This document shows positions 1-35,830 of a DNA stretch of 35,830 nucleotides, piece by piece. Position numbers and translations under genes: made by a program. Position 1 is the first letter of the stretch, and each line of letters starts with the position of its first letter. The stretch is from Limnothrix sp. CACIAM 69d (GTDB taxonomy: Bacteria; Cyanobacteriota; Cyanobacteriia; CACIAM-69d). The stretch is taken from contig MKGP02000035.1 in NCBI GenBank assembly GCA_001913845.2, positions 1-35,830 on the forward strand. Direction: 5' to 3'. The notes beneath the pieces are model-generated. The model was not told where the DNA came from, ran no database searches, and saw only the letters and a program-made list of their open reading frames with translations.

Positions 1-87
1 TCGATACTTTGCTGGGAACACTAAGTGGTAAAGCAAAATTGTGACGTTATGACTTTTGTGGATATATTCGCTCATCTCTGATTTTTA

Positions 88-102
88 CGCCGCAGAGCGG
101 CG
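88..102. repeat. Short perfect hairpin in a gene-free AT-rich stretch
   Basis: CGCCGC and GCGGCG are separated by AGA, giving a 6-bp perfect stem. The T run (82-86) lies before the hairpin on the plus strand, so it would be an A run on the minus strand. This is therefore not an intrinsic terminator in either direction. The rest of 1-293 is AT-rich and holds no coding sequence I can support. Confidence 0.5.
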
Positions 103-293
103 GGGAATTGACCCTTAGAGATTAAAACAAATTCAAAATGAACTCAAAATAAAGCTATTCAAGATCAATGCTAGATCAATATTAACAATATTCATTCAAT
201 GCCCAGCTCAAGTTTGGTTCATGAGTTTGCCGGTTTGAGCCGTGAGTTCAGCAGTTACAGTCCAATTTTTAAGCGAGTTTACCTGACCTGCCA

Positions 294-1532
294 CTAGGCG
301 TTGGGTTTGCGGGGGGCGCGGCGGTGCTTGGGTGCTGGTGGCTCGTTGGCGGATAGGTCTTTGAGAAGAAAACTGAGCCACAGCCTTAAGGAGTTGGTTT
401 CCTGTTGTTTTTTGTGGTTCACCCGCAGGAGTGCTTGGCGATCGCGCTGTAACTCGGCTTGGATTGCTTGCTGCTGAGCACGAGCTTCGGCCATATTTTC
501 GTGAATTTGGTTTAATTCCACTTGTCGATCGCGGCAGAGGGCCACGAGTCGATCGTGCTCTGCCTGCAGTTTAGCGACGGTGGAGGGCAATCCGTTGTAT
601 TGCTGTTGCAGGGTTTCGATCTGTTGGCGAAGTTCGTAGCGCCGCCGGTGATGGGCATCGGCTTGGGTGCGAATTTGTTCGAGGGCCGTTTGCCGTTGTC
701 GCAGGGTCATTTCTACGCTCTGCTGTTCTCGCATGGTGTCAGCGAGCGATCGCGTGAGGGTGGCCGTGCGCTCGCTGAGTTCGGCCGCTTGGGCCTCAAG
801 GCTGGTGCAGTTGTTGAGGAGGGTTTGTTCTCGCTGGCGGAGGTTGCTGAGGTTGGCTTGGCGCTCTTGGGCCTCTTGTTCTAGGGCAATGGTTTCGGCG
901 CGCAGTCGATCGACCTGAGTGAGGTCGCGCTCCATGCTGGCCTTGCGACTGTCAAGATCGGCTAATTGAGTTTGATGCTGAGCAATTTTGTCTTCGAGTT
1001 GCTGGCGCTGGGTTTCCAAATCAGCCAAAACGCGATAAATCTTCTGCGTTCGGCCGCTGCCTTCATCAATTTGGGACTGAATTGCTTCTTTTTCCTTACG
1101 CAGAACACCAATCACCGCTTCAAGTTGCTGCTTACGGGTGAGGGATTGTTCTAGTTCTCGTTCAAGGCGATCGACCTCCACGCGCAAGGCGCTGGCAAGG
1201 TCGCTGCTGAGGGGCGGGTTGATGGTTGGTGGGCGACGATCGCTGGGTAACCAGTTGGCATATTCGGGGGAGATGGTTTCCCTGAGGCGAGGATCCCAGG
1301 GTTCGGGTTGCGATCGGGAGCGATCGGGCGTTAAGGCGGTGATCGCCGCTGCACCGGACAGGGCAATGGCTCCGAGACCGAGGGCCTTTTGCCATTGGCG
1401 ATCGGTCACAACCCCAATGCCAAGGCCTAAGCTAAACGCGACCGTGCCTGCGATCCACCAATTGCGATTCACTGCTAACACACCATCTGAACTATGCGAT
1501 CGTAGCCATAACTTAACGGCTGATTCCCCCAA
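294..1532 (-). CDS. Membrane-anchored coiled-coil protein, unknown function
   Basis: No family is recognised. From the first possible start the protein is 412 residues. Two hydrophobic segments lie at about residues 25-42 and 50-67, followed by a polar Pro-rich stretch. A very long Gln/Glu/Arg-rich coiled coil then runs from about residue 110 to 375, with heptad-like spacing of Leu and Ile. The C-terminus is short and basic (RAPRKPNA). The shape suggests an inner-membrane or thylakoid hairpin anchor with a long cytoplasmic rod, as in scaffold or tether proteins; this is inference. The start is uncertain: the most upstream start codon is TTG at 1530-1532, with in-frame GTG codons at residues 18 and 21, and no ATG or clear ribosome binding site precedes the first hydrophobic segment. 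The next gene upstream on this strand encodes a membrane protein with a degenerate GGDEF domain, about 150 bases away. Confidence 0.75.
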   Translation of the reverse strand: MGESAVKLWLRSHSSDGVLAVNRNWWIAGTVAFSLGLGIGVVTDRQWQKALGLGAIALSGAAAITALTPDRSRSQPEPWDPRLRETISPEYANWLPSDRRPPTINPPLSSDLASALRVEVDRLERELEQSLTRKQQLEAVIGVLRKEKEAIQSQIDEGSGRTQKIYRVLADLETQRQQLEDKIAQHQTQLADLDSRKASMERDLTQVDRLRAETIALEQEAQERQANLSNLRQREQTLLNNCTSLEAQAAELSERTATLTRSLADTMREQQSVEMTLRQRQTALEQIRTQADAHHRRRYELRQQIETLQQQYNGLPSTVAKLQAEHDRLVALCRDRQVELNQIHENMAEARAQQQAIQAELQRDRQALLRVNHKKQQETNSLRLWLSFLLKDLSANEPPAPKHRRAPRKPNA

Positions 1533-1637
1533 TCCATGGATTACCCCAATCTATACCCAGGAATCAACAGAGCCAGACCGAGACCAACCAAACCCGCAGA
1601 AAAAACCAGCAGACAGAATCAACGAACAAAACTAGTC

Positions 1638-1663
1638 AATACAACCAGCCAATACAACCAGCC
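1638..1663. repeat. 13-bp tandem duplication
   Basis: The 13-mer AATACAACCAGCC occurs twice head to tail (1638-1650 and 1651-1663) in the short CA-rich gap between two minus-strand genes. No function is apparent. Confidence 0.8.
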
Positions 1664-1682
1664 CACAAAACCAACAACCGGG

Positions 1683-3035
1683 TTAATATTCCAGCCCGTC
1701 CATCTCAACACAATTCCCCCCATGCCGATGGGCCCGCTCAAGGGCCCGCAAAGCCGATCGCACGGCCGCATCGGGCAGTTGCTGGAGATCAGGCACCAAC
1801 GTGCCAATGCCTAAGGATAGGGTCACCTCTCCGCCAGCGACTGGGATCGGCTCCTGGGCGGATGGGGAGCGATTCATTGGCATTTCGGAAGTGATGTCGG
1901 AAGCGATTTCAGGGGCCACTTCAGCGGCCATTGCAGCCTCAGAGCCAGTGACCAAGAACGCATCGGCTAAATCTGCACTGGCATCGATGTTGGCATTGAT
2001 CGGCCTGGATGCCTCTTGCCCAGCATGAACCCGGTCATGGGCGGTGGCGGAGTTGTTCCGTGGCCGATCGCGCGTTGGGGGGAAATCCATATCAAGATGC
2101 AAAGACGAACCGGCAGCCCAAGGAGAAGCCGGAGCGTCATCGTAGTGGCTTGGCCAAGGGTGAGCCGTGGGAGTCATGGACTGCTGAGTTGCGCAGCGAT
2201 TGAACTGATGGCGAATCGATTCCGCGACGGCCAAAGCGCCGATCGAGTCAGTGTTGGGCAGCAGAATCAGGAATCGATCGCCCCGATCGCGGCCAACCAC
2301 ATCGGAACTACGCTGCACCTGTTGTTTTAAGACCGTTGCCAGATTGTGGATCGTTTGTTGACCAAAGGCCTCCCCTTGGAGATTCACCCAATCCGCCAAA
2401 TGATCCACCTCGCAGGCCACAATCGATAGCACCTGTTCCGATCGCAGCGCCTGTTGCCAAGTGTGTTGCAAAGCTTCATAGAAACGGTAGTGATTCGCCA
2501 AACCCGTTTCCAGGTCAACGCCTTCCAACTGCCGAATGCGATCTTGGGCCTGGGCAAGGGCCACTTGCAATTTTTCCTGTTCCGCTTCCATCAAAATCAG
2601 TCGATCGCGATGTTCATGGAGCCAACGTTCCAGGGCTAATCGTTGTCGCTCCAAAAACTGCAATCGATCGCCATACCGCACCAGCAAGCGACTGGTGAGC
2701 CGCACAAACTGCGCACAGTCATCCTGATCGTCCAATTGCGTCAGGGCGCTGACCTTTGCCGCCAAGCCACCCGTAAAAGAAGACTCCTGATCTAAACAGG
2801 TCAACAGCACCCAAGCAAGGCGGATCGAATCCAAGGCCCGACTACAAACCCAAGCCGCAGTCATCCCCGTTAACAGACTGACCGCCAAGGCCCAGCTTGC
2901 TACCTTGGCCAAGGGAAATGGCTCCCAACTGGCCCACAGAAACCAGCCCCCCAAAACACTTAAAAACACTACCGCACCGACTTTGGTTGGCAGCGATCGA
3001 TTCCAGTTGATTGGCGGACTAGAGAAGCGCGTCAC
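1683..3035 (-). CDS. Membrane protein with a degenerate GGDEF domain
   Basis: This 450-residue protein starts at GTG (3033-3035). Two hydrophobic segments (about 19-36 and 44-64) are followed by a helical region and a coiled coil (about 125-170). A GGDEF-fold domain follows: it opens with DLETGLANHYRF (174-185) and continues with a DHL-type metal loop near 211. The signature position reads RGDRF (251-255) instead of GGDEF or GGEEF, and the fold then carries PNTDSIGALAVAESIR. Its last strand and helix (VTLSLGIGTL, about 404-413) come after an extra low-complexity insert of about 120 residues (roughly 283-402). Known diguanylate cyclases need the GG(D/E)EF loop to bind GTP, so this one is probably catalytically inactive and may act as a sensor or scaffold. 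That is inference from the changed motif. Confidence 0.8.
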   Translation of the reverse strand: MTRFSSPPINWNRSLPTKVGAVVFLSVLGGWFLWASWEPFPLAKVASWALAVSLLTGMTAAWVCSRALDSIRLAWVLLTCLDQESSFTGGLAAKVSALTQLDDQDDCAQFVRLTSRLLVRYGDRLQFLERQRLALERWLHEHRDRLILMEAEQEKLQVALAQAQDRIRQLEGVDLETGLANHYRFYEALQHTWQQALRSEQVLSIVACEVDHLADWVNLQGEAFGQQTIHNLATVLKQQVQRSSDVVGRDRGDRFLILLPNTDSIGALAVAESIRHQFNRCATQQSMTPTAHPWPSHYDDAPASPWAAGSSLHLDMDFPPTRDRPRNNSATAHDRVHAGQEASRPINANIDASADLADAFLVTGSEAAMAAEVAPEIASDITSEMPMNRSPSAQEPIPVAGGEVTLSLGIGTLVPDLQQLPDAAVRSALRALERAHRHGGNCVEMDGLEY

Positions 3036-3157
3036 CGGTTGGCTTACCCACTGAGTTGATCAAGTTATCCAGGACGGGAACGCCATGGGAGCATCGGAGA
3101 TGAGGAAATCGCATTCACTCAAAGTTCACCTAGCCACAGACCAGCGCCCACCCTCCA

Positions 3158-3661
3158 TCATTCCTGATTCAGCGTGAGTCCGCCCAAATTTGCGCAAAGA
3201 TCTTCAAGATGTTGAGGGTTCCAGCCAGGCACTTCACCCACCACCTCAATCAATACCTGACGGCCCGTAATGCCCGATCGCAAGGCCACTTGGAGATAAT
3301 CGATCGGCAGTTCCGGCAACCGCTCCGACCACTCGATCGCCACAATGCCCGCAGTCACCTCGCCCCCTTCCCAATATTGCTCCAGGGCCAACGGCTCCAC
3401 CTCTTCCGGACTCAACCGATAGAGATCAAAGTGATACAGCGGAATCGAACCCTCCAGATATTCATTTACCAGCACAAAAGTGGGACTCACCACCGGCTCC
3501 GCAATGCCCAGCCCCGCCGCCAAACCTTGCGCCAGCGTTGTTTTGCCAGCTCCCAACTCTCCATCCAGCAGGATCACCGCACCGGGCCGCAAAATCTGCC
3601 CGATCGCCCAGCCCAGGGTTTGAGTTGCAGTCGCATCTGCCAAAAAGAATTCCAGAGTCAT
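3158..3661 (-). CDS. tsaE: tRNA threonylcarbamoyladenosine biosynthesis ATPase TsaE
   Basis: TsaE (YjeE) is the P-loop ATPase that works with TsaB and TsaD to form N6-threonylcarbamoyladenosine at position 37 of tRNAs reading ANN codons. The Walker A motif GELGAGKTT is at about residues 34-42. It is followed by the family features SPTFVLVNEY and HFDLYRL, then VAIEWSERLPE. I place the start at ATG 3659-3661 (MTLEFFLADATA), which gives 167 residues, close to the usual family length. An upstream in-frame start at 3712 would add 17 residues with no family resemblance. The gene is on the same strand as ndhD but separated from it by an intrinsic terminator, so it is likely transcribed on its own. 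Confidence 0.93.
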   Translation of the reverse strand: MTLEFFLADATATQTLGWAIGQILRPGAVILLDGELGAGKTTLAQGLAAGLGIAEPVVSPTFVLVNEYLEGSIPLYHFDLYRLSPEEVEPLALEQYWEGGEVTAGIVAIEWSERLPELPIDYLQVALRSGITGRQVLIEVVGEVPGWNPQHLEDLCANLGGLTLNQE

Positions 3662-3832
3662 TGCACCAAAGTCGCCGGATTGCCAAAGAAAACCATTACC
3701 GGGAAAACCCAAGGATTAGTCAAGGTATGAATAAGGTATGAATCAAGAGGTGAGTCAACGGTATCTGTAAGTATCCATAAAATTATCGCCATAGAATTCC
3801 ATCAAATCAGAACCGCGCGGCTGCTGATGGGC

Positions 3833-3877
3833 GATCAAAACAAAATCCCGATTCTCCACCAGGGAAAAATCGGGATT
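3833..3877 (-). terminator. Intrinsic terminator of ndhD
   Basis: On the minus strand the 10-bp arms AATCCCGATT (3868-3877) and AATCGGGATT (3844-3853) form a perfect stem with a 14-nt loop. They are followed directly by a T-rich tract read from 3843 downward (TTTGTTTTGAT). It lies about 105 bases beyond the ndhD stop codon. The rest of the 3662-3980 gap holds a second small C5/G5 hairpin near 3915 and no coding sequence. Confidence 0.8.
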
Positions 3878-3980
3878 ACGGAATCATCTCATCGAGATTT
3901 GTCAGGGATTCGTCACCCCCTCAGGGGGAACATTGAGAGCCGTTGATTAACCTTCGCTAGAAACCCTTAGCTAGCGATCC

Positions 3981-5585
3981 TTAGTTGGTGCGTACCGATG
4001 CCGCCAACTCCGTATCTGCCAGCTTCGGAGCATTCAGCACCGCTGAGTAGAATCGGGAATCCTGGGCCTTTGCCACGATCGCGAAGCTGCTCCGCACCCG
4101 GCTAGCCACTTCCGTAGATTTCATGTCATAGGTTTGGGTCGCCAGCTTGGGGTAGATGCCCACACCCACGATCGGGGCCAGCAACACCAGGGCGATCGCC
4201 AGTTCCCGCAGCTTCAGATCCGACCAGTTCACCTCAGTCAGCGCCGCGTTTTCCTTGCCGTAGAAAATTTCCCGCAGCATCGACAGCAGGTAAACCGCCG
4301 AGAGAATCACACCCACCGCCGCCAACACCACCACTGTGGCCCGGAACGGAGCGCTGTAGACCTCGCTGGTTGTTAAGCCGAGGAACACCGTCAGCTCACC
4401 CACAAAGCCGCTCATACCGGGCAGGGCCAGAGAAGCCATGGTCGTCGCCACAAACAGGGCGAAGGTGCGGGGCATCTTTTGCCCAATGCCGCCCATTTCG
4501 TCGATCGAGAGGGTGTGGGTGCGCTCGTAGGTTACGCCCGTCAGGAAGAACATCGCCGCCGCAATCAACCCGTGGGACACCATTTGCAGCACTGCGCCGC
4601 TCAGGCCCACGTCGGTGAAGGAAGCAATCCCCAGCAATACAAAGCCCATGTGGGACATTGACGAGTAGGCAATCCGTCGCTTCAGATTCCGTTGGGCAAA
4701 GGCATTCAGCGCCCCATAGATGATGTTGACGACACCCAGGATCGCCAAGACCGGCGCGAAGTAGATGTGCGCATTCGGCAGCATCTCCATGTTCATCCGA
4801 ATCAAGCCATAGCCCGCCATCTTCAGCAGCACACCAGCCAACAGCATGGAAACGGGCGTGGGCGCTTCACCGTGGGCATCGGGCAACCAGGTGTGGCCCG
4901 GGAAAGCGGGCAGCTTCACCAAGAAGGCGATCGAGAAGGCCGCATAGAGCAGGAGTTCCGCCGTCAGGGAATAATTCTTCAGCCCCAAGGCATCCATATC
5001 AAAGGTGACCGGGCCGCCCGAGAAGGCCATGGCCAGAGCCGCCACCAGGATGAACAGGGAAGCGAGGGCCGTGTAAAGAATGAACTTGGTGGCAGCGTAG
5101 CGGCGCTTGGCACCACCCCAAATCGAAATCAGCAGGTAAACCGGTACTAACTCCAGTTCCCACATCAAGAAGAACAGCAACAGATCCTTCGATACAAACA
5201 CCCCGATTTGGGCGCTGTACATGGCCAGCAACAGGGTGTAAAACAGGCGGGGTTTCTTGGTGACATTCCAGGAAGCCCCGATCGCCAGGGTGGTGACCAA
5301 ACCAGTCAGGGCCACTAGCGGCATGGAGATGCCATCGATCGCCAAAGACCAGTTCAAGCCAATTTGCGGCAACCAAGCGTAGGTTTCCGCCAGTTGAAAC
5401 TCAGTGTTGGTGAAATCAAACTGCCCGAAGCAGGTGTAGGAAATCAGGGCCAACTCCACAATGCCCACTGCCAGCGCATACCAACGGATGGTTTTTCCGT
5501 CGCGATCGGGCAGGAAGGGAATCGGCAGCGCCGCCACCAAAGGCAGCAGCGTAATCAAACTTAACCAAGGAAATGTTGCGTCCAT
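3981..5585 (-). CDS. ndhD: NAD(P)H-quinone oxidoreductase subunit 4 (NdhD)
   Basis: NdhD is an antiporter-like, proton-pumping membrane subunit of cyanobacterial NDH-1, which drives PSI cyclic electron flow and respiration from the thylakoid. The protein is 534 residues from ATG 5583-5585 ([16 protein letters not shown]), matching the known family N-terminus; a GTG at 5651 would add 22 residues. Family hallmarks are the LWWEL-type helix (here [15 protein letters not shown]), [20 protein letters not shown] with the conserved Lys and broken-helix region, and [14 protein letters not shown]. About 14 hydrophobic helices are visible. The sequence fits the NdhD1/NdhD2 branch (NDH-1L type) rather than the CO2-uptake NdhD3/D4 branch; I base this on overall resemblance, and it is less certain than the NdhD call. 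No ndhF lies beside it, unlike the usual ndhF1-ndhD1 pair. Confidence 0.96.
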
Positions 5586-5933
5586 TGACTCCACCCGGCT
5601 GCAAAGGTCGGGTATGAACTCGATGAGGAGTAGGTAGGGATAATTACTCACCTGGTTTTAGTTTAATAAACTTTACATACAGTGACCAATCGTTTTTTCT
5701 AATGATTACGATTTGTTTCAAAAAGTTAAGTTCATGTCTGCAATCGATCGCCCAAGGGGATCGCTCCGCCGATCGCAGATCGACCGATCGAATGGACGGG
5801 ATAAGGGCGGTCATTTTGTCACCTGACTAGATCAATCGCTCAGGCTGAATGGCGGCGGACTCGAAGAACCAATCCTGGCTGAACGGAGAGGTTGCTAGAA
5901 TCCAAGCAGTCGATCGCCCCCCACCCTCTCGCC
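5586..5933. other. Divergent intergenic region, ndhD / Uma2
   Basis: These 348 bases must hold the promoters of two divergent genes. The part next to ndhD (5650-5735) is AT-rich and contains the inverted pair AATCG (5688-5692) and CGATT around a TTTTTTC tract. The part next to the Uma2 gene is rich in CGATCG. I see no convincing pair of -35 and -10 hexamers and no small gene. Confidence 0.4.
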
Positions 5934-6677
5934 ATGGTTGCCATCCAGCCCGGTCGCTCCCCTAACGCCGCTGTGACTGCTTCAGCGCCCCAGCCGCAAC
6001 GGTTTAGCCCCGTGGCGGAGGCTGACCCGACCCTTTGCGAGTTTGATGAGGCGACAGAGACGGATCCTGACGATTGGCAAAAGGCAGATTGGGAGACTTA
6101 TCGGCAAGCGATCGCCCAAGCCAGTGAGAAAACAAAAGGTTATTATCACGACGGAATGATGAGGCTCGAAATGTCTCCCGTCGGTAACCCCCACTCCCGC
6201 GACCATTCGATCGTGATCTACGCGACGTTGCTGTTTGCGGCCCTTCGAGACTTGCGCGTCGATGTTCACGACAACTGCACCTACCGCAAAACTGGCTTGC
6301 GAGAAGCGCAGCCCGATGTTTCCTTGTATGTAGGCGATCGGGTGGGATCGCTGGACTGGGATACCAAAATTGTGGACTTGGATCAGTTACCGCCGCCGGA
6401 CTTGGCGATCGAAATTTCCGATAGTACCCTGCCCGATGATTGTGGGCGCAAACGCTTGCTCTATGAAGATTTGGGCGTACGGGAATATTGGGTGGTGAAT
6501 GTGCCGGAGGCGCTGATCCTCGGGTTTGAAATCATTGAGCGCGGCAGTCGGCGAATCCAAGAATCGGCGGTGTTGCCGGGTCTGAGTTTGGACATTTTGG
6601 AAGAGGCCCTGCGGCGATCGCGCGAGGCCGACCATGGCCAGGTCAGCGCTTGGTTGCTCCAACAATGGCAGGCTTAA
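5934..6677 (+). CDS. Uma2 family (DUF820) PD-(D/E)XK nuclease-like protein
   Basis: This belongs to the Uma2/DUF820 restriction-endonuclease-like family, which is greatly expanded in cyanobacteria; the substrates of most members are unknown. The expected active-site pattern is present: an acidic residue in MRLEMSPVG, Asp in AQPDVSLYV, then DLAIEISDST with Glu, and a Lys in CGRKRLLYEDLGVREYWVVN. The core is complete, so the protein may be active. I choose ATG 5934 (MVAIQPGRS, 247 residues) over an in-frame start at 5892 because the 14 extra residues are unlike the family. The first 30-40 residues are low-complexity in either case. The gene stands alone with a hairpin repeat just downstream. 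No partner that would suggest a toxin or a restriction system is adjacent. Confidence 0.88.
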   Translation: MVAIQPGRSPNAAVTASAPQPQRFSPVAEADPTLCEFDEATETDPDDWQKADWETYRQAIAQASEKTKGYYHDGMMRLEMSPVGNPHSRDHSIVIYATLLFAALRDLRVDVHDNCTYRKTGLREAQPDVSLYVGDRVGSLDWDTKIVDLDQLPPPDLAIEISDSTLPDDCGRKRLLYEDLGVREYWVVNVPEALILGFEIIERGSRRIQESAVLPGLSLDILEEALRRSREADHGQVSAWLLQQWQA

Positions 6678-6709
6678 GGACAGGTTTCAACAATGGCACA
6701 GACAGGGAA

Positions 6710-6729
6710 GGGCGCACGGCGGTGCGCCC
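6710..6729. repeat. Palindromic hairpin repeat downstream of the Uma2 gene
   Basis: GGGCGCAC and GTGCGCCC form a perfect 8-bp stem around a 4-base loop. The hairpin lies between two convergent genes but lacks a T tail, so it resembles the short palindromic repeats common in cyanobacterial intergenic DNA more than a terminator. Confidence 0.65.
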
Positions 6730-6779
6730 CTGCGGCTGGACTGCTTAAGTTACAAATTTTGCGTTCGAGAATATCTGGC

Positions 6780-7025
6780 TTATTCTAGATCGAGATTATC
6801 CAAGGTTTCGATCGCTAAGCTCACTTGAGTCTGTCGATCGCGCAGGAATCGATCACACTGTTGCAGGCGATCGACCGCAGCGGTGAATTGGGTAAAGGCT
6901 TGATCGAGATCCAAATCGCCCGTTTCCAGTTGCCGCACGATCGTTTCCACCTCAGCCATGGCTGTTTCGTAATGCCAATCGGGGGCGGTTTCAGGAGGGC
7001 TGGGTTGGGCTTTGGCGCGGGGCAT
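6780..7025 (-). CDS. xseB: Exodeoxyribonuclease VII small subunit
   Basis: XseB combines with XseA to form exonuclease VII, which degrades single-stranded DNA in both directions. The protein is 81 residues from ATG 7023-7025 (MPRAKAQPS). It shows the family core: YETAMAEVETIVRQLETGDLDLDQAF, followed by a helix carrying the Cys-Asp pair of RLQQCDRFLRDRQTQV. The longer frame up to 7121 runs through a palindromic repeat and codes for unrelated residues, so it is rejected as the start. No xseA lies in the window, so the two subunits are encoded apart. The gene is flanked by plus-strand genes. Confidence 0.92.
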   Translation of the reverse strand: MPRAKAQPSPPETAPDWHYETAMAEVETIVRQLETGDLDLDQAFTQFTAAVDRLQQCDRFLRDRQTQVSLAIETLDNLDLE

Positions 7026-7082
7026 GATTTGGAACGGGTGCGATGACCAACAGAGCAGATAGCAGTCACAGACAAGCACAGA

Positions 7083-7102
7083 CAAGGGGTTTAAACCCCT
7101 TG
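7083..7102. repeat. Dispersed palindromic repeat, copy 1
   Basis: CAAGGGGTTTAAACCCCTTG is a perfect 20-bp palindrome preceded by GACAAGCACAGA. Related copies occur at 18330-18349 (inverted orientation) and 24154-24173. It lies just upstream of xseB and moeA, between their divergent start codons. Confidence 0.8.
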
Positions 7103-7201
7103 CCCCCCAACCATATCGCATTCTGCTGAGGCAGCAAGGGTCGGGTCTGGCTCGGGAATTGTGGCAACGAGCTAGGGGTTTTAAACTGACGATCGCTCCC
7201 T

Positions 7202-8437
7202 ATGCCCAACTCACCAATGATTTCCGCCCAAGAAGCTGAAGCGATCGCCCTACGGATTACGCCGCCCATCACCGACACTGAATCGATCGCCAGTGTGGCG
7301 GCCTTGGGTCGAGTTTTGGCGGAGCCGGTGCGATCGCGCTTGGACTTTCCCCACTGGGACAACTCCGCCATGGACGGTTACGCGGTGCGCCAGGCCGACC
7401 TGGCCCAAGGGCCAGCGGAATTGCAGGTGATTGAAACGATTCCGGCTGGGGTGGCTCCGCAACAAACCTTGGGCCCCGGTCAGGCGGCGCGGATTTTTAC
7501 CGGGGCGATGATGCCGCCGGGGGCCGATGCGATCGCCATTCAAGAGGACACGGAACCGGCCGGGCCCGATCGGGTGAAGGTGCTGAGCCAGCCGGCCGTT
7601 GGGGAATTTGTGCGGGCCAAGGGGATGTTTTGCCGATCGGGCGATCAGATTTTGCCTGCCGGGTTGGTGATCGGGCCCGCTGAATTGGCGGTGTTGGCGG
7701 CGGCCCAGTGCGATCGAGTCACAGTGGTGCGACGGCCGCGGGTGGCGGTGTTTTCCACGGGTGATGAACTGGGCACGATCGATCACCCCCTGCAACCGGG
7801 GCAAATTGTCGATTCCAATCAATATGCCCTGATCGCTTTTTTGCAACAAATGGGCGTGGAGCCGATCGCCCTGGGGGTGGTGCGGGACGATCGCGCCGCT
7901 TTGAAAGCCGCCATTGAACAGGCGATCGACCAAGCAGATTTAGTGCTGTCCACGGGGGGCGTGTCCGTGGGGGATTACGACTATGTGGATGCGGTCTTAG
8001 CGGAGTTGGGCGGCGAAATTCACGTCAAATCCGTGGCTGTGCGGCCGGGCAAGCCCCTGACCCTGGCCACCTTTGGCCCCAAGGTCTATGTGGGCTTGCC
8101 GGGAAATCCCGTTTCGGCCCTGGTGGGTTGTTGGCGGTTTGTGGCTCCCCTGTTGCGGAAGTTGTCGGGGCGATCGGGCCCCCACGGGGTGCAATGGCTA
8201 ACGGCGCGATCGGCGCAGGATCTGCAAGGGGCCGGGCGGCGAGAAACTTACCTTTGGGGATCGTTGCAGATCATCGAAGGGCAACTGGTCTTTAGCCTGG
8301 CCAAAGGCAGCCACAGTTCTGGCAACCTGATCAACTTAGCGGGAACCACCGCCCTGGCCCAAGTTCCCCAAGGAACCAGCGAAATCGCCGCCCACAGCGA
8401 AATTCAAGTGCTGCTGCTGGGTGGAGCCGTTGGATGA
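7202..8437 (+). CDS. moeA: Molybdopterin molybdenumtransferase MoeA
   Basis: MoeA inserts molybdate into adenylated molybdopterin in the last step of molybdenum cofactor synthesis, as needed for nitrate reductase. The protein has 411 residues, the usual family length. Visible hallmarks are DNSAMDGYAVR near residue 58, IFTGAMMPPGADAI, the MPT-binding segment VFSTGDELG with DSNQYAL, the signature LSTGGVSVGDYDYV, then VRPGKPL and GLPGNPVSA, and a C-terminal domain IV. ATG 7202 is followed by another in-frame ATG five codons later; the choice does not affect the domain. The gene is divergent from xseB and convergent with the M15 gene, so it is probably monocistronic. No other moa or moe gene is in the window. 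Confidence 0.95.
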   Translation: MPNSPMISAQEAEAIALRITPPITDTESIASVAALGRVLAEPVRSRLDFPHWDNSAMDGYAVRQADLAQGPAELQVIETIPAGVAPQQTLGPGQAARIFTGAMMPPGADAIAIQEDTEPAGPDRVKVLSQPAVGEFVRAKGMFCRSGDQILPAGLVIGPAELAVLAAAQCDRVTVVRRPRVAVFSTGDELGTIDHPLQPGQIVDSNQYALIAFLQQMGVEPIALGVVRDDRAALKAAIEQAIDQADLVLSTGGVSVGDYDYVDAVLAELGGEIHVKSVAVRPGKPLTLATFGPKVYVGLPGNPVSALVGCWRFVAPLLRKLSGRSGPHGVQWLTARSAQDLQGAGRRETYLWGSLQIIEGQLVFSLAKGSHSSGNLINLAGTTALAQVPQGTSEIAAHSEIQVLLLGGAVG

Positions 8438-8493
8438 TCCCTTGGCTGAACCCGATAGACCTCCCCTGCCATCCCCATCGGTTGGGCAACTCA

Positions 8494-10638
8494 TTAATTG
8501 GTGTAATTCCACCGGGCCCGATATCCCCGATTATCCAAATGGGTAAAGGAGGAGCCATAGCCCAAACCACCGGGCCACCAAGGATCCAAAATCCGTTGGG
8601 CCGCACGCGGCGACAACCCCGCCACCACAAAGTCCACCCCATAACCCCGAATGTGGGTTGAGTTGCGGGCCCCACCCACGGCCCGATTCACGGCCGGGGG
8701 CCGATACCAGCTCGTGATGGTGATGGTGCGATTGCCCAGCCGGGCCCGCACTTCCTGCATTCGCCGGGCCATGGCAATGATGTTTTGGGTGATGGTGGAA
8801 TTTTCGGGAATCCGCGTGCCATCTTTGGTGGCTTCACCCCAACTAAAGTTACCGCCCGCAATAATCGGGTCACGAGTCCAGACCGTGCCCAGCCCGGGCA
8901 CTTGAATCCGCCGTCCCCGATCGGGCACAGGGGCCGGGGCAGGAACCGGGGTGGGTCTGGGGACGGGCGCGGGGGCAGGCACCGGTACAGGAACAGGCGC
9001 AGGCGCAGGCTGAGGATCCCGAGGGGAGGGATAGTCATCCACATTCAGCAAGGTGATGTGGCCTTCAAAAATGAACCATTCCAACCGGTTATTAATGGGT
9101 TTCACCAGCCGAATTCGCAGGTGATCGCCCACGTCCTCGTAGCTGCGAATTTGGAACTCTCCGGGGGAAAGGGCCACCTTTTCCGCATTTCCCAAGCTGC
9201 TGGCCTGTAGGGGACGGGTCTTGAGGAAGGTGCTGGTTTTCACCAACATGGTGGCCGGTTCCAAGAAGTCCGCATGACCCCGGTAAACAAACCATTCCCG
9301 TCGATCGCGGATTGGCTCCACGGTCAGGATTCGATAGTGGGTTCCCTGCTCGATCGAGTCAATCAGCGACAGTTCCCCGGCGGGCATGGCGGCCACTTCG
9401 TTTCGCGGCAGGGCGCTAGCCTGAACCGGTTGACTTTTGAGGACGGTGTTCTGTTTTAGGATCATCACCTGCCATTGCATGGTGCGCAGATCCGTTTCCA
9501 GGGAGCCGATCGCGGCCTGCTGGGTTTCCAAACCGCGCCACAGTTGCACCAACCGAGTCAAAGCGCCCTGTTGATTGGGTGTGGCTCGATAGGCGGCTGG
9601 CAACCGCCGCAGAAAAGAGAGCAATTCCCGATCGAGCTGGGCGGCGGCGGTGCTGGCTTCGGGGGCCGCCGGATTCGCGAACACAATCGGATTCACCCCC
9701 AAGCTGGTGAGGGCCGCGTTGCGATTGTCCAAATCTCGCCACATGCGGACGGTTTCGGTGGCCGCATTGCGCTGAGTGCCGCTGCCCACATAGAACTCCG
9801 GAACCCGCAGCACAAAGGCCAGCAAGGCCGGATCGTAATTACGGGGCAACAGGCTTAAGTTGCTGTCGCTGAGTGAGGCGATCGCCGATTGGCGTGAATC
9901 CAGTTGCCGCCAAATTTGCACCAACCGCAACAGGGCCTCTCGCTGGTGCGGAAAGCCGGAATAGTTGGGCGACAAACGCTGGATAAAGGTGACCAAGGCC
10001 GTGTCCAGGGCCGCATCGGTGTAGTTCAAGGCTGGCAACCCCAGGGAAACCAAGGTGTCCTCCCGGGTGGCCAGGCCGCGCCAAATACGGGTCGCCTCAA
10101 GCAGGGCTTCCCGTTGATGCACGTAGCCTTGATAAAACTGAGGCAGGCGCTCGATCGTGTCGAGCAGGGCCCGATCGATGGTGAAGGTGCTGCCGGTGAG
10201 AGCGGTGTTGGCGGGAGCAATTTGGGTTGCTCGCTCCAAGGTGCAAAATTGGCGATAGGCGGCCGTCAGCTGATCGAGCGAGCAACCAGCCAGAATTGGC
10301 CCGCCAGTGGTTTTGTCTTCAAAGCCCCGCGCCAACACGGCCAACACTTCAGGGCTATATTGTCCAGCACTCACCTGCCAGATTCGATCGGCCTTCCAAC
10401 CGGATTGGATCAAAGAATCCGTTAACCGTCGCACCAACAGGGCCGCTTCCATCAATTGATCCGGTAGGCTGTCCACCTGTTCTTGATCCGCGCTGGTTAA
10501 GCCCAACCCCCTTTCCCCTTCTGGGGTTGGCTGATCATGGGCTTCCTGGAGTGCGGGCAAAATAGGCATATGAATTCCCGCTCGCTGGGCAGCCAGGTGA
10601 AACAGATGCGCGTCCCGATCAAGTGCGGTGGTAGCCAT
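8494..10638 (-). CDS. Large repeat protein with C-terminal M15-type peptidase domain
   Basis: This is a 714-residue modular protein. It has no signal peptide or membrane helix that I can see. The N-terminal 130 residues contain AGIHMPILPAL and LTDSLIQSGWKADRIW, a type I have seen ahead of cyanobacterial M15 domains. Four copies follow of a repeat of about 75-80 residues, each ending in a block like LPQFYQGYVHQREALL / RIWRGLATREDTLVSLG. Two SH3-like repeats come next (LKSQPVQASALPRNE... and LKTRPLQASSLGNAE..., each closing with REWFVYRGH or LEWFIFEGH). A linker of about 40 residues made almost only of Pro-Ala-Val then leads to an M15 domain of about 130 residues. Its likely zinc ligands and catalytic residues are His662 (NSTHIRGYG), Asp669 (GVDF) and His700 (FTHLD). 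Action on peptidoglycan peptide cross-links is the family expectation; how it would be exported is not visible. Confidence 0.88.
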   Translation of the reverse strand: MATTALDRDAHLFHLAAQRAGIHMPILPALQEAHDQPTPEGERGLGLTSADQEQVDSLPDQLMEAALLVRRLTDSLIQSGWKADRIWQVSAGQYSPEVLAVLARGFEDKTTGGPILAGCSLDQLTAAYRQFCTLERATQIAPANTALTGSTFTIDRALLDTIERLPQFYQGYVHQREALLEATRIWRGLATREDTLVSLGLPALNYTDAALDTALVTFIQRLSPNYSGFPHQREALLRLVQIWRQLDSRQSAIASLSDSNLSLLPRNYDPALLAFVLRVPEFYVGSGTQRNAATETVRMWRDLDNRNAALTSLGVNPIVFANPAAPEASTAAAQLDRELLSFLRRLPAAYRATPNQQGALTRLVQLWRGLETQQAAIGSLETDLRTMQWQVMILKQNTVLKSQPVQASALPRNEVAAMPAGELSLIDSIEQGTHYRILTVEPIRDRREWFVYRGHADFLEPATMLVKTSTFLKTRPLQASSLGNAEKVALSPGEFQIRSYEDVGDHLRIRLVKPINNRLEWFIFEGHITLLNVDDYPSPRDPQPAPAPVPVPVPAPAPVPRPTPVPAPAPVPDRGRRIQVPGLGTVWTRDPIIAGGNFSWGEATKDGTRIPENSTITQNIIAMARRMQEVRARLGNRTITITSWYRPPAVNRAVGGARNSTHIRGYGVDFVVAGLSPRAAQRILDPWWPGGLGYGSSFTHLDNRGYRARWNYTN

Positions 10639-10801
10639 ATGGGTCCAGCCAATCCGTTAAATACGTTTGCAGGGTTCAGACGGCCTTGAAGGAGCGTTGA
10701 AGGCCGAATCAGAATCTGTTCAGACAATGGGGCGATCGCGCCACTTGCGGCCAAAACATTCCCCACTGTACATTGCGATATTTGCAAACGGGTCGATCGC
10801 T

Positions 10802-11611
10802 ATGCCCTTGTCTCCTCAGTCCTCACTGGCGGCGATGGCCGCTGCTCTGGCTCCCGGCCTTCGGGCGATCGCCACCGACATGGACGGTACCTTGACCCGA
10901 TCGGGTCGATTTTCCAGCCACCTGTTTTTGGCCTTGGAACGCTTGCAACAGGCCGGCATTCCCGTCCTGATCGTCACCGGGCGATCGGCTGGTTGGGTCA
11001 GCGCCCTGGTGGAATACCTGCCGATCACAGGGGCGATCGCGGAAAACGGCGGTCTGCTCTATCGGCGCGATCGACCCGAGGGCCAATGGCTAGTGGACGT
11101 AACCGACCCGATCGCCCATCGCGATGCCTTAGCCGATGTCTTTGGCATCCTCCAAACGGAATTTCATCATCATTTTCCCCACCTGCACCCGGCCCCCGAT
11201 AACCGCTTCCGAATCACCGATTGGACTTTTGATCTAGCGGATTTGCCGGGCATCGATCGCCAAACCCTATTGGCCATGGGGGAATCGCTGGCGGCCCTGG
11301 GCTGGGGATTTACCTATAGTGCCGTGCAAGCCCACATCAAGCTCCCGGCACAAAACAAGGCCGCAGGACTCCAACGGGCGATCGAGCTGTTGTGGCCCGG
11401 TTGTTCCCTCGATCAAATCCTGACGATCGGGGACAGTCCCAATGATGAAAGTCTGTTTGACCCGGCTCTTTTTCCCCGCTCCGTCGGTGTTGCCAACGTG
11501 CATCCCTACCTCAGCGAGCTGCTCCATCAACCGGCGCACATCACTCCCAGCGCTGAAGGAGAAGGTTTCTGCGAACTAGTGGCAGCCATTCTCGCTCATT
11601 GGGTCAATTAA
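10802..11611 (+). CDS. HAD superfamily (class IIB, Cof-like) phosphatase
   Basis: The protein is 269 residues from ATG 10802 (MPLSPQSSLAAMAAAL). Motif I is DMDGTLT with nucleophile Asp26 and acid Asp28, motif II is IVTGRS, motif III Lys lies in LPAQNKAAG, and motif IV is TIGDSPNDESLF. The AIAENGG segment and the cap between motifs II and III fit class IIB, the type of Cof hydrolases, sucrose-phosphate phosphatase and mannosylglycerate phosphatase. The substrate, probably a small sugar phosphate, cannot be told from sequence. An in-frame start at 10667 would add 45 residues with no family resemblance across the divergent promoter region, so I reject it. The gene is divergent from the M15 gene and stands alone. 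Confidence 0.88.
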   Translation: MPLSPQSSLAAMAAALAPGLRAIATDMDGTLTRSGRFSSHLFLALERLQQAGIPVLIVTGRSAGWVSALVEYLPITGAIAENGGLLYRRDRPEGQWLVDVTDPIAHRDALADVFGILQTEFHHHFPHLHPAPDNRFRITDWTFDLADLPGIDRQTLLAMGESLAALGWGFTYSAVQAHIKLPAQNKAAGLQRAIELLWPGCSLDQILTIGDSPNDESLFDPALFPRSVGVANVHPYLSELLHQPAHITPSAEGEGFCELVAAILAHWVN

Positions 11612-11634
11612 ACCTCTATGTTCGAGGAATTTTC

Positions 11635-12078
11635 TCAAAGATCCAGCAAGTCTCTCCCCTTCAATAGCTTGAGCAACTGGGTACGATTTTTCCAGAGTTC
11701 AACTCTGCCATCTCTGTAGATTTTGGCAATGAAGGGCGCTTGGTTGCCCTGGCTGAACCGTTCCAATTTGGGTAACACCTCAACAAATAGGGCCGCCATC
11801 TGCTGACGGCCCAAGTTGCCTGACACCAAAATAAATACCCTTGCCTCGGCACGGGCGATCGCCCCCAATTCCAGCTTATTGGTTCCAATTGCCTCATCTT
11901 TGGTCAGCACAACCCAACCCCGATCGCCCACCACCGTCAACCACTCTGGATCAGGGGTATTTTGGGCAAAGCAATCGCCATGATGCTCAACTTGAGCACC
12001 CACTTCCCTGAGGGCCTTGGCCACCGACTTTCCGAGGCACCAATCGATGAAAAAAATGGGGCGATCGGCTGGAGTCAC
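11635..12078 (-). CDS. PIN-like (VapC45/DUF5615-type) putative toxin
   Basis: The 147-residue protein carries a PIN-like fold of the kind seen in VapC45 and DUF5615 proteins: an acidic first strand (IFFIDWCLGKSVAKAL), then DPEWL, VVLTKDE and a late ARVFILVSG strand. PIN toxins are Mg2+-dependent RNases. The retained Asp and Glu residues suggest a functional site, though I cannot verify the exact metal ligands. Translation starts at GTG 12076-12078, which overlaps the stop of the preceding DUF433 gene by 4 bases (GTGA); no upstream ATG exists. The C-terminus is Lys/Leu-rich. Together with the upstream gene it forms a putative type II toxin-antitoxin operon. Confidence 0.82.
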   Translation of the reverse strand: MTPADRPIFFIDWCLGKSVAKALREVGAQVEHHGDCFAQNTPDPEWLTVVGDRGWVVLTKDEAIGTNKLELGAIARAEARVFILVSGNLGRQQMAALFVEVLPKLERFSQGNQAPFIAKIYRDGRVELWKNRTQLLKLLKGRDLLDL

Positions 12079-12776
12079 GCGGCACGATTTTGAGCTTCAA
12101 ACTGAATAGCGGCCTTAATTTGTTCAGGAGAGCAGTCAAACTCCTCTGCCACATCGTCGATCGAATCACCCGCATCAATCAGGCTAACAATGGCAGCAGT
12201 AGGCACTCCCTGGCCTGCAATGACCGGCTTACCAAACCGAATGGATGGGTCGAGGAAAATGATTTTGTCAGTTCCTGGCTCAGGAACCCACTCAATGATG
12301 GGAAAAAATCGGTTGGCGATCCCCTCTGCGTTCCACTCAATGCGGGTCAGCAGGTGTTTCAAGGTTTCGCGCATGGCAAGCTGGCCCGATCGGGAAACAT
12401 TAACCAGCCGATCCACTTGGTCTACAAACAAATCAACCCCATCGGTTTGAAACCGTCTCATCACCAATGGGTGAGCCGTGTCAAACTGCTGGCTCATGTA
12501 ATCTAGGGCATGGCGAACTTTATCAAGCTTGACCTGATGGGTTTCACGAATAATTCGCAAAACATGAGCCTCTACCAGGTTTGTGAACGAGAGCTGGGGC
12601 AGAGCTAAATCGGGCCGCTGAATCAGTGGCTCAAACGCTTGTTGACCAATCTGGGTGGCATAGGAACGCCCCTTAAGCCAAGAGCGCAGCGTCACAACTG
12701 GGATACGCAAATACCGCGCAGCATCCGTCACCGAATACGCTGGGGTGTTATAGATATCGTCATCCCACTTCACCAT
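12075..12776 (-). CDS. DUF433 protein with N-terminal HTH, putative antitoxin
   Basis: This 233-residue protein begins with a MerR-like helix-turn-helix (PAYSVTDAARYLRIPVVTLRSWLKG, about residues 13-37). A helical middle part follows, and the C-terminus is a DUF433 domain: FGKPVIAGQGVPTAAIV, then DAGDSIDDVAEEFDCSPEQI. DUF433 proteins are the usual antitoxin partners of PIN-like toxins of the next gene's type, and the HTH suggests autoregulation of the operon. The start is ATG 12774-12776. The stop overlaps the GTG start of the PIN-like gene by 4 bases, so translation is probably coupled. Antitoxin function is inferred from domain and gene order. Confidence 0.85.
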   Translation of the reverse strand: MVKWDDDIYNTPAYSVTDAARYLRIPVVTLRSWLKGRSYATQIGQQAFEPLIQRPDLALPQLSFTNLVEAHVLRIIRETHQVKLDKVRHALDYMSQQFDTAHPLVMRRFQTDGVDLFVDQVDRLVNVSRSGQLAMRETLKHLLTRIEWNAEGIANRFFPIIEWVPEPGTDKIIFLDPSIRFGKPVIAGQGVPTAAIVSLIDAGDSIDDVAEEFDCSPEQIKAAIQFEAQNRAA

Positions 12777-12963
12777 GTGTTGCCCAAAACAGTTTTGCTG
12801 ACCAAGCGTTATCGGATTTTTGCTGAAGACTGAGGCAGCACCTAAACAGGGCTAATTAATCACAATGATGCCATTGCAGTGATCAGGAAACTTGATCAAG
12901 CAATCTGAGCGATTTGTCTAAGCGATTTGTTGGTTACCTGAAATCGCAGTGTCGCAGAAACTA

Positions 12964-13035
12964 AGCGGGTGATGGGACTCGAACCCACGACATTCAGCTT
13001 GGGAAGCTGACGTTCTACCACTGAACTACACCCGC
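12964..13035 (-). tRNA. tRNA-Gly (anticodon CCC)
   Basis: The 72-base minus-strand cloverleaf is complete. The acceptor stem is GCGGGTG/CACCCGC, the D arm GTTC/GAAC, the anticodon stem TCAGC/GCTGA around loop TTCCCAA (anticodon CCC), and the T arm GTGGG-TTCGAGT-CCCAT. The discriminator base is U, as in bacterial tRNA-Gly. The 3' CCA is not encoded. Confidence 0.97.
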
Positions 13036-13211
13036 GCGGTTGTTACTTTACCCCAATTGCTTGCCTTCGAGCCACTGAATCAACCTCTAGCCAGCCCTTC
13101 AGCAAGGGGGGATTGATGGGCTGATTCCTGGCTCGGGGGGCCCGGAATTTTGAGCGCGGATAGTATTCTAGCACTGGACTTTCTCGCGCGATCGCCCCTG
13201 GAGCTTCAGTT

Positions 13212-14276
13212 ATGACTGCCGCCGCCACGACCTTTGATGGGCCCACCCTGTTGAAGCAACTGCTCGATCGAGCCTCCCTGTCCCAGGCTCAGGCCGCCCA
13301 ACTGATGCAAGCTTGGTTAGATGATGGGCTGGCTCCGGCCCTGTCGGGCGCAATTTTGGCTGCTCTCCAGGCCAAGGGTGTAACGGCCGAGGAGCTGGCT
13401 GGGATGGCCCAGGTTTTGCTGAGCCAATCGGTGAGTGTGACGGGCGATCCGCTGCCCAGCCCCTCGATCGACACTTGCGGCACGGGTGGCGACGGCGCTT
13501 CCACCTTCAACATTTCCACGGCCGTCGCCTTTGTGGCCGCGGCCGCTGGGGTCACGGTGGTGAAGCACGGGAACCGGGCCGCTTCCAGCAAGTCGGGATC
13601 CGCCGATGTGCTGGAAGCATTGGGAATTCGCCTCGGGGCTGATCCCGCCCAAATCCAAGCGGCGGCGCACCAGGTGGGGATCACGTTTCTGTTTGCGCCC
13701 GGTTGGCATCCGGCCATGAAGGCCGTCGCGCCCATTCGCCAAGCCCTGAAGGTGCGCACCGTGTTTAACCTGTTGGGGCCTCTGGTGAATCCCCTGCGGC
13801 CCACGGGCCAGGTGATCGGTACTTTCAAAAGCGATTTGATTGAGGTGATGGCTGGGGCCCTGAATCGGCTGGGAACTCAGCGGGCGATCGTTCTCCATGG
13901 GCGCGAAGGCTTGGATGAGGGGGGATTGGCGGATGTGACCGATCTGGCGGTTTTGGCCGATGGGGCGATCGCCCGCTTGGAGTTGGATCCGGTGGCGGCC
14001 GGCTGTGCAGCCGCGCCCACGGCCGCCTTGGTGGGTGGTGATCCCAGCGAAAATGCCGAGATTTTGCGCCAAGTGCTTCAGGGTCAAGGCTCGATCGCCC
14101 AGCGGGATGCTGTGGCCCTCAATGCTTCCCTGGCCCTCCAAGTGGCTGGGGCGATCGCTGAGCCGATCGGGTCGCCGGAAGCCTGTGCTGTTGGTGTGGC
14201 TCGGGCCAAGGAAATCCTGGCGAGCGGGGCCGCCTGGGAAAAATTGGTGGCGCTACGGGAATTTCTGCAAGCCTAG
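13212..14276 (+). CDS. trpD: Anthranilate phosphoribosyltransferase
   Basis: TrpD transfers the phosphoribosyl group of PRPP to anthranilate in the second step of tryptophan synthesis. The 354-residue protein has the family PRPP-binding loop [17 protein letters not shown], then [40 protein letters not shown] and the anthranilate-site [13 protein letters not shown]. The Mg2+-binding Asp-Glu pair lies in [12 protein letters not shown]. The start ATG 13212 is well placed 8 bases after GGAG (13200-13203). No other trp gene is adjacent, as is usual in cyanobacteria where trp genes are scattered. The divergent upstream neighbour is tRNA-Gly(CCC). Confidence 0.97.
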
Positions 14277-14942
14277 AGCAGACGAGCACAAAGGGGCGAT
14301 CGGGCGGGATTAGGGCTGATTTTGGGCGGTTCTTTTTCCTTCCCGATCGCAGTCCGTTGGCATTACTGCTAGATTTTCAGAAAGTTTACGCAAAAACGAC
14401 GATGCCAATCTGGAAACCTAATTTGTGAAGATTCGGTTAACGACTGCTTTCAAAAAAAGATTAATCTAAAGACTATCTCCCTCCAGGGCCCGGACGCTTT
14501 TTTCATTAGTATGATGGAAAGACTAGGCGAATTCAGGTGGCATTGCGCTCAACCCAACTTCAAGCTAAAAGTTTGAGAATTAACGAGCACCACAGCCTCA
14601 ACCCATTTGAATGATTAAGCATAACCATTCATGGGTTCAACCATAGATCAGTCTTACAATCGATTTAATTACCATTCTCTTTTCTCTGTTGTTTAATTTG
14701 ATACATACCAAAAACATCACTAAAATTTTTCAACATTATTTCATTCAAAATTTCATTCAAATATTTTGAATCATTGATTGATCTTGAATAACTCTAGTCA
14801 TTTTCTTAAATAGTTAATCTCATTTTCCTTGAAATTATGACTTGAGATTATGATCCGAGATACCTACCTAGAGTTTTGATCTCAGTCGTCCTGCCTAGCC
14901 ATGAAATTTGGCTAATAGCACCTGTCCCAAGGAGAAAAGTTT
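14277..14942. other. Long AT-rich gene-free region with two inverted repeats
   Basis: This 666-base gap between trpD and the GH9 gene is much richer in A+T than the flanking genes. It contains an imperfect hairpin at 14600-14637 (AACCCAT...ATGGGTT, with a 2-base bulge and GAATG/CATTC continuing the stem). A second hairpin lies at 14756-14772 (ATTCAAA-TAT-TTTGAAT). I find no open frame with coding character and no convincing terminator. It probably holds the promoter and a long leader of the GH9 gene. AAGGAG at 14929-14934 is the GH9 ribosome binding site. Confidence 0.5.
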
Positions 14943-16868
14943 GTGATGCAGCGTTGGAAGTGGGTTTGGCTGGGTGGAGCGTTGCTGGCAGGGCTAGGGA
15001 TCATGGATTTCGGGTCTCAATCCTTGGCGAATCAATCGCTGTTTCAATACACCATGCAGGCTTGGGCATCACTGCCATTCAACGGGGGAACTGGGGGTGG
15101 TAATGAACCCATTCCTCGAATTTTGGTGGATCAGTTTGGCTATCGACCTCAAGATCCCAAAGTGGCGGTAATTGCCTCTCCGCAGCGGGGTGAAAATGCC
15201 AACCGAGCCTTCACGCCGGGGTCAGTCTATGAAGTCCGAAATACCTCCACCAATGCGGTGGTTTTTTCGGGTGCGCTGACCCCTTGGAATGGGGGGCAAA
15301 TCCACGGTCAATCGGGCGATCGGGCTTGGCATTTTGATTTTTCAACCGTGAAACAATCGGGAACCTATGTGGTGGTTGATCGGGAACGGGGTGAGCAATC
15401 ATTTCCCTTTGAAATTCAGAGCAGTGTCTACCAAAAGAAACTAGTAACTGCCACGCGTGTGTTTTATTACCAACGGGCCGGTTTCAACAAAACGGGTTCT
15501 GTGGCTGGGAAGTGGCAAGACGGGGCGGCTTTTTTGGGCCCCAATCAGGACTCCCAGGCTCGATCGGTCAGTGCCAAGGATGATCCCGCCACGGCCCGCG
15601 ACCTGCGAGGGGGATGGTTTGATGCTGGTGATACGAACAAATACAGCACCTTTGCGGGCCCCGTGGTCAATCAACTGCTGACGGCCTACGAAGAAAACCC
15701 CCGAGCTTTCACCGATCGATTCAACATTCCCGAGTCGGGCAACGGCATCCCCGACCTGATTGATGAGATTAAGTGGGAGGTGGATTGGCTGAAGCGAATG
15801 CAGGAAGACGATGGTGGCGTGTTGATCAAGGTGGGCGTACTGGATCACAATGCGGCCGATCGCCCCAGCCAAGATCGTCGCCCCCGATATTACGGGCCCA
15901 AATGCTCTTCCTCCACGATCGCCACGGCGGCCGCCTTTGCCCATGCGGCCCGCGTCTATCGGCAGTTTCCTGCCCTGCAAGGGGAGTCCCGAGATTTGGA
16001 ACAGCGGGCCATTCGGGCTTGGAACTGGTTCCAGCAAAATCCCCTCAAGACCGATTGCGACACCCAGGAAATTAAAGCCGGGGATGCCGATCGCCCGATT
16101 CCTGAACAACAGGGCAACGCGGCCGCCGCCGCTGTTCACCTGTTTGCCCTCACCGGCAACCCCGACTACAGCACCCAGCTTGCAAAATATCTCACCGCTT
16201 CCCAGCCTTGGAACGACAACGTTTGGAGTCGGTATCGGGCCCACGAAGGCGATGCGCTGCTGCTCTATACCCGCTTGCCCAACGCCGATGCCGCCTTGGT
16301 TAAGCAAATCCGCGATCGATTCGTGAATATGGTGCGCACCCAAACCCAGGCCTACGGCTTGCGCATGGATCTAGATCCCTATCGGGTGTCGCTGCCCGAT
16401 GAGCAATATCACTGGGGCAGCAACCAAGTTCAGGCCAACTATGGCAACAGCAATCGAGACGCAATTCGCTATGGCGCAGTGCCCGATCGCAACACCAGCC
16501 TGCAAGCCCGGGCCATGGCCCACCTGCACTACCTCCATGGCGTGAATCCCTTGGGATTTGTTTACCTCACCAACATGGGCAGCCTGGGAGCCGAGCGATC
16601 GGTCACCAGCATGTATCACGAATGGTTGGGGCGTGGCGAGTATGAACGGGTTGCCCCCGGAAAACCGGGCCCGGCTCCCGGATATTTGGTGGGCGGGCCC
16701 AACCGCGACTACACCGGCAACCAAGAATCCGTGAAACAACAGCCGATCCAAAAGCGCTATCTCGACTCCCCCACCGGCTGGCCGGTGAATAGTTGGGAAC
16801 TCACGGAACCAGCCATTTACTATCAAGCGGCCTACGTTCGTTTGCTGGCCAGTATTACCAGTCCGTAA
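14943..16868 (+). CDS. Secreted glycoside hydrolase family 9 (endoglucanase-like)
   Basis: The 641-residue protein opens with a probable signal peptide or lipid-free anchor (WVWLGGALLAGLGIM, residues 8-21). An N-terminal Ig-like CelD_N domain follows (IPRILVDQFGYRPQDPKVAV, about 57-162), then a GH9 (alpha/alpha)6 barrel. The catalytic pair lies in GGWFDAGDTNKY (Asp227 and Asp230), and the likely proton donor is Glu622 in ELTEPAIYYQAAY near the C-terminus. HYLHGVNPLGFVYLTNMG is the usual late GH9 motif. GH9 enzymes cleave beta-1,4-glucans such as cellulose. The target here could equally be an endogenous exopolysaccharide, suggested by the flippase gene 83 bases downstream on the same strand. 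The start is GTG 14943, 8 bases after AAGGAG; ATG 14946 directly follows it and is nearly as good. No carbohydrate-binding or dockerin module is present. Confidence 0.92.
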   Translation: MMQRWKWVWLGGALLAGLGIMDFGSQSLANQSLFQYTMQAWASLPFNGGTGGGNEPIPRILVDQFGYRPQDPKVAVIASPQRGENANRAFTPGSVYEVRNTSTNAVVFSGALTPWNGGQIHGQSGDRAWHFDFSTVKQSGTYVVVDRERGEQSFPFEIQSSVYQKKLVTATRVFYYQRAGFNKTGSVAGKWQDGAAFLGPNQDSQARSVSAKDDPATARDLRGGWFDAGDTNKYSTFAGPVVNQLLTAYEENPRAFTDRFNIPESGNGIPDLIDEIKWEVDWLKRMQEDDGGVLIKVGVLDHNAADRPSQDRRPRYYGPKCSSSTIATAAAFAHAARVYRQFPALQGESRDLEQRAIRAWNWFQQNPLKTDCDTQEIKAGDADRPIPEQQGNAAAAAVHLFALTGNPDYSTQLAKYLTASQPWNDNVWSRYRAHEGDALLLYTRLPNADAALVKQIRDRFVNMVRTQTQAYGLRMDLDPYRVSLPDEQYHWGSNQVQANYGNSNRDAIRYGAVPDRNTSLQARAMAHLHYLHGVNPLGFVYLTNMGSLGAERSVTSMYHEWLGRGEYERVAPGKPGPAPGYLVGGPNRDYTGNQESVKQQPIQKRYLDSPTGWPVNSWELTEPAIYYQAAYVRLLASITSP

Positions 16869-16951
16869 TCTTTTCCAGAGGTTTTGTGTAGCGACGGTGT
16901 TAGTTTGGGTGCAATTTTCCACGCCTGTTCACTCTTCACTCACTAGCTCCT

Positions 16952-18244
16952 ATGCCCAACCTTCAAGGAGTCCTGCAACGTCTGCGCACCACTCTGGGGA
17001 AATCCTCGGTGCAAGACAATCTCTGGATGATTGCCGCCAGGGTGATTAGCGTGGCAATCCAGGCGCTGTACTTCATCTTTGTGGCGCGGTTTTTGGGATC
17101 CAAAGAGTATGGCGAACTGATCGGGGTGTTGTCCTTGGTGGCGATGCTTTCGCCGTTCATTGGGGTTGGCTATGCCCATTTGTTGATGCGGACGGTTTCG
17201 CGCGATCGCAGCAGCTTCCGCACCGAGTGGGGTAAGTCCCTATTCGTTTGGGGCTGGTCTTCCCTGCTGGGCATTGGGTTGGTGATGTTGCTGGCGAGTC
17301 GAATTTGGGGCAGCCAAGTTTCCCCCTGGTTGGTGTTGTGGATGGCCCTGGGGGACTATTGGGGCGTTTGTCTGCTGGAATTTAGCAGCTCAGCGTTTTT
17401 ATCGGTGGGGGTGGCAGCTCGCCCAGCCCAGCTCAAGGTGCTTTTCAGCGCCGTGAAGTTTTTGGCGGTGGGGGCCCTGTGGCTGGTTCCCGAATGGCGA
17501 TCGGCAGAAACCTGGTCGATTTTTTACTGCATTGCGTCAGTGCTGCCGGCCCTTGCGGCCTTTGTGTTGGCCAGTCGGCAGGCGGGCTGGCCCCTTTGGC
17601 CCAAACGGAACTGTAATTGGGAGTTGGGTCAAGGGTTTTACTTCTCCATTGCCGGTTCCGCTGAAACCATTAATGCCAATGCCGATAAAACCTTGCTCTC
17701 TAGCTTGGTGAATGAAGAGGCTGCCGGGATCTATGGGGCGGGCTATCGGTTTGTGGATGTGGGCTATCAACCAATCTTGGCGATTGGTGCGGCAAACTAT
17801 GCCCGCTTTTTCCAGGCGGGCACTAATGGCATTGACGGCAGTATCCAATTTGCCAAGCGCCTGTTTCCGCTGATCGCGGGCTACGGGGTGCTGGGGGGAT
17901 TGGGGATGTTTTTCTTTGCTCCGGTGGTGGAGTGGATTTTGGGATCGGAATATCGCGAGGCGATCGGGGTGTTGCGTTGGTTCGCCCCCGTGCATTTGAT
18001 TTTGGGAATGCAGTATTTGGCGGCCGATTGCCTCACCTCTGCGGGCCACCAGGGGCAACGGAGCTTAATTCAAGTCACCGCTGCCATTTTGAATGTGGTG
18101 CTGAACCTAATCTTGATCCCGTCCTATTCCTGGGCGGGGGCCATTTGGGCGACGCTGGCTTCGGAAACGTTCAAGATGGTGGGACTGTGGGGAGCGGCGG
18201 CCTTTTTCTGGCGGCGCGAGTTGGCCATGAAGGCCAAGGGTTAA
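16952..18244 (+). CDS. Polysaccharide flippase (Wzx/RfbX-type, MOP superfamily)
   Basis: The 430-residue integral membrane protein has about 12 hydrophobic helices. It opens in the way typical of oligosaccharide flippases: DNLWMIAARVISVAIQALYF, then FVARFLGSKEYGELIGVLS. A central NADKTLLSSL with AAGIYGAGYRF and a late YLAADCLTSAGHQGQRSLIQ match the same family. Such proteins move undecaprenyl-linked glycan units across the cytoplasmic membrane. It follows the GH9 gene on the same strand after 83 bases with no terminator in between, so the two may be co-transcribed. No glycosyltransferase or Wzy gene is adjacent, so the glycan is unknown. ATG 16952 is the most likely start; no strong ribosome binding site is seen. 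Confidence 0.87.
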   Translation: MPNLQGVLQRLRTTLGKSSVQDNLWMIAARVISVAIQALYFIFVARFLGSKEYGELIGVLSLVAMLSPFIGVGYAHLLMRTVSRDRSSFRTEWGKSLFVWGWSSLLGIGLVMLLASRIWGSQVSPWLVLWMALGDYWGVCLLEFSSSAFLSVGVAARPAQLKVLFSAVKFLAVGALWLVPEWRSAETWSIFYCIASVLPALAAFVLASRQAGWPLWPKRNCNWELGQGFYFSIAGSAETINANADKTLLSSLVNEEAAGIYGAGYRFVDVGYQPILAIGAANYARFFQAGTNGIDGSIQFAKRLFPLIAGYGVLGGLGMFFFAPVVEWILGSEYREAIGVLRWFAPVHLILGMQYLAADCLTSAGHQGQRSLIQVTAAILNVVLNLILIPSYSWAGAIWATLASETFKMVGLWGAAAFFWRRELAMKAKG

Positions 18245-18329
18245 TCAACGGGTTAATCGACGGTTAGGAGTTGGCTGCTGTGCAAGCCGATTGATTTTCG
18301 GACTTACCAAGCACTCATCATGGTGGGTG

Positions 18330-18349
18330 CAAGGAACTGAAACCCCTTG
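18330..18349. repeat. Dispersed palindromic repeat, copy 2 (degenerate, inverted)
   Basis: CAAGGAACTGAAACCCCTTG followed by TTTTGGTC is the inverted counterpart of the repeat at 7083-7102. The flank GACCAAAA on the minus strand matches the GACCAAAC flank of the copy at 24154. It sits between the convergent flippase and M16 genes. Confidence 0.65.
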
Positions 18350-18370
18350 TTTTGGTCGATCGATCCCACT

Positions 18371-19657
18371 CTAGGACGGAACCAGGGTAACCATGGCATA
18401 GCGATCGGGAGAAAGATATTTTTGCGCCACCCGTTGCACGTCTTCGGGGCCCACGGCCTGGATCCGATCGGGATAAACCGTTGCTTCTGGCAGTTGATCC
18501 AACAGGCCGTAGTAGCCATAGAGGCTGGCCAGTTGGTTGGGGGTTTCCGTGGCGAAAATATAGTCGCTGCACAGGAGACGCTGGGCCCGCTTCAGCTCGA
18601 TTGGGTTAATGGGGTGATCGCGCAGCAGGGCCAGATGATCACAAATGCAGGCTTCCACCACGCCCACATCCCGCACATCCAACCAAGCGCCGATCGTCAG
18701 CAAGCTGGCATCCCGCTGGGCGCTGGCTTCGCAGTCGATCGCCAAAACCCATTGCCGGTCTTCGCGCAAATCGCTGACCAAGCGCGAGGTGCGCCCAATG
18801 CCGAGAACGGTGGCCAGCACTTCCAAAGCATAGGTATCGCCAATGTCCTGCAAGCTGGGCCCCGTCCAGGCCATCATCACCCGAGCTTGCTCCAGATAGG
18901 GTCGGTGCAGTTCTTGACGATGGACGGCGGCAATCGGTGGAGTTTGCCCGATCGGCTGGGGAGGACAGGCTTGGGGCTGACCAAAGGCCGCAAAGGCCGA
19001 TTCCATCAAGTGACGGGCGCGATCGGGCGGCAACCCTCCCACCAGGGCCACCACCAGATTTTCCGGTTGGTAGTGACAGGCATGAAACCGCCGCATCTCA
19101 GCGGGCGATCGCTTCATCAAGGATTCTTCGCTGCCCAAGACCGATCGCCCATAGGCATGGTCGGGATAGACCCGCGACAGCAACATCTGAAATCCCACCC
19201 AATCGGGGCTGTCATAGGCCTGGCGGATTTCTTCGAGCACCACCGATCGCTCCAGCTCAAATTCCTGGTCGGGAATCGTCGCATTCAGCAACAACTCCGC
19301 CAAGTGGGGCAAGGTGGCTTCCGCATGTTCCACCGCCGTGGTCACAAAATAATGGGCATAATCGTGACTGGTGGCGGCGTTGGTGGCTCCGCCGCGACTC
19401 TCGATCGCCCGGTCAAATTCCCCAGGGCCCAACCGGTCAGTGCCCTTAAAAATCATGTGTTCTAGGAAATGCGCCATCCCGTCCCAGGCGATCGGCTCAG
19501 CCACAGCCCCCGCCTTCACCCACACATCCATGGTCACCACCGGGCTAACGGGCACATAGTGATAAACCACCCGCAAACCATTGGCCAATTGCCACAGTTC
19601 CGGCTGTTGACGGTTGGGGCGAGGAACTTGCTCAGTTCTCCAAGGACTCTGTACCAT
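18371..19657 (-). CDS. M16 family zinc peptidase
   Basis: The 428-residue protein (from ATG 19655-19657, MVQSPWRTEQ) is a single M16B-type peptidase unit. The inverted zinc motif HFLEH gives His63, Glu66 and His67, and the third ligand is supplied by the downstream VVLEEIRQAYDSP helix. GGATNAATSHDYAHYF and FHACHYQPENLVVALVGG are family landmarks. Such processing-peptidase-like enzymes usually degrade small peptides or process precursors and often work as pairs. No second M16 gene is adjacent, so the active form may be a homodimer or use a distant partner. A TTG at 19681 would lengthen the protein by 8 residues; I prefer the ATG. The gene is convergent with the flippase gene. Confidence 0.93.
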   Translation of the reverse strand: MVQSPWRTEQVPRPNRQQPELWQLANGLRVVYHYVPVSPVVTMDVWVKAGAVAEPIAWDGMAHFLEHMIFKGTDRLGPGEFDRAIESRGGATNAATSHDYAHYFVTTAVEHAEATLPHLAELLLNATIPDQEFELERSVVLEEIRQAYDSPDWVGFQMLLSRVYPDHAYGRSVLGSEESLMKRSPAEMRRFHACHYQPENLVVALVGGLPPDRARHLMESAFAAFGQPQACPPQPIGQTPPIAAVHRQELHRPYLEQARVMMAWTGPSLQDIGDTYALEVLATVLGIGRTSRLVSDLREDRQWVLAIDCEASAQRDASLLTIGAWLDVRDVGVVEACICDHLALLRDHPINPIELKRAQRLLCSDYIFATETPNQLASLYGYYGLLDQLPEATVYPDRIQAVGPEDVQRVAQKYLSPDRYAMVTLVPS

Positions 19658-20071
19658 CCGATCGCCACTCCTAAAACACAACTGGGATCCGCCATCGTAG
19701 CCAGCACCTTTTATCAGGAACCGATCGATTCGCTACAAAATCCCAGTTCTCTAGTGTGGCGGGCGATCGCTTCCCCAGACCAGGGCTGAGTGTTCACCTG
19801 TCATCACCCGTAACAAATGCCATTGAATGGTAGGAGCGGTGTAGGAATTGCAGGCAATCTTCAGGCGCTAGACCTGTTTTAACCGATTGAAGCTGCGACT
19901 TTGAAAGATTGAATGCTTGGTTTAAAGTTATGCTTTGGATTGTTGAGATTTGAGTGAATTCATTAAATTTCAAGCGAAAAATTTCCAGTCAAACTTTAAA
20001 GAAATTCAAGTTTCACGCGCTCCCCGTTCAAGACCCGTTCAAGACAGCAACCACTGCTAACCATTGCTGAT
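19658..20071. other. Divergent intergenic region with an 11-bp tandem repeat
   Basis: This 414-base region lies between the M16 peptidase and the GTPase genes. The right half (19880-20010) is AT-rich and probably carries the GTPase promoter. CCCGTTCAAGA is repeated head to tail at 20023-20033 and 20034-20044, just before the GTPase start. No small gene is supported. Confidence 0.5.
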
Positions 20072-21709
20072 ATGCCGGATTTTGATTCCCCCGCTTCTGA
20101 ACCAACAGAAATAAAAGCCTCAGGGGCCGATCGCCCGGTTGATGAATCCTCGTTGGGGGCGATCGAGTCGCCGGGGGTCATGCCGGAGAACACAACGGGC
20201 CAAGATGCAAAATCGTCCCCAGCATCGATCGGGGAGTCGCCCCACGAGCCGCAGCGCCCGGGACTGTGGACGACTGCTTGGCAATCAGCGAAGGATCGGC
20301 TAACGGCCTTGAATTTGCCGAATTTACCCAGCTTGCCCAACTTGCCTACGGAATTGCCCAATTTGCCCCGCAATTGGTCGGTAAATTTGCCCAGCCTGCC
20401 GAATTTACCTAATTTGCCGAATCTACCAAAAAATTTGCCGGATCTATCTGCTGCCCTAGGTCATCTCAAACCTGGCGAAACCCTGGCCCAGGGGGTACAA
20501 TCCCTCACCCAATGGTTTAGCGTCAGTGACGATCGGGTGGCGGCGGTGTTGGCGGAAGTGCGGGCCCAACTGCCCACCACGGAAGTGACCCTGTTGGGAA
20601 AACCCCAGGCGGGCAAAAGTTCGATCGTCCGAGGGCTAACGGGAGTTTCGGTGGAAATTGTCGGCCAAGGATTCCGGCCCCACACGCAACACACGGCACG
20701 CTATGCCTATCCCTCCGATGAGTTGCCGCTGCTGATTTTTACGGACACGGTGGGTTTGGGGGATGCGGAACGGGACAGCCAGGCGATCGCCCAAGCCCTG
20801 CTGACGGATTTTGACGAGGATCCCGATCGGGCCAGAATTTTGATCCTCACGGTTAAGATCAACGACTTCGCCACCGAAACCCTGCGGCAAGTGGTCGCCA
20901 CCCTGCGCCAACGCTATCCCGCCGTGCCTTGCCTGTTGGCGGTCACCTGTTTGCATGAGGTTTATCCAGCAACGGTTGAAGATCACCCGGCGGATCCCCT
21001 GAGCTTGGAGGCGGTGGCCCGGCCCTTTGCGGCATTGCAAGAAGCCTTTGCGGGCTGGTTCGATCGCGCCGTGCTGTTGGACTTCACCCGCGAGGAGGAT
21101 GACTATCACCCCACTTTTTACGGTCTGGAAGCCTTGCGCGATGCCCTGGCGGATTTGCTGCCGGAAGCAGAAGCCCGCACTATCCATCAATTGTTGGATT
21201 CGGTTTTGGACGGGGAGCCGGGCCGCCAAATCAGCAACCTCTATCGAGATGTGGGGCGGCGCTATGTGTTGGCCTTTGCGGCGGCAGCGGCGGCAGTTGA
21301 GGCCGTGCCCTTGCCCTTTGCATCCATGCCGGTGCTGACGGCGCTGCAAGTTTCCATGGTTGGCCTGTTGGGACAGCTCTATGGCCAAAAACTCACTCGA
21401 TCGCAAGTGGGCGGCATCATCAGCACGATCGCGGGCGGATTTTTGGCCCAGGCGATCGGGCGAGAGTTGGTGAAATTTGTCCCCGGTTTTGGCAGCGCGA
21501 TCGCCGCTTCCTGGGCGGCGGCCTATACCTTGGCCTTAGGAGAGGGGGCCTGTGTCTATTTCGGAGATTTGATGGGTGGCCGCAAACCGGATCCCGATCG
21601 GATCCAGGCCGCCATGAAAGCCACGTTCGATCGAGCCTTCGATCGGTCTCGCTTCGATCGATCCGATCCCGAGCCAGCCGACACACCCAACCCGCCACCG
21701 GCCCCCTAG
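20072..21709 (+). CDS. Era-like GTPase with C-terminal DUF697 membrane domain and NLP repeat
   Basis: The 545-residue protein has an acidic, disordered-looking N-terminus (1-65). A repeat segment at residues 81-123 is built of Asn-Leu-Pro and Ser-Leu-Pro triplets. The P-loop follows as GKPQAGKSS (176-184), and the G3 motif as DTVG (224-227). The position of the G4 NKxD motif reads TCLHE (near 291), so guanine specificity is doubtful. After a linker, a hydrophobic Ala/Gly-rich C-terminal domain (about 395-500) matches DUF697 (YcjF-like): PLPFASMPVLTALQVSMVGLL and FVPGFGSAIAASWAAAYTLALG. The tail is Asp-Arg and Pro rich. Such dynamin- or Era-related proteins act at membranes; the specific role is unknown. 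Start ATG 20072 is the only sensible one. Confidence 0.88.
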   Translation: MPDFDSPASEPTEIKASGADRPVDESSLGAIESPGVMPENTTGQDAKSSPASIGESPHEPQRPGLWTTAWQSAKDRLTALNLPNLPSLPNLPTELPNLPRNWSVNLPSLPNLPNLPNLPKNLPDLSAALGHLKPGETLAQGVQSLTQWFSVSDDRVAAVLAEVRAQLPTTEVTLLGKPQAGKSSIVRGLTGVSVEIVGQGFRPHTQHTARYAYPSDELPLLIFTDTVGLGDAERDSQAIAQALLTDFDEDPDRARILILTVKINDFATETLRQVVATLRQRYPAVPCLLAVTCLHEVYPATVEDHPADPLSLEAVARPFAALQEAFAGWFDRAVLLDFTREEDDYHPTFYGLEALRDALADLLPEAEARTIHQLLDSVLDGEPGRQISNLYRDVGRRYVLAFAAAAAAVEAVPLPFASMPVLTALQVSMVGLLGQLYGQKLTRSQVGGIISTIAGGFLAQAIGRELVKFVPGFGSAIAASWAAAYTLALGEGACVYFGDLMGGRKPDPDRIQAAMKATFDRAFDRSRFDRSDPEPADTPNPPPAP

Positions 21710-21727
21710 GGCCGATCGCTCAGGTTA

Positions 21728-21792
21728 GGGTTGGGAGACCCAACCCCTACGGCAATGGAAATGACGCAACTCCTACGGCGATGGAAATGACG
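21728..21792. repeat. Hairpin followed by a 26-bp-period direct repeat
   Basis: GGGTTGGG-AGA-CCCAACCC (21728-21746) is a perfect 8-bp hairpin. It is followed by two near-identical 21-base copies of CCTACGGCRATGGAAATGACG at 21746-21766 and 21772-21792. The hairpin may act at the end of the GTPase transcript, but there is no T tract. Similar GGGTTGGG palindromes recur in cyanobacterial intergenic DNA. Confidence 0.75.
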
Positions 21793-21894
21793 ACAGGCCC
21801 CAGGCTGGCGAGTTTATGATGCTTGCGGATTGTCCGGGCCGACAAGCCACCTAGTCCAACGACTCCATCACTATCGCTGCGCCCCCCTTTCCCC

Positions 21895-22704
21895 ATGACT
21901 GCCACCCTTTTCCCCACCATCCCGCCCACGGCCGTTGTGGCCAGCGAGGCTTGGCGCTATCAACCACCCACCGAGGCGATCGGGGCACAGCGAATCTTGG
22001 TGAAACCCAATTTGGGTTATCCCGTGGGGCCGCCGGTCACCGTGGGCGATCGAGTCTTGGCCACGGTTTTGGAAACCTTACGATCGGTTGCTCCCCAGGC
22101 AGAAATCTTGATTGTGGAAGGTGTGTGCTCGCCGGTTTCCCTCGCGGAAATTGCCCAGCGGCGCGGTCTGCATCGCTTGTTAGATCAGGGCATGGCCCTG
22201 GTTGATGCGGACAGCCTGCCCTTAGCGGAATACGAGAACCGATCGCCCATGCCCGTTCGCTTTCGTTCCATGTGGGCCCCGGCCCTGTTGCGGGAAGTGG
22301 ACTGTCGAATCTCGATCGGGGCCCTCAAACGCACCCATTTGAAGGAGACTCCCCTCATTTCCGCCTCCCTGAAAAATCTCTACGGTCTTTTTCCGCGCGA
22401 TCGCTACAAAGCACGCAGTCCCCACTCCCGCGGCCAGCTCCATCGCCCCTCGGTGCCACAGGTTTTACAGGATGTTTATTTCTGCATTGGCCATTTGTTT
22501 AATGGGGCGGTGGTGGATGGCACGGTCAAATATTTCAGCCCCGACTATCGACCCGATCGAGGGCAAACCCTGCCGCTCGATCGGGTCTTTTTTGGTAGTG
22601 ATTTAATCGCAGTCGATCGGCTCGCTTGCCAAACCGGCCAAGAACCGATGCCCGATTATTTGGCCGCCATCGATCGCCTCAGAACCCAAAGGGATGTCTC
22701 CTAG
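21895..22704 (+). CDS. DUF362 domain protein
   Basis: The 269-residue protein (ATG 21895, MTATLFPTIPPTAVV) matches the DUF362 family by its VKPNLGYPVGPPVTVGDRVL opening and IEVVEG-type strand (here LIVEGVC). ISIGALKRTHLKETPLISASLKNLYGLFPRDRY is the core, and VVDGTVKYFSP with FFGSDLIAVDRLACQ lies near the end. DUF362 proteins sometimes carry ferredoxin domains; none is present here. The molecular function of the family is not established. A longer frame from 21823 would add 24 Pro/Ser-rich residues and is less likely. The last 4 bases overlap the end of the convergent gene at 22701-23147. Confidence 0.87.
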   Translation: MTATLFPTIPPTAVVASEAWRYQPPTEAIGAQRILVKPNLGYPVGPPVTVGDRVLATVLETLRSVAPQAEILIVEGVCSPVSLAEIAQRRGLHRLLDQGMALVDADSLPLAEYENRSPMPVRFRSMWAPALLREVDCRISIGALKRTHLKETPLISASLKNLYGLFPRDRYKARSPHSRGQLHRPSVPQVLQDVYFCIGHLFNGAVVDGTVKYFSPDYRPDRGQTLPLDRVFFGSDLIAVDRLACQTGQEPMPDYLAAIDRLRTQRDVS

Positions 22705-23147
22705 ATTTTCCGCCAGCGTTCTCGACTCAAAAACATGCCCCGACCATTCCGAGCGCGACAGGTTAAACCGGTGGTTTTGGCTTCGCAACGAAATCCATTT
22801 CGCTCCCAAACCTGGTTGTAATTCAATCGAGGATATGGGCCCGCGATTGTGTCTCCCGCGCAAAGCACCTCGGCCTGGCCGTTGGCATTCAGCAAGATTT
22901 CATGCCCCCAATCCAAGTTGCAATCGGCGGGCTGCGGGGGCAATGGGCGCAAACCCGACTGAACATGACAGCGCAAATAGCCCTGGCCCCCATCCACCCA
23001 AGAACCACAGATAATGTTACCGCTGGGTAACACAAACCCTTGAATCCCGGAATCAGCCTGAATAGGATGAACCTGAACCGTGCCCCAACTGAGGCCAGCC
23101 ACCGCCGCCGGAATTAACCATCGAGAAAGTCGCGAAAGAGAATTCAT
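22701..23147 (-). CDS. Small secreted protein, DUF6636-like
   Basis: The 148-residue protein has a clear signal peptide (LSRWLIPAAVAGLSWGTVQV, cleaved near residue 31). The mature part contains six Cys (CGSW, CHVQ, ADCNLDW, VLCAGD, RCEAK, TCRARNG), consistent with disulfides. The pattern FVLPSGNIICGSW ... DWGHEILL ... GFRCEAKTTGLTCRARNG-RGMFLSRERW matches DUF6636-type proteins. Function is unknown; it is probably periplasmic or extracellular. Its 3' end overlaps the convergent DUF362 gene by 4 bases. Confidence 0.82.
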   Translation of the reverse strand: MNSLSRLSRWLIPAAVAGLSWGTVQVHPIQADSGIQGFVLPSGNIICGSWVDGGQGYLRCHVQSGLRPLPPQPADCNLDWGHEILLNANGQAEVLCAGDTIAGPYPRLNYNQVWERNGFRCEAKTTGLTCRARNGRGMFLSRERWRKI

Positions 23148-23278
23148 CAGTTCCTAATGCCTTTTGCCCTGTTCTAATCGCGAGCTAAGCAACAGCCTTT
23201 GGGCCGTTTCGCCGCAACACAACCCGATGCTAGCCGATAGGGAACAGCGAGGAAATGTATATCACGCTACAAACCGGG

Positions 23279-23284
23279 TATAAT
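23279..23284 (+). promoter_or_regulatory. Putative -10 box (TATAAT)
   Basis: A perfect TATAAT, preceded by a TG-poor GGG, lies 30 bases before the ATG of the membrane-protein gene at 23314. No good -35 hexamer is seen 17 bases upstream. Transcription would begin near 23291, which favours the ATG at 23314 over the GTG at 23299. Confidence 0.45.
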
Positions 23285-23313
23285 ACCGAGCACCATGAGT
23301 GACCCCAAGCCCT

Positions 23314-23700
23314 ATGTTTACTGATCTGCTGCCATTGTCTCTGCATGTGGATGCAGCCCTTTTGGCAAGTTCAGGCCTGTGGTCACTCGCTCTCTATTTG
23401 GCGTTGCCGGCCGTGAGCGATCGGCTGATGGATCTCTTGATTCGCTGGTTTGACTTTGCTGAGCGATCACTCTATTTTTCCACGGAAGAATTTGAAAAAA
23501 CTCGGACTGTTCGCGAATCCCAAAACGCTTTTTATGCTTCCATTTTCAGCGTCATTCCCTTTCTTGGGTTTGGCTTTCTGATGCATTTATGTTTGTCCCA
23601 GGCGATCGGGACAGTGGCCACATTGGGCCTATCAGGCTTAGCCAGCGCCACGGCCGGCGTTTGGGAGACGATGAAGCCGAAAAATAGCAACCAGAAGTAA
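23314..23700 (+). CDS. Small membrane protein, unknown function
   Basis: The product is 128 residues with two or three hydrophobic helices: about 13-33 (LLASSGLWSLALYLALPAV), about 74-97 (FYASIFSVIPFLGFGFLMHL) and a weaker Gly/Ala-rich one after it. A central charged segment (FDFAERSLYFSTEEFEKTRTVRE) separates them. No family is recognised. The frame also has a GTG start at 23299. An out-of-frame ATG at 23295 opens only nine codons. It is followed after 73 bases by the DUF3288 gene on the same strand and may be co-transcribed with it. Confidence 0.7.
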   Translation: MFTDLLPLSLHVDAALLASSGLWSLALYLALPAVSDRLMDLLIRWFDFAERSLYFSTEEFEKTRTVRESQNAFYASIFSVIPFLGFGFLMHLCLSQAIGTVATLGLSGLASATAGVWETMKPKNSNQK

Positions 23701-23730
23701 CACAAAAGGCCAAGAGAACAGCAAGTTGAA

Positions 23731-23773
23731 ATCAAACAAGTAATCAAACAAGTAATTAAACAAGTAATTAAAT
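23731..23773. repeat. 12-bp tandem repeat abutting a start codon
   Basis: ATCAAACAAGTA occurs at 23731-23742 and 23743-23754, ATTAAACAAGTA at 23755-23766, and a partial ATTAAAT ends at 23773. The next base is the start codon of the DUF3288 gene. The repeat therefore occupies the site where a ribosome binding site would lie, and none is visible. Confidence 0.85.
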
Positions 23774-24061
23774 ATGAAACAACAGGATCAACAACACCCG
23801 CAAGAAATGGTCGATCGCAACTTGGTGCAAGCCATTTTGACCAGCGATCCCACCGATTTTTATGTTTGTGAATTAGCCCGATTACGAATTCGTTATCGCA
23901 ACTTTCCAGGAGCCAGACAAATTCAAGCCGACCTGGACAAAGCCCTTAGCCGCTGGGGTTTTGATGAAGAATCGCTCTATCAAAAAACCCGCGAACTACA
24001 CGCCCAAGGCAATATTTATCAGGTCAACAGCCGTCGTCGCGATGAAGAAGATTGGAGTTAA
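23774..24061 (+). CDS. DUF3288 family protein
   Basis: The 95-residue protein matches DUF3288, a small family that I know essentially from cyanobacteria. Landmarks are QQHPQEMVDRNLV, then CELARLRIRYRNFPGARQIQADLDKAL and LYQKTRELHAQGNIY. It is soluble and highly charged at the C-terminus (RRRDEEDWS). No function is known for the family. The start ATG 23774 follows directly on a 12-bp tandem repeat. Confidence 0.88.
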   Translation: MKQQDQQHPQEMVDRNLVQAILTSDPTDFYVCELARLRIRYRNFPGARQIQADLDKALSRWGFDEESLYQKTRELHAQGNIYQVNSRRRDEEDWS

Positions 24062-24153
24062 AACCTCATCAATTGGGCTGTCAATACCTGTCCATACAAG
24101 GGTGTCTGAAAAGCCTAAATTGCTACCTTACGGGTCTGACCAAACAACAAAGA

Positions 24154-24173
24154 CAAGGGGATTAAGCCCCTTG
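24154..24173. repeat. Dispersed palindromic repeat, copy 3
   Basis: CAAGGGGATTAAGCCCCTTG, preceded by GACCAAACAACAAAGA, is closely related to the perfect palindrome at 7083-7102 and to the inverted copy at 18330-18349. It is part of a gene-free stretch, 24062-24442. Confidence 0.75.
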
Positions 24174-24237
24174 CCCCAACGACGATTCATGCTTGACCTA
24201 CGTTAAAAAATACCTTGTAGACATCCTCTAATTCAGT

Positions 24238-24303
24238 CTTGATCAGCAATTGCGATCTGAAAATCTAAAACTTGATCAGTAATTGCGATCTGAAAATCTA
24301 AAA
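24238..24303. repeat. 33-bp tandem duplication
   Basis: Two 33-base units beginning CTTGATCAGYAATTGCG lie head to tail at 24238-24270 and 24271-24303 with a single C/T difference. They sit directly beyond the cpcL terminator, and the T tract of that terminator overlaps the end of the second unit. Confidence 0.92.
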
Positions 24304-24340
24304 AACTGCCTCGGGAGAGCACGGAAAACTCCCGAAGCAG
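24295..24340 (-). terminator. Intrinsic terminator of cpcL
   Basis: On the minus strand CTGCTTCGGGAG (24340-24329) pairs with CTCCCGAGGCAG (24317-24306) through 12 positions with one G-U pair and an 11-base loop. It is followed by TTTTTTAGATTTTC. It lies about 100 bases after the cpcL stop. Confidence 0.9.
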
Positions 24341-24442
24341 CTTCTGGGTCGTCTGGCTTTGCTCACAGAATCCTAGGTTTCATTGAACCAAGTTGATCTG
24401 TAAGGGAAGGATTGATCTACATCCCAAAAAAAGGGAAACGGC

Positions 24443-25147
24443 TTAGGCCGCGCTGCTTCCGATCGTCACAGAAAACAGCAACAATGCCGCAATCAAAAGC
24501 GACATGCCCGCCAACAAACCGATCGCCGTGGGCCAATCGGCCTGGCGCATAAAGGTTTCCCAATTGAACAAACCAAACTGCACATCCATGGGTTTCGGCA
24601 AGCGATCGCGATAATCTTCGCCATAGCGAGCCGTGTGCGCAAAGGTCACTGCACCGCTCGATCGCTGAGGCAAAATCCGCCGCCGTTGATAGGGAACCGT
24701 GTCCCGCCCGAAGTGGGTTTGATATTCCTCGCTGTTGAGCAACGAGTCAATGAACCCATTCAAACCTTCGGTGGCCAAAACGATCGACCAAGACAGTTTT
24801 TCTCGATCGTTATAAACCTCACGACCCAAAATTCGCTGCACACACATCTGCACAAAGCGATAATTATTATTGGTGTCGTAATTGCGCGTGCGAAACACTT
24901 CGGAGGTGGCCAGGCCGCGAATGAAGTCTTGCACCGAAATTTGACCGCAGCGCAGTTGAGACTCCAGCGCCAAAAGACGGCTGCTGGCCGTTAGCTGTTG
25001 CTCATTAAAAATTTGCCGATAGGCCGCGTGAATCACCTCATCAATCTCATTGGTAATGAGGCGCAAACCACCTTGATTTGCAACTTCAAAACCATCCACT
25101 CGCTGGTTTTGAGAAGTCAAGGGGTAATCCAGAAGGGGAAGTGCCAT
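24443..25147 (-). CDS. cpcL: Membrane-anchored phycobilisome rod linker CpcL (CpcG2 type)
   Basis: The 234-residue protein carries an N-terminal PBS linker domain (about 18-150): PLLDYPLTSQNQRV, then ITNEIDEVIHAAYRQIFNE and QRILGREVYNDREKLSWSIVLATEGLNGFIDSLLNSEEY. Instead of a soluble core-binding extension it ends in a hydrophobic helix (about 207-229, AIGLLAGMSLLIAALLLF). That tail separates CpcL from CpcG1: CpcL joins phycocyanin rods to the thylakoid membrane without an allophycocyanin core and feeds energy to PSI, including PSI-NDH complexes. The start is ATG 25145-25147. A TATAAAT-like box on the minus strand (25185-25179) lies about 32 bases upstream, without a clear -35. The gene stands alone, separated from cpc genes, with a strong terminator. 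Confidence 0.93.
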   Translation of the reverse strand: MALPLLDYPLTSQNQRVDGFEVANQGGLRLITNEIDEVIHAAYRQIFNEQQLTASSRLLALESQLRCGQISVQDFIRGLATSEVFRTRNYDTNNNYRFVQMCVQRILGREVYNDREKLSWSIVLATEGLNGFIDSLLNSEEYQTHFGRDTVPYQRRRILPQRSSGAVTFAHTARYGEDYRDRLPKPMDVQFGLFNWETFMRQADWPTAIGLLAGMSLLIAALLLFSVTIGSSAA

Positions 25148-25798
25148 AAACCAATCACTCTTTCAGTTTCAATTCCGGATTTATAGAAGCTCGGTGGCTC
25201 CTGATTGGCAGCCAAGACCGAAACCAAAGCCGAAGCCAAATTTTTGGAATCTGCTTAGTTTTGCTGAAGAACTGCTCTGGAGATTGAAATCAAAAGATTG
25301 TTCAGTCCAGAGCAGATTGGCACTAGCAGGGAAGGAGATTTTAAAGAAGGCAACTGAACAGATTAATCCATTAAATTGCCAACAATGTTGAACAACATTC
25401 TTCTGAGGTTTAAACCACAACCTGCTTCAGCATAGGGTAGGGCATGAGTAATTAAGCTTAGTCATTTGAGAAAAGTAGGATTCCGCAATTCTTCTCAACT
25501 CGAAGGGCGGTTTTTTGCAAGCATTTGTAAGTTTTTCTCAGAGACTCAAGACTTCATTCATTTAATTAATTCAATTTTTCTTCAAAAATCTCAAAATCTC
25601 AATTGGTTTTCGCTTGATCTTTGATTATTTTGTTCTTGATTGCTCACTGTATAGAAAACATCTAAAAATGAGAGCATGTAAAAAAATGTAATTTCAATTC
25701 AGGATGATCGAACCGATCTGGGGTTTGTTTTCGCAGCACCCGATCGGTTGATTGCGCTGTTGATTGCGCTTCTGAGTGTTGAGGCGGTGCTTGAGGCC
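25148..25798. other. Long AT-rich upstream region of cpcL
   Basis: This 651-base gap lies between the cpcL start and the end of the DUF6671 gene. It contains an inverted repeat with perfect 10-bp arms, CTGCTCTGGA (25272-25281) and TCCAGAGCAG (25306-25315), around a 24-base loop. A G/C-poor stretch runs from 25430 to 25700. Short frames on both strands (25194-25391 plus, 25181-25420 minus) lack coding character. It probably holds cpcL promoter and leader elements. Confidence 0.5.
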
Positions 25799-26659
25799 CT
25801 AGGGATTACAAAAGGGACAGTAGGTGGGATCCGCAGTGGTTTCGCCCTGGGGAAAGGGATCGTCCTGTTGGTGGCCGCAGCGATCGCAAATGGAGCGATG
25901 CAGACGAATCAGCGGCGTGGGCAGCCCACATTCACCACAGGGCAACCCCGGCAGCCGCTGTGTGACCCAAAACCCAGGCCAATGGCAAACGGGACAGGTC
26001 GATCGCGCCTTGGCCACCAGGTTTTCCATGGCTTGGGCAATCACCTGCATTCGCGTGGGGTTGTGCATCGCCCGCATATCCGTTTCCACCCACAGGGAGC
26101 CATCGGGCGATCGGGTCAGGGCCTCGGTGACGGCCGCCGCCAGGGCCGAGCGATCGCGTAGGCCCTTCGTCACCCCTTGGAGGTTTTGGGGTTCGCCCCA
26201 ACCCACCACCAGCCCATGATCGGGAAAACCAATGGTTTCAGCAAATTTTTCCACTTCCGCCCAACTGCGAACCCGCCCTTGGCGATAGTTGGTTTTTAGG
26301 GAAATGGCCTCGCCGACCAACTCCAGCCCCAGGGCTTGATCGATCAGCAGCACCAATTCCCGGTTAGCCGCCGCAAAGGGGACGCTGGGATGGGGGCCAA
26401 AGGAACCTTCACTGGCCAGGGCGATCGACCCACCGGTTAGCGCCAAGGCCGCCAGGGCCTTAGCTCGGGCCGTGGCGAGTTGATCGCCGGGTCGATCGAC
26501 CTCCCGGGTGAAGGTGCCAAACCGATCCGTATCCAGTTCCGACGGCACGATCGAGCGCAGGCCCCAGGTTTGCTCCAAAATCGGCGCAATCACCTGTTCC
26601 TTGCCATGCATCGTGGCGATCGTGATGGTTTCCCCTTCCCAAGCGTCCGTCAGGTTCAT
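25799..26659 (-). CDS. DUF6671 protein with C-terminal zinc-ribbon pairs
   Basis: The 286-residue protein has an N-terminal domain of the DUF6671 type: IATMHGKEQVIAPILEQTWG, VPSELDTDRFGTFTREV, then ASEGSFGPHPSVPFAAANRELVLLID. The C-terminal 65 residues hold four CxxC knuckles (CPVC, CGEC, CDRC, CPFC), enough for two zinc sites. The function is unknown. It starts 30 bases after the stop of the Ca2+/H+ antiporter gene on the same strand and is probably the last gene of that operon. Confidence 0.87.
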   Translation of the reverse strand: MNLTDAWEGETITIATMHGKEQVIAPILEQTWGLRSIVPSELDTDRFGTFTREVDRPGDQLATARAKALAALALTGGSIALASEGSFGPHPSVPFAAANRELVLLIDQALGLELVGEAISLKTNYRQGRVRSWAEVEKFAETIGFPDHGLVVGWGEPQNLQGVTKGLRDRSALAAAVTEALTRSPDGSLWVETDMRAMHNPTRMQVIAQAMENLVAKARSTCPVCHWPGFWVTQRLPGLPCGECGLPTPLIRLHRSICDRCGHQQDDPFPQGETTADPTYCPFCNP

Positions 26660-26689
26660 TGTTCCCCAAAAACCGATGCCCTCAAGGTT

Positions 26690-27805
26690 TTAACCAGCGA
26701 TCGTGGGGTGAAAGAAAAAGGCCAAACCCAGCACCAAATAGGCCGCTAACAACAGCAACCCCTCCAGCCAGTTGGATTCCCCATCGGAGCTGATGGAGTT
26801 GGCAATCAACACCGAGACCGCCACGGCCACCAGCTCAAAGGGTTGGAAGTTCAAATCCATGGGTTGCCCAAAGAACCAACCGGCAATCACCAACACCGGA
26901 GCCACAAACAGGGCAATTTGCAAGCTGGAACCCATGGCCACCGAAACGGACAAGTCCATTTTGTTTTTCATGGCCACGGTAACGGCGGTGGCGTGTTCTG
27001 CTGCGTTGCCAATAATCGGCAACAAAATCACCCCGGTGAACAGTTCCGTCAGGCCCAATTGTTCGGTGGCCGTTTCCAGGGAATGCACCAACAATTCCGA
27101 CTCGATCGCCACAAAAATTGTGGCCGCCAACAACACCCCCACCCACAGGGGCAGGTTTGGCCGGTGCGCTTCGCCTTCGCCGGCCGGTTCATCGCTGGCT
27201 TCCGGATCGGGCACTTCCCCTTCCGCCACGGCCACATCGTAGAGGTAGCTGTGGGTTTTCATGGAAAACAGCAGGGTCATCACATAGACCAAAATCAAGA
27301 CCACTGCCACCGCCGTCGAAAGCTTTTGCAAGACACTCTCAGCAATGCCCACGGAGGTGAAGTTCACTGCGGTGGGTAGCAGCATGGCAATCACAGCCAG
27401 GTTCATGGATGAGGCATTCATGCGGGCAATCACGGGCTGAAAGGTTTGCTGCTTGAAGCGCAAGCCGCCCAAGAACATCGACAGCCCCATGACCAACAAG
27501 AGGTTGCCGATGATTGAGCCAGTCAAGCTGGCCTTCACCACGCCCACGTAGCCCTCTTTGAGCGCAACCAAGGCCACAATCAATTCGGTGGCGTTCCCAA
27601 AGGTGGCGTTCAGCAGTCCCCCCAGGGAGGGGCCCACCAGCCCCGCAAGTTCTTCGGTGGCATGGCCCATCCAGGCGGCGAGGGGCACGATCGCCAAGCA
27701 GGCGGTGATGAACACCACCAGCGGACTCCAGTGCAGCCATTCCGCCGCGATCGAGACGGGAATAAACCCCAAAAGGATGAGGAAGACGAGATCTTTTTTG
27801 CTCAT
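26690..27805 (-). CDS. cax: Calcium/proton exchanger (CaCA superfamily)
   Basis: The 371-residue membrane protein shows about 11 hydrophobic helices and the two inverted CAX repeats: GNATELIVALVALKEG in the first half and GNAAEHATAVTVAMKNKMDLSVSVAMGSSLQIALFV in the second. Their Glu residues bind Ca2+. An acidic loop (GEVPDPEASDEPAGEGEA) lies between the halves, as in the family. CAX proteins export or sequester Ca2+ in exchange for H+. The gene lies 60 bases after the Ig-like/propeller protein and 30 bases before the DUF6671 gene, all on the minus strand. Confidence 0.94.
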   Translation of the reverse strand: MSKKDLVFLILLGFIPVSIAAEWLHWSPLVVFITACLAIVPLAAWMGHATEELAGLVGPSLGGLLNATFGNATELIVALVALKEGYVGVVKASLTGSIIGNLLLVMGLSMFLGGLRFKQQTFQPVIARMNASSMNLAVIAMLLPTAVNFTSVGIAESVLQKLSTAVAVVLILVYVMTLLFSMKTHSYLYDVAVAEGEVPDPEASDEPAGEGEAHRPNLPLWVGVLLAATIFVAIESELLVHSLETATEQLGLTELFTGVILLPIIGNAAEHATAVTVAMKNKMDLSVSVAMGSSLQIALFVAPVLVIAGWFFGQPMDLNFQPFELVAVAVSVLIANSISSDGESNWLEGLLLLAAYLVLGLAFFFHPTIAG

Positions 27806-27865
27806 TCTTTTTTGTGTTTGTTTGCTTTTTGCGTTTTCTGCTGGGGGTTAATCAACGGACTTCGG

Positions 27866-29503
27866 TTAGGGGAGCCAGCGAGGACGGGCCCCAGGCAGTG
27901 GTAACGCCTGCGGGGTCAATTTGGCAAAGGTTCCGTCAGGATTTTGGGCCACGGGCAACAACCACAGTTGGCTGTGCTCAATTTTATTGCCGTCACTGGC
28001 TTCGGGTCGGCGGGCCGCTTTGGGGTCGGCGCTCGATCGATCCGCGTTGTTGCTCCGTCCCGACTCCCGATCGCCCTGGGTGGTTTCTTCCTCGCCTGAT
28101 TCGGACTGATCGGCGCGATCGTCCTTGGCCTTTGCCTTGGTGTCGATTTGGTCAAACAACAGGGCTGCGCCATCCGGCGATAGATCAAGGGCAATATCGA
28201 GCTGCTCCGGCAACAGCAACAGGGGCGACAGGGCCTTGGTTTTTAGGTCAAAGGCTCCGATATAGGGCTGTTCGCGGTAGTTTTCATCCTCAACCCGTTG
28301 GGTAACCAAGGCGTAGAGCACGCGGTTATCGGGGGTGAATTCGGCGCGCAAAATCGATCCTTGAATTCGGGCTAGTTCCGTTTCGCCGCTGGGGGTAACC
28401 ACAAAGAGCGATCGGGTAAAGTCGCCGTTGAATTTCACCAGGGCCGCCGCTGAACCGTCGCTGGCAAATCCCAACACGGTTCCAAACTTGGGCAAAAAGT
28501 CCAGGGGTTGAATTTCCCGCCGGTAGCGATCGTTGTTGTCCTTGTCGGTGTTGGGCAGGGGCAAAATGGCCACCCCTTGCCCCTGGGTGATGGCGATCGA
28601 TTGGCTGTCGGGCGTAATCACAAACTCGCCGCCGCCTTGGCTTTCCAGCTTTTGGGGCGTTTGCCGATCGCGCAGCAGCCACAAACTGACATTGCTGGCA
28701 TTTTTGCGCTCCGCCCGTTGCACCAGGGCCGCCGAACCGTCGGGAGCCAAGTCAAATTTCAAATTTTGATAATCTCGGTTATCCAAAACCGGCGTAACTT
28801 CGCCGGCCGGTTCGGGAGCCTGGTTATTGACGCTCAAGCCTGTGGTGACCGTATAAAACTGCTGTTCGAGCAGGCTGGGGCTGTCGGTTTTTTCCAGGGT
28901 GCTGGTTTCGGTGGCGGAAAACAGAATCCGATCGCGGTTGGGATAGGGCTTGAAGTCGTTTACCAACAGGTTCGGCGGGGTGAGGATGGTTTTCCGCTGC
29001 TGGGTCAGTTCATACAGGATCAGGCGGCCGGCTTCTTCGCCTTCGGTGCCAATGTAAGCAAAAACCCGATCGCGCGATCGAAATGCCGCCGAGAAGGATT
29101 CCGCCGGTTTGCTGTCTTCGCGGGTGTCGCGGGCCCCGGCTCCCAACTGAAGCTGAAAGCTAGTGCCATAGGGTGCTGGGCGATCGAGTGTGAAGGCCAT
29201 CCGGGTTCCGGCCCAGCTAACTTTCCCTTCCAGGGGGGGATCCAGTTTCAGATTAGCCTCCACGCTGTCTCGATTCATCGGCCGATTGAAGGCCAACACA
29301 AAGGCGCGATCGTCGGCCCCAATGGTGCGATCGGCCCATGAGAAGTCGCGCACCCGGGCCGCCGATCGATCGCCCAGCACCAACAAAGCTGCGATCGCCA
29401 CCACCAAAGTCGCGATTACCAACCAAGCGGCCCGATCGATCGGTTGCCATTGGGGATTGCCCCTGGGGGTGTTTTGCCATCGATGTTGCACGGATCGCCA
29501 CAT
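27866..29503 (-). CDS. Membrane-anchored Big_5/beta-propeller-like protein
   Basis: The 545-residue protein (ATG 29501-29503; a TTG two codons earlier is possible) starts with a basic N-terminus and one transmembrane helix (AAWLVIATLVVAIAALLVLG). An SbsA/Big_5-type Ig-like domain follows (FVLAFNRPMNRDSVEANLKLDPPLEGKVSW). Next comes a long series of TolB/WD-like blades with recurring ending patterns: FDLAPDGSAALV, FVITPDSQSIAI, GFASDGSAAALV, EFTPDNRVLYA and DLSPDGAALLF. A low-complexity acidic insert (residues about 455-510, Asp/Arg/Ser/Glu-rich) precedes the last blade. The bulk would be periplasmic, and it probably binds protein or polymer. Gene order suggests co-transcription with the Ca2+/H+ antiporter downstream. 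Confidence 0.83.
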   Translation of the reverse strand: MWRSVQHRWQNTPRGNPQWQPIDRAAWLVIATLVVAIAALLVLGDRSAARVRDFSWADRTIGADDRAFVLAFNRPMNRDSVEANLKLDPPLEGKVSWAGTRMAFTLDRPAPYGTSFQLQLGAGARDTREDSKPAESFSAAFRSRDRVFAYIGTEGEEAGRLILYELTQQRKTILTPPNLLVNDFKPYPNRDRILFSATETSTLEKTDSPSLLEQQFYTVTTGLSVNNQAPEPAGEVTPVLDNRDYQNLKFDLAPDGSAALVQRAERKNASNVSLWLLRDRQTPQKLESQGGGEFVITPDSQSIAITQGQGVAILPLPNTDKDNNDRYRREIQPLDFLPKFGTVLGFASDGSAAALVKFNGDFTRSLFVVTPSGETELARIQGSILRAEFTPDNRVLYALVTQRVEDENYREQPYIGAFDLKTKALSPLLLLPEQLDIALDLSPDGAALLFDQIDTKAKAKDDRADQSESGEEETTQGDRESGRSNNADRSSADPKAARRPEASDGNKIEHSQLWLLPVAQNPDGTFAKLTPQALPLPGARPRWLP

Positions 29504-29607
29504 ACCCAATCAGAAATTCCTCAGTTGATTGCACCGGATTGCGCCTTGGATTGCGCCTTTGCTTTCGCCCGATCGCCCCTAAGAATCACCACGCCCAAGG
29601 GTCATGC

Positions 29608-29664
29608 CTAGAACTTATCTAGAACTCATGTCTAGAACTCATCTAGAACTTCTCTAGAACTCAT
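29608..29664. repeat. Five-copy CTAGAACT repeat array
   Basis: CTAGAACT begins at 29608, 29619, 29632, 29643 and 29654, so the spacings are 11, 13, 11 and 11 bases. Units read CTAGAACTCAT or CTAGAACTTAT/TCT. The last unit overlaps the stop codon of the TIGR03943 gene (29654-29656). Confidence 0.88.
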
Positions 29665-30484
29665 AGGGATTTTTGGGAACCGGAATCGGGCGCATCGTTT
29701 GTGGCGCAATGCTCAACACTCGCTCGCCCTTGATTTCATCCACCGCCATTCGCCCCTGAATTTCTAGCCAAGTATCAGGGGGATAGGCCGGCATATTCGC
29801 TGGCCGGCGCACGGGCAGCCCGATCGGGTAAGCATCCGCCGCACAGCAGGTGATCGTAAACCGCGAAATCCAAAACACATCTGCCGGATAGCCCTCCACC
29901 TTGGTGACAAAACCACTGATGTTCACCGGTTGGTTTCGGTAGGCTTCCGGTTCGGGATAAACCTCCAAAGTCCGCACCCACTCAATCAGCGATCGCTGTT
30001 CCGGGCGCTTGTTGCTGCGAAAGGCCTTGGGCGCACGGGCGATCGCGGTGGTGGGGTCGCCAATGCCCCGTTGCAGGGCTTTATGGCTGGTGAGAGGCTG
30101 CGGCGCAATCAAAAACCCCCCGATCGCCGCCAACAGCAATAACAGCGTTGCCCACCCCTTGGGCAGCAGGCTGATGTGTTGTTCTGAGTCAGGATCTGCC
30201 GCCAACGACAATCGCCGCCGCAACAGCCGCCCAGATTGCACCAAATTAATCGCCAGATTGGCCGCTGCCATCAGCAACAAAAACCCCGTGACCACCACCA
30301 AGCCGTGATAGGCGGGATGGATCAGCAGGGCCAAGCGGCCACCGTGCCAGTAGTGCAACATCAGCGCTCCCCACGCTGCGATCGCTGCCACATCGACCCA
30401 AGGCAGCCAGTTCGATCGACTTGGTTGTGACAACACGGCCGAAGCAGCTCCCATTGGAGCCGTCGCGCAAAGGAATGGCTTCAT
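29654..30484 (-). CDS. TIGR03943 family membrane protein
   Basis: The 276-residue protein has two N-terminal transmembrane helices (WVDVAAIAAWGALMLHYW and LVVVTGFLLLMAAANLAINL) and a third near residue 115 (WATLLLLLAAIGGFLIA). A C-terminal soluble domain follows, with NISGFVTKVEG, VFWISRFTITCCAADAYPIGLPV and WLEIQGRM. The CCAADA motif is the family mark. TIGR03943 proteins (YcgQ-like) usually pair with a permease gene and are thought to act in metal or other transport. No permease is next to it here; the upstream 700 bases are gene-free. Start ATG 30482-30484. Confidence 0.86.
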   Translation of the reverse strand: MKPFLCATAPMGAASAVLSQPSRSNWLPWVDVAAIAAWGALMLHYWHGGRLALLIHPAYHGLVVVTGFLLLMAAANLAINLVQSGRLLRRRLSLAADPDSEQHISLLPKGWATLLLLLAAIGGFLIAPQPLTSHKALQRGIGDPTTAIARAPKAFRSNKRPEQRSLIEWVRTLEVYPEPEAYRNQPVNISGFVTKVEGYPADVFWISRFTITCCAADAYPIGLPVRRPANMPAYPPDTWLEIQGRMAVDEIKGERVLSIAPQTMRPIPVPKNPYEF

Positions 30485-31180
30485 TGTACGGGGTGGTTTT
30501 GGCCCAACCTAGGGTTCCCGTCGCCGCACTGTCCCTGAAACGTCCCATGAATCAGCCTTTCAGCCCCCTTCGGACTCCATTCGGAGCCAACGCCCCCCGA
30601 AATCTTCAGAAGGGGCGCGGGACGGCCCCGCGGCCCAAAAAGTTCCAAGGCCAAGACAATGCAACAAGCGGCCAAAACCCAACCAAATTCGGCTTCTGCC
30701 CTCGTTACTGTTGGACACAGGCTTGATATTTCATTGCTAATTTCGTTAATGATTTCATGGCTAATTTTGGTGATGCTTGAGCTGGTGATTTCATGGAGAA
30801 TCTCATGAGCAACTTCATCAAAAACTTCATGAAAGATGCCATGTCATTTCACGGATGTTAGTGCAAAAACAACGACAGAACTGGCAACGCAGATCCGGCC
30901 AATACATCTCAAATCTATTTCGATGGTTAATGATGACCATTGAAAGAAGGTAAAGGTTGTATGCCAACACCAACAATTCAAAGCCCCGCGCTACACGGCT
31001 AGCGCAAACCAAAAAAATTCTTGCAATTCCTGAATTCCGCCCCCAGAGTCGAGAGACTGAACTTGGAGGTTGGTGGCTAATTCAGAGTGATCCCAAACCC
31101 TCAAAAAACACCTCACCCATTGTGAAATCTCCCCAAGAGACACAGTGGAGGCTCAACCATTCCATCAGGAGATGATTCCT
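30485..31180. other. Gene-free region with TTTCAT repeats
   Basis: This 696-base stretch has no supported gene. From 30725 to 30840 it holds imperfect repeats of GATTTCATGG (around 30751 and 30787, with a diverged copy at 30725) followed by more TTCAT units. One frame through them, ATG 30749 to TGA 30808, would give a 19-residue hydrophobic peptide with no ribosome binding site. The ribosome binding site AGGAG for the next gene is at 31167-31171. Confidence 0.5.
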
Positions 31181-31753
31181 ATGAACCGTTCCATGAACCG
31201 TGCCTGTACTGCTTTGGCAGCATTCTTGTTAGGGTTAGGCGTTGCCCATGGGGTTGCGATCGAACCAGCCATGGCCCAAAGTTCCTGCCGCTGGGAAGGG
31301 GGCCAGTTGCGCTGTGATGATGGCAGCCGATCGGACAACGATCGCAACCAGAATCGAAATCGCGATCGGGATGATTATCGCTACTACGATCGCAACGAAG
31401 AGCGGTATCGCGACGACTACGACAACGATCGCAACAACTATCGGGGCGATCGACAGGACTTGGAAGATCGGATCGATCGGCTCTATCGCGAAGTGTTGGG
31501 CCGGCCAGCCGATCGCAGCGGACTGCGCACCTATGTTGATCGGGTGCGCGATCGCAACTGGTCGCTACAACGGGTGCGGGACGAATTAGCCAATAGCCGC
31601 GAGGCCGAATCCGCCATCGATCGCGCCTATCAAGAAATTTTGGGTCGCCGGGCCGACAGCCGAGGAATGCGCACCTACCTCGAACGGCTGCGGGGGGGCT
31701 GGTCAATTCAGCGCGTGCGGGAAGCCCTCATGAACAGCCGCGAGCGGCGATAA
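31181..31753 (+). CDS. Secreted Asp/Arg-rich protein with two DUF4214-like repeats
   Basis: The 190-residue protein starts at ATG 31181, 9 bases after AGGAG. A signal peptide (CTALAAFLLGLGVAHGVAI, cleaved after AMA near residue 33) precedes a short Cys-containing part. A strongly charged stretch of about 60 residues follows, made mainly of Asp, Arg, Asn and Tyr. The C-terminal half has two copies of a DUF4214-like unit: LYREVLGRPADRSGLRTYVDRV and YQEILGRRADSRGMRTYLERL, each followed by (S/Q)-(L/I)-QRVR. DUF4214-type units occur in secreted and surface proteins, often with RTX repeats. The next gene downstream is an RTX protein, 105 bases away. Function is unknown. Confidence 0.85.
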   Translation: MNRSMNRACTALAAFLLGLGVAHGVAIEPAMAQSSCRWEGGQLRCDDGSRSDNDRNQNRNRDRDDYRYYDRNEERYRDDYDNDRNNYRGDRQDLEDRIDRLYREVLGRPADRSGLRTYVDRVRDRNWSLQRVRDELANSREAESAIDRAYQEILGRRADSRGMRTYLERLRGGWSIQRVREALMNSRERR

Positions 31754-31858
31754 ACGCCAGCCCAACTCCACCTGCTCGGGTAATCTCGGCATTGCTGAAC
31801 GGTTCCTAACCCACTCCTAAAAACCACCCATTCCTAAACAGAGGACAGACTCTTCACC

Positions 31859-32551
31859 ATGGCTCGGACAGATATTGACTATCTCGATCTCACCAACAAC
31901 AGCGAAACCATCTCCCTCGCAGCCGGCCAGCAAGGCCGCCTGGGTGTGCGGGCCCTCGCCGGCAACGATTACATCAACGGTTCCAGCGACAACGACACCC
32001 TCTATGGCAACAGCGACAACGACACCCTGATCGGCAACGAAGGTAGCGATGTGCTCTTTGGGGGCCAGGGTTTTGATTTTGTGATTGGTCGCGATGGGGA
32101 TGACCTGCTGACGGGCAACCTGGGCAACGACCAGCTAGAAGGCGGCGCGGGGCGCGACACCCTCCGTGGCGGCCGCGACAACGATATTCTCTACGGCCAG
32201 GAGGGAGATGATTTTCTGGCCGGCGACCTGGGCATCGACACCCTGATCGGCGGCACTGGGCGCGATACCTTTGTTCTGGCGGTTGATGATGCCACCACGA
32301 CCATTGCGAACGCCGATGTAATTGTGGATTTTGACTTCAACGGTGGAGATTTCATCGCCATCAGTCGTCAGGTAGACCTATTTTTTGATAATTCCCTCGA
32401 CTATTCGCGGATTGTGGGTTTTGGCAGTCCCGATGTGAAGGATGTGTTGATTCGTGTGGGCGGAGCTGTGGGCCCAATCATCGGAGTGGTGGTGGATGCG
32501 ACCGATCGCCAAGTCGCCCAAGCTTTTGCCGAAGGGCCACGGGTGGCGTAG
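31859..32551 (+). CDS. RTX (hemolysin-type) calcium-binding repeat protein
   Basis: The 230-residue protein contains about eight tandem nonapeptide units of the GGxGxDxLx type between residues about 38 and 140: [72 protein letters not shown]. Such repeats form a Ca2+-binding parallel beta-roll once secreted by a type I pathway. The C-terminal 80 residues ([18 protein letters not shown]...) resemble the usual peptidase-M10-serralysin-like end that carries the export signal. No enzymatic domain is present. No type I transporter genes are nearby. Start ATG 31859. Confidence 0.9.
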
Positions 32552-32569
32552 CCCGCGGCCAGCCAATGG

Positions 32570-32597
32570 TTGATCAATCGATTGTTGATCAATCGAT
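32570..32597. repeat. 13-bp direct repeat, 15-base period
   Basis: TTGATCAATCGAT occurs at 32570-32582 and again at 32585-32597, just after the RTX gene. Each copy contains the palindrome TTGATCAA. Confidence 0.8.
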
Positions 32598-32644
32598 CAC
32601 TGTTGCGATCGCCCCAAAATCCCGCGATCGCGCAAAACCAAAAG

Positions 32645-32672
32645 CGCCCCGCTACGAATTCGTGGCGGGGCG
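32645..32672. terminator. Bidirectional intrinsic terminator between the RTX gene and tRNA-fMet
   Basis: CGCCCCGCTACGAA and TTCGTGGCGGGGCG form a 14-bp stem with one G-T mismatch. On the plus strand it is followed by GTCTTTAGGGTTT. On the minus strand it is followed by CTTTTGGTTTTG, which is the better T tract and would terminate the tRNA transcript. Confidence 0.75.
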
Positions 32673-32750
32673 GTCTTTAGGGTTTCAGATTTCGAGACTT
32701 TTGAAAGGTCTCTTTTTCTCAGTTCGCTCTGACTTGATATTCAGATGATT

Positions 32751-32827
<77 letters not shown>

Positions 32828-33031
32828 GCGCGAATTCAAATATAACCGGAAGCTCTGGAAAAAGCAACTACTTTCTGAAAATTTTCTCCCTCGCCACCCA
32901 CAAGGGCACAAAGGGGGGCTGAAAAAGCTGTTGAGAACAAGGTTTGAGCAAACGGTTCAACCAGACCCAGCCTTGGCAGCGATCGGCTCCATCAGCCCAC
33001 CGGTCAACCAAACGATCGCCCAAGCCGCCGG

Positions 33032-35242
33032 TCAAAACATGTCGAGATCGTCTACCTGCACAATTTCGCCATTGAACAATTGCGCCAAGCTGCGGGCACT
33101 GCGGGCCACCAAGTCATCGGGCCCCGGTGGCGGAGGGGGCCCCGCTGGCGAAGGGGGCGAAACGGATTGGGGGGATGCGGCGGGGGGCGGTTGGGGCGAT
33201 CGTCCAGGGCGATCGGGGCCGGGCGCGGGGGCCCGGCCCGGGGCCGGCAGGGGATTCGCAGCGGGAGCCGGGGGCAGCACGGCTGGGGATGCGGTGGGCG
33301 GTGGAGCCACCCTAGTCGCGATCCCACCAAACCCGCCCGCCGTTGGGTTCGCGGCCGTAGTCGGAATCGGATTCGGGTTCCGAACTGGGTTCGGGGACTG
33401 GGGCGGGGGGGGCGTTCCCCTGGGTGGATTTTTTGGGAAGGACGCGGGCGCGCTGGTCTGGGGGGGCATCACCACATTGGCCCGAATCGCAACCGTGACG
33501 CTGCGTTGCAGGTGCTGCTGAAAGGCCGTTTCGATCGCCTTGGTGCGGGACTCAAACTTGGCGACCCAACTGGGCGGAATTCCCACCACGGCGTTTTGAC
33601 CATCAAAGGACAACAGTTGCCCCATCTGCGACAACATCATCTTGGTGGCCGGGGGTTGCACATGAACTAAGATCGCTTGCCACAGTTGATCCAGCTCCGC
33701 AGAAGCGGGAACCGGCGCGATCGGGCTGGGTTCCGGCGCAAAGGTTTCATCGGGGCCAGCGCTGACCGGGGCCGGCTCCGGAACCGGAGTTGGCGCGGGC
33801 GCAGGTTGGGGAACAGCGGCCACCGGAGCGATCGCCGCCGGGGCCGTTGTGGCGGTGGGGGTGCTTGTGGCGATCGGGGCTGGAGCCACACCCCCCAGGG
33901 ACTGCAACAAACCGATCAACTGCATCAGCGCAGCAGGATTTGTGTGGGCCCATTGGGTCACGCCCTGGGTAAATTGGGCGATCGCCCCCGGATCTAGCCC
34001 CAACTGGGCCAACAGAGCCGAGAGCGGATCGCTCGACGCAGGAACCGAAACAGGCGCGATCGGGGCCGGCACAGGAGGAGCCGGAAGTGCGATCGGGGCG
34101 ATCGGGCGAGGCGGCATTGGAGCCACCGATCCAACAGCCCCCACCGGAGCCACCGCCCCCGGCAACAGCCCCATCAAAGTCACCTCCAGCCACAACCGAG
34201 GCTGGGTAGAGTTTTTCAGCAGCGATTCGCCGGTTTTGAGGTACTGCTGCCCATGCAAGATCCAGCTCAGTTCTTGACTGCGGGCAAATTCACAGAGTTG
34301 CTGCCAAGTTGGCTCCGTCAGGGCCACCAAATCACCCCGATCGGGCGCAGTCTTCGCAATCAGCAGATCTCGATAGAAACTCGCCAAATTTTGCAGCACG
34401 ATCGTTGGTTCTCGCCCCCGATCCATCAGCCGCCGCAAACAGTCCACCGCCCCTTCCGCATCACCCGCCGCCAAACTGGACACCAACGCCAGCAAATCCC
34501 GCTCCGGCACAGCCCCCACCAGATCCCAAACGGCCTCCACCGTCACCCCCGTAGGAACCAGGCTCAGTTGATCCAGCAGGCTTTCCGCATCGCGCAAGCC
34601 CCCCTGCGCAATTTGGGCCACCAGGGTCAACGCTTCCGGCACAATCTCGATCGACTCCTGTTGGGCGATCGTCCCCAAATGGCTCACCATGTCCACCAGG
34701 GGAATCCGCCGGAAGTCAAACCGCTGACAGCGAGAAATAATCGTCGGCAAAACCCGCTGCGGATCCGTCGTGGCCAACACAAACACCACATGGGCCGGCG
34801 GTTCCTCCAGGGTTTTCAGCAGCGCATTGAACGCCGCCCCCGACAGCATATGCACCTCGTCCAGCACATAGACCTTGTAGCGACATTGCACCGGGGCAAA
34901 TTGGGCCCGTTCAATCAGCTCCCGAATATTGTCAACACCCGTGTTGCTGGCTGCGTCAATTTCCACCACATCCAGCGCCCGCCCCTGCGTAATTTCCACA
35001 CAAGTTTGGCAATGGCCGCAGGGTTCCGCCGTGGGCCCCTCGCTGCTCAGGCAGTTCAACGACTTGGCCAAAATTCGGGCGCTGGAGGTTTTGCCCGTTC
35101 CCCGAGGCCCCGCAAACAGGTAAGCCGGTGCAATTCGATTTTGCTGAAGCGCATTAGTCAGCGTTTGGGCGATCGCCTGTTGGCCCACCAAGTCGGCAAA
35201 CCGTTGGGGGCGATATTTGTGGTGCAGCGGTTCGTAGGGCAT
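33032..35242 (-). CDS. dnaX: DNA polymerase III subunits gamma and tau
   Basis: DnaX is the ATPase of the clamp loader. From ATG 35240-35242 (MPYEPLHHKYRPQRFADLVGQ) it has 736 residues. A longer frame to 35362 adds 40 unrelated residues and is rejected. The AAA+ core has Walker A GPRGTGKTS (45-53), a zinc site with Cys64, Cys75, Cys78 and Cys81, Walker B VYVLDEVHML (124-133) and the sensor SRCQRFDFR. The domain III collar follows. From about residue 370 the protein becomes a Pro/Ala-rich linker with a short predicted helical part near residue 560 (LDQLWQAILVHVQPPATKMMLSQMGQLLSF), and then another long Pro/Gly-rich tail. Some cyanobacterial dnaX genes contain an intein; this one does not. Product: tau, with gamma possible by frameshifting (not shown). 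Confidence 0.95.
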   Translation of the reverse strand: MPYEPLHHKYRPQRFADLVGQQAIAQTLTNALQQNRIAPAYLFAGPRGTGKTSSARILAKSLNCLSSEGPTAEPCGHCQTCVEITQGRALDVVEIDAASNTGVDNIRELIERAQFAPVQCRYKVYVLDEVHMLSGAAFNALLKTLEEPPAHVVFVLATTDPQRVLPTIISRCQRFDFRRIPLVDMVSHLGTIAQQESIEIVPEALTLVAQIAQGGLRDAESLLDQLSLVPTGVTVEAVWDLVGAVPERDLLALVSSLAAGDAEGAVDCLRRLMDRGREPTIVLQNLASFYRDLLIAKTAPDRGDLVALTEPTWQQLCEFARSQELSWILHGQQYLKTGESLLKNSTQPRLWLEVTLMGLLPGAVAPVGAVGSVAPMPPRPIAPIALPAPPVPAPIAPVSVPASSDPLSALLAQLGLDPGAIAQFTQGVTQWAHTNPAALMQLIGLLQSLGGVAPAPIATSTPTATTAPAAIAPVAAVPQPAPAPTPVPEPAPVSAGPDETFAPEPSPIAPVPASAELDQLWQAILVHVQPPATKMMLSQMGQLLSFDGQNAVVGIPPSWVAKFESRTKAIETAFQQHLQRSVTVAIRANVVMPPQTSAPASFPKNPPRGTPPPPQSPNPVRNPNPIPTTAANPTAGGFGGIATRVAPPPTASPAVLPPAPAANPLPAPGRAPAPGPDRPGRSPQPPPAASPQSVSPPSPAGPPPPPGPDDLVARSARSLAQLFNGEIVQVDDLDMF

Positions 35243-35460
35243 GGCTAGGAGCGGGTCAATGAAGCGACCAGACAGCCATCTTATAAAACAACCGCTGTGA
35301 AAATCGCCTCCTGCCAGATTCCCTCTCCTGTGGCAGCGGCGGGAGAAGCGGTGTTCAACCACTGACGGTTTCAGAGTTTGGCTTGGGCGCGATCCTCATC
35401 GCTGGAAACGAATTGCTCCTCGGAGGTCTCGCATATCGGAGGGCACATGGCGATGCTCCC

Positions 35461-35830
35461 CTACGGGGTTTCGGGCGGGGCGGTGAGTTCTTGCAGGATG
35501 GCTTGGGTGAGGGGGTGGTTGGAGAGGTCGGCGGCACGAGATTGCTCCGCAAGGCTTGCGCCACCGGCTTTGAGGACGGCTTGCACGAGTCTGCGGAAAT
35601 TTTTCTGGACGGTTTGGGTGTTGGGATGGTCTTGACCGAGTTTTTCTAGACAAATCTCCAAGCAGCGGAGGTAGAGAGGTTCCGCTGCCTCGTACCGTCC
35701 CTGGGATTTGTAGAGGGATGCCAAGTTGTTGAGGCTGGTGGCGGTGTGGGATGGTCGGCTCCGAGCACGTTTCTCATCGGATTTCCGAGCGATCGCCGGT
35801 AGAGGGGTTCCGCTGCCTCGTACCGTCCCT
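35461..35830 (-). pseudogene. TPR (kinesin-light-chain type) protein, C-terminal end, frame-disrupted and cut by the window edge
   Basis: The intact part (35461-35724, 87 residues) reads SLYKSQGRYEAAEPLYLRCL then EKLGQDHPNTQTVQKNF, a typical TPR_12 unit of 42 residues, and ends with AILQELTAPPETP. The unit before it, read from 35830 leftward, opens in frame as GRYEAAEPLYRRSL, then LGADHP. The frame then shifts, since the continuation SLNNLASLYKSQG lies in another frame. The last 33 bases of the window (35798-35830) repeat 35670-35702 with one mismatch at an offset of 128 bases, not 126. So there is a net gain of 2 bases within one unit. Either the gene is decaying or the sequence is in error near the contig edge. 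Confidence 0.7.

Follow-up and report, generated by a model that had tools for sequence, protein, structure and literature searches.

The gene at positions 8494–10638 (minus strand, stop codon included) of a 35,830-nucleotide stretch from Limnothrix sp. CACIAM 69d, hereafter the window, encodes a leaderless, multi-domain protein of 714 residues. Reading from an ATG start, a predicted lysozyme-like domain and four divergent helical repeats precede a C-terminal M15 peptidase domain. We judge the chances to be evenly balanced that the ligands of the N-terminal half are peptidoglycan or muropeptides, that the M15 domain trims stem peptides, and that binding is the more strictly kept of these activities. 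Briefly, we infer that the repeats bind peptidoglycan and that the peptidase is active. The protein would then be a leaderless, peptidoglycan-directed cyanobacterial protein. The lysozyme-fold domain, which lacks its glutamate, and four diverged PG_binding_1-type repeats would form a rigid binding module. This module would hold peptidoglycan or muropeptides, and the C-terminal zinc peptidase would trim stem peptides of the bound substrate. The protein would reach the wall independently of Sec, through cell lysis or an uncharacterised exporter, or would act on muropeptides in the cytosol instead.

If this is correct, a wall-binding module that is among the most common gains a far-diverged branch. 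The protein would also illustrate clearly how a wall enzyme can turn into a wall binder, with the lysozyme-like domain Glu-less everywhere and the peptidase dead several times. It would further raise the question of by what means a wall-directed protein with no leader comes to reach or sense the cyanobacterial cell wall. In kind this is a modular wall protein; its novelty lies in how the parts are combined, in the divergent array of four units and in an enzyme that has no leader and is decaying. None of the titles and abstract openings retrieved in literature searches described it.

Domain organisation

An earlier, sequence-only reading of the window had proposed a modular layout: an N-terminal region, four repeats, a doublet, a linker and an M15 domain. 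All are present in the 714-residue open reading frame, and all coordinates below for its parts are on the minus strand. Two points are added here. The N-terminal region is a predicted lysozyme/transglycosylase-like domain, and the SH3-like doublet is missing in orthologues outside the window's family. The proposed Pro-Ala-Val linker was found as a stretch rich in these residues at about aa 539–575 (8914–9024).

Four repeats retained as a set

The repeats start near aa 146, 203, 260 and 327. In self-alignments and the model, the units span aa 150–203 (10030–10191), 207–260 (9859–10020), 264–317 (9688–9849) and 331–384 (9487–9648). Each is modelled as three helices (151–168, 173–187 and 192–198 in the first). 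All six pairwise BLOSUM62 scores were between 88 and 118, whereas 1000 shuffles of each pair never exceeded 48; the fourfold repetition previously suggested is therefore real. The suggested repeat length of about 75–80 residues was wrong. The HQREALL block recurs at aa 174, 231, 288 and 355, a spacing of 57, 57 and 67. We built a unit profile (A6) from 15 of 33 N-regions, giving 60 units. One Asp and one Trp are invariant in this consensus, while Leu, Tyr, Gln-Arg, Ala, Arg and Leu positions are nearly so.

An Oscillatoriales cyanobacterium MAG is the nearest relative with a name, which together with the phycobilisome linker gene of the window shows the host to be cyanobacterial. Matches to the full protein occur in 40 of 59 related genomes, some through the M15 part alone. 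Using the repeat profile, repeat-bearing orthologues were identified in 31 of the 59. In the phylum sample, the repeat profile matched 16 of 291 genomes and the N-region profile 16 of 386. Exactly four units, all in one protein, were present in 30 of the 31 related genomes and in 16/16 from the phylum sample. The remaining genome, G024, has four units in its orthologue plus three above threshold in a second open reading frame; its copy on contig C27 was counted but is in no alignment. The N-region sets comprised 33 (A3) and 36 (A4) rows and the M15 tree 54 rows. Three records with a frameshifted or truncated N-terminus (L029, L031 and L033) were excluded from N-region sets and from the M15 tree.

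We compared the units between genomes by position. The nearest neighbour from another genome was the same repeat position for 132 of 132 units (33 rows; 33/33 at each position). Hence, the four units predate the split of these lineages and have been retained as a set. The gene is lineage-conserved and chromosomal, inherited as a single copy and surrounded by housekeeping genes.

A bridge between the repeats and PG_binding_1

The repeat unit had been left unnamed, as possibly a new wall-binding or structural module. Part of this stands, since the unit corresponds to no curated domain and a PDB profile search with it returned nothing significant (best E 1.1). None of the 60 units matched Pfam PG_binding_1 (PF01471) at E ≤ 10. 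Alignment of the units to 29 cyanobacterial PG_binding_1 domains with hhalign was not significant (E 0.23). Merging the units with those of the bridge protein described below did not help (E 0.25, not significant); the score was 9.2, whereas a reversed control reached 10.4 and 100 column shuffles went as high as 12.9.

The second repeat-containing protein of G024 provides an intermediate. This protein, L137, has 543 residues and is encoded at L137:689-2317 on the minus strand (G024:C24). The repeat profile recognises five of its units, with a total E of 2.2e-35. The protein also matches PG_binding_1 in Pfam (E 2.2e-6); the score is 28.5 bits, and no shuffle out of 2000 gave more than 8.4. Three PG_binding_1 matches are in register with repeat units, at offsets of 8, 8 and 10. 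Profile–profile comparison joined the repeats to the bridge (E 5.6e-13) and the bridge to PG_binding_1 (E 3.7e-5). An N-acetylmuramidase domain (PF11860) follows the units of L137. Three other muramidase proteins that we fetched (L157–L159) carry ordinary PG_binding_1 matches N-terminal to the muramidase.

The repeats are thus probably homologous to PG_binding_1 by way of L137, yet fail the family's own profile, so we do not file them as members. The bridge favours a wall-binding unit and disfavours a wholly new one. Like PG_binding_1, the unit has three helices and about 57 residues; unlike it, all four units here lack the DGxxGxxT loop and find no direct profile match. From these comparisons, the repeats probably descend from PG_binding_1, are far diverged and have lost the loop. 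A search with the repeats alone, as had been recommended, uncovered another architecture once, namely the muramidase-linked protein of G024. The module is therefore not promiscuous.

Other identities were considered for the repeats. TPR_TmcB and P_C10 each matched 20 of 27 N-regions at E ≤ 1, with best values of 7.7e-7 and 9.5e-5, respectively. Both were set aside, as single units matched in only 6/60 and 11/60 cases, with best E values of 0.022 and 0.0016. Foldseek found no match below E 0.3 in the PDB or among viral models. For the repeat region, no VIA-align row exceeded Z 3.5, a result that excludes no fold.

A predicted lysozyme-like domain lacking the expected catalytic glutamate

Models and structure alignment suggest a lysozyme/lytic-transglycosylase-like domain at aa 1–140 (10219–10638). 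A model of aa 1–390, made from 33 sequences, had a mean pLDDT of 86.5. Using VIA-align, aa 4–141 of this model matched MltC at Z 7.5 and FlgJ at Z 6.1, together with two NlpC/P60-linked proteins, a C. difficile hydrolase (6.7) and an S. aureus lipoprotein (6.2). The row that came after these, at Z 3.5, was unrelated and lay in another part of the model. In a full-length model, the same domain matched MltF (Z 8.5), MltC (8.0) and goose-type lysozyme (7.5). The two models were run separately from overlapping input alignments, and Z scores of 6–8.5 fall in the range that VIA-align calls middling; the likeness is one of predicted fold. On this basis, the domain falls in the lysozyme-like/lytic transglycosylase superfamily, at Z 6.1–8.5 to several members across the two predicted models.

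The catalytic glutamate of this superfamily, at the end of the second helix, is missing at the position where it would be expected. We take this residue to be 316 in MltF, 217 in MltC and 73 in g-type lysozyme. Counting ungapped from the first aligned residues, all three align to residue 34, which is His in the window protein. Across 33 rows, position 34 is His in 21, Gln in 10, Ser in two and Glu in none, where the column was placed by alignment ranges and these residue numbers. We also sought sequence-level support. Aligned by hhalign, the domain showed no link to 16 cyanobacterial SLT domains (PF01464; probability 0.05%) or to four N-acetylmuramidase domains. Lacking an SLT link, it is best described as a predicted, probably inactive, lysozyme-like fold. 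Hence, aa 3–141 resemble MltF, MltC and goose-type lysozyme in predicted fold (Z 7.5–8.5), but differ in having no SLT sequence match and His, Gln or Ser in place of the expected glutamate.

Exchange of the C-terminal tail and decay of the peptidase

Repeat 4 is followed by a doublet of units of about 72 residues, putatively SH3-like (aa 391–534; 9037–9468). The sequence-only reading had called these two SH3-like repeats. The duplication holds, since a gapless alignment (score 144) covers both 70-residue units over their full length. Their SH3 identity was not confirmed; no Pfam SH3 family matched in 15/15 units, a PDB profile match was not found either, and the region was mostly modelled at pLDDT 25–40. 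The doublet lies between repeat 4 and the linker in 6/6 rows of the window's family and in 0/30 orthologue rows outside it, where repeat 4 leads through the linker directly to M15. A stretch resembling it (match to aa 391–535) occurs in genome G011 (contig C12; L200), just N-terminal to an N-acetylmuramidase match. Hence, the doublet seems to travel among wall enzymes.

The M15 domain proposed earlier is secure. PF08291 matches aa 591–714 (8497–8868) with an E value of 1.9e-15 and 57.4 bits, against a Pfam cut-off of 23.2, and the zinc ligands H662, D669 and H700 are intact. The best structural match was the Streptomyces DD-peptidase 1lbu (Z 13.2, rmsd 2.5, 118 aligned). This zinc DD-carboxypeptidase of Streptomyces albus G is secreted and has one canonical N-terminal peptidoglycan-binding domain followed by M15. 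The two proteins share the M15 fold, an aligned zinc-site motif and a binding module N-terminal to the peptidase. The window protein differs from 1lbu in its lack of a leader and in having four far-diverged repeats preceded by a lysozyme-like domain.

In the 54-row M15 tree, the M15 domains of all six window-family proteins group with those of SH3-M15 paralogues from the same family (14 rows, 100/99). This group falls outside the 27 other repeat-bearing proteins (99/98). Consistent with the tree, the M15 domain of the window has a mean identity of 74% to eight same-family paralogues (71–78%) and of 47% to 27 orthologues elsewhere. The tail of the window's family has therefore been exchanged with that of the SH3-M15 paralogue. 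The direction is most simply from the paralogue to this gene, because paralogues of other families are nearer to the 14-row group. The paralogues (e.g. G000:C48) are leaderless and, in the window's family, have the same tail at 71–78% M15 identity, but they are without the lysozyme-like domain and the four repeats.

Since 32 of 36 rows retain the zinc triad, the peptidase may be important in most lineages. The triad is lost or altered in the other four, which read HLY (L023), YEH (L024), HDY (L032) and QLQ (L034). These rows stand apart in the N-region tree, where starred branches force at least three changes. The M15 tree groups all four (98/91), a placement that long branches may cause. Among 13 SH3-M15 paralogues belonging to other families, one likewise has an altered triad (HNH); hence, decay is not unique to this gene. 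In all four zinc-altered rows, the N-terminal half remained open and aligned. The binding half thus appears essential, because it was kept while the peptidase site decayed repeatedly. With the cutting part decayed and the repeat part retained in these relatives, the protein may be a wall binder more than an enzyme.

No leader and the question of wall contact

The lack of an export signal, first remarked upon as odd for a wall enzyme, is real and conserved: scanning the early residues by hydropathy revealed no leader in 36 of 36 rows. We judged leader absence by hydropathy and by upstream stop codons. Within aa 1–45, the highest 12-residue Kyte-Doolittle mean was 0.98 in the window protein and at most 1.60 over the 36 rows. 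A 19-residue stretch at hydropathy ≥1.6 occurred in none of the 36 proteins, and there is no membrane helix. In 12 of the 36 rows, an in-frame stop lies six codons or fewer upstream of the start. Two of these (L031 and L033) are truncated records without a Met start; for the other ten, the stop makes a hidden upstream leader impossible. The SH3-M15 paralogue of the window's genome is also leaderless and begins directly in its first unit. The missing leader weighs against the favoured reading; release by lysis, handling of muropeptides in the cytosol or an uncharacterised exporter may account for it.

On one account, the protein is an endolysin or autolysin that has been captured. It would be lytically active, stored in the cytoplasm and freed at lysis, for example of the sacrificial cells of a filament, to degrade the walls of its own or neighbouring cells. 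We consider this improbable. Endolysins do lack leaders, as does the SH3-M15 paralogue, and M15 domains are common among them. Matches were obtained to 191 phage records, cyanophage endolysins included, through the M15 part in the rows listed, and PHROG endolysin families match with E values of 6e-23 and 4e-17. However, we found no viral contig with the N-terminal half and, among the phage and plasmid matches listed, only the M15 part matched; a phage origin was rejected on these grounds. Furthermore, the M15 site is degraded in 4/36 rows and the lysozyme-like domain is Glu-less in 33/33, which a lytic enzyme should not tolerate. Single-copy inheritance among housekeeping genes also argues against this account. 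We scanned 20 window genes besides this one, and the 18 with Pfam matches included no phage family.

A cytosolic peptidase of muropeptides or precursors, or a cytosolic sensor, would need no export. The repeats would then serve as an internal scaffold or protein-binding module and not as a wall binder. Cytoplasmic VanX, which acts on D-Ala-D-Ala, would be a parallel for such a peptidase. Agreement comes from the absence of any leader or membrane helix (36/36 by hydropathy), from a neighbouring membrane protein with a predicted cytosolic main domain (12/12 by Lys/Arg counts; see below) and from the individual conservation of repeat positions (132/132), as in a fixed scaffold. Nevertheless, in L137 this repeat occurs alongside PG_binding_1 signatures and a muramidase, and domains with a lysozyme fold are typically found in wall proteins. 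We regard this account, too, as improbable.

Delivery as cargo of a contractile injection system would explain a leaderless protein acting on the wall. The contractile sheath family PF04984 was detected in 19 of the 59 related genomes, but in 0/6 genomes of the window's own family. Among genomes with the gene, 11 of 31 had a sheath match; among those lacking the gene, 8 of 28 did (Fisher p 0.59). With no sheath match in the window's own genome, injection is largely refuted as a general route and is, in our estimation, very improbable.

A frequently linked membrane protein

In 12 of 20 fetched neighbourhoods, the gene directly downstream of the repeat-protein gene on the same strand encodes a protein with one predicted membrane helix, a strongly conserved C-terminal domain and no Pfam match. 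An example of this conserved protein and its relatives, which are without a Pfam family, is L053:9756-10757 (plus strand). By coordinates, 15 of the 30 related genomes having both genes place the membrane-protein gene downstream at a distance of no more than about 1 kb. It is present in 30/31 genomes with the repeats and in 9/28 without them (Fisher p 1e-7, uncorrected for kinship). In the phylum sample, all 16 gene-bearing genomes have it, as do 71 others (87/386). Hence, this is a wider cyanobacterial protein, and its linkage is frequent but not constant. In the window's genome, it is encoded on another contig (G000:C35:49225-49956). More Lys and Arg residues follow the helix than precede it in 12/12 neighbour proteins, which predicts a main domain on the cytosolic side. 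SepT was dropped as a candidate identity. It is described as having two membrane helices and SMC/TerB-C matches (PMC10653889); the neighbour has one helix and no Pfam match.

The adjacency to this membrane protein forms part of a further reading, which we regard as doubtful. Here the protein would be a cyanobacteria-specific, peptidoglycan-binding scaffold, composed of a dead lysozyme fold and a fixed array of four divergent PG_binding_1-type repeats. Its M15 enzyme would be an optional part, liable to decay or exchange, and no known export signal would be involved in reaching or sensing the wall.

Other genes of the window were also noted. A GH9 cellulase with a CelD_N domain is encoded at 14943–16868 (plus strand), followed directly by a polysaccharide flippase-type protein at 16952–18244 (plus strand). 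The pair, at 14943–18244, is a possible exopolysaccharide locus in a cyanobacterium. At 31859–32551 (plus strand), a short protein consists mostly of RTX calcium-binding nonapeptide repeats (PF00353, E 9.2e-30). A phycobilisome linker gene is also present.
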